Shown here in pieces: positions 1 to 39,144 of a DNA stretch of 39,144 nt; position 1 is the first letter of the stretch; each line of letters starts with the position of its first letter. The notes beneath the pieces were generated by a model. The model ran no database searches and was not told the DNA's origin. It saw only the letters and a program-made list of their open reading frames with translations. Location: the NCBI GenBank assembly GCA_009694305.1, contig SHVL01000024.1, positions 1 to 39,144 of the forward strand, in the 5' to 3' direction. The stretch comes from Thermoleophilia bacterium. Lineage in GTDB: Bacteria > Actinomycetota > Thermoleophilia > Gaiellales > Gaiellaceae. The position numbers and the translations under genes were made by a program.

Positions 1-171
1 GACGCCGCTTCTTGTGCAGGACACGACACATGATCGTGATCGAATGAGAAGCCTTCTCCGTCGTGATGAACCGAAACGCGCTCACCGGATCCCGCCTTCC
101 CGGGCGAAGAAGGCCGCAACCACTTCTGCGCTTCAACGCTCTGGTGGGCCTACCACCTCATCCGCGATCGC

Positions 172-1281
172 TCAGATGGGCGCGCTCTCGAGTGCCTCCG
201 GCGGCAGGAGGCGCCGCGTCTCCCAGCGTCGTGCCGCGAACGCGGTGTACGAGATCACGATCGCGAGGGCGAAGACGATGGCGTTGCCTCCCGGGAACCG
301 TGTGATCAGCTCCATCACGCCGCCGACGAGGGCGGCCATCGGGAGCGTGAAGATCCAGGCGGTGACGATATTCCCAGCGACACCCCAGCGGACAGCGTGC
401 AGGCCGCGGCTCGCACCTGCGCCCATCACAGAGCCCGAGATCACCTGCGTGGTCGAGACCGGGAACCCGAAGTGTGCGGTCGCCCACAGCATCGAGGCAC
501 AGGCGGTCTGGGCTGAAAAGCCCTGCGGTGGGTCGATCTTCGCGATGCGCGTGCCGAGGGTGCGGATGATCCGCCATCCGCCCGCATACGTGCCGAAGGC
601 CATCGAGAGCGCCGCGCTGAAGATGACCCAGGTCGGGGGTCTCGTGAAGTCCTCGTTGAGGTTCCCCGAAGCGACGAGCGCGAGCGCGATGATCCCCATC
701 GTCTTCTGGGCATCGTTTGTCCCGTGCGTGAGAGCGACGAACCCGCCGGAGACGAGCTGGCCCTTCCGGAAGATGCGGTTGACCTTCGCAGGCGCGCGAC
801 GCTTGATGATCCAGACGATCAGGGTCATCAGGGCAAAGGCCAGCACGAGGGCGGCAAACGGGGCGATCAGGGAGGGCTTCAGCACCTTCTGCCAGAGACC
901 CGCCCACTCGATGACACCGAAGCCCTGGGCCATGATCGCAGAGCCCATCAGTCCTCCGATCAGAGCGTGACTCGAACTCGACGGCAACCCGAGAAACCAC
1001 GTGATCAGGTTCCAGGTGATCGCTCCGACGAGGCCCGCGAGCAGGATGCTGAGTGTCACCGCATTCGGGTCTACGATTCCCTTGGCGACCGTGGCGGCAA
1101 CCTTGAAGGAGATGAATGCGCCGGCGAAGTTGAGGACGGCTGCCATCGCGACAGCGTTTCGCGGCGATATCGCATGGGTCGAGACACTCGTCGCGATCGA
1201 GTTGGCCGTGTCGTGAAAGCCGTTCGTAAAGTCGAAGAAGAGCGCCATCACGACGACGGCGACGAGGGTCACGGTCACCAT
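172..1281 (-). CDS. pit: Pit-family inorganic phosphate transporter
   Basis: A 369-residue integral membrane protein of the PiT/PHO4 family, which carries inorganic phosphate (usually as a metal-phosphate complex) across the inner membrane driven by protons or sodium. The two family repeats are visible: NGFHDTANSIATSV near residues 20-33 and THGTNDAQKTMG near 185-196. A conserved SSSSHALIGG loop lies near 101-110, and hydrophobic helices run throughout. The open frame continues upstream to 1566 but that part overlaps the preceding gene. The ATG at 1281, just before the first membrane helix, gives the usual family length and a 5-nt gap after the DUF47 stop. Together they form a two-gene operon. 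Substrate is inferred from the family; confidence in the family is high. Confidence 0.93.
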   Translation of the reverse strand: MVTVTLVAVVVMALFFDFTNGFHDTANSIATSVSTHAISPRNAVAMAAVLNFAGAFISFKVAATVAKGIVDPNAVTLSILLAGLVGAITWNLITWFLGLPSSSSHALIGGLMGSAIMAQGFGVIEWAGLWQKVLKPSLIAPFAALVLAFALMTLIVWIIKRRAPAKVNRIFRKGQLVSGGFVALTHGTNDAQKTMGIIALALVASGNLNEDFTRPPTWVIFSAALSMAFGTYAGGWRIIRTLGTRIAKIDPPQGFSAQTACASMLWATAHFGFPVSTTQVISGSVMGAGASRGLHAVRWGVAGNIVTAWIFTLPMAALVGGVMELITRFPGGNAIVFALAIVISYTAFAARRWETRRLLPPEALESAPI

Positions 1282-1286
1282 GGGCC

Positions 1287-1907
1287 CTAGGCGTTCTTGA
1301 CGACGATGTTCGCGATCACGTTCGCTGCCGTCTCGCACGCATCGAGCGAGCGCTCGAGAGCCTCGTAGATGTCCTTCCAGCGGATCACGATCAACGGATC
1401 GATGCGGTCGTCGCGGAACAGCGACGCGAGTGCATCGCGGAGGACGCGATCGCCCTGATCCTCGAGCGACTTGAGCTCGATCAGAGCGGCCTGCACCCCC
1501 TTCATCCCCTTGAGGTTGCTGCTTGCTATCGCAAGCTGCTCGACGGCCTTGACGATGATCGCGCACTGCTCGACGGCGTGGCGGGTCGGCATCTCGACCC
1601 CGTAGAGGCCGAGCAGGTCGGACGCCTCTTCGAGGTAGTCCACTACGTCGTCGATCTCCGTCGCAAGCTGGTAGATGTCCTCGCGGTCGAACGGTGTCAG
1701 ATACTGGGTGTTGAGCAGCACGATCAGATCGCGGGTGATCGCGTCGCCCTCGTTCTCGGCCGCCTTGACCTGCTCCTGGGTGACCCCGGAGTTCGGATGA
1801 TCCCGAAAGCGGAGCTCGACGAGGCGGGACACCTCGAGGGCGTTCTCGCCTGCGCGTGCGAAGAGGGAGAAGAACTCCGTTGTCTTCGGGGTGAGACTGA
1901 ACTTCAT
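1287..1907 (-). CDS. DUF47/PhoU-like accessory protein of the Pit transporter
   Basis: A 206-residue, all-helical, soluble protein of the DUF47 (PF01865) PhoU-like family. Such proteins are regularly encoded directly before pit and are thought to regulate the transporter. Visible features are the long amphipathic helices and acidic clusters such as EDIYQLATEIDDVVDYLEEA near residues 75-94, where PhoU-type proteins bind metals. It is the first gene of the DUF47-pit operon, 5 nt before pit, and divergent from the CYTH-CHAD gene with 63 bp between the starts. Upstream of the ATG on the minus strand is an AT-rich stretch (TATACATACAAT) unlike the GC-rich surroundings, probably the promoter, with no clear Shine-Dalgarno sequence. 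Confidence 0.9.
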   Translation of the reverse strand: MKFSLTPKTTEFFSLFARAGENALEVSRLVELRFRDHPNSGVTQEQVKAAENEGDAITRDLIVLLNTQYLTPFDREDIYQLATEIDDVVDYLEEASDLLGLYGVEMPTRHAVEQCAIIVKAVEQLAIASSNLKGMKGVQAALIELKSLEDQGDRVLRDALASLFRDDRIDPLIVIRWKDIYEALERSLDACETAANVIANIVVKNA

Positions 1908-1956
1908 AGATTGTATGTATAGAGGAATAACGATGTCCTTGGAGGGTGAACGCGAG

Positions 1957-1962
1957 TAGGCT
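1957..1962 (+). promoter_or_regulatory. -10-like hexamer for the CYTH-CHAD gene
   Basis: TAGGCT lies 8 nt before the ATG at 1971. The same TANNNT-N6-9-start layout recurs at many genes here, so it supports 1971 rather than the TTG at 1962 as the start and suggests a leaderless or nearly leaderless transcript. No good -35 was found. Confidence 0.45.
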
Positions 1963-1970
1963 TGGCCGAG

Positions 1971-3383
1971 ATGAGGGAGACGCTCGAGCGCGAGATCAAA
2001 CTTGCCCCGGGGGAGGGCTTTGTCCTACCCGGGTTCGGAGGCGATCGGCTCCCGACCCGTGTTTTCGTCTCGACCTATCACGACACGCCGGACTTGCGTC
2101 TCGCGCGCCACGGTGTCACGCTCCGTCGTCGTGTAGAGGACGGAGCGGGACTCTGGCAGTTGAAGCTTCCCCGCGGTTCGGCGCGGCTCGAGCTCGAGGT
2201 GCCGGGCCAGGCCACGAGGCCTCCGGCCGAGCTGGTCGGGCTCTTGCCTTGCTACCTCCGGGGGAGCAAGATTGCGGCCGTCGCCCGGCTTCGGACGCGT
2301 CGCGAGACAGTCTGCGCCCACGGCGCCGAGATCGTCGATGACAGCGTTTCCGTTCTCGTGGGCCAGCGCATCGTACGGCGGTTCAGGGAGATCGAGGTCG
2401 AGCTCGTGGAGGGCGACGAGCACGACCTGAAGCGACTTGTCAAGGAGCTGCGTCGCAGCGGTGCAACCGAGCAGGGGCCGCTGTGGCCCAAGCTTCATCG
2501 GGCGCTCGATATTGCAGCAGCGATCGTCCCCCCGGCGCCGGAGAAGGGGACTCCTTCTGGCGTCGCCCTCGCTGTCGCTCTTGGCAACGAGTACCGGGCG
2601 CTTCTCTCGCATGATCCCGGCACTCGCCGCAGCGTTGACCCCGAAGACCTGCATCAGCTCCGGGTTGCGACCCGTCGCCTCCGTGCATTCCTGCGTGCCG
2701 CAGGAGCTCTCGTGGAGAAGGAATGGGCCGTTTCGCTCCGCGAGGAGCTCGGGTGGCTGGGTCGGCATCTCGGCCCGGCGCGGGATCTCGACGTCATGCT
2801 TGACCGGCTCCGTCACGATGTCATCGCACTCGACGAGGATGCCGGGCCCGCGGCCGGGCTCCTTGCGGCTCTCGAGGAGGAGCGCGAGGCGGCATACCGG
2901 GATGTCGTCGGGGTGCTCGACGACCTCCGCTACTTTGCCCTCCTCGACCGCCTCGAGGCAGCTGCGGTGCCTCCACTCAGTGGTGACGAGACCACACTCA
3001 CGGCTGTCTTTCGGGGAGAGGCCAAACGGATGCGCCGCATGTTCGCCGCACTTGGCGACGGCCCGACGGACGATGCCCTGCACGCCTCGCGCATTGCCGT
3101 CAAGCGCGCCCGCTACGCAGCCGACCTCGCGGCGCACGAGCTCGGCCGGGCCGGTGAGCACTTCGTGATCGTCGCGAAGGAGCTTCAGGACATCCTGGGC
3201 GACCATCAGGACGCGGTCTTTGCAGAGGCCCGGATCCGATCCTGGCTCGCCTCCGATCCTGCGGGTGCTTTCGCGGCCGGACGGCTCGTGCAACTCGAGC
3301 GCGACCGCATGGCCGCTGCTCGCGCGGCCTGGCCGGATATGTGGCAGCAGCTCGAGAGAGCAGCGCGGCGGGCAGTCCGCTGA
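1971..3383 (+). CDS. CYTH-CHAD domain protein (polyphosphate-associated)
   Basis: A 470-residue cytoplasmic protein. The N-terminal ~190 residues form a CYTH (triphosphate tunnel) domain starting with the ExExK signature, here EREIK at residues 6-10, followed by charged beta strands. From about residue 205 to the end is a CHAD helical domain with the conserved basic motifs HQLRVATRRLRAF (near 226), HASRIAVKRARYAADL and LQDILGDHQDAVF. CHAD domains bind inorganic polyphosphate, and CYTH domains act on or bind triphosphates. The neighbours fit: a phosphate transporter upstream, a Nudix gene overlapping its end, and ppk1/ppx within 10 kb. An in-frame TTG lies three codons upstream, but the -10-like hexamer favours ATG 1971. 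The enzymatic activity of this CYTH domain is not established. Confidence 0.9.
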   Translation: MRETLEREIKLAPGEGFVLPGFGGDRLPTRVFVSTYHDTPDLRLARHGVTLRRRVEDGAGLWQLKLPRGSARLELEVPGQATRPPAELVGLLPCYLRGSKIAAVARLRTRRETVCAHGAEIVDDSVSVLVGQRIVRRFREIEVELVEGDEHDLKRLVKELRRSGATEQGPLWPKLHRALDIAAAIVPPAPEKGTPSGVALAVALGNEYRALLSHDPGTRRSVDPEDLHQLRVATRRLRAFLRAAGALVEKEWAVSLREELGWLGRHLGPARDLDVMLDRLRHDVIALDEDAGPAAGLLAALEEEREAAYRDVVGVLDDLRYFALLDRLEAAAVPPLSGDETTLTAVFRGEAKRMRRMFAALGDGPTDDALHASRIAVKRARYAADLAAHELGRAGEHFVIVAKELQDILGDHQDAVFAEARIRSWLASDPAGAFAAGRLVQLERDRMAAARAAWPDMWQQLERAARRAVR

Positions 3384-3769
3384 GCACGGTCGTTCGCGCC
3401 GCGGGCGGAATCGTCGTTCGCACGGTACGCCCCGAGGCGGAGGTACTTCTCGTGCACCGACCCCAATACGACGACTGGACGTTCCCCAAGGGCAAAGTCG
3501 AGCCGGGTGAGAGCGACGAGGAGTGTGCCGTCCGCGAGGTCGAGGAGGAGACGGGGCTGCGCTGTTCGCGGGGGGACGAGCTCCAGCCGACGTCGTACCT
3601 CGACGCGAAGAAGCGTCGCAAGACCGTGCGCTACTGGGTGATGGAGGTCGTGGCAGGAACGTTGCGCTTCGAGTTCGAGGTTGACGCGGCACGGTGGGTG
3701 ACGTTCGGTGAGGCGGAAGCGCTGCTCACCTACGCGCGCGACGTTGACCTGCTCGCTGAACTGGGCTGA
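3341..3769 (+). CDS. Nudix hydrolase, MutT1-like without the phosphatase domain
   Basis: A 142-residue hydrolase of nucleoside diphosphates linked to another moiety. The full Nudix box G-x5-E-x7-RE-x2-EE-x-G is present near residues 51-73 (GKVEPGE...REVEEETGL). The preceding HRPQYDDWTFPKGK resembles the N-terminal half of mycobacterial MutT1, which hydrolyses oxidised guanine nucleotides and diadenosine polyphosphates, but the C-terminal histidine-phosphatase half of MutT1 is absent. The GTG at 3341 overlaps the CYTH-CHAD gene by 43 nt; no ATG exists in this frame before the conserved core, so the exact start is uncertain. Translation is probably coupled to the upstream gene. Substrate is inferred. 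Confidence 0.88.
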   Translation: MAAARESSAAGSPLSTVVRAAGGIVVRTVRPEAEVLLVHRPQYDDWTFPKGKVEPGESDEECAVREVEEETGLRCSRGDELQPTSYLDAKKRRKTVRYWVMEVVAGTLRFEFEVDAARWVTFGEAEALLTYARDVDLLAELG

Positions 3770-3828
3770 CAGCAGACCCGGCCAGGCCACCGCTGCCGTG
3801 CAACGGGCACCGCTTGCCGTTCAGGCGG

Positions 3829-3834
3829 TAGCCT
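3829..3834 (+). promoter_or_regulatory. -10-like hexamer for ettA
   Basis: TAGCCT is placed 8 nt before the ATG at 3843. It is the same spacing as at the CYTH-CHAD and M2 peptidase genes. A leaderless transcript is inferred; no convincing -35 is visible. Confidence 0.4.
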
Positions 3835-3842
3835 GCGTCGCC

Positions 3843-5516
3843 ATGAGCGGCGACTACGTCTACACGATGTACCGGGCCAACAAGTTCTACGGCTCCGACC
3901 GGCAGGTGCTCGCGAACATCTCCCTCTCGTTCCTGCCGGGGGCGAAGATCGGCGTGCTCGGGCCGAACGGTGCCGGCAAGTCAACGCTGATGCGGATCAT
4001 GGCCGGGCTCGAGGAGCCGTCCTCGGGCGTCGCCGAGCTTCATCCCGGAGCGAGCGTGGGCTTCCTTCAGCAGGAGCCCGAGCTCGATCCCACCAAGGAT
4101 GTCCGTGGCAACGTCGAGGACGGCGTGCGCGACCTGCGCGACCTGCTGGATCGCTTCAACGCCGTCTCCGCCGCCTTTGCCGAGCCGGACGCCGACTTCG
4201 ACGCGCTCCTCGCCGAGCAGTCGAAGGTGCAGGAACAGATCGACCGCCACGACGCCTGGGGCCTCGACGCGGCACTCGACCGCGCCATGGACGCACTGCG
4301 GCTACCCGAGGGCGACCGGGACGTCACGACGCTGTCGGGAGGCGAGCGCCGCCGGGTTGCGCTGTGCCGGCTCCTCCTTGCCTCGCCGGATCTCCTGCTC
4401 CTCGACGAGCCCACGAACCACCTCGACGCCGAGTCGGTCGCCTGGCTCGAACGGTTTCTCGAGGACTACAAGGGCACCGTCATGGCCGTCACCCACGACC
4501 GCTACTTCCTCGACAACGTCGCAGGGTGGATCCTCGAGCTCGACCGTGGCAAGGGGCTCCCGTTCGAGGGGAACTACTCCTCGTGGCTCGAGCAGAAGCA
4601 GGCGCGCCTCGCCGTCGAGGAGAAGACGGAGTCGGCCCGCCGTCGCACCCTTGCCCGCGAGCTCGAGTGGGTGCGGATGAGCCCGCGCGCCCGGCACGCG
4701 AAGTCGAAGGCACGCATCACCTCGTACGAGAAGCTGCTCGCCGACGACGAGAACTTCAAGGTCGAGGGCGTCGAGATCCATATTCCTGCGGGGCCACGTC
4801 TTGGCGACCTCGTCGTTGACGCAGAGCACGTGGTCAAAGGCTTCGGTGACAGACTCCTCGTGGAAGACCTGACCTTCTCGCTTCCCCCTGGCGGCATCGT
4901 CGGGGTGATCGGGCCAAACGGCGCTGGCAAGACGACGCTCTTCAAGATGATCGCCGGTGAGGAACAGCCGGACGCCGGTTCCCTGCGGGTCGGCGACACG
5001 GTTCAGCTCGCCTACGTTGACCAGTCACGTGGCGGCCTCAACCCCCAGAACACCGTCTGGAAGGAGATCTCCGAGAATCAGGACATCGTGATGCTCGGCA
5101 AGCGAGAGGTGAACTCGCGCCAGTACACCTCGTGGTTCAACTTCCGGGGCGGCGACCAGCAAAAGCTCGTCAAGGATCTTTCGGGCGGCGAACGCAACCG
5201 CGTCCATCTCGCGAAGCTCCTCAAGTCGGGCGGCAACGTGCTGCTCCTCGACGAGCCGACGAACGATCTCGACGTGGACACGCTGCGGGCACTCGAGGAT
5301 GCGCTCATCGACTTCGCCGGTTGCGCCGTCGTGATTACCCACGATCGCTGGTTCCTCGACCGCATCGCAACCCACATCCTTGCCTTCGAGGGCGACTCGC
5401 AGGCAACGTGGTTCGAGGGCACCTGGGGTGAGTACGTCGCCTGGGTCACCGAGACCCGGGGCGCCGAGGCGCTCGAACCGCACCGCATCGCGTACAAGCC
5501 TCTCGTTCGACCGTGA
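3843..5516 (+). CDS. ettA: Energy-dependent translational throttle EttA (ABC-F)
   Basis: A 557-residue soluble protein with two ABC ATPase domains, matching the ~555-residue EttA family. EttA binds the ribosomal E site and gates the first elongation steps according to the ATP/ADP ratio. Walker A motifs GPNGAGKST (near 40) and GPNGAGKTT (near 356), signatures LSGGERRRV and LSGGERNRV, and Walker B segments LLLDEPTNHLD and LLLDEPTNDLD are all intact. The P-tRNA-interaction linker lies between the domains (YSSWLEQKQARLAVEEK onward). The open frame extends upstream, but ATG 3843 begins the typical N-terminus MSGDYVYTMYRANKFYG. Its last codon overlaps the GTG of the next ABC exporter gene, so the exporter may be translated from the same message. 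Confidence 0.96.
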   Translation: MSGDYVYTMYRANKFYGSDRQVLANISLSFLPGAKIGVLGPNGAGKSTLMRIMAGLEEPSSGVAELHPGASVGFLQQEPELDPTKDVRGNVEDGVRDLRDLLDRFNAVSAAFAEPDADFDALLAEQSKVQEQIDRHDAWGLDAALDRAMDALRLPEGDRDVTTLSGGERRRVALCRLLLASPDLLLLDEPTNHLDAESVAWLERFLEDYKGTVMAVTHDRYFLDNVAGWILELDRGKGLPFEGNYSSWLEQKQARLAVEEKTESARRRTLARELEWVRMSPRARHAKSKARITSYEKLLADDENFKVEGVEIHIPAGPRLGDLVVDAEHVVKGFGDRLLVEDLTFSLPPGGIVGVIGPNGAGKTTLFKMIAGEEQPDAGSLRVGDTVQLAYVDQSRGGLNPQNTVWKEISENQDIVMLGKREVNSRQYTSWFNFRGGDQQKLVKDLSGGERNRVHLAKLLKSGGNVLLLDEPTNDLDVDTLRALEDALIDFAGCAVVITHDRWFLDRIATHILAFEGDSQATWFEGTWGEYVAWVTETRGAEALEPHRIAYKPLVRP

Positions 5517-7222
5517 TCGACCTTCCATTTGCCGATCCGGGACGACCGGATACTCGCTCGTCCCTCCGGTTGCTCGTCTGGGTGGGGCGGCATCAGGTCG
5601 GAACCCTCCTCGTTGCAATCACCTTCGGGATCATCTGGATGGTCGCACAGGCGCTGATGCCGTACGCGATCGGTCAGGCGATTCAGCAGGGGATCGTTGA
5701 CGCCGACCGGAATGCGCTCGTTCGGTTCTGTGCCCTCCTCGCCCTCCTCGGCGTCGTGCAGGCGGTTGCCGGTGTCATGCGCCATCGCTACGCCGTTCAG
5801 AACTGGCTGCAGGCCTCCTTCAGGCTGGCCCAGGTGGTCGGCCACCACGCTGCTCGCTCGGGAGACGCGGTGCGGTCGGAGCTGTCCACGGGTGAGGTTG
5901 TGGCAACAGTCTCGAACGACGCAATGCGAGCGGGAGGTGCCTTCGACGTCCTCGCGCGGCTTGCGGGCAGCGTTGTCTCGTACCTCGTCGTTGCCGTCAT
6001 CCTGCTCCAGACGTCCACCACGCTCGGCCTGATCGTGTTGCTCGGCATTCCGCTCCTGACCGTCTCGTTGAGCCTTGTGATCAAGCCGCTCCAGCTCCGG
6101 CAACGCCATCAGCGCGAAGAGGTCGGTCTTCTGACGGCGCTCGGCGCGGATACGGCAGCGGGCCTCCGCGTGCTCCGCGGCGTCGGAGGTGAGCAGGCCT
6201 TCTTCAACCGCTACCAGTTGCGCTCCGAGAGTGTTCGGATTGCGGGAGTCCGCGTGGCGACCCCGCAATCGACGCTCGATGCGGCCCAGGTGCTCCTGCC
6301 GGGGCTCTTCGTCGTCCTCGTCACCTGGGTCGGTGCCCATCTCGCCGCGTCGGGCCAGATCACTGCCGGCCAACTCGTCGCGTTCTACGGGTATGCAGGG
6401 TTCCTCGTGATTCCACTTCGGACGTCGGCGGACGCGGTGGAGAAGTTCACACGGGCATTCGTCGGAGCCGACAGGATGTTGCGAGTTCTCGCCATCGAAC
6501 GCACGGTCGAGGATCCCACAGACCCACTGCCCGAGCCGCCGGCAGGCGTTCCCCTCGTCGATCAAGACTCCGGCCTCACGATCGAGCCAGGCCGCCTGAC
6601 CTGCCTCGTGTCCGCTGCTCCCGACGAGACGAATGCGCTCGCCGACCGTCTGGGCCGTCTCGTTAGCGGGTGCAACGTGATGCTCGGTGGTATCCCGCTC
6701 GCGAGGTTGCCGCTCGACGTGGTACGCCGACGGATTCTCGTTAGCGAGTCCGATCCGCTGATCTTTTCGGGCACTCTTCGCACGGAGCTCGATCCGTGGG
6801 GGCGATCGAGCGACGACGAGATCACGACGGCGATCGAGGTCGCCGCCGCGGAGGACATCCTCGTCGCCCTTCCGGCCGGCCTCGATGAGATCGTGGACGA
6901 GAGGGGCCGATCATTCTCAGGGGGGCAGCGGCAGCGCGTGGTTCTCGCCCGGGCGCTACTCGCAGATGCCGAGATTCTCGTGCTCGTCGAGCCGACGAGC
7001 GCGGTAGACGCTCACACGGAGGCGCGCATCGCACGCCAGATCCACGATTTCCGCGCAGGGCGCACCACGATCATCGTGACGACGAGCCCGCTGGTGCTCG
7101 ATCGCGCCGACGCGGTCGTGCTGATCGCGGAGGGTCGTGTGCGGGCGGCCGGCACGCACCGGGAGTTGCTTCGCACGAGTCCCGCCTACCGTGATGTGGT
7201 CATCAGGGGCGAGGCAGGATGA
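5513..7222 (+). CDS. ABC exporter half-transporter with degenerate ATP-binding site (subunit A)
   Basis: A 569-residue ABC exporter subunit. The N-terminal ~320 residues form a transmembrane domain and the C-terminal ~230 a nucleotide-binding domain. This NBD is unusual. The Walker A position reads SAAPDETNA with no GKS/T lysine, the Q-loop glutamine is replaced (VSESDP), the Walker B aspartate is Val (ILVLVEPTS) and the H-loop histidine is replaced (VTTSPLV). The signature FSGGQRQR (near 467-474) is perfect. It therefore cannot bind ATP normally through its own Walker motifs but can offer a signature motif to a partner. GTG 5513 overlaps the ettA stop, and the stop overlaps the ATG of subunit B. 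The exported substrate is unknown. Confidence 0.9.
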   Translation: MIDLPFADPGRPDTRSSLRLLVWVGRHQVGTLLVAITFGIIWMVAQALMPYAIGQAIQQGIVDADRNALVRFCALLALLGVVQAVAGVMRHRYAVQNWLQASFRLAQVVGHHAARSGDAVRSELSTGEVVATVSNDAMRAGGAFDVLARLAGSVVSYLVVAVILLQTSTTLGLIVLLGIPLLTVSLSLVIKPLQLRQRHQREEVGLLTALGADTAAGLRVLRGVGGEQAFFNRYQLRSESVRIAGVRVATPQSTLDAAQVLLPGLFVVLVTWVGAHLAASGQITAGQLVAFYGYAGFLVIPLRTSADAVEKFTRAFVGADRMLRVLAIERTVEDPTDPLPEPPAGVPLVDQDSGLTIEPGRLTCLVSAAPDETNALADRLGRLVSGCNVMLGGIPLARLPLDVVRRRILVSESDPLIFSGTLRTELDPWGRSSDDEITTAIEVAAAEDILVALPAGLDEIVDERGRSFSGGQRQRVVLARALLADAEILVLVEPTSAVDAHTEARIARQIHDFRAGRTTIIVTTSPLVLDRADAVVLIAEGRVRAAGTHRELLRTSPAYRDVVIRGEAG

Positions 7223-8955
7223 ACAAGCTCCTGCCGATCGCGAGTCCCGTCGAGATGCGCCGGCAGGCCGCCGCTCTCGCCGGTCGCCACCGCCGCGCGA
7301 TGATCGGCGTTCTCGCGCTGTACGCCCTCGCTGCTGCCACGGGCCTTGTCGGCCCGCTCCTCCTCGGCTCGCTCGTTCAGGGGCTTCAGACCGAGATCGA
7401 TACGGCAGAGATCGACCGCGTGGTTCTGATCCTCGCCGTCTTCCTGGTGGCGCAGACCATCCTCACGTTCTTTGCGCGCCGTTCGTCATTCGTCCTCTCC
7501 GAGCGGATGTTTGCCGAGTTGCGGGACGACTTCATGCGCAGAGTCCTCGCGTTGCCGCTCTCGACGGTCGAGCGGGCCGGAATCGGTGACCTCGTGTCGA
7601 GGACGACCGCCGATATCGATGCGCTCGCCCGCACGATCCGGTTTGCGATCCCCGAGACGTCGATCGCGTGTGTGACGGCACTTCTCGTCGTCGGCGCAGC
7701 GGTCTGGGTGAGCCCTGTTGCGGCTCTCCCGTGCATCGTCGGCGTCCCGATCCTGATCGTGGGAACGCGCTGGTACCTGCGCTACGCCCCGTCCGGCTAT
7801 CTCTGGGAGCGCGCCGCCTACGCGTCACTCGCAGGCACGACCGCCGAGACGGTGGATGGCGGTCGCACCGTCGAGGCCCTCGACCTCTCGGACGAGCGCG
7901 CCCGCAGGATCGATGCCAATCTGGCCGATGCGTACGCGTCGGAGCGATTCACGTTGCGGCTACGGACGATCTGGTTTCCGTCCGTCGATGTCGCCTACGT
8001 GCTCCCGGTCGTTGCTGCTCTTGCCTGGGGCGGCTACCTCGTCTCCACCGGCCGCGCTTCGGTGGGCGAGGTGACGACGGTCGTGCTCTACGTCCAGCAG
8101 CTCGCTGACCCGGTAGACCGGCTGCTCTCGTGGCTCGACGAGGTGCAGGTCGGAGGTGCGTCGTTCGCTCGTCTCGTCGGGATCGCCGACGTTCCGCCTG
8201 ATCGACACGCGACGGGCGAGGAACCAGCGGACGATTGGCTGAGAGCCCATGACGTGCGCTACGCGTACATCCCGGGCCGCGACGTGCTGCACGGGATCAA
8301 GCTCGACCTGCAACCGGGGGAACGGATTGCCGTCGTCGGCCCGTCCGGTGCGGGTAAGTCAACGCTCGGCCGCCTGCTCGCAGGCATCCACCCGCCACGG
8401 ACCGGTCATGTCGAGGTCGGCGGGGTGCCGCTCGTTGACCTCGAGCTCGAGACGCTCCGCCGTGAGGTCGCACTCGTGACCCAGGAGCAGCACGTCTTCG
8501 TAGGCACGCTCGCCGACAATCTGCGCCTGGCGCGCGCCGGCTCTTCCGACGTGGAGTTAGCGGCAGCGCTCGATGCGGTCGATGCGACAGGGTGGGTCGC
8601 GGCGCTGCCCGCAGGGGTGGAGACGACGGTCGGTGCCGGGGGCGCAGCGCTGACCCCGGCACAGTCACAACAGCTCGCGCTGGCCCGGCTCGTTCTCGCG
8701 GATCCCCACACGCTCGTTCTGGACGAGGCGACGTCGCTCCTCGACCCACGTGCGGCACGACACCTCGAGCGCTCGCTCGCTTCGGTGCTCGCAGGCCGTA
8801 CCGTCGTCGCTATCGCCCACCGACTCCACACCGCCCACGACGCCGACCGGGTCGCCGTGGTCGAGAACGGCCGTCTTCAGGAGCTTGGAACACACGACGA
8901 GCTGATCGCGAGCAAGGGTGCGTACGCCGCGCTGTGGGAGTCCTGGCAGTCCTGA
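7219..8955 (+). CDS. ABC exporter half-transporter with intact Walker motifs (subunit B)
   Basis: A 578-residue ABC exporter subunit with an N-terminal transmembrane domain (~1-320) and a C-terminal NBD. Walker A GPSGAGKST (near 373-381), the Q-loop VTQEQ, Walker B TLVLDEATS (near 498-506) and the H-loop AIAHRL are intact. The signature motif is degenerate, LTPAQSQQ instead of LSGGQ. This is the mirror image of subunit A, so a heterodimer would have one complete composite site (B Walker motifs plus A signature) and one fully dead site. The ATG overlaps the stop of subunit A (ATGA), with GAGGCAGG upstream acting as ribosome binding site. It converges on the Ppx/GppA gene 15 bp away. Confidence 0.92.
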   Translation: MNKLLPIASPVEMRRQAAALAGRHRRAMIGVLALYALAAATGLVGPLLLGSLVQGLQTEIDTAEIDRVVLILAVFLVAQTILTFFARRSSFVLSERMFAELRDDFMRRVLALPLSTVERAGIGDLVSRTTADIDALARTIRFAIPETSIACVTALLVVGAAVWVSPVAALPCIVGVPILIVGTRWYLRYAPSGYLWERAAYASLAGTTAETVDGGRTVEALDLSDERARRIDANLADAYASERFTLRLRTIWFPSVDVAYVLPVVAALAWGGYLVSTGRASVGEVTTVVLYVQQLADPVDRLLSWLDEVQVGGASFARLVGIADVPPDRHATGEEPADDWLRAHDVRYAYIPGRDVLHGIKLDLQPGERIAVVGPSGAGKSTLGRLLAGIHPPRTGHVEVGGVPLVDLELETLRREVALVTQEQHVFVGTLADNLRLARAGSSDVELAAALDAVDATGWVAALPAGVETTVGAGGAALTPAQSQQLALARLVLADPHTLVLDEATSLLDPRAARHLERSLASVLAGRTVVAIAHRLHTAHDADRVAVVENGRLQELGTHDELIASKGAYAALWESWQS

Positions 8956-8970
8956 TGCCCGGATCCAGGC

Positions 8971-9876
8971 TCAGGCGGCGCGGGCGGCCTCTTGCGCTAC
9001 GAGCTCGAGTGCGGCGCCCTCTCGCAGACCGCCCCGCCCGATCTCGAGCGACATGCCGAGGACACGACAGGTTTCGCCGAGCAGCAACGCCCCTGCAAGG
9101 AGCGTCTCTGCTCGCTCCACCGTGATCCTGAACGAGCCCGTTGCCCTGGCTGCGGGCCCGCGAGCAAGGAGCGTCACCGTGTCATCGAGGGTGTCTGCAT
9201 CGAGTTGTTGGCCGATCATTTTTCCGAGGGCGCGGGCGCTTCCCCCCACCGCGACCCCGAGACCCGCCGGTGGAGGGCTCAGTTCCGAAAGCGCGTCACG
9301 GACGGCATCGCGGGCGGCACCGATCTGCCGGGCTGTCGGAGGATCGTCATGGAGATAGGCGCGCGTGAGGCGAAGCGAGCCGAGATCAACAGAACGAACC
9401 CACGTAGCACCGAGCGCGGGTGTGCCGACGGCGATCTCCGTGGAGCCTCCGCCACTGTCCACGACCGCGACCACCTCTGGCAGCTTGCGGGTTGTCTGCG
9501 CGACCGCGACCGCGACGGCGCCGGCGTAGGCCAGCCGACCCTCGCTCTCGGCACTGAGAACTCGCACCGGCAGGCCGGTCGCCCTCGTTATCGCTTCGGT
9601 CAATGCAGCGGCAGAGGCTGCCTGCCGACCGGGTGCGGTGACGATCACCGTCGTGAGCTCGGATCCGAGCTCACCACACCGGCGCACGTATTTCTCGCAG
9701 ATCAGTGCGCACTGATCAATCTTCTCGGGCCCCACCGTACCGGTGAGCTCGATCTCGGAGCCGAGCCTGAGGTAGGTACGCTCGGTAGCCAGCGGAACGA
9801 TCAGGCCGTCGGTGGTCACCGTCGCAACGAGGAGGCGAGCCGTGTTCGAGCCGATATCGATGACCGCGACACGCAT
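8971..9876 (-). CDS. Ppx/GppA-family phosphatase (probable exopolyphosphatase)
   Basis: A 301-residue protein of the exopolyphosphatase/guanosine pentaphosphate phosphatase family in the ASKHA fold. It has the phosphate-1 motif VIDIGSNTARLL at residues 5-16, the phosphate-2 motif DSGGGSTEI near 137-145 and GGSARALGKM near 214. The length fits the short two-domain actinobacterial Ppx class, without the C-terminal HD-like domains of E. coli Ppx. It lies 47 nt downstream of ppk1 on the same strand, so the pair makes and degrades polyphosphate. Which substrate it prefers, polyphosphate or pppGpp, cannot be told from sequence. ATG 9876 starts directly at the conserved N-terminal strand. Confidence 0.92.
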   Translation of the reverse strand: MRVAVIDIGSNTARLLVATVTTDGLIVPLATERTYLRLGSEIELTGTVGPEKIDQCALICEKYVRRCGELGSELTTVIVTAPGRQAASAAALTEAITRATGLPVRVLSAESEGRLAYAGAVAVAVAQTTRKLPEVVAVVDSGGGSTEIAVGTPALGATWVRSVDLGSLRLTRAYLHDDPPTARQIGAARDAVRDALSELSPPPAGLGVAVGGSARALGKMIGQQLDADTLDDTVTLLARGPAARATGSFRITVERAETLLAGALLLGETCRVLGMSLEIGRGGLREGAALELVAQEAARAA

Positions 9877-9923
9877 CCGCTCTACCGATGATCACAGCTC
9901 AGTCGGACAGCCTCACGGAGTCC

Positions 9924-12014
9924 CTACGACTTCGTACGTGAGATCCTGTCCGGCTGCCGCCGGGCACGCTGTTGAGCACGCTGCATCATGGCAGACTGGT
10001 GCTCCACCGTCTTGAGCTGCTTCTTGGGGGGCACGCGCGACCAGGAGCCGTCGCCGGCGAGGGCCCAGGCATGTACGTTGTCGTCAAAGACGCTGTCCAG
10101 AATCTTCTGGAGCTCCTGCCGGGCCCTGACATCCTCGACCGGAACGAGAACCTCGACCCGGTGATCCAGGTTCCGGGGCATCAGGTCGGCGCTCCCTATG
10201 AGGATGGTCGAGGTGTCCCGGGCACTGAAGGAGTAGATGCGACTGTGCTCGAGAAACCGTCCCAGAATCGAGCGAACGTGGATCGTCTCCGAGAGGCCAG
10301 CGATGCCGGGCTTCAGCATGCACACCGACCGGGCGCAGATATCGATGTGCACTCCCGCTGCGGCTGCCGCGTACAACTCGTTGATCACCGTCGGGTCCAC
10401 GAGGCTGTTGAGCTTGAGCCGGATCCTTGCTTTCTCGCCGTCGCGGGCCGCCTCTGCGACACGGTGGATCTCCTTCACGAGTCGCTCTCGCATCTCGAAC
10501 GGAGCCACCAGGAGCTTGCGGAATCGCTGGGGCCGGCCAAACCCCGTCACGTAGTTGAAGAGATCGGCGACGTCTGCGGCGATGTCCTCGTCGGCTGTGA
10601 AGAGACCGATGTCCTCGTAGAGCCGGGCGGTGGAAGCGTGATAGTTGCCGGTGCCGATATGCACGTAGCGGCGCAGCCCGCCCTCCTCGCGACGGACGAC
10701 GAGGGTCATCTTCGAGTGGATCTTCATGTCGGGGAAGCCGTGGACGACGTGCACCCCGGCGTACTCCAGTTCGCGAGACCAGTCGATGTTTCGCCGTTCG
10801 TCGAAGCGCGCCTTCAGTTCGACGACACACACGGCCTGCTTCCCCTGCTCGGCACATTCGATGAGGGCGGACACGAGGGCACTGTCCTCGGACGTCCGGT
10901 AGACGGCCGCCTTCATTGCGATCACATCGTCGTCGGCCACGGCGGCGGCGGCAAAGGCTTCGAAGCTCGACTTGAACGACTCGTACGGCTGATGCACGAG
11001 CAGGTCGTTCTTCCTGATCTCGTCGAAGAGGTGAGCCGTTTCTTTCGCACGGGCAAGGCGCGGCTGGGTCACGGGAACCCACGGCTTGTCCTTGAGATCG
11101 GCTCTGTCGAGCCGCATCAGCTGCATCAGGTCGGCAAGGTCGAGGAGGCCCTCGACCGTGTATTGCTCGTTTGCTGGGGCGCCGAGGCCGTCCAGCAGAC
11201 GGTCGAGCATCACCTCTGAAGCGGACGCTGACACCTCGATCCGAACCACGTCGCCGAAGCGGCGGCGACTGAGCTCCGACTCGACCGCCTGGAGAAGGTC
11301 GTCGGCGTCATCCGACAACTCGAGGTCGGCGTCGCGCGTGACCCGGAACACCGCGTGCTCGGAGATCGTCATCCCGGGGAAGAGCGCCGGCAGGTAGTGG
11401 GCGATAACCGCCTCGAGCGGCACGAGGCGCTTGCCGGTGGTGACGAATCGGTCAAGCCCCTCGGGCACCTTGACGCGTGCGAACCGCTCCTCGCCCGTGT
11501 CGGGATCGACGGCGAGCACGCAGAGCGAGAGCGACAGTCCGGAGATATACGGAAACGGCTTGCCGGAGCCCACGGCGAGGGGCGTCAACACCGGGTAGAT
11601 CTCCTGCTCGAACACATTCCTGAGCGACTCGATCTCCGCGACGGTGCATTCCTCGACCGTCGAGATCACCACTCCGGCAGCGGCGAGTGAGGGAAGGAGG
11701 TCATCTGTCCAGAGATGTGCCAGCCGCTCTGTCAACCCACTGACCCGGGCCCTGATGGCGGCAAGTGTCTCCAGAGGCCCCATTCCGTCGGCCGACGGGA
11801 CGGCGACTCCCGTGGACTCCTGTCCCATCAGCCCTGCAACGCGAACCATGAAGAACTCATCCAGGTTCGACGAGAAGATCGCGCAGAACTTCACGCGCTC
11901 GAGCAGCGGCTGTGTCTCCTCGCAGGCGAGGTCGAGCACCCGGGCATTGAACTCGACCCACGACAGCTCGCGGTTGAGGAGGCGTGCTGCGGGGTGGTCG
12001 TCGGAGGAGGCCAT
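9924..12014 (-). CDS. ppk1: Polyphosphate kinase 1
   Basis: A 696-residue PPK1, which reversibly transfers the gamma phosphate of ATP onto a growing polyphosphate chain. The family landmarks are in order: N-terminal LLNRELSWVEFNARVLDLA (residues 11-29), the HIGTGNYH segment whose His (near 451) corresponds to the phosphorylated His435 of E. coli, and the second conserved His (near 590) in GRFLEHSRIYSF, matching His592. Length matches the ~690-residue family. It starts 30 nt after the Rieske oxygenase stop and ends 47 nt before the Ppx/GppA gene, so the three may be cotranscribed. A short basic C-terminal tail (QQRARRQPDRISRTKS) is present. No strong Shine-Dalgarno is seen. Confidence 0.97.
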   Translation of the reverse strand: MASSDDHPAARLLNRELSWVEFNARVLDLACEETQPLLERVKFCAIFSSNLDEFFMVRVAGLMGQESTGVAVPSADGMGPLETLAAIRARVSGLTERLAHLWTDDLLPSLAAAGVVISTVEECTVAEIESLRNVFEQEIYPVLTPLAVGSGKPFPYISGLSLSLCVLAVDPDTGEERFARVKVPEGLDRFVTTGKRLVPLEAVIAHYLPALFPGMTISEHAVFRVTRDADLELSDDADDLLQAVESELSRRRFGDVVRIEVSASASEVMLDRLLDGLGAPANEQYTVEGLLDLADLMQLMRLDRADLKDKPWVPVTQPRLARAKETAHLFDEIRKNDLLVHQPYESFKSSFEAFAAAAVADDDVIAMKAAVYRTSEDSALVSALIECAEQGKQAVCVVELKARFDERRNIDWSRELEYAGVHVVHGFPDMKIHSKMTLVVRREEGGLRRYVHIGTGNYHASTARLYEDIGLFTADEDIAADVADLFNYVTGFGRPQRFRKLLVAPFEMRERLVKEIHRVAEAARDGEKARIRLKLNSLVDPTVINELYAAAAAGVHIDICARSVCMLKPGIAGLSETIHVRSILGRFLEHSRIYSFSARDTSTILIGSADLMPRNLDHRVEVLVPVEDVRARQELQKILDSVFDDNVHAWALAGDGSWSRVPPKKQLKTVEHQSAMMQRAQQRARRQPDRISRTKS

Positions 12015-12043
12015 CGGGTGGATCGAGCGGACGCTGATGGGCG

Positions 12044-13111
12044 TTATCCTTCGGCGCCGAGCGCGTCAACGAGCAGGCGCTCGAAGTGGACGATCAGCCG
12101 TTCGGAGACGGGCATCAGCGTCCCCTCGGTCACGAGGCCCGAGCGCATCCCGACCTGAACGCGCTCGACGAGAACGCGATCCTCCACACCGACCTGCGTG
12201 TCGAGCTCGAGGAAGTCGGCGATCCACTGCTCGTCGGTGTCCGGCAGGAAGAAGTAGTCGAGGAAGCGATAGGCACGCTCGGCGCCGAGCGGTATGACCG
12301 GGCCGATCGACAGGTTGCCGAGACCCGGCATGATATTGATCGTCGTGCTGGGGAAGAGAAGGTGGAACTGCGCGCGGCCAACCTCTCCTTTCGCGTCGTA
12401 GATGCCTCCGCCACCGTTCTTTGGGGGGCCGAACTGCGATGAGAACGTTGGGTGTTCTTCCATGGTGTACGTCCCTGGCGCCACGTCGATCGCCTTCGAG
12501 AAGCTCGGATGCGCGAGGGCACAGTGGTAGCACTCGAGATAGTTCTCGACGCAGACCTTCCAGTTTGCCTCGTACTCGCCTTCCGACCGCTGGTAGAAGA
12601 CGAGTGCATCGACGTCTATCCCACCCTCCGCCACGAGCTCGGGCAGGGCACCGAGATGCTCCTCGAGGGTGCAGCCGGCGGGGTCAGGGTTGACGAAGAC
12701 GAGGGCCCCCCAGGTGTCCACGAGCATGGGGACGAGGCCGAGGCCGTCGCGCTCGAAGCCTGGCTCGGTCTCGGAGCGCGGAGCGGAGCGGAGCGACCCG
12801 TCGAGGTTGTAGGTCCATGCGTGATACGGGCACTGCAGCGTTGCGCGCTTGCCGGCCCCGTCGCAGAGGAGGTAGCCGCGATGGCGGCAGACGTTCACGA
12901 ACGCCCGGAGCTCGTTGTCGCGGCCACGAACGATCACGACGGGCACGGTTCCTGCTCGACTCGTCACGAACGATCCAGGCTCGGCGAGCTCACCGAGATG
13001 CCCTGCGTACTGCCAGGTGCGCCTGAAGATCCGGTCCTGCTCCAGTCGAGCGACGGACGGATCCAGATACCAGTCGTAGGGAATCGTCTTGGGTCTGGCC
13101 ACGGTTGCCAT
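12044..13111 (-). CDS. Rieske non-heme iron oxygenase alpha subunit, CntA/GbcA-like
   Basis: A 355-residue Rieske-type oxygenase. The [2Fe-2S] ligands are C75-x-H77 and C94-x2-H97 (CRHRG ... CPYH). The mononuclear iron site has H196 and H201 in ENYLECYHCALAHPSF, and an Asp later in the GVEDRVLVERVQ segment. The residue bridging the two metal sites is Glu193 (ECYH) instead of the Asp of classical ring dioxygenases. That is a feature of quaternary-ammonium oxygenases such as CntA and points to demethylation or cleavage of a methylated amine, though the substrate is unproven. A GTG eleven codons upstream is possible, but TACCAT 7 nt before ATG 13111 supports the shorter form. No reductase gene is nearby. 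Confidence 0.88.
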   Translation of the reverse strand: MATVARPKTIPYDWYLDPSVARLEQDRIFRRTWQYAGHLGELAEPGSFVTSRAGTVPVVIVRGRDNELRAFVNVCRHRGYLLCDGAGKRATLQCPYHAWTYNLDGSLRSAPRSETEPGFERDGLGLVPMLVDTWGALVFVNPDPAGCTLEEHLGALPELVAEGGIDVDALVFYQRSEGEYEANWKVCVENYLECYHCALAHPSFSKAIDVAPGTYTMEEHPTFSSQFGPPKNGGGGIYDAKGEVGRAQFHLLFPSTTINIMPGLGNLSIGPVIPLGAERAYRFLDYFFLPDTDEQWIADFLELDTQVGVEDRVLVERVQVGMRSGLVTEGTLMPVSERLIVHFERLLVDALGAEG

Positions 13112-13118
13112 CAGGGGA

Positions 13119-13124
13119 ATGGTA
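13119..13124 (-). promoter_or_regulatory. -10-like hexamer for the Rieske oxygenase gene
   Basis: TACCAT on the minus strand is 7 nt before ATG 13111. It supports that start codon and a leaderless mRNA that may continue into ppk1 and ppx. Confidence 0.4.
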
Positions 13125-13181
13125 GCCGGACCATGCGCAATCACGGAGATGCTAGCCGCATCGTCGTTCCTGCATCGTCCA

Positions 13182-13913
13182 TCATTCCGCTTCGGGCGAG
13201 CTTGCCAGATACTTCGAACAGACGGCTGCGAACGGCCCGTCCGCGACGATCCGCCCGCGGTCTAGCCAGAGCGCCCGGGTCGAGAGCTGCTCGAGCAGCG
13301 GATGGTCGTGCCCCGCGGCAATCACGATCCCGCCGTGTGCAAGGATCTCGCGTGCACGCTCTCGAACGAAGGCGCGGTAGTCGTGGTCGAGGGCCTCGTG
13401 GACCTCGTCGAGCAGGAGGATCGTTGGATCGGCCTCGCCGGCCGTCGCGAAGCCAAGCCTCGCTCGCATTCCCTGCGAGTAGCTTGCAACAGGCTGCTCG
13501 AAGGCGACACCCAGGCCGCTCGCGGCCTGGACGCTCGGCGTCGCGCTCCGAGCCATGGAGAGCGGCAGGCCTGCAAGCACGCCGAGCAGCTGCGCGTTCT
13601 CTCGCCCGGTGAGGCTGCCCATCACGCCTGCACCGACCGAGAGCAGCGCTCCGAGCCTCCCTTCGACGGTGAGCGTGCCGACGTCGGGGACGAAGACACC
13701 ACCGATCGTGCGGAGAAGGGTCGTCTTGCCACCGCCGCTGCGGCCGAGGAGGGCGATCGCCTCGCCCGGGCCGATCTCGAGATCGATATCGCGGAGGCCC
13801 CACGATCTCGTGCCCGCACGACGGAGGTGCGAGAGACGTGGTGAGACGGGACGCCGCTGGCGGTCGAAGCGAAATTCGACACCGACACCGGCGGCGACGA
13901 TCCGCGCGGTCAT
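13182..13913 (-). CDS. ABC transporter ATPase for glycan export (Wzt/TagH-like)
   Basis: A 243-residue ATPase of the ABC-2 polysaccharide/teichoic acid exporter class. Walker A GRSGGGKTT is at 57-65, the signature YSQGMRARLGFA near 145-156, Walker B ILLLDEVHEALD follows, and the H-loop His is in AAGHDHPLLEQ. The segment LLSVGAGVMGSLTGRENAQLLG is typical of the O-antigen/teichoic-acid subclass. There is no C-terminal carbohydrate-binding domain, as in short Wzt and TagH-type proteins. Its GTG/ATG start overlaps the permease stop by 4 nt, so the two are coupled. The exported glycan is unknown, and the adjacent glycosyltransferase gene is broken. Confidence 0.9.
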   Translation of the reverse strand: MTARIVAAGVGVEFRFDRQRRPVSPRLSHLRRAGTRSWGLRDIDLEIGPGEAIALLGRSGGGKTTLLRTIGGVFVPDVGTLTVEGRLGALLSVGAGVMGSLTGRENAQLLGVLAGLPLSMARSATPSVQAASGLGVAFEQPVASYSQGMRARLGFATAGEADPTILLLDEVHEALDHDYRAFVRERAREILAHGGIVIAAGHDHPLLEQLSTRALWLDRGRIVADGPFAAVCSKYLASSPEAE

Positions 13914-14722
13914 CCCTCCACCATCTTGGCGAACTGCCGTTGCTCACTGCGGTAGAGCGGCACGATCAGCGCAAGCAGGATGATCGCGAAGGCAGTGGGG
14001 TAGAGAAGCTCCCATGCTGCCGGGCGTTCGCCATAGAGGAGGACTGATCGGTACGCCTCGAAGATTCCCGTCAACGGGTTCAGCTTCAGCCACTTCTGCG
14101 CGCCGGACGGAACCTGCGAGAGCGCCACCAGTCCCGGCGCGACGAAGAACAGCGTGCGCACGGCCGACAGCACGAACGTCCGGAGATCAGGCCACCAGAC
14201 GCCGATCAGCGATGCGGGGTAGGCGATCGAAAGTGAGACCAGAATCGTGACCAGGATCACGAGCGGCAGCCAGAGGATGGCGATCGTCGGGGCGACGCTG
14301 TACGCGGCCATCATCACGACGAGCAGGATCAGGGATGAGCCGCAGACAATCGTCTCGGTGATCACTCCCGCGAGCGGGATCATCGTCCGGTCGAACCGCG
14401 TGTTGAGGACGATGGAGTGCCGCATTTGCACCGAGCTGAGCCCGTTGACGACACTGGCAATGATGAGCTGGAATGGCACGGTCGCGCACGCGATGCTCAG
14501 GCCCGGCGCCGGGCCGGGACGGTCGACCACGTACGTCACGAGCACGAGATAGACACCGGTGGCAAAGAACGGATCGAGGAGCCACTTCATCACCTGCCAG
14601 CCGCCCCGGCCGTAGCGGGCGCGAAGATCGGACAGCGTCAAAGCGACGAGCAGATCACGTCGGCTCGCCGAGGAGGTTGTCGCGCGGGACGCCTTGCCGG
14701 CCTCGAGCATCGCCTCGGTCAC
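13910..14722 (-). CDS. ABC-2 type permease for glycan export
   Basis: A ~270-residue inner-membrane protein of the ABC-2 family (TagG/Wzm-like) with about six hydrophobic helices and the typical amphipathic N-terminal segment RRDLLVALTLSDLRARYGRG. It pairs with the overlapping ATPase gene downstream to export a polysaccharide or lipid-linked glycan. The open frame can extend to a TTG at 14824. However, a -10-like TATCCT sits 6 nt before the GTG at 14722, and the longer version would overlap the divergent glycosyltransferase start, so 14722 is chosen. ATG 14710, with GAGG just upstream, is another option. Family is clear; the start is not certain. Confidence 0.86.
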   Translation of the reverse strand: MTEAMLEAGKASRATTSSASRRDLLVALTLSDLRARYGRGGWQVMKWLLDPFFATGVYLVLVTYVVDRPGPAPGLSIACATVPFQLIIASVVNGLSSVQMRHSIVLNTRFDRTMIPLAGVITETIVCGSSLILLVVMMAAYSVAPTIAILWLPLVILVTILVSLSIAYPASLIGVWWPDLRTFVLSAVRTLFFVAPGLVALSQVPSGAQKWLKLNPLTGIFEAYRSVLLYGERPAAWELLYPTAFAIILLALIVPLYRSEQRQFAKMVEG

Positions 14723-14728
14723 CGCTGC

Positions 14729-14734
14729 AGGATA
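14729..14734 (-). promoter_or_regulatory. -10-like hexamer for the permease-ATPase pair
   Basis: TATCCT on the minus strand, 6 nt before the GTG at 14722. Together with TATTGT at 14758-14763 on the plus strand it would make a face-to-face divergent promoter with only 23 bp between the hexamers. Confidence 0.4.
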
Positions 14735-14757
14735 CGGCCTGTTGAGCCGGCGCGCGG

Positions 14758-14763
14758 TATTGT
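14758..14763 (+). promoter_or_regulatory. -10-like hexamer for the glycosyltransferase gene
   Basis: TATTGT is 8 nt before the GTG at 14772, the start that best fits the N-terminal sequence of the (now broken) glycosyltransferase. Confidence 0.4.
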
Positions 14764-14771
14764 CGGGCGGA

Positions 14772-15734
14772 GTGTCGAAACCGACCCGGACCCGCCACGT
14801 TTCGATCCACGAGCGAACGGTCAATGTCGCCCGCTACCCGTACGAGTCGGCATCCAACCCGTATCAGACCCTTCTCTATGGGGCGCTTGGGCGCGAAGGT
14901 GTCATCCTCCAGCCGGATCGACCGTTCACGGCTTCGGCGGTCGTCCGACGCGGTCGCGCATCCTGCTTGCGCAGGGCCGATTGCGACTCGCGAGACTGCT
15001 CGGGTATCGGATCGCGTGGACGATCCACGATCTGCCTTCCCGCGAGCAACCAGGGAGCCGTGAGCCGATCGCCGACGCTCTTGCGCGCAGGGCGGATGTG
15101 CTGTTCTGTCACGACGACACGCTTGCCGAACGCGCCGCTCTCGAGCTCGGTATCGACCGCGCTCGAATCGACGTCGTGCCGCACGGGCCACTTTCGACGG
15201 CGTATCCCGCGCCTCGCTCGACCCGCGACGAGACCGTGTTCCTCGCCTTCGGCACTCTCCGCAGGTACAAGGAGATCGACCTCGTGCTGGACGGCTTCCG
15301 CAAGGTGACAGATCCGGGCGCACGGCTCGTCGTGGCGGGCGATCCTGCGGCCGCCGGCATCGAGGAAGTGATCCGTCGGGATGCTGCAGCCGATCCCAGG
15401 GTTGTTGTGCAGGCCCGACACGTTCAGGACGCTGAGGTGAGGGAGCTGTTCGAGGCCTGCGATATCGGCGTGCCCGGCATACGTTCGCCTGGTCGCAGAG
15501 GGTCGGGCCGGTTGGACTTTCGACCCGGCCGGCGGCGCCGACGCGCTCGCGTCGGCACTCGGTCGTGCGCTTGCGACGCCCGCAGCGGCACGGGAGGAGG
15601 CCGGAGCATGTGCGGTCACAGCGAGCGCTGGTCTCACCTGGGAGGGCGCGGCCACCCGCGTTGCGCACCGCCTCCGCGGCAACACCGAGGAAGCACTGCG
15701 CCGTCCGTTCGAGCCCGGTGCCGCTGATGCGTGA
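14772..15734 (+). pseudogene. Decayed GT4-type glycosyltransferase
   Basis: Three consecutive pieces of a GT-B glycosyltransferase lie in shifting frames. Piece 1 (14772 to about 14940) encodes the N-terminal VARYPYESASNPYQTLLYGAL. Piece 2 (about 14950-15475), in another frame, encodes LLGYRIAWTIHDLPSRE, the hinge region IDVVPHGPLSTAYP and FGTLRRYKEIDLVLDGFRK up to ELFEACDIGV. Piece 3 (15477-15734), back in the first frame, encodes AYVRLVAEGRAGWTFDPAGG and the C-terminus. At both joins conserved sequence of roughly 30 residues normally present in this family is missing, including the serine/glycine donor-site loop after ACDIGV. It therefore looks like real deletions rather than single base errors. 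Its stop overlaps the start of the HprK-like gene. Confidence 0.75.
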
Positions 15735-16728
15735 GGTCGGCCTGGCAATTCACGGTCTTCGCGTCACGGTCGTCGGCGACTGGGCCGAGGTCGTCGATGC
15801 CGTGGTCGCCGATTTCGCCTGGTTTCTTTCGCCGGTTCAGACCGGCGAGCCGTCGGGCATCCGGGTCGAGATCGTTCGTGGAGCGCCGGATTACGACGCG
15901 CTGGGCGATGGTACGGCGTCGTTCGTGACGCCCCGTAACGTCGTCTATCAAACAGCCGAGCGCACGATCGTCGACTACTTCGGCAAGGCCCTCTCCGTCC
16001 TCGATCGCTCCTCGGGCGTGCTGACCATTACGGGCGAGACGGCGCATCTCGTCCACGAGGCGGGACACCAGTTTCTCCTCTCTCGCATCGGCGAGCATCT
16101 CGACCGCATCGGCCTCGTCAGGCTCCACGGCCTCGGGCTGTCCGCTGCAGGTGGGGCTATCGTCGTCATGTTGCCCTCGGGCGGCGGCAAGAGCACCCTC
16201 GCGTTGCGGGCGCTCGAGGCGGACAACGTGAGGGTTCTCGCCGAGGACACCCCGCTCATCGATCGCAGGGGAACCGTCCACCCGTTTCCCCTCCGGATCG
16301 GGATCAACGAGACGGACGCCGATCGCCTCCCCCCCGCGAGCGTGCGACGGATCGAGTGGATGGAGTTCCACCCGAAGCTCGCGCTCGACCTCGAATCCTT
16401 CCGCCACCGAATCGACCCTGTGCCGCGCCCTCTTGCCCACATCGTTATCGGCCGTCGCTCGATAGGCCGGTCGGCGACGCTCGAGCCGATGCCGCGTCGG
16501 GCTGCGGTAGGCCCACTGCTGAGCGAGGGTGTTTTCGGTGTCGGCGTCTACCAGGGGATGGAGTTCGTCCTTCAGCACGGGATGCGGGACGTGATCGGCA
16601 AAACAGGCACCGTCGCGATGCGCGCCCGGTGCTGCGGCGCCGGGCTCCGACACGCCAGGGTGTGGCGGTTGACGATCGGCCGTGACCACGAGCGCAACTG
16701 GGGAGCCCTGGCCCCACTCTTGCGATGA
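15727..16728 (+). CDS. HPr kinase-like P-loop protein of glycan/peptide clusters
   Basis: A 333-residue protein related to the catalytic domain of HPr kinase/phosphorylase. A Walker A LPSGGGKST lies near 149-157, preceded by LHGLGLSAAGGAIVVM and followed by an acidic segment LAEDTPLIDRRG typical of HprK-like kinases. The first ~145 residues form a separate domain lacking the HprK N-terminal fold. Proteins like this occur in lasso-peptide and polysaccharide clusters of actinobacteria, where the phosphorylated substrate is mostly unknown. The ATG at 15727 overlaps the end of the broken glycosyltransferase by 8 nt, and its TGA overlaps an ATG at 16725 that would begin the next gene. The frame is intact, unlike both neighbours. 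Confidence 0.82.
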   Translation: MREVGLAIHGLRVTVVGDWAEVVDAVVADFAWFLSPVQTGEPSGIRVEIVRGAPDYDALGDGTASFVTPRNVVYQTAERTIVDYFGKALSVLDRSSGVLTITGETAHLVHEAGHQFLLSRIGEHLDRIGLVRLHGLGLSAAGGAIVVMLPSGGGKSTLALRALEADNVRVLAEDTPLIDRRGTVHPFPLRIGINETDADRLPPASVRRIEWMEFHPKLALDLESFRHRIDPVPRPLAHIVIGRRSIGRSATLEPMPRRAAVGPLLSEGVFGVGVYQGMEFVLQHGMRDVIGKTGTVAMRARCCGAGLRHARVWRLTIGRDHERNWGALAPLLR

Positions 16729-18005
16729 GCGGTTCGCAACTCTCGGTCGTCTCCGTTGCTCCCGTCCGGGCCACCCTTCGCCGGGGCCTTGTCGCCTAGC
16801 CGGACAGCGGTGGAGGTTGCGCGACGCTGCGTAGTGGCGACGTCGGCAACTCCTCTCCGTCACATCTGGGCGCTCGGGTACTCGGTCGCAACCATCGTCG
16901 CGTCGAAGCGGTTGGCCTCGCGGTTCGACGGCTCCGTGTACGCCCGAGGCTCGTCCGGCAAGCGGCGTCTGGTTCCCGGTCTCTCGGATATCGATCTGGT
17001 TGTCGTCACCCGGTCGGATGCGTCGGTGCCGGCCTGTGCATCGGTGCATCGATTCGACGGCCTCGTCCAGGCCGACATCGTGAGCTCCACCGATCTTGCC
17101 ACGATCGCAGGCGTCACGAACACGACCTTCGGTCTCGGGAACGGAGCCGCGGCGTACCACGGACGGCGTATTCCGCGCGATCCCGTGAACCTGCTCGACC
17201 GACCGGGACTCCCCTCCGATCAGAACGGGTGGCGCCAGCTTGCAGGCCCGAAGCACGCTGTCTCGATTGGCGAGCGAACCCGACAGGAGGTTCGCGAGGC
17301 GGCATGGTGCGAGATCGTTTGGTGGGCGCGTTTCGCAACGAGGGCGGTCGTACGCGACCACCAGCACCCGGCGGATGCGTACCTGTGCGTGAAGCTCGTC
17401 GCAGAGCCACTGCGCGTTCTGCTCGCCCTCGGAGAGCACGTGCGGTTGATCCGAGATCCCCACGCTGTCGACCTACCGCTCGTCGACTGGCGTGCGCTTG
17501 TATCCGAGAGCGTCCCCGTCCGCCAGCTGCAATCGGTCGTGGCCGACCCAGGGAGCCCCGCCGATCTCGAGGAGGTCTGTGCTTCCCACGGTTCCGACCT
17601 GCCTGTCATCCAGTCGGGCGACCTCCTGCTCGAGCCCACCACACACCGGGCCGAGCCGGTCGGATGCGGATGCTCCAGGCGTGGTTCACCGATCCCGTGT
17701 CGTTCGCCGTGCTGTCCGGGTCGACGGTGGCCGTGTTCCCGAGCGCTCGCGGATGGTGTGCCTCGGACTGGGCACGGCGCGCTGTCGCCGAGCGACGGGC
17801 CTGGCTTCACGCAGGCGGATCGGAACAGGCGACGCCGAGCGGTTGGACGAGCCGTCCCGATGCTCTCGAGGCGACCCGCGCGCGGCACAGTTCGCATTGT
17901 CCATCTCGGAGGGCGAGCCCGAGCTTCGCCTCGATGGTCGACGCCCTGCGCGAGCACGTCAGGGACGCTCTCGACCGGGCGTCGCGAGCTCTCGGCTCCG
18001 TTTAA
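16725..18005 (+). pseudogene. Nucleotidyltransferase-like gene with several frame changes
   Basis: The central part (about 16800-17650) encodes a nucleotidyltransferase-fold domain with the motif GSSGKRRLVPGLSDIDLVVV (GS-x-DxD type). A natural start would be the ATG at 16725, overlapping the HprK-like stop as ATGA, but that frame (MSGSQLSVVSVAPVRATL) stops after 24 codons and the domain continues in another frame. Towards the 3' end the likely coding frame changes again: MLQAWFTDPVSFAVLSGST from about 17660, QFALSISEGEPELRL near 17885-17930, and MVDALREHVRDALDRASRALGSV to the stop near 18005. Without a start shift, a TTG at 16756 opens the central frame. Either the gene is decaying or this stretch has indel errors. 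Function is unknown; a role in the glycan locus is inferred. Confidence 0.6.
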
Positions 18006-18039
18006 CCTGGCTTAGCGGTCGACTGGCTCGGCGCGCTGG

Positions 18040-18045
18040 TACCCT
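18040..18045 (+). promoter_or_regulatory. -10-like hexamer for the M20 operon
   Basis: TACCCT lies 6 nt before ATG 18052. A weak -35-like GTCGAC is at 18018-18023 with a 16-bp spacer. It would drive the M20, ATP-grasp and C45 genes as one leaderless message. Confidence 0.45.
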
Positions 18046-18051
18046 CGCCCG

Positions 18052-19338
18052 ATGCCGGGCACCGGACAGACGGCGATCGATGGCGCCGCAGCGGAGATTG
18101 CGGAGGCCGTCGTCGCAGAGTCGGCGTACATGGAAGAGCTCCTCGTCCGCCTCGTCGAGGCGCCAACGACCCTCGGCAACGAGGAGCCCGGACAGGAGGT
18201 GATGCGAGACGCATTCCGCGCGCTCGGCCTCGATCCCGCCGACATGCCACTGGATGAGGAGATGCTCCGGGCTCATCCTGCTGCGTCACCGTTCTCCTGG
18301 GACGTCTCGGAGAAGCGCAATGTGATCGCCAACTGGCACCCGACAGGCGAGGGCGGCCGATCGCTCGTCCTCAACGGCCACATCGATGTCGTCGCACCTG
18401 CTGCTGCGAACCTCTGGCGCACCGCGCCGTTCTCCGCGGTCCGCGACGGCGACTGGCTCTATGGTCGTGGCGCCGGAGACATGAAGTGCGGACTAGCGAT
18501 CATCCTGGGTGCCGTGAAGGCGCTCCGCGGCCTCGGCCTCGCACCTCTCGCCCCGCTCCAGCTGCAGTCGGTTGTCGAGGAAGAGTGCACCGGAAACGGT
18601 GCGCTTCAGTGCGCGGTCAGTGGCCTGCAGGCCGACGCGTGCGTCGTGACGGAGCCGTTTCCGGCGTCCATGTCGATCTCGCAGGTCGGAGTGCTCTGGT
18701 TCCATGTAGACATTGCAGGTCTCCCGGTGCACGCGGGAGACGCGCAGGAAGGTGCAAACGCGATCGAGGCTGCCTTCCCGGTGGTGGCGGCTCTGCGACG
18801 TCTCGAAGACGAGCTGAACGGGAATCCACCTGAGGCGTATCGGATGTTCGAGCATCCGATCAATCTCAATATCGGAGTCGTTCGTGGCGGTGACTGGCCG
18901 TCGACCGTTGCAGCCGAGTGCACGCTCTCCTGTCGTCTCGCCCTCTTCCCTGGCCAACCCGTCGAGTGGCTCAAGCAAAAGGTGGAGGCCGCAGTGGCGC
19001 ACGCCGCAGAGGGTCACCCGTTTCTGGCCGCCCATCCACCACGCGTGCGCTACGACGGCTTCGCCTGCGCAGGTTCCGAGATCGACGTCGAGGACACCCT
19101 CGTCACCACACTTTCGGGAAGCTACGCGAGCCTCGAGGGAGTCGCCCCGGCCCTTGTCTCGACGACCGCGACGACCGACGCACGGCTCTTCATCCAGCAG
19201 GGCATTCCAGCCGTCTGCTTCGGCGCCTGGGCAGAGAACGCGCACGGGGTCGACGAACGCGTCAATATACCCTCGATGATTTCTGCAGCCCAGGTTCTCG
19301 CGGTGTTCATCCGCGACTGGTGTGGGCTCGCCGGATGA
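18052..19338 (+). CDS. M20 family metallodeacylase (ArgE/DapE type)
   Basis: A 428-residue di-zinc hydrolase of the M20 peptidase/deacylase family, related to ArgE, DapE and carboxypeptidase G2. The metal and catalytic residues are visible: His in VLNGHIDVV (near 107), Asp in GRGAGDMKCG (near 142) and the catalytic/ligand pair in VVEEECTGNG (near 177). The usual dimerisation (lid) domain lies between about 200 and 310. Such enzymes cleave N-acyl amino acids or dipeptides; the substrate here is unknown. It is the first gene of an operon with an ATP-grasp enzyme (ATGA overlap) and a C45 protein, all acting on amide bonds. No signal peptide is seen, so it is cytoplasmic. Confidence 0.9.
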   Translation: MPGTGQTAIDGAAAEIAEAVVAESAYMEELLVRLVEAPTTLGNEEPGQEVMRDAFRALGLDPADMPLDEEMLRAHPAASPFSWDVSEKRNVIANWHPTGEGGRSLVLNGHIDVVAPAAANLWRTAPFSAVRDGDWLYGRGAGDMKCGLAIILGAVKALRGLGLAPLAPLQLQSVVEEECTGNGALQCAVSGLQADACVVTEPFPASMSISQVGVLWFHVDIAGLPVHAGDAQEGANAIEAAFPVVAALRRLEDELNGNPPEAYRMFEHPINLNIGVVRGGDWPSTVAAECTLSCRLALFPGQPVEWLKQKVEAAVAHAAEGHPFLAAHPPRVRYDGFACAGSEIDVEDTLVTTLSGSYASLEGVAPALVSTTATTDARLFIQQGIPAVCFGAWAENAHGVDERVNIPSMISAAQVLAVFIRDWCGLAG

Positions 19339-21014
19339 AGGCCCGGACGCTCGCTCTGCTCGGCATCGTTCTGGCGCTGATTGGCGCGGCAGCGGCACGC
19401 CTGCAGCGGAGGCGAACCACCGCCACCGATGTTCCGGTGGCAACCGAAACAGCCGTCGCACCTGTTGTGGTGGAGCCCGCGCCGGAGCCAGAGCCAGTTC
19501 CGGAGCGCCCGGTCTACGCGCCTCCGGTTCGTGCGTTTGCAGGCGGCGCCGCTCCTGCACCGCTGCGCGGGATCAGCGAGATCCGCCGCTTCTTCCGCAC
19601 GAACCGGACGCCTATCTGGTTCGTCTCCGCGACGCCCTTCAATCTGCTCGGGATCGACCGCTGGGTGCGCAACTTCTCGTACCTCAACTACTACGACTCG
19701 TTCGACGGCTCGCACCCGAACGTCTTCGTCCCCGAGCACGTCGCGCCGCCGACCTTCGATTCGATCGAGGAGATCTGCAACTACCTGCTCGGCCACAAGG
19801 AAGTGATCGACCGCGTCAAGGCGAGCGGCGGTGGCAAGGCGGTCTTCCTGATGTTCGACGGGGAGACGGAGCGGCTTGCCCGAGAGGCCGGGCTCGAGGT
19901 GGCGTTCCCGCCCGCCGAGCTCCGTAACCGGCTCGACTCGAAGATCGTCACGACCCAACTCGGCGACGAGGCCGGCGTGCCGAGCGTCCCTAACATCCTC
20001 GGACACGCCGCGACCTACGAGGAGTTGCTCGCTCTCGCCAACACGCGTGGGATAGGCACCGATCTCGTCGTGCAGACCCCGTATGGCGACTCGGGTCAGA
20101 CGACCTTCTTCGTCGCGTCGGTCGATGACTGGGACGAGAACGAGGGCAAGATCGTGGGCCAGGAGTTGAAGGTGATGAAGCGCATCAACTGCCGTGAGGC
20201 GGCGATCGAGGGCGTGATCACGAGGCACGGAACCCTGGTGGGACCGTTGATGACCGAGCTGACGGGCTTCCCGGAGCTCACCCCGTACGGCGGCGGCTGG
20301 TGCGGCAACGACGTGTTCGCGGGGGCCCTCTCCGAGGAGCATCGACTCCAGGCGAGAGCCTTCACGCAGCAGATGGGAGACCGGCTGCGCGAGGAGGGCT
20401 ACCGCGGCTATTTCGAGCTCGACTTCCTCGCCGACATGGACACGGGCGAGATGTGGCTCGGTGAGCTGAACCCCCGTGTCACGGGGGCGAGCTCGATGAC
20501 CAACGTGACGGCGGTTGCCTACGGTGACATGCCCCTCTTTCTCTTCCACCTGCTCGAGTTCCTCGACGTGGACTACGAGGTCGACGTCGCCGAGCTCAAC
20601 GCCGGCTGGGCCCAGCCGAGCGCGATCGACGAGTGGGCCCAGTTCATCCTCAAGGACACGGCCGACGTGGTCGAGCTGATCACCGAGGCGCCCCGGTCGG
20701 GCATCTGGAAGCTCGACCCGGAAGCCCACGGCGGCATCTCCTTCGCCCGTGAGGCGACAGACTGGCATACCATCGCGAGCGAGGACGAGGCCTTCTACCT
20801 GCGTATCGCGCAGGCCGGCGGCTACCGCTATCCCGGCGCCGACATCGGCATCCTCGTCACGCGCGGCCGCCTGCAGACGGACGACCACGAGCTCACCGAC
20901 CGTGCTCGCACGTGGATCAACGGGATCAAGCGGCAGTTCCTGACAGTGCCGATCGGGAAAGACGAAGCACCGCCCGTGCGCGAGCCGGAGCCCTTCTCGT
21001 TCAAGATGCTCTGA
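19335..21014 (+). CDS. Membrane-anchored ATP-grasp ligase
   Basis: A 559-residue protein. Residues ~5-22 (LALLGIVLALIGAAAARL) form one membrane helix followed by arginines, then a Pro/Glu-rich linker (EPAPEPEPVPERP). The rest is a soluble ATP-grasp domain of the biotin-carboxylase/carboxylate-amine ligase type. The nucleotide-binding core includes DLVVQTPYGDSGQTTFF, and the metal-binding strand is GYRGYFELDFLAD ... WLGELNPRVTGAS (NPR near 378). ATP-grasp enzymes join a carboxylate, via acyl phosphate, to an amine or thiol. The membrane anchor is unusual and suggests a lipid-linked or membrane-delivered substrate. ATG 19335 overlaps the M20 stop, and the C45 gene starts 7 nt after its end. Substrate is unknown. 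Confidence 0.85.
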   Translation: MKARTLALLGIVLALIGAAAARLQRRRTTATDVPVATETAVAPVVVEPAPEPEPVPERPVYAPPVRAFAGGAAPAPLRGISEIRRFFRTNRTPIWFVSATPFNLLGIDRWVRNFSYLNYYDSFDGSHPNVFVPEHVAPPTFDSIEEICNYLLGHKEVIDRVKASGGGKAVFLMFDGETERLAREAGLEVAFPPAELRNRLDSKIVTTQLGDEAGVPSVPNILGHAATYEELLALANTRGIGTDLVVQTPYGDSGQTTFFVASVDDWDENEGKIVGQELKVMKRINCREAAIEGVITRHGTLVGPLMTELTGFPELTPYGGGWCGNDVFAGALSEEHRLQARAFTQQMGDRLREEGYRGYFELDFLADMDTGEMWLGELNPRVTGASSMTNVTAVAYGDMPLFLFHLLEFLDVDYEVDVAELNAGWAQPSAIDEWAQFILKDTADVVELITEAPRSGIWKLDPEAHGGISFAREATDWHTIASEDEAFYLRIAQAGGYRYPGADIGILVTRGRLQTDDHELTDRARTWINGIKRQFLTVPIGKDEAPPVREPEPFSFKML

Positions 21015-21021
21015 TGCCCTG

Positions 21022-22005
21022 ATGCTCACCTTCGAGGCGATCGAGCAACTCGAGCCCGGTGCCCGCTGGGCCAAGCTCTTCGAGGCGCACTGGCCGCGCT
21101 ACCGGGCGTGGTTCCTGCAGGAGGGTGAGGCTGCGCGTCCCTCCTACGCTGCATCGCTGCGGGCATTGCAGGAGCACATGCCCGAGCTCGTGCCGACCTA
21201 CGAGCGCGTGTGTGCGCTTGCGGGTGGTGGCGATCTCGAAGCCCGCTTCCTCGCGATGTGGGCGCCGCCGTCGTATCTCTCGGGTTGCTCCCAGGCCGTC
21301 TGGCAGGGGGCGCCGGCACCGGTGCTCGCGCGCAACTACGACTACGCCCCGGAGCGACTCGAGGGCTCGATCCTCCACACGCGGTGGGTGCAGCCGGTGA
21401 TCGGGTCGGGTGATTGCGCGTGGGGTCTTCTCGACGGGGTCAATGGCGCTGGTCTCGCGGTCTCGCTTGCGTTCGGCGGCAGGAAGGTCGTCGGCTGCGG
21501 CTGCGGCTTCGGCGTTCCTCTCGTCGTTCGGTACCTCCTCGAAACGTGTGAGACGACCGAGCAGGCGCGGGCGACGTTGAGGCGACTGCCGTATCACCTT
21601 GCGCACACGCTGACGATCGTCGATCTCGGGGGCGACGTCTGCACGGCGTATCTCTCTCCCGACCGCGAGGTCGAGCTGACGGTGGCGGTTACCGCGACGA
21701 ACCATCAGGGAGGCGTCGAGTGGCACGATCACGCGCGCGCCACGATGAGCGTGGAGCGGCACGGGGCGCTCGAACGGCTCGTGACCGAAGCCGGAAGCGC
21801 GGACCGGTTCGTCGAAGGGTTCCTGGTACCGCCGCTCTTCGTTACGGACGGCAACAGCCGCCTCGGCACGCTCTACACCGTTGCCTATCACGTCGGCGAG
21901 GGACGGGCCGAGTTCCGCTGGCCGGGGCTGCGGTGGGATCAGAGCCTCGGGGCGTTCTCCGAGGGCGTGCGCACCGCCGGGCTCGCGAGGAGCCCGGTCG
22001 GCTGA
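21022..22005 (+). CDS. C45 family autoproteolytic acyltransferase/hydrolase
   Basis: A 327-residue Ntn-fold enzyme related to acyl-CoA:isopenicillin-N acyltransferase (MEROPS C45). In these enzymes the chain cuts itself before a cysteine that becomes the N-terminal nucleophile; Cys89 in YLSGCSQAVW is the candidate. It is followed by PVLARNYDYAPE (101-111) with the Arg and Asp typical of the family, and NGAGLAVSLAFGGR later. C45 enzymes transfer or remove acyl groups at amide bonds. The ~88 residues before the cysteine would be the small subunit. ATG 21022 is 7 nt after the ATP-grasp stop, so it is the third gene of the operon. It converges with the aminotransferase gene. Substrate is unknown. 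Confidence 0.82.
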   Translation: MLTFEAIEQLEPGARWAKLFEAHWPRYRAWFLQEGEAARPSYAASLRALQEHMPELVPTYERVCALAGGGDLEARFLAMWAPPSYLSGCSQAVWQGAPAPVLARNYDYAPERLEGSILHTRWVQPVIGSGDCAWGLLDGVNGAGLAVSLAFGGRKVVGCGCGFGVPLVVRYLLETCETTEQARATLRRLPYHLAHTLTIVDLGGDVCTAYLSPDREVELTVAVTATNHQGGVEWHDHARATMSVERHGALERLVTEAGSADRFVEGFLVPPLFVTDGNSRLGTLYTVAYHVGEGRAEFRWPGLRWDQSLGAFSEGVRTAGLARSPVG

Positions 22006-22041
22006 CCCCGGCTGGCCGACCCCTTCTAGCGTGCGGCGCCG

Positions 22042-23427
22042 TCAGGATGTGAGGTCGTGCGCCAGCTCCTCGAACGCCGCCACGAACGTGTTGCAGTCCT
22101 CGATCGTGTGCGTGATCGAGAGCGTCCACTCCTCCTCGCGGCCAGGCGTCATGAAGATGCCACGGTTCATGTTGTAGAGCCATGCGAGCGAGCACAGCTC
22201 CTCGTCCTGGTTCGCCTTGAACGACTCGTAGTCGGTGATCTTCTCGGGTGAGAACGTGACGCAGCCCTTCGAGCCGACGCCGACGGAGTACCCCGGGAAC
22301 TCGTACTTCTCGATCACGGCCTGGCAGCCGGCAAGCAGGTGCTCGTTGAGCGCGTCGAGGTGGTTGTAGGCGTCGGGCGTCATGACGTCGAGCAGGTTGG
22401 CGCGGGCCGCCGCCATCGACAGCGGATTGCCGTTGTAGGTTCCGACCTGCACGATCTCGCCGCTCTCGACCTTCTCGAACACCTCCGTCGTGCCGCCGAT
22501 CGCTCCCGACGGGAGGCCGCCACCGAGCGCCTTCGCGAGCGTGACCATGTCGGGCATGACGCCGTACTTCTCGACGGCGCCTCCGGCCGCGATGCACATA
22601 CCGGTCTTGACCTCGTCGAAGATCAGCAGGATGCCGTGCTTCTTCGTTATCTCGCGGACGGCCTCGAGATAGCCGGGCTCGGGGAGGACGACCCCGAGAT
22701 TCATCATCGCGGCCTCCATGATCACGCACGCCGGCGCGCGGCCCTCCTCGATCAGTTTTTCGATCCGATGTTCCATCGCCTCGGCGTCGTTGAACGGGAC
22801 GGCAATCGTCATGTCCACCACGACCTGGGGGATGCCGAGGCCGTACGGGATCGACTGGAGGTCGAAGCGGTCTCCGATCGAGTCGTAGTCAACGCCGAGC
22901 GAGACCATCACGTAGTCGTGATGCCCGTGGTAGGAGCCGAAGATCTTCACGATCGTGTCGCGGCCGGTGGCGCCTCTCGCGATCCGAATCGCATCCATCG
23001 TCGCCTCGGAGCCCGAGTTGACGTAGCGCCACTTCTCGAGCCCGAAGCGCCGCGCAAGCTCTTCGCCAACGATGATCGCGTCCTCGGTGGGCGCAGCGAA
23101 GTGCGTGCCGAGACCGATCCGGTCGGTCACGGCCTTCGAGATCACGCCATGCGCGTGGCCCTGCACCATCGAGCCGAACCCGTTGTGGAAGTCGAGGTAC
23201 TCGTTGCCGTCAACGTCCCACACCTGCGCGCCCTTCCCGCGAGAGAGGTAGATAGGCCAGGGATCGCGCACCTGGTACGAGGAGGCGACGCCGCCGACGA
23301 GGCTCTTCCGGGCGCGCGCGTAGAGTTCCCTCGAGCCCTGCGTTCGTGTATCGAGCCTTGCCGATTCTCGATCGGTCAGTTCCTTGATCTTTGCGCGATC
23401 GATATCAACATGGGCTCGGGTTGCCAT
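22042..23427 (-). CDS. Class III PLP aminotransferase, glutamate-1-semialdehyde aminomutase-like
   Basis: A 461-residue fold-type I PLP enzyme of class III. The PLP-binding segments are NSGSEATMDAIRIAR, YHGHHD, the Asp of FDEVKTGM and the Schiff-base Lys in TLAKALGGGLPSG. It is closest in style to HemL (glutamate-1-semialdehyde 2,1-aminomutase), but no tetrapyrrole genes are nearby and the N-terminal ~45 residues differ. It may instead be an omega- or beta-amino acid aminotransferase. A clear ribosome binding site AGGAGG lies 8 nt upstream of the ATG, unlike most genes here. It faces the M20/ATP-grasp/C45 operon (36 bp between stops) and diverges from the M2 peptidase. It may supply an amino compound to them (inference). 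Confidence 0.88.
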   Translation of the reverse strand: MATRAHVDIDRAKIKELTDRESARLDTRTQGSRELYARARKSLVGGVASSYQVRDPWPIYLSRGKGAQVWDVDGNEYLDFHNGFGSMVQGHAHGVISKAVTDRIGLGTHFAAPTEDAIIVGEELARRFGLEKWRYVNSGSEATMDAIRIARGATGRDTIVKIFGSYHGHHDYVMVSLGVDYDSIGDRFDLQSIPYGLGIPQVVVDMTIAVPFNDAEAMEHRIEKLIEEGRAPACVIMEAAMMNLGVVLPEPGYLEAVREITKKHGILLIFDEVKTGMCIAAGGAVEKYGVMPDMVTLAKALGGGLPSGAIGGTTEVFEKVESGEIVQVGTYNGNPLSMAAARANLLDVMTPDAYNHLDALNEHLLAGCQAVIEKYEFPGYSVGVGSKGCVTFSPEKITDYESFKANQDEELCSLAWLYNMNRGIFMTPGREEEWTLSITHTIEDCNTFVAAFEELAHDLTS

Positions 23428-23511
23428 CGTGGACGCCTCCTTGAGGTCGTGGATGCTCGTAGTGTGCCGTAGTTCGGCTCGTTGTGTACCTCACACGAGG
23501 TCTGGCCGACG

Positions 23512-23517
23512 TAGGAT
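23512..23517 (+). promoter_or_regulatory. -10-like hexamer for the M2 peptidase
   Basis: TAGGAT is 8 nt before ATG 23526 and supports this start over the GTG at 23484. AGGA within it could also serve as a ribosome binding site. Confidence 0.35.
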
Positions 23518-23525
23518 CGCATACG

Positions 23526-25121
23526 ATGACCGACCCGGCGAGCGTATCCGACCTGATCGAAGCCGAACTGGCTCCCCTCCACGCCGCGTCGTCGAGGGCC
23601 GTGTGGGACTTCAACATCCTCGCGAACACCACACACGAGGCCCGCCGCATAGAGGCCGAGACCGCTCTGTCGGACTTTCTGGCCGACGGCGAGCGGTTTG
23701 CCGTGATCGAGCAGGCGCGTGCGGAAGCGACCGGCACACCCCGGCGTCGGCTCGACCTACTCCGGGCGTCGTTCCTCGCACACCAGGTTCCCGTAGAGCT
23801 ACGCACGCGGATCATCGAGCTGGAGGCCACCGTGGAGAAGGCCTTCTCCGTTCACCGCGGCAGCGTCGCCGGAAGCCGGGTGGACGACAATGTGATCCTG
23901 GGCATCCTGCGCGAGAGTGACGACGTGGCCGAGCGGCGGGAGGCGTGGGAGGCCTCGAAGACCGTCGGCGCGGTGGTCGCCGACGACGTGCGCGAGCTCG
24001 CTCGACTCCGAAACGCGGCCGCAAGCGCAGTCGGTCACCGGGACTGGTTTGCGCTGTCGCTCGCGACATCCGAGCTCGACGAGGACAAGCTGTTTGCCAC
24101 GCTCGAAGAGGTAGACGCTGCGACCGCCACACCGTTTGCGCGCTGGAAGGCCGATCTCGACGGTCGCCTTGCGGTCCGCTTCGGGTGCCCGGTAGCGGAG
24201 CTCGCTCCATGGCATTACGCAGACCCGTTCTTTCAGGAAGTGCCGGTCGAGGGGGGCGTTGACCTCGACCCCCTGCTCGCGGCGGGCGACACCGTTGCGC
24301 TGTCGGAGAAGACGTTCGCCGGAATCGGGCTCGAGACACTCTCGGTTCTCGACCGGAGCGACCTGTTTCCACGCGAGGAAAAGTGCCAGCACGCTTTCTG
24401 CATCGACATCGACCGTGAGGGCGACGTGCGCGTGCTCGCCAATGTCGTTCCCGGCCAGCGTTGGCTCGACACGATGCTGCACGAGCTCGGCCACGCGACG
24501 TTCGACAGTGGGATCGACCCGACCCTTCCCTGGTTGCTCCGCGACTGCCACACGGTCGTCACCGAGGGCATCGCGATCCTGATGGGGCGACTCGCGGGCG
24601 ACGCCGAATGGCTGGAGCGCGTGCTCGGGGCCGACGCGGCCGTCGTCTCTGCGATCACGGACGACCTCCGTGCTGCGCGCGCCGCCGAGCTTCTCGTTTT
24701 CGCGCGCTGGGTTCTCGTGATGACGCATTTCGAGCTCTCGCTCTACGCCGACCCCGAGTCCGACCTGGACGCGCGGTGGTGGGAGCTCGTCGAGCGCTAT
24801 CAGCTGATCGCTGCCCCGGCCGGCCGTCGCAGGCCGGACTGGGCCGCCAAGATCCACGTCGCCTGTGTGCCGGTCTACTACCACTGTTACCTCTACGGGC
24901 ATCTCGTCGCCTCGCAGCTCGCCGCCGTCCTGGAGCGAGAATGCGGCGGGCTCGTTGATCGCCCGGCGGCCGGCGCCTTCCTCACCCGGCGCATCTTCGG
25001 CCCGGGGCTCTCGGTGCGATGGGATGCGCTGATCGAGCAGGCCACGGGCGAACCGTTGACCGCCACGCACTTCGGTCGGCAGATCGCGCCTCCGCCTGCG
25101 CCCCGGGGGGGCCGACTATGA
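23526..25121 (+). CDS. M2 family (ACE-like) peptidyl-dipeptidase
   Basis: A 531-residue, mostly helical zinc metallopeptidase of family M2, the family of angiotensin-converting enzyme, which removes C-terminal dipeptides. The HExxH motif is in MLHELGHATFDSG (near 316-322), and the third zinc ligand Glu follows about 27 residues later in VVTEGIAILMGRL. The N-terminal VWDFNILANTTHEARR matches the substrate-lid start of M2 enzymes. It is shorter than an ACE catalytic domain (~600) and has no signal peptide, so it probably acts on cytoplasmic peptides. A GTG at 23484 would add 14 residues but ATG 23526 is better placed. Its link to the amide-bond cluster is positional only. Confidence 0.88.
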   Translation: MTDPASVSDLIEAELAPLHAASSRAVWDFNILANTTHEARRIEAETALSDFLADGERFAVIEQARAEATGTPRRRLDLLRASFLAHQVPVELRTRIIELEATVEKAFSVHRGSVAGSRVDDNVILGILRESDDVAERREAWEASKTVGAVVADDVRELARLRNAAASAVGHRDWFALSLATSELDEDKLFATLEEVDAATATPFARWKADLDGRLAVRFGCPVAELAPWHYADPFFQEVPVEGGVDLDPLLAAGDTVALSEKTFAGIGLETLSVLDRSDLFPREEKCQHAFCIDIDREGDVRVLANVVPGQRWLDTMLHELGHATFDSGIDPTLPWLLRDCHTVVTEGIAILMGRLAGDAEWLERVLGADAAVVSAITDDLRAARAAELLVFARWVLVMTHFELSLYADPESDLDARWWELVERYQLIAAPAGRRRPDWAAKIHVACVPVYYHCYLYGHLVASQLAAVLERECGGLVDRPAAGAFLTRRIFGPGLSVRWDALIEQATGEPLTATHFGRQIAPPPAPRGGRL

Positions 25122-25122
25122 T
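25117..25122 (+). promoter_or_regulatory. -10-like hexamer for the VOC gene
   Basis: TATGAT, a five-of-six match to TATAAT, lies 9 nt before GTG 25132. It straddles the stop of the M2 peptidase gene. Confidence 0.4.
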
Positions 25123-25131
25123 CACGGCTCA

Positions 25132-25596
25132 GTGGGATTTGTGCTCAACCATGTCAGCATCGTCGCCCACGATCTCGAAACGTCGCTGCGGTTCTACGTG
25201 GACGAGCTCGAGCTCGAGCGGCTTCCGACCCCGGACTTCGGGTATCCGGTCGCCTGGCTCCAGGCCGGCAGCTGTCAGGTACATCTCTTCGAACGACCGG
25301 GCGAGCCGCCGTCTCACGCACACTTCGCCCTCGAGATCACGGAGTTCATGCCCGTCTACCGACGGATGAAGGAGCTCGGCGTGCTCGATCACACGACGTT
25401 CGGGAACGCGATGTTCGAGCTGCCGGATGGCGGCATCCAGATGTACGTCCGCGACCCTGCAGGCAACCTCGTCGAGCTCGATCATCCCGATGCGTCAACG
25501 ATTCCTCGCGACGAGGTTCCCGAGTACATGCGGCTTGCCGATCTCAGGCCGCAGGAGGGCGAAGCCGCGCAGGCAACCCTCTGGCACGGGCGTTAG
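25132..25596 (+). CDS. VOC family (glyoxalase/dioxygenase fold) protein
   Basis: A 154-residue vicinal-oxygen-chelate protein with two beta-alpha-beta-beta-beta modules. Candidate metal ligands are His7 (LNHVSIVAHD), a His in SHAHFALEI (near 61-63) and Glu in NLVELDHPD (near 115), the usual positions for a divalent metal. Members include glyoxalase I, extradiol dioxygenases and fosfomycin-resistance enzymes, and the sequence alone does not pick one. The GTG start lies 10 nt after the M2 peptidase stop. The last ~25 residues form a tail beyond the fold. Confidence 0.85.
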   Translation: MGFVLNHVSIVAHDLETSLRFYVDELELERLPTPDFGYPVAWLQAGSCQVHLFERPGEPPSHAHFALEITEFMPVYRRMKELGVLDHTTFGNAMFELPDGGIQMYVRDPAGNLVELDHPDASTIPRDEVPEYMRLADLRPQEGEAAQATLWHGR

Positions 25597-25626
25597 GCCG
25601 TGACGGCCAGAGCAAGGAGCTAGCGG

Positions 25627-26886
25627 ATGGACGGGCAGGAGGTTCTCCGCGACATCGGCCTGATCCTCGGTGCCGGACTGCTGGCCGTGCCCGTCGCCTC
25701 GCTGTTGCGGATCCCCGTGATGCTCGTGCTCGTCGGGGCCGGTGCGCTCGTCGGACCCTCGGTGCTCGGTCTCGTCGAGAACCCACTCGACGGGATCGGC
25801 GCACAACTCGTATTCACCCTCGGTGTCTCGCTGATCCTCTTCCACGGAGGGCTCCAGATCTCGCTGCGCGTGATCTCGCGTACCGCGTTTGGGCTCGGCA
25901 TGCTCGTGCTGCCCGGCGTCCTCATCACCGCGCTGATCGTGGCCACCGTCACGGCGCCGGTGTTCTCCGTGCCGTTCACGGTGGCGCTGCTGATCGGCGC
26001 CGTCCTCGCTGCGACCGACCCGGCAATCCTGATCCCGTTGTTCGACCGCCTTCGTCTTCGCCCGAAGATCTCCCAGACCGTGATCGCCGAGTCGGCGTTC
26101 AACGACCCCACCGGCACGATTCTCGCGCTCGCCATCGCAACCGCCATCGTCGGTGGCGGTGTCACGATGTCCGACACCGTTCTCGCCTTCGGGCAGAGTC
26201 TTGCGGTCGGCGCGCTCTTCGGTCTCGGCGGCGGTCTTCTGCTGGCACTGATGCTCTCGTCCCACAGAGTCGGGATCTGGCGTGAGTCGCCCGCCGTTGC
26301 CGTCCTCGCGCTCGTCTCTCTCGAGTACTTCACTGCAGACGAGTTCGGCGGCTCGTCCTATCTTGCCGCGTTCGTGATGGGGCTCGTCGTCGCCAACTCC
26401 GATCTCTTCGGGATTCGTCGCAACCTGGAGCACACCGGCAAGCTCAAGTCGTTCATGGATCAGGTCGCGGAGATCGCGGTGCTTGCGGTGTTCGTCACGC
26501 TGGGAATCAACCTCCCCTTCGCGGCTCTGCAGGAGTATTTCTGGGGTGGGCTCGTCGTGATGGCCGTCTTCATCTTCGTGGCGCGTCCCGTGACCGTGCT
26601 CGTCTGTCTCCTGCCAGACCGGCGCGGCAAGTGGACATGGCAGGAGCTCGTGTTTCTCTCCTGGTGCCGTGAAACGGGGGTCGTTCCTGCGGCGATCGCG
26701 AGCCTGCTGCTCGCCCGGCAGGTCGAGGGTGCGGAGATCGCGGTCGCCCTCGTGGCGATGGCGATCGTCGTTACGCTCCTGCTCCAGGCGACGACTGCCG
26801 GCCTGCTCGCCCGTCGGCTCGGCCTCATCGAGGGTGGCGCCCTGCTTTCCTCGGGCCCGGAGGTCGGCCGGTCGCTGCGCGGGTGA
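25627..26886 (+). CDS. CPA-family sodium(potassium)/proton antiporter
   Basis: A 419-residue membrane protein with about 12 hydrophobic helices, of the cation:proton antiporter (NhaP/KefC-like) superfamily. The two unwound-helix motifs are present: AATDPAILIPLF near 128-139 and the ion-binding ESAFNDPTGTI near 155-165 (the ND pair). It ends soon after the last helix with no RCK/TrkA regulatory domain, so ion selectivity is not predictable. It starts 30 nt after the VOC gene; the upstream AAGGAG (25615-25620) is a plausible ribosome binding site. A gene remnant on the other strand begins at its 3' end. Confidence 0.92.
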   Translation: MDGQEVLRDIGLILGAGLLAVPVASLLRIPVMLVLVGAGALVGPSVLGLVENPLDGIGAQLVFTLGVSLILFHGGLQISLRVISRTAFGLGMLVLPGVLITALIVATVTAPVFSVPFTVALLIGAVLAATDPAILIPLFDRLRLRPKISQTVIAESAFNDPTGTILALAIATAIVGGGVTMSDTVLAFGQSLAVGALFGLGGGLLLALMLSSHRVGIWRESPAVAVLALVSLEYFTADEFGGSSYLAAFVMGLVVANSDLFGIRRNLEHTGKLKSFMDQVAEIAVLAVFVTLGINLPFAALQEYFWGGLVVMAVFIFVARPVTVLVCLLPDRRGKWTWQELVFLSWCRETGVVPAAIASLLLARQVEGAEIAVALVAMAIVVTLLLQATTAGLLARRLGLIEGGALLSSGPEVGRSLRG

Positions 26887-27129
26887 CGTCTCCGGTGTGG
26901 TCGGCGACCCGGCTGTCGATGTGATCCCACCCGTCCAGCAGCCAGGTGTCCAGGTCGGCGGCGGTGGGTTCGACGTTGAGGTGGAAGACGATCCGTACTT
27001 CGGGCTGGCCGGTCGCGTCAACCTCGCGTATGTGGTTGCGCAACGGTGTGGTGATCCGGGGTGCGACAGAGCGCCACTACGTCCTCGGGGGTAGGGATGC
27101 GGGCGAGAAGATTTCCTGCCAAGTGCCAG
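26887..27129 (-). pseudogene. Frameshifted remnant of an unknown gene
   Basis: On the minus strand, 27129 to about 27075 reads WHLAGNLLARIPTPEDVVAL in one frame. A second frame (27070 to 26887) then reads APRITTPLRNHIREVDATGQ and continues through EVRIVFHLNVEP and DTWLLDGWDHID. Both look like real protein rather than a shadow, and the second frame has a stop just upstream and no good start of its own. The simplest reading is a small gene with a single frame break near 27070. I do not recognise the family. Beyond this, 27130-27323 shows nothing I can support. Confidence 0.4.
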
Positions 27130-27323
27130 CGACGTTCAGTCCGGCGTTGAATCAGTTGCGGCCCGGGCGAAGGCCATCAGGATCAGACGACTTCCGCGGC
27201 CATCCGCCCCGCCGTCGTCATCTGACCAACAGAAAAGGACATGCTCTCCGACCAATCGTGGCCGCGACAGGGCAGACCCGGTGCCTAACGAATGCCCCTA
27301 CGCGCAGGCAGCCCACGCACAAA

Positions 27324-27351
27324 GGGGCCCCCGGCCGAGACCGGGAGCCCC
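27324..27351 (-). terminator. Hairpin terminator after the secreted repeat-protein gene
   Basis: An 11-bp stem with one mismatch (GGGGCCCCCGG / CCGGGAGCCCC) and a 6-nt loop sits 15 nt after the stop at 27366. On the minus strand it is followed by only a short T run (CCCCTTTG), so it is a weak intrinsic terminator candidate. Confidence 0.5.
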
Positions 27352-27365
27352 GTCGCCCAGTTCTC

Positions 27366-28109
27366 CTACGACTGGTTGTTCTGGTGGGTCTCCTGCGCCT
27401 TCGGCTCTCGGTCGGCGACGCGCCGGGCGGGGGTCGCTTCCACCTCGGCGAGGCTCAGATCGCGGGCTGCCCTGATGCGAATCAGGATCCGGTCACCGAC
27501 CTTGAGCCCCGATGCGTCGATCACCGTCGGGATGCGTTGCGCCCAGTGGAGGAACACCGTCTCCGGGCCCGTCGTGAACGTCTGGTCTGCGGGTTGCCCG
27601 ATCAGCAGCTTCAGTGCGTGCCGGTTCCCGCCCTTGACGGTGATCGTCACCTTGCCATCTGCGGTCGAGACGAGGACGCCACGGAAGAGGTACAGCTGTC
27701 CGGACGGCCTGTTCAACGTCTGCCCGCGGTCGGCCACCGTGGCGGCCGGCCTGGCCCTGATCGTGTCCAGGGTGGCCTCGCGATTCGAGCGGACGTTCAC
27801 CGTCACGTAGTCGTTCGTTGCGAGATCGGCGATGCCCACGACGGTGGGAATCCCGCCCGCCCACTTCAGGAAGACCGTCTTGTCGTCGGTGGCGAACGTC
27901 TGCACCTGACTCTGCCCGAGGAGCGAGTGGAGAGCCGGGCCGTTGCCGTTCTCGACGGAGATGGTCACCGAGGAGCCGGTCGTGCTCTGAACCTGTCCGA
28001 CGTAGCGGAAGAGTGTTTTGCCGCCCGGTCCTCCGGCGAATGCAGCGGTTGTCGCTACGAGAGCCGCCGCTACGGCGGCGAGGGCTACGATGAATGTCGA
28101 GCGCTTCAT
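27366..28109 (-). CDS. Secreted protein with two tandem beta-rich repeats
   Basis: A 247-residue protein with a Sec signal peptide (MKRSTFIVALAAVAAALVATTAAFAGG). The mature part is two ~100-residue repeats, each running from FRYVGQV/LFRGVLV through VTI(S/T)V...GN, a short Leu-rich segment, QTF(A/T)T, TVFL(K/H)WA, GIPTV/RIPTV and a final strand ending VADRE or similar. This is an internal duplication of a DUF5666-like beta module. It has a strong ribosome binding site (AGGAAGGA before ATG). It lies just after the histidine kinase gene with its own likely promoter: TAGTGT at 28147-28152 and a 23-bp direct-repeat box at 28183-28205 inside the kinase 3' end. It is inferred to be a target of the adjacent two-component system. 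Function is unknown. Confidence 0.8.
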   Translation of the reverse strand: MKRSTFIVALAAVAAALVATTAAFAGGPGGKTLFRYVGQVQSTTGSSVTISVENGNGPALHSLLGQSQVQTFATDDKTVFLKWAGGIPTVVGIADLATNDYVTVNVRSNREATLDTIRARPAATVADRGQTLNRPSGQLYLFRGVLVSTADGKVTITVKGGNRHALKLLIGQPADQTFTTGPETVFLHWAQRIPTVIDASGLKVGDRILIRIRAARDLSLAEVEATPARRVADREPKAQETHQNNQS

Positions 28110-28142
28110 GTCAATGTCCTTCCTGTTGGGTGCGATGTCATT

Positions 28143-29552
28143 TCAGACACTAGGAGGGACGTGTTCGCCGGATTTCAGCGCTGCGTAAGCCGTACGTAAA
28201 GCGTGCGGCCCGGAACTGTGGGCTGGAAGTGTGGCGGGGTCGAGCACGAGGCTGAATGTCGATCCGGCACCGGGCGTGCTCTCGACGGTGACCCGGCCAC
28301 CCATTGCGTCTGCCAGTTCCGCAACGATCGCGAGGCCGAGTCCCGTCCCGACGGGCCGGTCGGCGCCGTAGCGATCCCACAGATAGAAACGCTCGAACGC
28401 GCGCGCGAGATCATCGGCCGCAAGTCCGGGGCCGTCGTCTACGACCGACAGCCTTCCCGCGGCGGCCTCGATCACTACCGTTCCTCCGCGCGGGGTGCAG
28501 CGGATTGCGTTCTCGGTGAGGTTGGAGAGGGCCTGCAGGGTGCGGCCGGCATCGGCGATCGCTCCGGCACCCGGCTCGACCCTGCTTTCCAGGCATACCC
28601 CGTAGAGCCGGGCATCGTGGGCGTGTCGGGCGACTGCCTCGTCGGCCACGGAGCCGAGGTCAACGGGGCCGAGCACGACGTCGAACGAGCGGCGGCGGAG
28701 GCGGGCGAGGTCGAGAAGATCGCGAATCAGCCGTTCGAGGCGCCGGGTCTCCCGCTCGATCACCTCCCCGGCGCGCTCCGGTGACACGATGCCGTCGCTG
28801 AGGCCCTCGGCATGACCCCGGATAGCCGTCAGTGGCGTCTTCAGCTCGTGACTGACCGAGAGGAGGAACGCACGTTCGGCATCCTGCGCCCGATGGAGCT
28901 CCTGCGAGAGCTCGTTGAACGACGAGGCGAGCTGGCGGAGCTCCGTCGATCCCTCGACCGGGAGGGGATCAGGGTTGTCGCCCTCGGCCAACAGCCTGCT
29001 TGCCGCGGCAACGCGTGTCACGGGACGGGCGACGGCCCGGGCGAGCAGGAACGCGACACCCGCGGCAAGCAGAAGGCCGAGGAGGGCGGCGAGCGCCAGG
29101 CCCAGCAGAAAAGGCGTCCAGTCGGCCGACTGGTTACGAGCTGACCGCAGGAGCACGATCGCGTCGCCACCCGCGAGCCGGGCGGCGTACCGGAACGGCT
29201 CGCCGCGCACATCGACCGTGCCGTCCGCACGTCCGGTTTCCCGCAGCCGAGCTGCAGCCGGGCCGGGGAGGAGCAGCTCCGCCTGCACGGGCGTGAGGAT
29301 CGCGAGGCGTTCCTCCTCGGTGGCGAGAAACCGGCCGATCTCGCTGTTGCGCCGCGGTAACGGGCTCGCCACGTGTTGGGCTGCAATCAGGTTCACCTGG
29401 CGCGTCAGGGCACGTAGCGCGTCCTCGTCGAGCGAGCGCCTCGTCAGTGCCAGGCCGACGACGAGTACGACGACTATCGAGACGGCAACGGTGGCGGCCA
29501 TCCCCACGAAGAGCCGTGCTCGCAGCCTGCGCGGCCCGTGCAGGCGGCTCAA
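28143..29552 (-). CDS. Sensor histidine kinase (HAMP, HisKA, HATPase)
   Basis: A 469-residue inner-membrane kinase. The first membrane helix is near residues 15-37, an extracytoplasmic sensor region runs to ~145, and a second helix (LGLALAALLGLLLAAGVAFLL) follows. Then come a HAMP linker, the H-box FLLSVSHELKTPLTAIRGH with the phosphorylated His near 235, the N-box NLTENAIRCT, G1 VDDGPGLA, the F-box and G2 GTGLGLAIV. It belongs to the EnvZ/MprB-like class. Its start overlaps the response regulator stop by 4 nt. The small sensor domain and the two secreted proteins in the same locus suggest that it monitors the cell envelope (inference). The 3' end of the coding sequence contains a regulator box. 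Confidence 0.94.
   Translation of the reverse strand: MSRLHGPRRLRARLFVGMAATVAVSIVVVLVVGLALTRRSLDEDALRALTRQVNLIAAQHVASPLPRRNSEIGRFLATEEERLAILTPVQAELLLPGPAAARLRETGRADGTVDVRGEPFRYAARLAGGDAIVLLRSARNQSADWTPFLLGLALAALLGLLLAAGVAFLLARAVARPVTRVAAASRLLAEGDNPDPLPVEGSTELRQLASSFNELSQELHRAQDAERAFLLSVSHELKTPLTAIRGHAEGLSDGIVSPERAGEVIERETRRLERLIRDLLDLARLRRRSFDVVLGPVDLGSVADEAVARHAHDARLYGVCLESRVEPGAGAIADAGRTLQALSNLTENAIRCTPRGGTVVIEAAAGRLSVVDDGPGLAADDLARAFERFYLWDRYGADRPVGTGLGLAIVAELADAMGGRVTVESTPGAGSTFSLVLDPATLPAHSSGPHALRTAYAALKSGEHVPPSV
28183..28205 (-). promoter_or_regulatory. Predicted response-regulator box upstream of the secreted repeat protein
   Basis: On the minus strand this reads CACGCTTTAC-N5-GCTTACGC, a direct repeat of YTTAC with an 11-bp period as bound by OmpR/PhoB-type dimers. 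It is identical outside the 5-nt spacer to the box at 30826-30848. A TAGTGT -10-like element lies 30 bp downstream. Confidence 0.65.
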
Positions 29553-30232
29553 CTCGCGACCTTGTATCCCGAGCCACGCACGGTGCGGATGAGATCCGGC
29601 CGATCCAGCTTCCGCCGCAGCTGGGCGACGTGCACGTCCACCGTCCGCGTGCCTCCGGGAAACGAGAGGCCCCAGACGCGCTCGAGCAGGCGCTCGCGGG
29701 ACATCACGATGCCAGGGTGCGTGAGAAGGTATGCGAGGAGATCGAACTCCCTGCCGGTGAGCTCGATCTGCCGGCCGGCGACGGAGACCGTTCGACCACC
29801 GTGCTCGAGTGAGATGTCACCCGTGACGACCGTCGCTTCCGCCTCTTCGGGCTCGGCCCGGCGGAGCACCGCCCGGATCCGGGCAACGAGCTCACGCGGT
29901 GAGAACGGCTTCGTCACGTAGTCGTCGGCGCCGAGCTCGAGCCCTACGATGCGATCGACCTCCTCGTCGCGTGCGGTCACGATGACGACGGGGAGTGCCG
30001 AGCTTTCGCGGATGGCACGGCACAGGTCGAGGCCATCGGCATCGGGAAGCTGGAGGTCGAGGATGGCGAGGCGAAACTCGTTGCGCTCGAGCGCGAGCAG
30101 CGCGTCGGCGCCACGGGAGACCCACATCACTCCGAACCCCTCCCGCTCGAGGTAGGTGCGGACAAGCGTCGCGATGTCCTCCTCGTCCTCGACGAGCAGA
30201 ATCGTGCCGCGCCGAGGTGCCCCGGCGGTCAC
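29549..30232 (-). CDS. OmpR-family response regulator
   Basis: A 227-residue two-component regulator. The receiver domain (~10-125) has the acidic pair ED at 15-16, phospho-acceptor Asp59 (LAILDLQLPD) and the conserved Lys in VTKPFSPREL. The winged-helix DNA-binding domain of the Trans_reg_C type covers ~135-225 (ELTGREFDLLAYLLTHPG ... RTVDVHVAQLRRKL). It overlaps the upstream secreted-protein gene and the downstream kinase gene by 4 nt each, giving a tightly coupled three-gene operon. The two direct-repeat boxes nearby have the geometry expected for its dimer, so autoregulation is likely. GTG start. Confidence 0.95.
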   Translation of the reverse strand: MTAGAPRRGTILLVEDEEDIATLVRTYLEREGFGVMWVSRGADALLALERNEFRLAILDLQLPDADGLDLCRAIRESSALPVVIVTARDEEVDRIVGLELGADDYVTKPFSPRELVARIRAVLRRAEPEEAEATVVTGDISLEHGGRTVSVAGRQIELTGREFDLLAYLLTHPGIVMSRERLLERVWGLSFPGGTRTVDVHVAQLRRKLDRPDLIRTVRGSGYKVAS

Positions 30233-30783
30233 GCCCTCGCGCGCTTGAGCACGTTGACCGTCCTTGCCGTCTCGCCGTCCCGGTAGCGCACGACGACGAG
30301 CGCCCCCGGGCGGGCCTGCGACCAGGCTCCCGGAAGCCCGCGGAACCGGAAGACCGTTCCCACGTCGAGGGGAATCGTGGCGGTGCCCTCCGGGGTGTAA
30401 AGCGTGATCGCGCCCTTACCGAGCGAGGCCACGACCCCGCGACGGATGATGATGACGGGGCGACCGACGACCCGGATCACGACCGCGGCGTTTCCGCCGT
30501 CGTGCGTGACCGTCGCGACGTAGCCGGGCCGGATAGCGGTGAGCGTGGCGCGCCTGCCGTTGAGCTTCACTCTGGTTGCCGGTGAGATGGCGAACGAGGC
30601 AACGCTCCCGTCGAGGGCGCGCAACTCGATCCGGGCTGCGTCGATCGACTGGACGATGCCGCGGTCCTCCCCGAGGCCGGCGGTGGCTGCGGCCCCGACG
30701 GCGGGGAGGGCGAGAGCCAGAACGGTGCCCGCGACCATCAGCACGGGCAGCAGGCGCAGCAGGCGCAGCGGGCGGAGTGTCAT
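30229..30783 (-). CDS. Secreted DUF5666-like protein leading the two-component operon
   Basis: A 184-residue protein with an N-terminal signal peptide or anchor (LLRLLPVLMVAGTVLALALPAVGAAA) followed by a beta-rich domain: GIVQSIDAARIELRALDGSVASFAISPATRVKLNG and a second similar unit. This pattern is typical of DUF5666-like modules and related in style to the repeats of the secreted protein at 27366. It is the first gene of the operon and overlaps the regulator gene by 4 nt, so the periplasmic or surface protein and its regulator are translationally coupled. It could be a sensed partner or an accessory of the kinase (inference). The operon promoter region holds a regulator box at 30826-30848. 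Confidence 0.75.
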   Translation of the reverse strand: MTLRPLRLLRLLPVLMVAGTVLALALPAVGAAATAGLGEDRGIVQSIDAARIELRALDGSVASFAISPATRVKLNGRRATLTAIRPGYVATVTHDGGNAAVVIRVVGRPVIIIRRGVVASLGKGAITLYTPEGTATIPLDVGTVFRFRGLPGAWSQARPGALVVVRYRDGETARTVNVLKRARA

Positions 30784-30825
30784 GCGTGCATTCTTACGGG
30801 TATCGGTTAGCCCGTGATGGTGCCG

Positions 30826-30848
30826 GCGTAAGCGCCGTGTAAAGCGTG
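30826..30848 (-). promoter_or_regulatory. Predicted response-regulator box upstream of the two-component operon
   Basis: On the minus strand this reads CACGCTTTAC-N5-GCTTACGC, matching the box at 28183-28205 in all 18 positions outside the spacer. It lies 30 bp before an AAGAAT -10-like hexamer (30790-30795), the same distance as at the other box. It also sits 29 bp from the -10-like hexamer of divergent typA. Confidence 0.65.
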
Positions 30849-30877
30849 TTCTCGGCGGTGTTCGGAGGCTCGGCGGC

Positions 30878-30883
30878 TACCCT
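30878..30883 (+). promoter_or_regulatory. -10-like hexamer for typA
   Basis: TACCCT lies 6 nt before GTG 30890, the same hexamer and spacing as at the M20 and acyl-CoA synthetase genes. Confidence 0.45.
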
Positions 30884-30889
30884 CTTCCG

Positions 30890-32722
30890 GTGTCCACGCG
30901 CGATGCCATCCGGAACGTCGCCATCGTGGCGCACGTTGACCACGGGAAAACAACCCTCGTTGACGCCATGTTGTGGCAGTCCGGGACGTTCCGGGCCAAC
31001 CAGGCCGTTGCCGAGCGGGTGATGGACTCGATGGATCTCGAACGCGAGAAGGGCATCACGATCCTCGCGAAGAACACCGCGGTCAGGTACGGCGCCACGA
31101 AGATCAACATCATCGACACGCCGGGCCACGCAGATTTCGGCGGCGAGGTGGAGCGCGGCCTGCGCATGGTAGACGGCGTTCTGCTGCTCGTTGACGCGAG
31201 CGAGGGGCCGCTGCCACAGACGCGGTTCGTCCTCCGTAAGGCGCTCGAGGCGCACCTGCGCGTGATCCTCGTCGTCAACAAGGTCGATCGACCCGATGCG
31301 CGGGTGGAGGAGGTCGTGAACGAGGTCTACGAGCTCTTTCTCGATCTCGACGCCGACGAGAGCCAGATCGAGTTCCCCATCGTCTACTGCAATGCGAAGG
31401 CCGGGAAGGCCGGGCTGAAGGTCGATGAGCTCGCAGACGACCTGCGGCCGCTGCTCGACCTCCTGCTCGAGACGATTCCCGCGCCGACCTACGAGGAGGG
31501 CCATCCCCTGCAGGCCCTCGTCACGAATCTCGATGCCTCGTCGTACGTTGGCCGGCTGGCAATCTGCCGGGTCCGGAACGGCACGATCAGCAAGGGCCAG
31601 CAGGTCGCCTGGTGCCGGGCCGACGGCACCGTCGAACGCGCCAGGGTCACCGAGCTCTATGTCACCGAGGCGCTCGATCGCGTCGAGGCCGCCGACGCCG
31701 GGCCGGGCGACATCGTTGCGGTTGCCGGAATCCCCGAGGTGACGATCGGCGAGACGCTCGCCGATTTCGACGACCCGCGGCCACTGCCGGTGGAGCAGGT
31801 AGACGAGCCGTCGCTCTCGATGACGTTCGGGATCAATACCTCGCCGCTCGCCGGCCTCGAGGGCTCGCGACTCACGGCGAGCCAGGTCAAGAGCAGGCTC
31901 GACGCGGAGCTGATCGGCAACGTCTCGCTCCGGGTGCTCCCGACGGAGCGACCGGACACCTGGGAGGTGCAGGGCCGTGGCGAGCTGCAGCTCGCCGTTC
32001 TCGTCGAGTTGATGAGGCGCGAGGGTTTCGAGATCACCGTCGGCAAGCCGCAGGTTGTGACGAAGGAGGTCAACGGCAAGGTGCACGAGCCGGTCGAGCG
32101 GCTCGCCATCGACGCGCCCGAGGAGTACATCGGTGTGCTCACGCAGTTGCTCGCCCTCCGGAAGGGCCGGATGGAGCAGATGGTCAACCACGGCACCGGC
32201 TGGGTCCGGCTCGAGTACCTCGTGCCGGCACGCGCCCTGATCGGCTTCCGCACGGAGTTTCTCACCGAGACGCGTGGCACCGGGATCCTGCACCACGTTT
32301 TCGACCGCTACGAGCCCTGGTACGGCGAGCTTCGCACGCGGCCGAGTGGCTCTCTCGTCGCCGACCGGCAGGGCCCGACGACCGGATTTGCGATCTCGAA
32401 CCTGCAGGAGCGCGGAAAGCTCTTTGTCGGCCCCGGGGTCGGCGTCTACGAGGGGATGATCGTGGGCGAGAACGCGCGCTCCGAGGACATGGACGTGAAC
32501 GCGACCAAGGAGAAGAAGCTCACGAACATGCGCGCGTCGAGCTCGGATGAGCTCGTGCGGCTGATCCCGCCAACTCTGCTCTCGCTCGAGCAGGCGCTCG
32601 AGTTCATCCGTGAGGACGAGTGTGTGGAGGTAACGCCCATCTCGATCCGGTTGCGCAAGGTCGAGCTGGCAGCGGGGAAGCGGCAGCAGCTCTCGAGCCG
32701 GAAGGCTCGAGGGCTGGCGTAG
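30890..32722 (+). CDS. typA: Ribosome-associated GTPase TypA/BipA
   Basis: A 610-residue translational GTPase of the TypA/BipA family, which binds 70S ribosomes and helps 50S assembly and stress growth. G1 AHVDHGKTT is at 14-22, G2 is in the EREKGITIL switch, G3 [13 protein letters not shown]4 NKVDRPDA and G5 CNAKAG. Domains II, III, V and the BipA-specific C-terminal domain follow (ending near [21 protein letters not shown]). Length fits the family (~605-615). The GTG start is supported by TACCCT six nt upstream. It is divergent from the two-component operon. Confidence 0.97.
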
Positions 32723-32749
32723 GTCGGCGGCGGATTTGATCGAGTGACG

Positions 32750-32755
32750 TACCCT
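32750..32755 (+). promoter_or_regulatory. -10-like hexamer for the acyl-CoA synthetase
   Basis: TACCCT is 6 nt before GTG 32762. This argues for that codon as the start instead of GTG 32744, which lies upstream of the hexamer. Confidence 0.45.
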
Positions 32756-32761
32756 GTCGCC

Positions 32762-34804
32762 GTGCGAGACCTGAGGCCGCTCTTCGATCCACGGTCGATT
32801 GCCGTGCTCGGCGCATCCGACGATCCCACGAAGTGGGGTCAGTGGATCGCCGCCGGTGCGTTGAACGGAGCCCACCGCCGTGATGTCTGGCTCGTCAACC
32901 GGAAGGGCGGCGAGATCCTCGGCCAGCAGGTCTACCGGTCGCTCGCCGACCTACCGGGAGCTCCCGACCTCGTCGTCATCTCGCTTCCGGCGGCCGCGTT
33001 CGAGCAGGCGATCGACGACTCGCTTGCTGTGGGTGCTCGCGCGATCGTCGCGATCACGGCGGGGCTCGGCGAGATCGACGCTGCCGGCAAGGAGCGCGAG
33101 CGCCTGGTGGTCGAGAAGGTGCGTGCGGCCGGTGCCATAATGATCGGCCCGAACTGCCTCGGCGTCTACGACGCGGCCGCCGATCTCGATGTTGGCTCGA
33201 ACCCGTTCACTCCCGGTTTGCTCGGGATCATCTCCCAGAGCGGAAACCTCGCGATCGAGCTGAGCTTGCTCGCCGTGGAATACGGTCTCGGGGTCTCGCG
33301 CTTCGCCTCGCTCGGCAATCAGGCCGACATCGGGGCCGCCGAGCTCGTCGAGGCTTTCGCGGCGGACGAGCACACCCGTGTGATCGGCGTCTATTGCGAG
33401 GATTTCCGCGACGGACGGGCCTTTGCGCGGGCCGGTGCTGCTGCGGTCGCGGCCGGCAAGCAGGTCGTTCTCCTCGCCGCCGGCGGCAGCGAGGCCGGAG
33501 CGCGGGCGGCGGCCTCCCACACCGGCGCGCTTGCGAGCGACACGGCCGCCGTTGCGGCGGCCTGCCGCGCTGCGGGGATCCTCCGCGTCGCGACGCCCAA
33601 GCAGCTCGTCGATCGCGCGCTCTCGAGCCTTGCGCCATACCGGCCCCGTGGGCGGCGGGTCGCGATCGTCGGAGACGGCGGTGGCACGGGCGTCGTCACA
33701 GCCGACCTCGTCACGGAGGCGGGACTCGAGTTGCCGGAGCTCTCGCCCGAGCTCGCGAAGCGTCTCACCGATATCGCGCCCAGCATCATTACGACGAACC
33801 CCGTAGACCTCGCTGGCGCGGGAGAGCGGGACTTCTGGAGCTTCGAGCGCGTCACGACCACGGTGCTCGAATCGGATGAGGTGGACGCGGTCATCTTCAC
33901 CGGCTATTTCGGTGGCTACAGCCAGATGAACGAGCAGTTCAGCGTCATAGAGACGGAGGTGGGCCATGCGATCGCACGTGCCGCCGAGGCAAGCGGGAAC
34001 CTGCTTCTGGCGCAGGCGATGTACTGGGACTCGTCACCAGCCCGGGCTCTGCGAGCCGGGGGCGTGCCTGTCTACCGCGATATCGAGGCGGCCGTCGATA
34101 CCCTCGCGCACCTTGTCGAGCAGCGCGAGGCGCACACATCGGGTGTCTCCTCGGTTGGAGATCCCGCTCCCCCCGTTGCCGGCGACGGATATTTCGAGTC
34201 GCGGGACGTTCTCGCCGCCGCTGGTATCACGTTCGCCGACGCACGCCCGGCGGCCTCCGTGGATGAAGTGCGTTCCGTCGCAGCCGAGCTCGGCTATCCG
34301 GTCGTGCTGAAAGCGCTCGGGCTGCTGCACAAGTCCGATGCCGGCGGCGTCGCTCTGGGCCTGGGAGACGATGCGGCCGTTGCCGCTGCGGCCGCCGACA
34401 TGGAGACGCGACTCGCCCCGGAGGGATTCTCGGTCGAGACGCTCGTCGAAACGAGCGGCGGCGTCGAGCTGATCGTCGGTGCCCGCCACGACCTGCGCTT
34501 CGGCCCGCTCGTCCTCGTCGGCCTCGGCGGCGTCTACGCAGAGCTTCTGCGTGACGTGAGGGTCGCCCTCGCTCCCGCGACGGCCGACGAGCTCGAGGCG
34601 CTCTTCCTTTCGCTCAGGGGAGCCGGCGTGCTCACCGGAGCGCGCGGCCGTGCGCCGGTGGACGTGCGTGCCGCTGCCGAAGCAGCAGCCGCCCTCTCAC
34701 GGGTCGCTGCAGCCCATCCGGAGATCGCCGAGATCGAGATCAACCCGCTGCTCGTGACGCCGGCGGGCGCCGTCGGCCTCGACGCCCGCATCGTCCTAGG
34801 CTGA
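32762..34804 (+). CDS. NDP-forming acyl-CoA synthetase (fused alpha and beta)
   Basis: A 680-residue enzyme of the ADP/GDP-forming acetyl-CoA synthetase family, which interconverts acyl-CoA, NDP and phosphate with acid, CoA and NTP. The order is a CoA-binding Rossmann domain (FDPRSIAVLGASDDPTKWG), succinyl-CoA-ligase-like domains with the phosphorylated His in AASHTGALASDTA, and a C-terminal ATP-grasp domain (GYPVVLKALGLLHKSDAGGVALGL) ending in EIEINPLLV. Single-chain alpha-beta fusions are common in actinobacteria and archaea. The acyl group cannot be told; acetate, aryl or branched acids are all possible. It lies 21 nt after typA, within which the hexamer above sits. Confidence 0.93.
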   Translation: MRDLRPLFDPRSIAVLGASDDPTKWGQWIAAGALNGAHRRDVWLVNRKGGEILGQQVYRSLADLPGAPDLVVISLPAAAFEQAIDDSLAVGARAIVAITAGLGEIDAAGKERERLVVEKVRAAGAIMIGPNCLGVYDAAADLDVGSNPFTPGLLGIISQSGNLAIELSLLAVEYGLGVSRFASLGNQADIGAAELVEAFAADEHTRVIGVYCEDFRDGRAFARAGAAAVAAGKQVVLLAAGGSEAGARAAASHTGALASDTAAVAAACRAAGILRVATPKQLVDRALSSLAPYRPRGRRVAIVGDGGGTGVVTADLVTEAGLELPELSPELAKRLTDIAPSIITTNPVDLAGAGERDFWSFERVTTTVLESDEVDAVIFTGYFGGYSQMNEQFSVIETEVGHAIARAAEASGNLLLAQAMYWDSSPARALRAGGVPVYRDIEAAVDTLAHLVEQREAHTSGVSSVGDPAPPVAGDGYFESRDVLAAAGITFADARPAASVDEVRSVAAELGYPVVLKALGLLHKSDAGGVALGLGDDAAVAAAAADMETRLAPEGFSVETLVETSGGVELIVGARHDLRFGPLVLVGLGGVYAELLRDVRVALAPATADELEALFLSLRGAGVLTGARGRAPVDVRAAAEAAAALSRVAAAHPEIAEIEINPLLVTPAGAVGLDARIVLG

Positions 34805-34843
34805 CCCCACCGGAACGGGTTTAACCGATACGCGGCGTACCCT

Positions 34844-34860
34844 TGTGATCTATCATCACA
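34844..34860. promoter_or_regulatory. Palindromic operator candidate upstream of the cupin gene
   Basis: A perfect 6-bp inverted repeat TGTGAT-CTATC-ATCACA, 38 nt before ATG 34898. It overlaps a TATCAT -10-like hexamer (34851-34856). It resembles CRP/GlxR or GntR-type sites, but the spacing is one base longer than the CRP consensus. Confidence 0.4.
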
Positions 34861-34897
34861 GCTTCGATCGTCACGCAGCCCTCACCCGGGGGTCACA

Positions 34898-35185
34898 ATG
34901 GGCATCAAGATTGAAGCGGACGAGATCGAGGCTCCGCAGAAGCAAGGTTGGGGCATCGTCCACCTGAAGCAAGGGCAACGTGGCCCGGCAGACGAGCACA
35001 GCCACCCGTATGACGAGTACGTCGTCATGCTGAGCGGCCGCTGTGTCCTGCGCAACGCGGGCATCAACGTCGAGTACGGCGCGGGAGAGATCGGCTTCTT
35101 CCCACGGAACCAACCGCACCGCTCCGTGGAGGCCCTCGAAGACACCACCTACATCTGGACTCGAGGCGATTCGCCGGACGACTGA
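34898..35185 (+). CDS. Small single-domain cupin protein
   Basis: A 95-residue cupin. Motif 1 has metal ligands His34, His36 and Glu40 (EHSHPYDEYVVMLSG) and motif 2 has His74 (GEIGFFPRNQPHRS), the standard 3-His-1-Glu metal site. Small cupins act as metalloenzymes or sensors; no function can be named. A G-rich run (CCGGGGG) 6-10 nt before the ATG can act as ribosome binding site. A palindromic operator candidate lies upstream, so it is probably a single regulated gene. It converges with the small membrane-protein gene at 35307. Confidence 0.85.
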   Translation: MGIKIEADEIEAPQKQGWGIVHLKQGQRGPADEHSHPYDEYVVMLSGRCVLRNAGINVEYGAGEIGFFPRNQPHRSVEALEDTTYIWTRGDSPDD

Positions 35186-35224
35186 GCCTTGCCGGACCAG
35201 AGAGAGGCTTGCCTGACCACGGTT

Positions 35225-35249
35225 GCCTGCGCCAGCGTTAGGGAATGTC
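35225..35249 (+). repeat. Dispersed repeat, copy 1
   Basis: GCCTGCGCCAGCGTT, three variable bases, then GAATGTC. The same arrangement occurs at 35702-35726. It starts 57 nt beyond the 3' end of the membrane-protein gene at 35307. Confidence 0.7.
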
Positions 35250-35306
35250 ACCCGAAACCTGGATCGTCGCCTGCATGGCTCACCCGCGCCGAGCCGTGCG
35301 TCGCGC

Positions 35307-35660
35307 TCAACGCCTCCAGGCGGCGAAGAAGCCAGGCTGGTCGCGTAGCGCCGGTGGGACTACGAGTCGTGGCCTGTTTACGAGAAACACCGCCGCGGAC
35401 AGAGGTATCAGGACGCCGAAAAGGAGCACTCCCCAGACGGAAACAAGACCAGGGAATAGAACCGAGAACACAAGCGTGACGGCGACCAGCTCAGCAACCA
35501 GCTCGTTTCGACGGAAGCCGTACCAAGAGGCCTCTCCCCACGGCCAGTGAGACGGCATCCTGTAGTAGTCGCTCGTGGCGTCGCGCCTCCACCCTCGTAC
35601 GAGGCCCACACCGCCCAGCAACGTTCCGGCGGTCAGGACGAGGATCAGCACGACATCCAT
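35307..35660 (-). CDS. Small membrane protein, three helices
   Basis: A 117-residue protein with hydrophobic helices near 2-22, 55-70 and 73-94, a hydrophilic loop RGWRRDATSDYYRMPSHWPWGEASWYGFRRNE between the first two, and a soluble tail. I do not recognise the family. The open frame continues far upstream, but ATG 35660 starts directly at the first helix, and TACGTT lies 8 nt before it. It may be part of the accessory island. A copy of the dispersed repeat lies on each side: 35225-35249 downstream and 35702-35726 upstream. Confidence 0.65.
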   Translation of the reverse strand: MDVVLILVLTAGTLLGGVGLVRGWRRDATSDYYRMPSHWPWGEASWYGFRRNELVAELVAVTLVFSVLFPGLVSVWGVLLFGVLIPLSAAVFLVNRPRLVVPPALRDQPGFFAAWRR

Positions 35661-35701
35661 GCGCCGACAACGTACAGCGAACTCGCAGGTACGGATCCGA
35701 A

Positions 35702-35726
35702 GCCTGCGCCAGCGTTTACGAATGTC
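35702..35726 (+). repeat. Dispersed repeat, copy 2
   Basis: GCCTGCGCCAGCGTT-N3-GAATGTC, as in copy 1. It is 56 nt beyond the 3' end of the membrane-protein gene at 35783, almost the same spacing as copy 1 has to its own gene. Confidence 0.7.
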
Positions 35727-35782
35727 CCTCGTAAGACGTTGTGCCCGGGCGGGCGATTCGCAACCGTGCGGATACGAGGAGG

Positions 35783-36079
35783 CTAGGCGTCGGGAGGGTT
35801 CTTCTTGCCGCTCTTGGGTGTCCAGCCGCCAGACTGAGCGCGTGCGATCGCACCGATCATGTTCTCGGCTCGCTGTCCTTGTCGTTCCAAATCCTCTTGC
35901 GGGACACGCTTTCGTAGCTTGTCGATCAGAACTACTCCGAGGACATAGGTTGTGAGACCGACGCCTGCGAATACTCCCGCGGCTAGCCAGTGGCGAGACG
36001 TGAATGAGAAGAGCGCTGCGACGAAGGCGAGCGAGCCAACGCCAAGAACGAGCATCCAAGAGGCGTTGTACGCGCGCAT
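35783..36079 (-). CDS. Small membrane protein, two helices
   Basis: A 98-residue protein with two hydrophobic helices (WMLVLGVGSLAFVAALFSF and LAAGVFAGVGLTTYVLGVVLI) and a charged cytoplasmic tail LRKRVPQEDLERQGQRAENMIGAIARAQSGG with coiled-coil-like spacing. Family unknown. ATG 36079 is supported by TACACT 6 nt upstream (36086-36091), the same layout as other genes here. It is transcribed towards the other small membrane-protein gene. Confidence 0.65.
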   Translation of the reverse strand: MRAYNASWMLVLGVGSLAFVAALFSFTSRHWLAAGVFAGVGLTTYVLGVVLIDKLRKRVPQEDLERQGQRAENMIGAIARAQSGGWTPKSGKKNPPDA

Positions 36080-36085
36080 CGGAAC

Positions 36086-36091
36086 AGTGTA
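36086..36091 (-). promoter_or_regulatory. -10-like hexamer for the two-helix membrane protein
   Basis: TACACT on the minus strand, 6 nt before ATG 36079. Confidence 0.4.
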
Positions 36092-36208
36092 AGGACGCCG
36101 CAGCCGACCCGACGGCTGCCGCCCTGCGCATGTGCGGGCCGATGTCATCAGGCCCTTGCTGCGGCGCCCGCCCGCTGATCCTGTGGCGAGTCGGGTGTTG
36201 GCCCCGAG

Positions 36209-36242
36209 GCTCGTCGCGTCCGAGCGGGTTTTTGCTCGGACG
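36209..36242 (+). other. Two mutually exclusive hairpins with an internal T run
   Basis: GCTCG (36209-36213) can pair with CGAGC (36221-36225), followed by GGGTTTTT. Alternatively CGTCCGAGC (36217-36225) pairs perfectly with GCTCGGACG (36234-36242), leaving the T run in the loop. The first fold resembles a terminator and the second would prevent it, as in attenuators. A 40-codon ATG frame starts 3 nt later. Confidence 0.4.
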
Positions 36243-36244
36243 TG

Positions 36245-36367
36245 ATGAGTGGGCCTTCACCCGAGGTCAGTGGGTGGGCGCCGTCGTCGTTGGGTGCGCT
36301 GGCGCTCGTCGGCTGCGCGGCGCTGTTGAGCCGGGCGCGTAGCGCCCGGCTTCTTTTCTTGTATTAG
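36245..36367 (+). CDS. Possible 40-residue membrane peptide
   Basis: An ATG frame encoding MSGPSPEVSGWAPSSLGALA and then a hydrophobic stretch with a basic end. There is no ribosome binding site and a strong terminator hairpin falls inside the frame, so it may not be expressed. It is listed because it follows the paired hairpins directly. Confidence 0.2.
   Translation: MSGPSPEVSGWAPSSLGALALVGCAALLSRARSARLLFLY
36328..36360 (+). terminator. Strong intrinsic terminator
   Basis: A perfect 9-bp stem GCCGGGCGC / GCGCCCGGC with a 3-nt loop, extended by an A-T pair, followed by TTCTTTTCTT. No convincing gene precedes it on the plus strand, so it may end a small RNA or insulate the Rep gene from upstream transcription. 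Confidence 0.7.
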
Positions 36368-36430
36368 CAACGTAACTCGTCGGGGATCTGGGGGTGTCGT
36401 CCGGCGGGGTTGTTAGGTTCCTGGTCTCCG

Positions 36431-36448
36431 CGAGCGCATCGACGCTCG
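36431..36448. repeat. Hairpin CGAGCG/CGCTCG before the tandem repeats
   Basis: A perfect 6-bp inverted repeat with a 6-nt loop. It directly precedes the two tandem units and belongs to the same structured zone upstream of the Rep-like gene. Confidence 0.5.
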
Positions 36449-36537
36449 GGCGACGCCGGGGTGACCGCCCCGCCACCGGCGGATCATGGAAGGGGCGACG
36501 CCGGGGTCATCGGCCCCGCCACCGGCGGATTAATGGA
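36448..36537 (+). repeat. Two tandem ~44-bp hairpin-forming units (possible origin)
   Basis: Unit 1 (36448-36490) and unit 2 (36493-36537) share GGGCGACGCCGGGGT, a variable loop, then CCCCGCCACCGGCGGAT and ATGGA. Each can fold (CGCCGG with CCGGCG, or CGGGG with CCCCG). They lie 65-150 bp before the HUH Rep-like gene, where a rolling-circle double-strand origin or Rep operator would be expected. Confidence 0.55.
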
Positions 36538-36586
36538 TGGGCACCGAGCGTGGTGATAGCGGCCCGCTCACTCTGTTATCTCGAGT

Positions 36587-36593
36587 GAAGGGG
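36587..36593 (+). promoter_or_regulatory. Ribosome binding site of the Rep-like gene
   Basis: GAAGGGG is 8 nt before ATG 36602. A weak TGTTAT -10-like hexamer is at 36574-36579. A leadered gene contrasts with the leaderless style of the chromosome genes here. Confidence 0.5.
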
Positions 36594-36601
36594 CCGTATT
36601 C

Positions 36602-37357
36602 ATGGACGCTGTGGTTGGGAGTCGGAGTGCCTTGTCGGCGGGTGGCCGGTGGGCGCTGACGTTGTATCCGGAGGCTGCGGAGGCGGGAGGTTCGTTCCGT
36701 TCGGTGTTCCCCGCTGGCCGTGGTGGCGGTGGGGTGCCGGATCAGGTTCGGGCGTTGGAGGAGGGGGCGAGGCGGGCGCGGGCGAAGGTGCGCCGCTATT
36801 GCGCCGCGAACCGGCTGAACCGTCTCGGCACGTTGACGTATGCGGGGGAGGGCTGTCACGACCCGACGGTGGTTCGGGCGGATGCGGCGGGGTTCTTCAA
36901 GCGGCTGCGGTTCGGGCTTGGCGGGAAAGCGCTGCCGTATCTGTGGGTGCCGGAATGGCATCCCGGCGGCCACGGTCTGCACCTCCACTTCGCGGTCGGC
37001 CGCTACGTGGGTCATTCGTTGATCCGGGAGGCGTGGGGCCGTGGGATCGTGCATATCAAGCTGCTTGGGGATCTGCCGGTGGGGTCGGGGTCGCTCGGTG
37101 AGGTGCGGCTCGCGGCCCGCTATCTGGGGAAGTACGCAGGCAAGGCAGTTGACGGGGATCGTCCGGCAGGTCTGCATCGCTACGAGATCGCGCAGGGCTC
37201 CACGCCTTCGTCGCTGGTCTGTGAGGGACGCTCACCGGACGATGTGATCGGGCAGGCATCGGAGCGGATGGGGAGGTCGCCAGCGCACGTATGGCTTTCG
37301 TCCGGGGAGGACGGCTGGCAGGGTCCGCCCGCCTGTTGGGTGGCGTGGGATGACTGA
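36602..37357 (+). CDS. HUH-type replication initiator-like protein
   Basis: A 251-residue protein with the motif order of rolling-circle Rep/relaxase HUH endonucleases. A beta strand LGTLTY (75-80) is followed by a helical FFKRLRFG (98-105). The metal-binding HUH motif HGLHLHF has His127-Leu-His129 preceded by YLWVPEWH. The nicking-tyrosine helix AARYLGKYAGKA carries Tyr174 and Tyr178 with Lys177/181. HUH enzymes nick single-stranded DNA at a hairpin origin and form a 5' phosphotyrosine. Two tandem hairpin units lie just upstream. The small overlapping gene after it and the convergent serine recombinase suggest an integrative element that can replicate. Whether it initiates replication or mobilises DNA is open. 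Confidence 0.8.
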   Translation: MDAVVGSRSALSAGGRWALTLYPEAAEAGGSFRSVFPAGRGGGGVPDQVRALEEGARRARAKVRRYCAANRLNRLGTLTYAGEGCHDPTVVRADAAGFFKRLRFGLGGKALPYLWVPEWHPGGHGLHLHFAVGRYVGHSLIREAWGRGIVHIKLLGDLPVGSGSLGEVRLAARYLGKYAGKAVDGDRPAGLHRYEIAQGSTPSSLVCEGRSPDDVIGQASERMGRSPAHVWLSSGEDGWQGPPACWVAWDD

Positions 37358-37541
37358 TCCCGCTGTCGTTGCCGCATGGGTCGAGGCTTCGTGCGCTTCG
37401 CAGGGGCTTCCCGTACACGTGACTGATCTGGGGTCACTGGGCCAGGTGGCTGACCTGATGGGCGCGGCGCCCGGCGTCAGCCGGGAGGCGCCCCGCAGGC
37501 CGGCAGCTGGGTCAGACGCGCCAGACCGGCTGGAGGCGTGA
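37350..37541 (+). CDS. Small element protein overlapping the Rep-like gene
   Basis: A 63-residue protein. The ATG at 37350 lies within the last codons of the Rep-like gene (8-nt overlap), so translation is likely coupled. The first ~35 residues are a helix-forming, balanced sequence (VAAWVEASCASQGLPVHVTD) and the C-terminal tail is Pro/Arg-rich. The 3' end overlaps the convergent recombinase gene by 30 nt. No known family. It may assist Rep or be a DNA-binding accessory (inference). Confidence 0.55.
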   Translation: MTDPAVVAAWVEASCASQGLPVHVTDLGSLGQVADLMGAAPGVSREAPRRPAAGSDAPDRLEA

Positions 37542-38918
37542 GGCGTCGAAGCGGTTGTAGCCCTGCCTGCCGGGTGCGACAACGACGTGATCGAGGACGG
37601 CCTTGATGATCGCCTGCTGCCGGGTCAGGTCGAGCGTCTGCCACCGCTCCCGCAAACCGGAGTCCGCTCCAACGTTGCCATCAAGCACGGTCGTACGGGT
37701 CGCCTTCGCAAGCTGCTTACGAGCAAGAGTGAGCCTTGCTTCGATCGGTTTACGTGCGGCGAGCCATTCGGCCATCCCTATCGCCTTGTTGCCGTAGGCG
37801 TCTGCAAGCTCCGCGAGCTGTGCCTGGGCCTCGTCGGCCTCGCGCTGGTATCGCTCCGCGTCGGGCTGCGAGCGTTGCTGCCCGTTCAGGATCGCGGCGA
37901 ACTCGGGCGAGTCGAGGCGATACAGCACGGCCTCGGCCACGAACGCCTCGGCTTCATCGGCTCCGAGGTATATGTGGCCGCAGCCACTCAGCCCCGGGCC
38001 TTTCGCGCAGGCATAGCGCTTCTGGCCGCCGCTCCGGGGGCGAGCTACCATCGGCTCCCCACACAGACCACACCGCAGCACCCTGGTCAGCAGATAGCGG
38101 CGGGCGCTCCTGTTCGTCCGCCGGGCCGGGTCATCGAGTGTCGCCCTAATAGTCGCGCTCGCGGCCGTGGTGATGATCGCGTCCCACTCGGCAGGAGCCA
38201 CGATCTCCCCTTTGTGCTCACGCTGCCCTGCGATCCGACCGGAATAGAGCATCCGTCGCAAGGTCTGGGGCGACCACTCCCCACCGCTCGCAGCCACGAT
38301 CCCACGGTCGTTCAGGTCAGAGCAGATCGCCCGGATCGACTCACCCGCCAGGAAACGCCTCGCACACTCACGCACAACCTCGGCCTCGGCCGGGTTGACC
38401 GTTAGCCGGTCGGCGTTGTATCCGTAGGGTCTGCTGCCGCCGCCTGAGAGCTTGCCGTTCTCGGCGAGCTCCTCGTGCTTGCGCTGGATACGACGGCTTG
38501 TGTCGTCGCTCGACTTCGCTGCCATCGCACCCAGGATACGCGCCTGGAACCGCCCATCCGTAGTGGTCAGATCGATCTGACCACTGACCGAGGCGACGTT
38601 CGTCAGGTGCAACCGGTCGCAGAGATCGATGAACGCCTCCAACTCACGCGGCTGCCGATGCAAACGATCAAGGTCATAAACCAGAAGCCCGTCGATCACA
38701 CCGGAAGCGAGATCATCAAGACACCGGGCGTACTCCGGCCGCGCCTTCCCACTCCACGCGCTCACATCGTCATCGACATACCGCTCGACAACCTCCCAGC
38801 CCCTGCGCTCCCCAAGCCGCTCACAGTCCGCCAGCTGCCGCCGCACGCCAAGCGTATCGCCCTCACGATCAGACGAAATCCGCGCATAGATCCCAGCACG
38901 AACCGGAGCAATAATCAC
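37512..38918 (-). CDS. Large serine recombinase (integrase)
   Basis: A 468-residue site-specific recombinase of the large serine integrase class. The N-terminal catalytic domain has AGIYARISSDREGDTLGVRRQ with the nucleophile Ser15 and Arg13, and YDLDRLHRQPRELE and GRFQARILGAMAAKSSDDTSRRI further on. A recombinase domain follows (residues ~165-270). A zinc ribbon comes next (RCGLCGEPM ... CAKGPGLSGCGH), then a coiled-coil segment (PDAERYQREADEAQAQLAELADAYGN). Such enzymes insert and excise elements between short attP and attB sites without host factors. The GTG start has TATGTT six nt upstream. A copy of the 14-bp repeat lies 23 bp upstream, where an attachment site often sits. Confidence 0.95.
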   Translation of the reverse strand: MIIAPVRAGIYARISSDREGDTLGVRRQLADCERLGERRGWEVVERYVDDDVSAWSGKARPEYARCLDDLASGVIDGLLVYDLDRLHRQPRELEAFIDLCDRLHLTNVASVSGQIDLTTTDGRFQARILGAMAAKSSDDTSRRIQRKHEELAENGKLSGGGSRPYGYNADRLTVNPAEAEVVRECARRFLAGESIRAICSDLNDRGIVAASGGEWSPQTLRRMLYSGRIAGQREHKGEIVAPAEWDAIITTAASATIRATLDDPARRTNRSARRYLLTRVLRCGLCGEPMVARPRSGGQKRYACAKGPGLSGCGHIYLGADEAEAFVAEAVLYRLDSPEFAAILNGQQRSQPDAERYQREADEAQAQLAELADAYGNKAIGMAEWLAARKPIEARLTLARKQLAKATRTTVLDGNVGADSGLRERWQTLDLTRQQAIIKAVLDHVVVAPGRQGYNRFDASRLQPVWRV

Positions 38919-38924
38919 TCAGGG

Positions 38925-38930
38925 AACATA
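38925..38930 (-). promoter_or_regulatory. -10-like hexamer for the serine recombinase
   Basis: TATGTT on the minus strand, 6 nt before the GTG at 38918. The repeat copy at 38942-38955 covers the -35 region. Confidence 0.4.
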
Positions 38931-38941
38931 CACGAACACTC

Positions 38942-38955
38942 GCCTGCGCCAGCGT
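38942..38955 (+). repeat. Dispersed repeat, copy 3 (possible attachment-site core)
   Basis: GCCTGCGCCAGCGT, identical to the first 14 bases of copies 1 and 2 but without the GAATGTC part. It lies between the recombinase start and the 3' end of the acyl-CoA dehydrogenase gene. Confidence 0.6.
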
Positions 38956-38989
38956 GCTCTCGCCCGAGCAGGCGCCGTTCGCCCCGGCC

Positions 38990-39144
38990 CTACGGCTCCC
39001 AGCCGAGATAGGGTGCTGCGCCGCGTTTCTGGAGTCCGCGCGCGATGATCAGCTTCTGGATCTCGCTCGTGCCCTCCCAGATCCGGTCTACCCGCACCTC
39101 GCGGAAGAAGCGCGCCGCCGCGTTCTCGTGCATGTAGCCACGGC
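38990..39144 (-). CDS. Acyl-CoA dehydrogenase, C-terminal fragment
   Basis: The last ~50 codons of an acyl-CoA dehydrogenase whose remainder lies outside the window. The diagnostic C-terminal signature is GYMHENAAARFFREVRVDRI followed by WEGTSEIQKLIIAR. Its Gly-Tyr-Met and Glu-Gly-Thr-Ser-Glu elements contact FAD and the substrate in flavin-dependent fatty acyl-CoA oxidation. The stop TAG is at 38990-38992. The 3' end is intact and the accessory island begins within 35-50 bp of it, which may mark the insertion boundary. Confidence 0.9.
   Translation of the reverse strand, partial: RGYMHENAAARFFREVRVDRIWEGTSEIQKLIIARGLQKRGAAPYLGWEP

Follow-up and report, generated by a model that had tools for sequence, protein, structure and literature searches.

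The window, by which we mean the whole analysed stretch of 39,144 nucleotides, contains an operon in which the genes for an ATP-grasp protein and a C45 autoproteolytic enzyme lie side by side. It is near certain that these two genes constitute a conserved unit. The ATP-grasp protein is likely an amide ligase. Judged from the genes that surround distant members, the pair may form a module which ligates, processes and hydrolyses omega-amino compounds in the catabolism of arginine, ornithine or polyamines, a reading that we hold tentatively, with a confidence somewhat short of even.

A conserved ATP-grasp and C45 gene pair

Gene assignments and coordinates (Table 1) were confirmed from the sequence and from family scores. 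As an earlier note on this DNA had described, the TGA stop codon of the M20 gene (19336-19338) shares an ATGA overlap with the ATG of the ATP-grasp gene at 19335, and 7 nt separate the ATP-grasp stop, ending at 21014, from the C45 ATG at 21022. An aminotransferase gene is convergent with this M20 - ATP-grasp - C45 operon and the gene of an M2-like peptidase comes next.

Table 1. Features of the operon and its immediate neighbours in the window
Feature	Position	Strand	Evidence and remarks
M20 ArgE/DapE-family deacylase	18052..19338	+	PRK06837, 432.5 bits; in the operon only in the nearer clade of the window
ATP-grasp protein (NF005096), predicted carboxylate-amine ligase	19335..21014	+	core gene; 747 bits, predicted fold
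Hydrophobic N-terminal stretch and RLQRRR, possible membrane anchor	19335..19412	+	sequence; not conserved
C45 autoproteolytic amide hydrolase/acyltransferase	21022..22005	+	core gene; 151 bits, fold, kept partner of the ligase
Cys89 codon, predicted self-cleavage site and nucleophile	21286..21288	+	invariant in 16 homologues
Class III aminotransferase (glutamate-1-semialdehyde-aminomutase-like)	22042..23427	-	neighbour, judged outside the module
M2-like peptidase	23484..25121	+	neighbour, judged outside the module; alternative ATG start at 23526

Relatives were drawn from 38 contig loci, from genomes of the order and the phylum, and from plasmids. Among the genomes sampled from the phylum (396 and 392), 15 carry the ATP-grasp gene and 11 a C45 gene of the window type; all of these 11 are among the 15. 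Eleven of the 13 C45 copies in this sample lie next to the ATP-grasp gene. One of the other two is a second copy in genome G166; the other is in G219, whose ATP-grasp contig stops about 70 bp beyond the aligned part of the gene, too soon for its partner to be judged. The four ATP-grasp genomes lacking C45 belong to one genus, which we read as mycobacterium-like from a nearby PPE-like gene; here a beta-lactamase-fold serine hydrolase adjoins the ligase. Across 29 non-redundant loci with both genes, the spacing is mostly 11-317 bp and about 3 kb in one locus. Either the ligase or C45 comes first on the same strand, and in one case the genes are convergent. The distance matrices of the two proteins in these loci correlate with r = 0.86, to which shared species history contributes, against a maximum of 0.34 in 5000 permutations. 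By coordinates, 18 of the 20 plasmid records listed have the two genes adjacent. Alpha-, Beta- and Gammaproteobacteria also carry the pair, with either gene first. No relative was found in phages. In actinobacteria the commonest form is a two-gene operon with no other enzyme, and in many loci the pair, to which M20 may be added, stands without any tailoring enzyme. C45 genes lacking an ATP-grasp partner, which occur in Sulfitobacter and on numerous plasmids of Sinorhizobium, encode proteins of about 35-39% identity among unrelated neighbours and were placed outside the tight pair. Co-occurrence of the ATP-grasp and C45 families across genomes, the check that had been named beforehand, is thus strong and reaches other phyla, and for this core the neighbourhood is conserved beyond the strain. 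We found no paper on the pair in the open-access literature, and no described pathway with the whole gene set either, as the earlier note had supposed.

The M20 gene, counted by that note as part of the set, adjoins the ligase in seven further loci (L022, L023, L024, L026, L084, L085 and L086). It is part of the operon in the nearer actinobacterial clade only and does not accompany the pair beyond it.

The aminotransferase (Aminotran_3, 214 bits) and the M2 peptidase (Peptidase_M2, 42 bits, cut-off 23) had likewise been included in the proposed pathway. Both are old neighbours of each other and bystanders to the operon. In G006, a genome of the same genus, polyphosphate kinase, Rieske oxygenase, aminotransferase and M2 genes are contiguous (98 and 117 bp between the aligned ends from Rieske to M2) and the operon is absent. 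The window carries the same four genes; its Rieske and aminotransferase genes are about 8.9 kb apart, and the stretch between them ends in the operon. The aminotransferase occurs in 27 of 61 relatives, mostly in genomes without the ATP-grasp gene, and does not adjoin the operon in operon-bearing relatives. Given its distribution and the contiguity in G006, we rejected it as a pathway member. All genomes sampled from the genus have the M2 gene, whether the operon is present or not. In L023, where no aminotransferase was detected, the order is Rieske - M20 - ATP-grasp - C45 - M2; M2 directly follows C45 there, at what is the same Rieske-to-M2 site, so that position explains the adjacency and M2 was rejected as well.

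The encoded proteins

The ATP-grasp protein is a member of NCBIfam NF005096 (PRK06524, 'biotin carboxylase') with 747.1 bits at a cut-off of 684; it has no Pfam match. Its predicted model (pLDDT 88.7, built from 30 sequences) matches full-length ATP-grasp enzymes, among which biotin carboxylase, PurK, PylC, PurD and BesA are tied at Z 20.8-22.5. Biotin carboxylase 3ouz gives Z 22.5 with an rmsd of 4.2 over 384 residues. With five families tied, the fold alone cannot choose a function. BesA is an amino-acid ligase. In the alignment of the catalytic stretch, the biotin carboxylase of the same genome reads MEMNTRIQVEH, whereas the ATP-grasp protein reads GELNPRVTGAS. Across 30 homologues of the ATP-grasp family ExNPRxxGxS is kept in place of the ExNxRxQVEH of biotin carboxylases: Glu, Asn and Arg are retained and the Gln-Val-Glu-His part is gone, which is why we read the protein as a ligase. 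From its motif, it is likely an amide ligase rather than a biotin carboxylase. That it is a true biotin carboxylase, as the family name and the shared ATP-grasp fold (Z about 22) would have it, is barely credible in view of the replaced QVEH stretch and because no biotin carrier or carboxyltransferase gene was seen beside the ligase in the loci read.

The ligase had also been called membrane-anchored. Hydrophobic residues at about positions 6-21, followed by RLQRRR, are indeed present, but neither L022, the closest relative at 77% identity, nor the proteobacterial members have the stretch. As the N-terminus varies among relatives, an anchor was rejected as mechanism or as defining feature of the protein.

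The C45 protein (151 bits, cut-off 85; families NF040521 and PF03417) has a predicted Ntn fold (pLDDT 89.7) closest to that of isopenicillin N acyltransferase 2x1c (TM 0.69, 16% identity). Cys89, Arg104, Asp107 and Asn227 are invariant in 16 homologues, and the protein is predicted to cleave itself before Cys89. C45 enzymes can be acyl transferases rather than hydrolases. With acyl-CoA:isopenicillin N acyltransferase the protein shares the C45 fold and the Cys nucleophile; it differs in its low identity, in the lack of a penicillin pathway here and in being presumed an amidase. The M20 protein scores 97 bits against Peptidase_M20 and exceeds the cut-off of PRK06837 (376 bits).

Gene neighbourhoods of distant members

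In Shinella, 'Roseateles' XES5, Taklimakanibacter and Aestuariivirga the pair is embedded in an operon-like row of genes encoding Lrp, an amino acid permease, 5-guanidino-2-oxopentanoate decarboxylase (737 bits, cut-off 500), ALDH, the ATP-grasp protein, C45, D-amino acid dehydrogenase and a racemase. An agmatinase-family gene is also present in the rows of Shinella and 'Roseateles' XES5, the latter a record marked unverified and more than 90% identical to Shinella at this locus. By its gene content, this row fits a putative arginine-to-GABA route, or the ornithine equivalent. Directly upstream of the pair in Rhizobium leguminosarum, S. meliloti SM11, Roseobacter and Cupriavidus lies a gene resembling Orn/Lys/Arg decarboxylases. 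One R. leguminosarum copy adjoins nifHDKEN; another is near nifA/nifB and nod genes, with its C45 gene cut short beside IS elements. Homologues of the decarboxylase-like gene without a ligase sit by aspartate transporter and decarboxylase genes, so that it is not a dedicated partner. GABA transaminase genes are found at L054, L056, L077, L108 and L157, together with a GABA permease gene at L054 and an amine oxidase gene at L056. Polyamine-type ABC transporters were observed near L029 and L048; PotA matches elsewhere were generic ATPases and were not counted.

In the clade of the window, no arginine, polyamine or GABA gene lies beside the operon. The genome itself has no PF01276 Orn/Lys/Arg decarboxylase; a GABA transaminase above the cut-off is encoded elsewhere than in the operon. 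An ATP-grasp-like match beside that transaminase (contig C11) has an N-terminus that looks like a D-Ala-D-Ala ligase and was not counted. The ligases of the loci giving the catabolic context are 51-62% identical to that of the window, and about 53% in the arginine operons. From these identities we infer that distant members share the role of the window gene, although at such distances the substrates may differ.

Where C45 is not nearby, the ligase is often accompanied by another amide hydrolase. A nitrilase-like hydrolase is found near it in alphaproteobacterial loci and in Plasticicumulans, and several actinobacteria carry beside it a serine hydrolase for which NylB is the best match among solved structures; which PDB entry comes out best depends on the structures that have been determined. 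A rhizobial operon holds both a NylB-like hydrolase and a NylA-like amidase. Homology is clear, with 241 and 195 bits to NylB for the NylB-like neighbours and, for the NylA-like amidase, 250 bits to NylA versus 159 for the next different family; neither kind of gene lies beside the window operon. Nine genomes with a nitrilase-like or NylB-like neighbour, searched whole, contain no window-type C45 at E <= 1e-15, and by their position we regard the nitrilase-like and NylB/NylA-like neighbours as candidate replacements of C45. The presence of amide hydrolases of unrelated folds beside one ligase suggests that the second step shared by these loci is hydrolysis rather than an exchange of acyl groups. 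In Rhodococcus qingshengii, a further NylA-like amidase (42% identity to the rhizobial enzyme) belongs to a Puu/Ipu-like operon that also encodes a gamma-glutamyl-GABA hydrolase and a protein of the glutamine-synthetase family, and in Pseudomonas MPC6 a NylB-like gene is near agmatinase and two class III aminotransferase genes. The NylB-like neighbours hint at omega-aminoacyl amides as substrates.

Possible functions of the pair

According to the reading that we favour, the ATP-grasp enzyme, if it is the ligase we predict, would spend ATP to join a carboxylate and a small amine in an amide bond. The conjugate, its omega-amino group blocked, would then be oxidised, transaminated or transported. 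C45, having cut itself before Cys89, would act as an N-terminal-nucleophile amidase (or acyl-transferase) and open the same or the derived amide; in the clade of the window, the M20 deacylase would be added as a further amide hydrolase. The distant neighbours point to omega-amino or omega-guanidino compounds of arginine/ornithine/polyamine-to-GABA catabolism as substrates, and the omega-amino compound could be either the amine or the carboxylate partner.

Precedents exist for such an order of events. In the Puu pathway putrescine is gamma-glutamylated by ATP-driven ligation, the blocked compound is processed and an amidase releases the product, GABA. Puu and Ipu use glutamine-synthetase-like ligases, and the hydrolase PuuD is of the class I amidotransferase type. 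Ligation of an amine at the expense of ATP (isopropylamine in Ipu), processing and release by an amidase are, by analogy, what we propose for the pair, whereas the folds here are ATP-grasp and C45 and the window operon contains no oxidase. The pair at most works like Puu/Ipu and is not a member of these systems, its ligase being of the ATP-grasp and not of the glutamine-synthetase-like type. In the LysW/ArgW systems (LysX, LysJ, LysK) an ATP-grasp enzyme blocks the amino group, the compound so protected is the substrate of a class III aminotransferase, and an M20-type enzyme releases it. ATP-grasp and M20-type enzymes are also encoded in the window operon, but C45 takes a place there and the aminotransferase is unlinked to the operon; nor is a gene for a LysW-type carrier present within the operon, the internal spaces of which are -4 and 7 nt. 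In their free form, omega-amino-2-oxo acids and omega-aminoaldehydes cyclise, which is one reason for capping amino groups in Puu- and LysW-type systems. By the same analogy, an ATP-grasp ligase and an amidase could cap amino groups with folds unlike those of Puu and LysW.

A redundant arginine-to-GABA network has been described for S. meliloti bacteroids (PMC7268258). It resembles the context of the pair in its 2-oxo acid decarboxylase, ornithine decarboxylases, dehydrogenases and GABA transaminases. The main text of that paper does not use the term 'biotin carboxylase', and its passages considered here mention no ATP-grasp ligase or C45 hydrolase.

The production of an acyl-amino acid or small-peptide metabolite, as the earlier note suggested, would have the ATP-grasp enzyme make a dipeptide-like amide, C45 swap its acyl group in the manner of isopenicillin N acyltransferase, and M20 trim or recycle the product. 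The closest solved relative of C45 is an acyltransferase, BesA and PylC are ATP-grasp ligases that make peptide-like amides, and many loci hold just the pair and M20. We nevertheless consider this rather unlikely: most of the distant neighbours are enzymes of catabolism, importers, or amide hydrolases whose folds are unrelated, which favours conjugation and release of an amide in catabolism, and no acyl-CoA ligase or carrier protein recurs beside the pair in the loci read. The observation in the earlier note is confirmed and its interpretation partly supported.

It is improbable that the pair runs a cycle of detoxification, storage or osmolyte formation, in which a stable amide, e.g. an omega-aminoacyl conjugate, is made at amine excess and reopened later by C45 with no tailoring in between. 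The frequency of bare two-gene operons in actinobacteria and the recurrence of NylB/NylA-like hydrolases of omega-aminoacyl amides as neighbours would suit such a cycle; the position of the pair inside a catabolic operon, with decarboxylase/ALDH genes on one side and dehydrogenase genes on the other, is better accommodated by a processing step. Still more improbable, in our estimate, are separate jobs in separate clades, with the pair as a general ligase/amidase scaffold and the window copy, with its M20 and anchor, unrelated to arginine or polyamines. The absence of arginine and GABA genes beside the operon in the window clade, the restriction of M20 to that clade and the ligase identity of about 53% to the arginine-operon copies speak for it, whereas the core and its active-site residues are conserved across the whole set.

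The favoured module can be extended into a joint proposal, in which the ATP-grasp enzyme caps omega-amino intermediates of arginine, ornithine and polyamine breakdown, C45 or NylA/NylB-like or nitrilase-like enzymes uncap them, such amides are the natural substrates of NylA/NylB-type enzymes, and rhizobia use the module beside nif in symbiosis. All of this holding together is unlikely.

The pair is a widespread one that has been filed under 'biotin carboxylase', a name contradicted by the catalytic motif. Its neighbours provide a testable link to the breakdown of arginine, ornithine and polyamines, including on rhizobial symbiosis plasmids beside nif, and the recurring NylA-/NylB-like neighbours would make the natural role of relatives of the nylon-oligomer hydrolases directly testable.

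Rieske oxygenase and class III aminotransferase

In two relatives, G006 (of the same genus) and G008, a Rieske ring-hydroxylating oxygenase gene adjoins the class III aminotransferase gene on the same strand, and the two may therefore form a separate unit of their own. In the window, about 8.9 kb part the two genes. This interval (13145-22041), which comprises the operon and four ORFs without family matches, is missing from G006. It may be an acquired block. A serine site-specific recombinase gene, elsewhere in the window, is possibly part of a mobile element. The source genome carries a further aminotransferase copy (contig C42, 5627-7006; L136), 72% identical to that of the window.

Genes of the window flanking the interval, and the recombinase gene
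Feature	Position	Strand
Rieske ring-hydroxylating oxygenase	12044-13144	-
Class III aminotransferase	22042-23427	-
Serine site-specific recombinase (Resolvase and Recombinase domains)	37512-38918	-

Irregular C45 genes and the rhizobial amidase unit

The C45 gene of the nearest relative (L022, 11488-12450; L080 is from the same genome) has a stop codon in frame near its codon 15; the assembly may be wrong here, translation may start further on, or the gene may be decaying. Plasmid p3 of R. leguminosarum OyaliB is a symbiosis plasmid and carries nif, fix and nod genes. Behind its ATP-grasp gene (L147, 19992-24391) lies a shortened C45 gene, adjoined by IS elements; another C45 copy, about 21 kb from the shortened one, adjoins the transporter unit. 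In Rhizobium (L107, 14700-23347) and in related plasmid records, a transporter is followed by a NylA-like amidase, an RpiR regulator and a NylB-like hydrolase. This unit is near-identical across many rhizobial plasmids and is found too in plasmid records without a listed ligase match.

Doubled ATP-grasp and C45 pairs

Two relatives, G038 (loci L078 and L079) and G052 (L081 and L082), each harbour two ATP-grasp and C45 pairs, the ligases of which are about 70% and 57% identical to that of the window. The pair seems to duplicate or move as one unit.

Follow-up and report, generated by a model that had tools for sequence, protein, structure and literature searches.

The two direct-repeat boxes described below very probably form the operator of the OmpR/PhoB-type response regulator encoded between them, which would activate its own operon as well as secreted-protein genes; this reading is drawn from sequence comparison. 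The stretch analyzed, hereafter the window, comprises 39,144 nucleotides of a Thermoleophilia genome (contig SHVL01000024.1), and the features concerned all lie on its minus strand:

30826..30848 (-), operator box 1 as first defined, an exact match kept upstream of orthologous operons; half-sites TTTAC at 30843-30839 (slot 1) and CTTAC at 30832-30828 (slot 2)
30806..30821 (-), presumed slots 3 (ACCAT, 30821-30817, a weak copy) and 4 (CTAAC, 30810-30806) of promoter 1, continuing the 11-bp period; both positions are prominent in four sets of promoters chosen by their slots 1-2
30790..30795 (-), -10-like hexamer AAGAAT, beginning 12 nt ahead of the sec1 ATG; predicted leaderless start
30229..30783 (-), sec1, secreted beta protein with two barrel-like repeats, 184 aa
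29549..30232 (-), response regulator of OmpR/PhoB type (receiver and Trans_reg_C), 227 aa
28143..29552 (-), histidine kinase (HAMP, HisKA, HATPase_c), 469 aa
28183..28205 (-), operator box 2, in the 3'-terminal part of the kinase ORF; half-sites TTTAC at 28200-28196 and CTTAC at 28189-28185
28163..28178 (-), presumed slots 3 (CTGAA, 28178-28174) and 4 (CGAAC, 28167-28163) of promoter 2
28147..28152 (-), -10-like hexamer TAGTGT of the sec2 promoter
27366..28109 (-), sec2, 247-aa secreted protein with two OB-like repeats, similar to DUF5666 at a score under the Pfam cut-off

Scanning the whole window for the pattern CACGCTTTAC-N5-GCTTACGC returned the two boxes of identical geometry proposed in the initial annotation, at 30826-30848 and 28183-28205 of the minus strand, both with 0 mismatches, and none of 100 dinucleotide shuffles contained a match at up to 3 mismatches. 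The boxes agree at 18/18 fixed positions and their YTTAC half-sites are separated by a step of 11 bp. Duplication of a whole promoter was rejected as the source of this agreement, the flanks of the two boxes being different by eye. Each box had also been said to lie exactly 30 bp from a -10-like hexamer, and this is confirmed for AAGAAT (30795-30790) and TAGTGT (28152-28147), a distance that becomes 32 nt when counted from the end of the second YTTAC. A consensus scan of 28050-30950 found no sigma-70-type promoter with both hexamers.

The regulator scores 102.1 bits for the receiver domain and 94.9 bits for Trans_reg_C (Pfam cut-offs 30.2 and 26.2), its residues D16, D59, T86 and K108 are invariant among 20 sequences, with phospho-acceptor and acid pocket in place, and a kinase of HAMP-HisKA-HATPase organization adjoins it, as in OmpR/PhoB-type two-component systems. 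It stays below the cut-offs of the equivalog families of PhoB (TIGR02154, 225 bits against 296.2), MtrA (NF040689, 216.6 against 300) and PmrA/BasR (NF007928, 165.1 against 330). For both secreted proteins a mainly beta structure is predicted, in keeping with the initial annotation. For DUF5666 (PF18914, gathering cut-off 27), sec2 reaches 20.6 bits and its homologue in genome G001 24.7; among 28 sec1-type proteins there are 2 matches at E ≤0.01, and the sec1 of the window is not among the matches listed. A fold search with sec2, for an OB-type barrel like that of the CusF/SilF metal chaperones, gave CusF as the best target (E 2e-3, TM by target 0.70-0.76) and none at E ≤0.001. Assigning a function to sec1 from its fold was abandoned, the OB and cold-shock barrels retrieved (TM ≤0.35 by target) being too weak.

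The main evidence comes from the relatives within Thermoleophilia. The 47 best regulator matches (at least 254 bits) were taken as clade A, separated from the other matches by score alone. Upstream of the orthologous operons and on the gene strand, YTTAC-N6-YTTAC is present exactly at 38/47 loci and within 1 mismatch at 45/47, genomes of one genus being not independent of each other in these counts. Other spacings between k=0 and k=12 gave 0-1 exact matches and 0-4 within 1 mismatch, the opposite strand at k=6 gave 0 and 2, and simulated sequence a mean of 0.005 of 47. Longer spacings of k=17 and k=28 were found within 1 mismatch at 14/47 and 17/47 loci, these spacings pairing the presumed slot 4 with slots 2 and 1, respectively. 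Two genomes, G013 and G094, lack an operon box even with 1 mismatch allowed, and both carry a box at the kinase 3' end. It is this conserved box in the relatives, whose absence ahead of orthologues would have refuted the reading according to the initial annotation, that turns the observation in the window into a strong inference: the autoregulation claimed earlier holds up on comparative grounds, and at the level of sequence an 11-bp-step direct-repeat operator upstream of its own operon agrees with the OmpR/PhoB assignment of the regulator.

The genome of origin (2,467,862 bases in 98 contigs) contains few chance matches, an excess of which had been named beforehand as evidence against the operator. 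With the full pattern, only the two window boxes match at up to 2 mismatches; allowing 3 adds one site, C97:24551, and the reversed pattern, used as control, has 2 matches at up to 3. For the reduced core YTTAC-N6-YTTAC there are 4 exact matches, and for its reversed control 1. When NANNNT at 32 nt is added to the core, the 3 exact matches are the two window boxes and C21:6744, ahead of another secreted gene; 6 matches appear at up to 1 mismatch, for 2 with the reversed control. The core site at C15:43878, just past the 3' terminus of an opposite-strand 373-aa ORF and reading into its antisense, was taken as chance.

The operator had first been defined by two half-sites, and these are exact; its extent was probably set too short, for the promoter sets point to four half-sites that follow one another every 11 bp, and a NANNNT hexamer stands 32 nt past the second of them. 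The hexamer is found at this distance in 83% of 29 clade A promoters (genus g31 excluded), 94% of 32 promoters of the paralogous clade B described below, 95% of 22 sec2 promoters and 95% of 20 C21 promoters. The last figure is favored by filtering: of 30 C21 promoters tested, 25 had a box, and 5 with an atypically placed box and no -10 were removed. The 14 operons of genus g31, kept separate here, have a closer -10-like hexamer, 21-22 nt away and not 32, and their slots 3-4 are inconspicuous. Many copies have CTGAC in slot 4, which recalls a portion of a -35 hexamer, although no more than about 10 nt separate it from the -10-like hexamer. Extra sites at other genes of the relatives, followed over 18 loci, mostly do not show the -10 geometry; the one at G004:C78 is a possible target.

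In 11/43 loci the 3' end of the kinase retains a second box, and the gene that follows differs from locus to locus; the correct spacing gave 8 exact matches there and the wrong spacing k=5 gave 2. The kinase of G001 stops inside the box and that of the window reads through it. As the box is retained despite such differing kinase ends, coding constraint was rejected as its cause. One could still wonder whether the boxes belong to an alternative-sigma promoter class or, in the kinase gene, are a coincidence of coding, for the distance to the -10-like hexamer is fixed. We regard this as very improbable: upstream of the -35 position the half-sites recur with an 11-bp period, the hexamer is shifted by about one helical turn in genus g31, box 2 outlasts the changes in the kinase ends, and the boxes accompany these regulators, none being found on the gene strand at 80 loci of distant regulators, where the only matches were 2 on the opposite strand.

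Boxes of this type are not private to the system, because a paralogous two-component module of the same genome (C45, hereafter module B) employs a variant that can be told from the first. Its clade comprises 45 of the 84 remaining regulator matches, of which 35/45 have a box at k=6 within 1 mismatch, wrong spacings reaching up to 9/45 (k=0); of the 10/45 without such a box, one has just 455 nt of sequence. Three clade B loci, L226, L229 and L235, whose first gene is of the clade A type, were kept in these spacing counts, left out of the hexamer and classifier sets, and their genomes entered as clade A in the Fisher test below.

The claim that sec2 is controlled by the system also holds up on comparison: among its homologues (28 matches, reduced to 22 by omitting those that were partial or weak), 14/22 have the exact YTTAC-N6-YTTAC and 22/22 have it within 1 mismatch, for 0 on the opposite strand, and these boxes include copies on contigs other than that of the operon. 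Co-occurrence of sec2 with a clade A regulator is moderate (17/24 genomes, Fisher p = 0.011; lists typed by hand, with 24 of 26 matching genomes after omission of the weak partial matches of G006 and G023). In the other 7/24 genomes counted as sec2-bearing no clade A regulator was detected, and the terms "self-contained" and "envelope response" of the initial annotation go further than the present comparison; another regulator may serve there, or the assemblies may be incomplete. These genomes, together with the YTTAC-N6-YTTAC frame that module B promoters share, would suit a different reading in which the boxes are real operators read mainly by the module B regulator or another OmpR-type protein, the neighboring regulator having a minor or shared part. 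We hold this to be quite unlikely, given that the two versions can be told apart. A classifier trained on the operon promoters, without genus g31, assigned 62/63 correctly to A or B in leave-one-out; it placed 21/22 sec2 promoters with A, which suggests control by the clade A regulator, and 18/20 C21 promoters with B. The sec2 promoter of G001 scores B-like (-3.2). The presumed recognition helices differ as well, position 203 being Ala (12) or Gly (3) in 15 clade A regulators and Arg in 5/5 of clade B, and position 194 Gly in 15/15 and Asp in 5/5. The sequence, spacing and conservation of the boxes and their separation from module B are directly established.

We propose that the sensor kinase would phosphorylate the regulator, whose dimers would bind the direct repeats through a YTTAC every 11 bp. 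Taking the conserved hexamer as the -10, the strong half-sites would occupy about -60 to -45 and the weaker pair about -38 to -23, with 10 bp left between the end of the last one and the hexamer. A -35 hexamer was looked for at its customary distance and not found, so RNA polymerase is probably recruited by the bound regulator, by analogy with PhoB, and both promoters would be activated: that of the sec1-regulator-kinase operon, in a positive autoregulation with a leaderless start, and that of sec2. Binding by the system's own regulator, phosphorylation, activation over repression and the promoter positions are what we infer. The same regulator could instead repress from these boxes, or act in both directions, as position alone cannot fix the sign and slots 3 and 4 would fall within the promoter; this seems unlikely to us in view of the lacking -35 hexamer and of strong half-sites upstream of the -35 position, where activation expects them.

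A more speculative scenario, which we consider doubtful, is that Thermoleophilia possess two paralogous autoregulated modules, each of a secreted beta protein, an OmpR-type regulator and a kinase, with operators diverged into two versions, that in the clade A module the promoter in the kinase 3' end is a fixed slot exchanging unrelated secreted proteins (OB-repeat, RTX calcium-binding repeat and others), and that the first gene product of each operon may belong to the sensing loop, for instance by binding an extracellular cation or envelope ligand and reporting it to the kinase. For this regulator family the analysis yields a putative operator at base resolution, two target promoters and a comparison with a paralogue. 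With two versions of the box, A and B, and the candidate specificity residues, operator divergence after duplication becomes directly testable, and an exchangeable secreted gene behind a retained promoter is a clue to a common feature of the secreted proteins.

The type of circuit is familiar; the individual system was not found in the literature searched, and a search of titles and abstracts in the open-licence literature found no paper on a two-component binding site in Thermoleophilia. The closest solved structure to the regulator is RegX3 (2oqr, 194.5 bits), a likeness of sequence only. A parallel can be drawn with PhoB of Escherichia coli, whose Pho box is described in extracts of two articles (PMC4415409, PMC4496699) as made of 11-nt direct repeat units in promoters without a canonical -35; as far as these extracts go, the regulator type, the 11-nt repeat and the absence of a canonical -35 are common to both, whereas the half-site is YTTAC here and CTGTCAT there, and the genes concerned encode secreted proteins and not phosphate functions. 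The PmrA/BasR box, in the available part of its description (PMC3973317), is a head-to-tail CTTAAG and NTTAAT with 5 bp between them and an 11-bp step; it differs from ours by its TTAA core, in place of TTAC, and ours presumably has four slots. According to portions of further reports, GlnR recognizes GTnAC-n6-GTnAC in Streptomyces venezuelae and, in S. coelicolor, four sites arrayed a-b-a-b (PMC10704036), and MtrA direct repeats with 5 nt between them (PMC5650626). Read on the other strand, our box is GTAAR-N6-GTAAR, comparable to these; unlike GlnR and MtrA, which govern nitrogen or development regulons, the system of the window is tied to a few secreted-protein genes.

The direct-repeat elements (boxes) of this locus, whose core is YTTAC-N6-YTTAC (slots 1-2), are very probably operators of the regulator that they flank, predicted to act as activator sites. 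They belong to module A; the four genes listed here run opposite to a TypA/BipA gene:

30826-30848, minus strand, box 1
30229-30783, minus strand, sec1, predicted secreted beta protein
29549-30232, minus strand, OmpR-type regulator
28143-29552, minus strand, HAMP-HisKA-HATPase kinase
28183-28205, minus strand, box 2, at the kinase 3' end
27366-28109, minus strand, sec2, predicted secreted beta protein

The initial annotation had placed both boxes exactly there; all 18 fixed positions are identical, and 100 shuffles gave no chance match. The 30 bp that it measured from box to -10-like hexamer likewise holds for both. As a side observation, CACGCTTTACAC, the first half of box 1, occurs once at 30395-30406 (minus strand) inside the sec1 coding sequence, with no second half-site after it. 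The regulator scores under the cut-off of every NCBIfam model among the matches listed (25 of 108), for instance CreB (228 bits against 273), PhoB (225 against 296) and MtrA (217 against 300). A sodium/proton exchanger gene lies close by (25627-26886, plus strand); weaker relatives are found near module B, the paralogous module, in two genomes (G003 and G007; L050, L051).

We then consider orthologous operons, upstream of which the boxes were expected to be kept. Clade A comprised the 47 best regulator matches among 103 family genomes, split by score and not by tree, and 1200 nt upstream were scanned on the gene strand. The expectation was borne out: the core was exact in 38/47 operons and within one mismatch in 45/47. 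Control spacings of 0-12 except 6 gave 0-1 exact and 0-4 one-mismatch matches, the opposite strand 0 and 2, and a first-order Markov simulation a mean of 0.005 of 47 (maximum 1). The two exceptions, G013 and G094, carry two-mismatch forms upstream, and each has an exact box where its kinase gene ends. For the paralogous clade B, sampled as 45 of the 84 remaining regulator matches, the core was exact in 12/45 and within one mismatch in 35/45, wrong spacings giving no exact match and up to 9/45 with one mismatch. Across 37 genomes the core totalled 127 occurrences versus 49 for the reversed pattern. A secreted-like ORF followed the box in 45/45 clade A and 35/35 clade B operons, a count that is not an independent test since our script picked ORFs by their hydrophobic start. 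One genome, G035, holds two clade A modules (L040, L042), both with exact boxes. In-frame stop codons, reflecting assembly error or decay, were seen in one regulator (L179) and two sec2 homologues (L266, L278), in genomes G108, G124 and G115.

The second promoter was analyzed in the same manner. Homologues of sec2 occur in 26 of the 103 genomes; within 400 nt upstream of the 22 tested, the core was exact in 14 and within one mismatch in all 22, other spacings gave at most 1 exact and 2 one-mismatch matches, and the opposite strand gave none at the right spacing. In several genera sec2 and the operon lie on different contigs, and the sec2 box is nonetheless present. Of 43 clade A loci, 8 carry an exact box at the 3' end of the kinase gene (against 2 at the wrong spacing k=5 and 0 at others); the number rises to 11 if one mismatch is tolerated where a -10 is present. 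In the window and in G001, sec2 follows this box. In five relatives an RTX-type secreted protein takes the place of sec2 (L186, L191, L194, L039, L045), assigned by PF00353 in G013 and G018 and, for G093, G094 and G063, solely from visible repeats. G081 has another secreted protein and G062 a transporter-like ORF (by eye); our scripted search found no secreted ORF there in G020 and G061. Because the G001 kinase stops within its box while the window kinase runs through, the comparison suggests that DNA, not protein, is under conservation here.

A scan of the own genome (assembly GCA_009694305.1), which the annotation had proposed with up to two mismatches, returned the two window boxes as sole matches. 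At up to three mismatches the pattern gave 3 matches against 2 for the reversed control; the exact core gave 4 against 1. Adding NANNNT at 32 nt left three exact matches, the two window boxes and C21:6744, and at up to one mismatch 6 versus 2 for the reversed control. Further sites in the own genome are:

C45:24878-24931 (L326) and C45:25447-26109, module B (secreted protein, regulator, kinase), one-mismatch box with GATAAT at 32 nt
C21:6744-6797 (L055, L322), putative promoter of another secreted-protein gene (C21), exact box followed by AAGACT at 32 nt
C59:7828-7881 (L329), candidate target, CTCAC-N6-CTTAC ahead of a 259-aa secreted ORF
C17 (L328), candidate target, C21 paralogue preceded by three 11-bp half-site-like elements and GAGACT

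The C21 product appears by eye to be secreted with a C-terminal membrane anchor. It has homologues (E <=1e-5) in 68/103 genomes, and 25 of 30 tested carry a box within one mismatch (11 exact). The C21 box is present in G003 and G006, where a clade A regulator was undetected, and in G002, which had no regulator match at the search cut-off. A matrix classifier trained on the promoters of 31 A and 32 B operons was correct for 62/63 in leave-one-out, a figure inflated by related sequences. On untrained promoters it called 21/22 sec2 boxes A-like and 18/20 C21 boxes B-like; the own-genome scores are +7.5 and -17.6, respectively. Regulator position 203 is Ala/Gly in 15/15 clade A and Arg in 5/5 clade B members.

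Promoters aligned on slots 1-2 alone display further half-site-like signal at columns +6 to +10 and +17 to +21 (slots 3-4). NANNNT peaks at +32 in 83% of 29 clade A operons (outside genus g31), 94% of 32 clade B operons, 95% of 22 sec2 promoters and 95% of 20 C21 promoters (a filtered set). The 14 g31 operons show no distinct signal in slots 3-4, and in them the hexamer fits best at offsets of 22 and 21, closer by roughly one helical turn. If the hexamer served as -10, the slots would lie near -60, -49, -38 and -27. Slot 4, often CTGAC, looks like part of a -35 hexamer, yet sits about 10 nt from the -10. The sec1 hexamer, AAGAAT, begins 12 nt upstream of the ATG, the same distance that PMC3160421 reports where leaderless genes have TANNNT signals; the sec1 hexamer lacks the leading T.

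Structure prediction gave two barrel-like beta repeats for sec1 (mean pLDDT 87.3, pTM 0.60), with weak OB/cold-shock matches, and two OB-like repeats for sec2 (85.2, 0.70), best matched by CusF (E 2e-3) and SilF (E 0.08). Neither protein had a Pfam match above a cut-off. We regard the modelled likeness of sec2 to CusF/SilF as a lead, not a result.

Titles and abstract starts of open-licence literature on two-component binding sites, Thermoleophilia/Gaiellales and DUF5666 held no description of this system. The type of circuit is already known; what is new lies in its details, namely the operator, its partner module and an exchangeable secreted gene. A parallel can be drawn with PhoB promoters, described as without a canonical -35 (PMC4496699) and with Pho boxes built of 11-nt units (PMC4415409). 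Similarly, scanning 28050-30950 for consensus sequences turned up no sigma-70-type promoter having both hexamers, and the half-sites recur every 11 bp.
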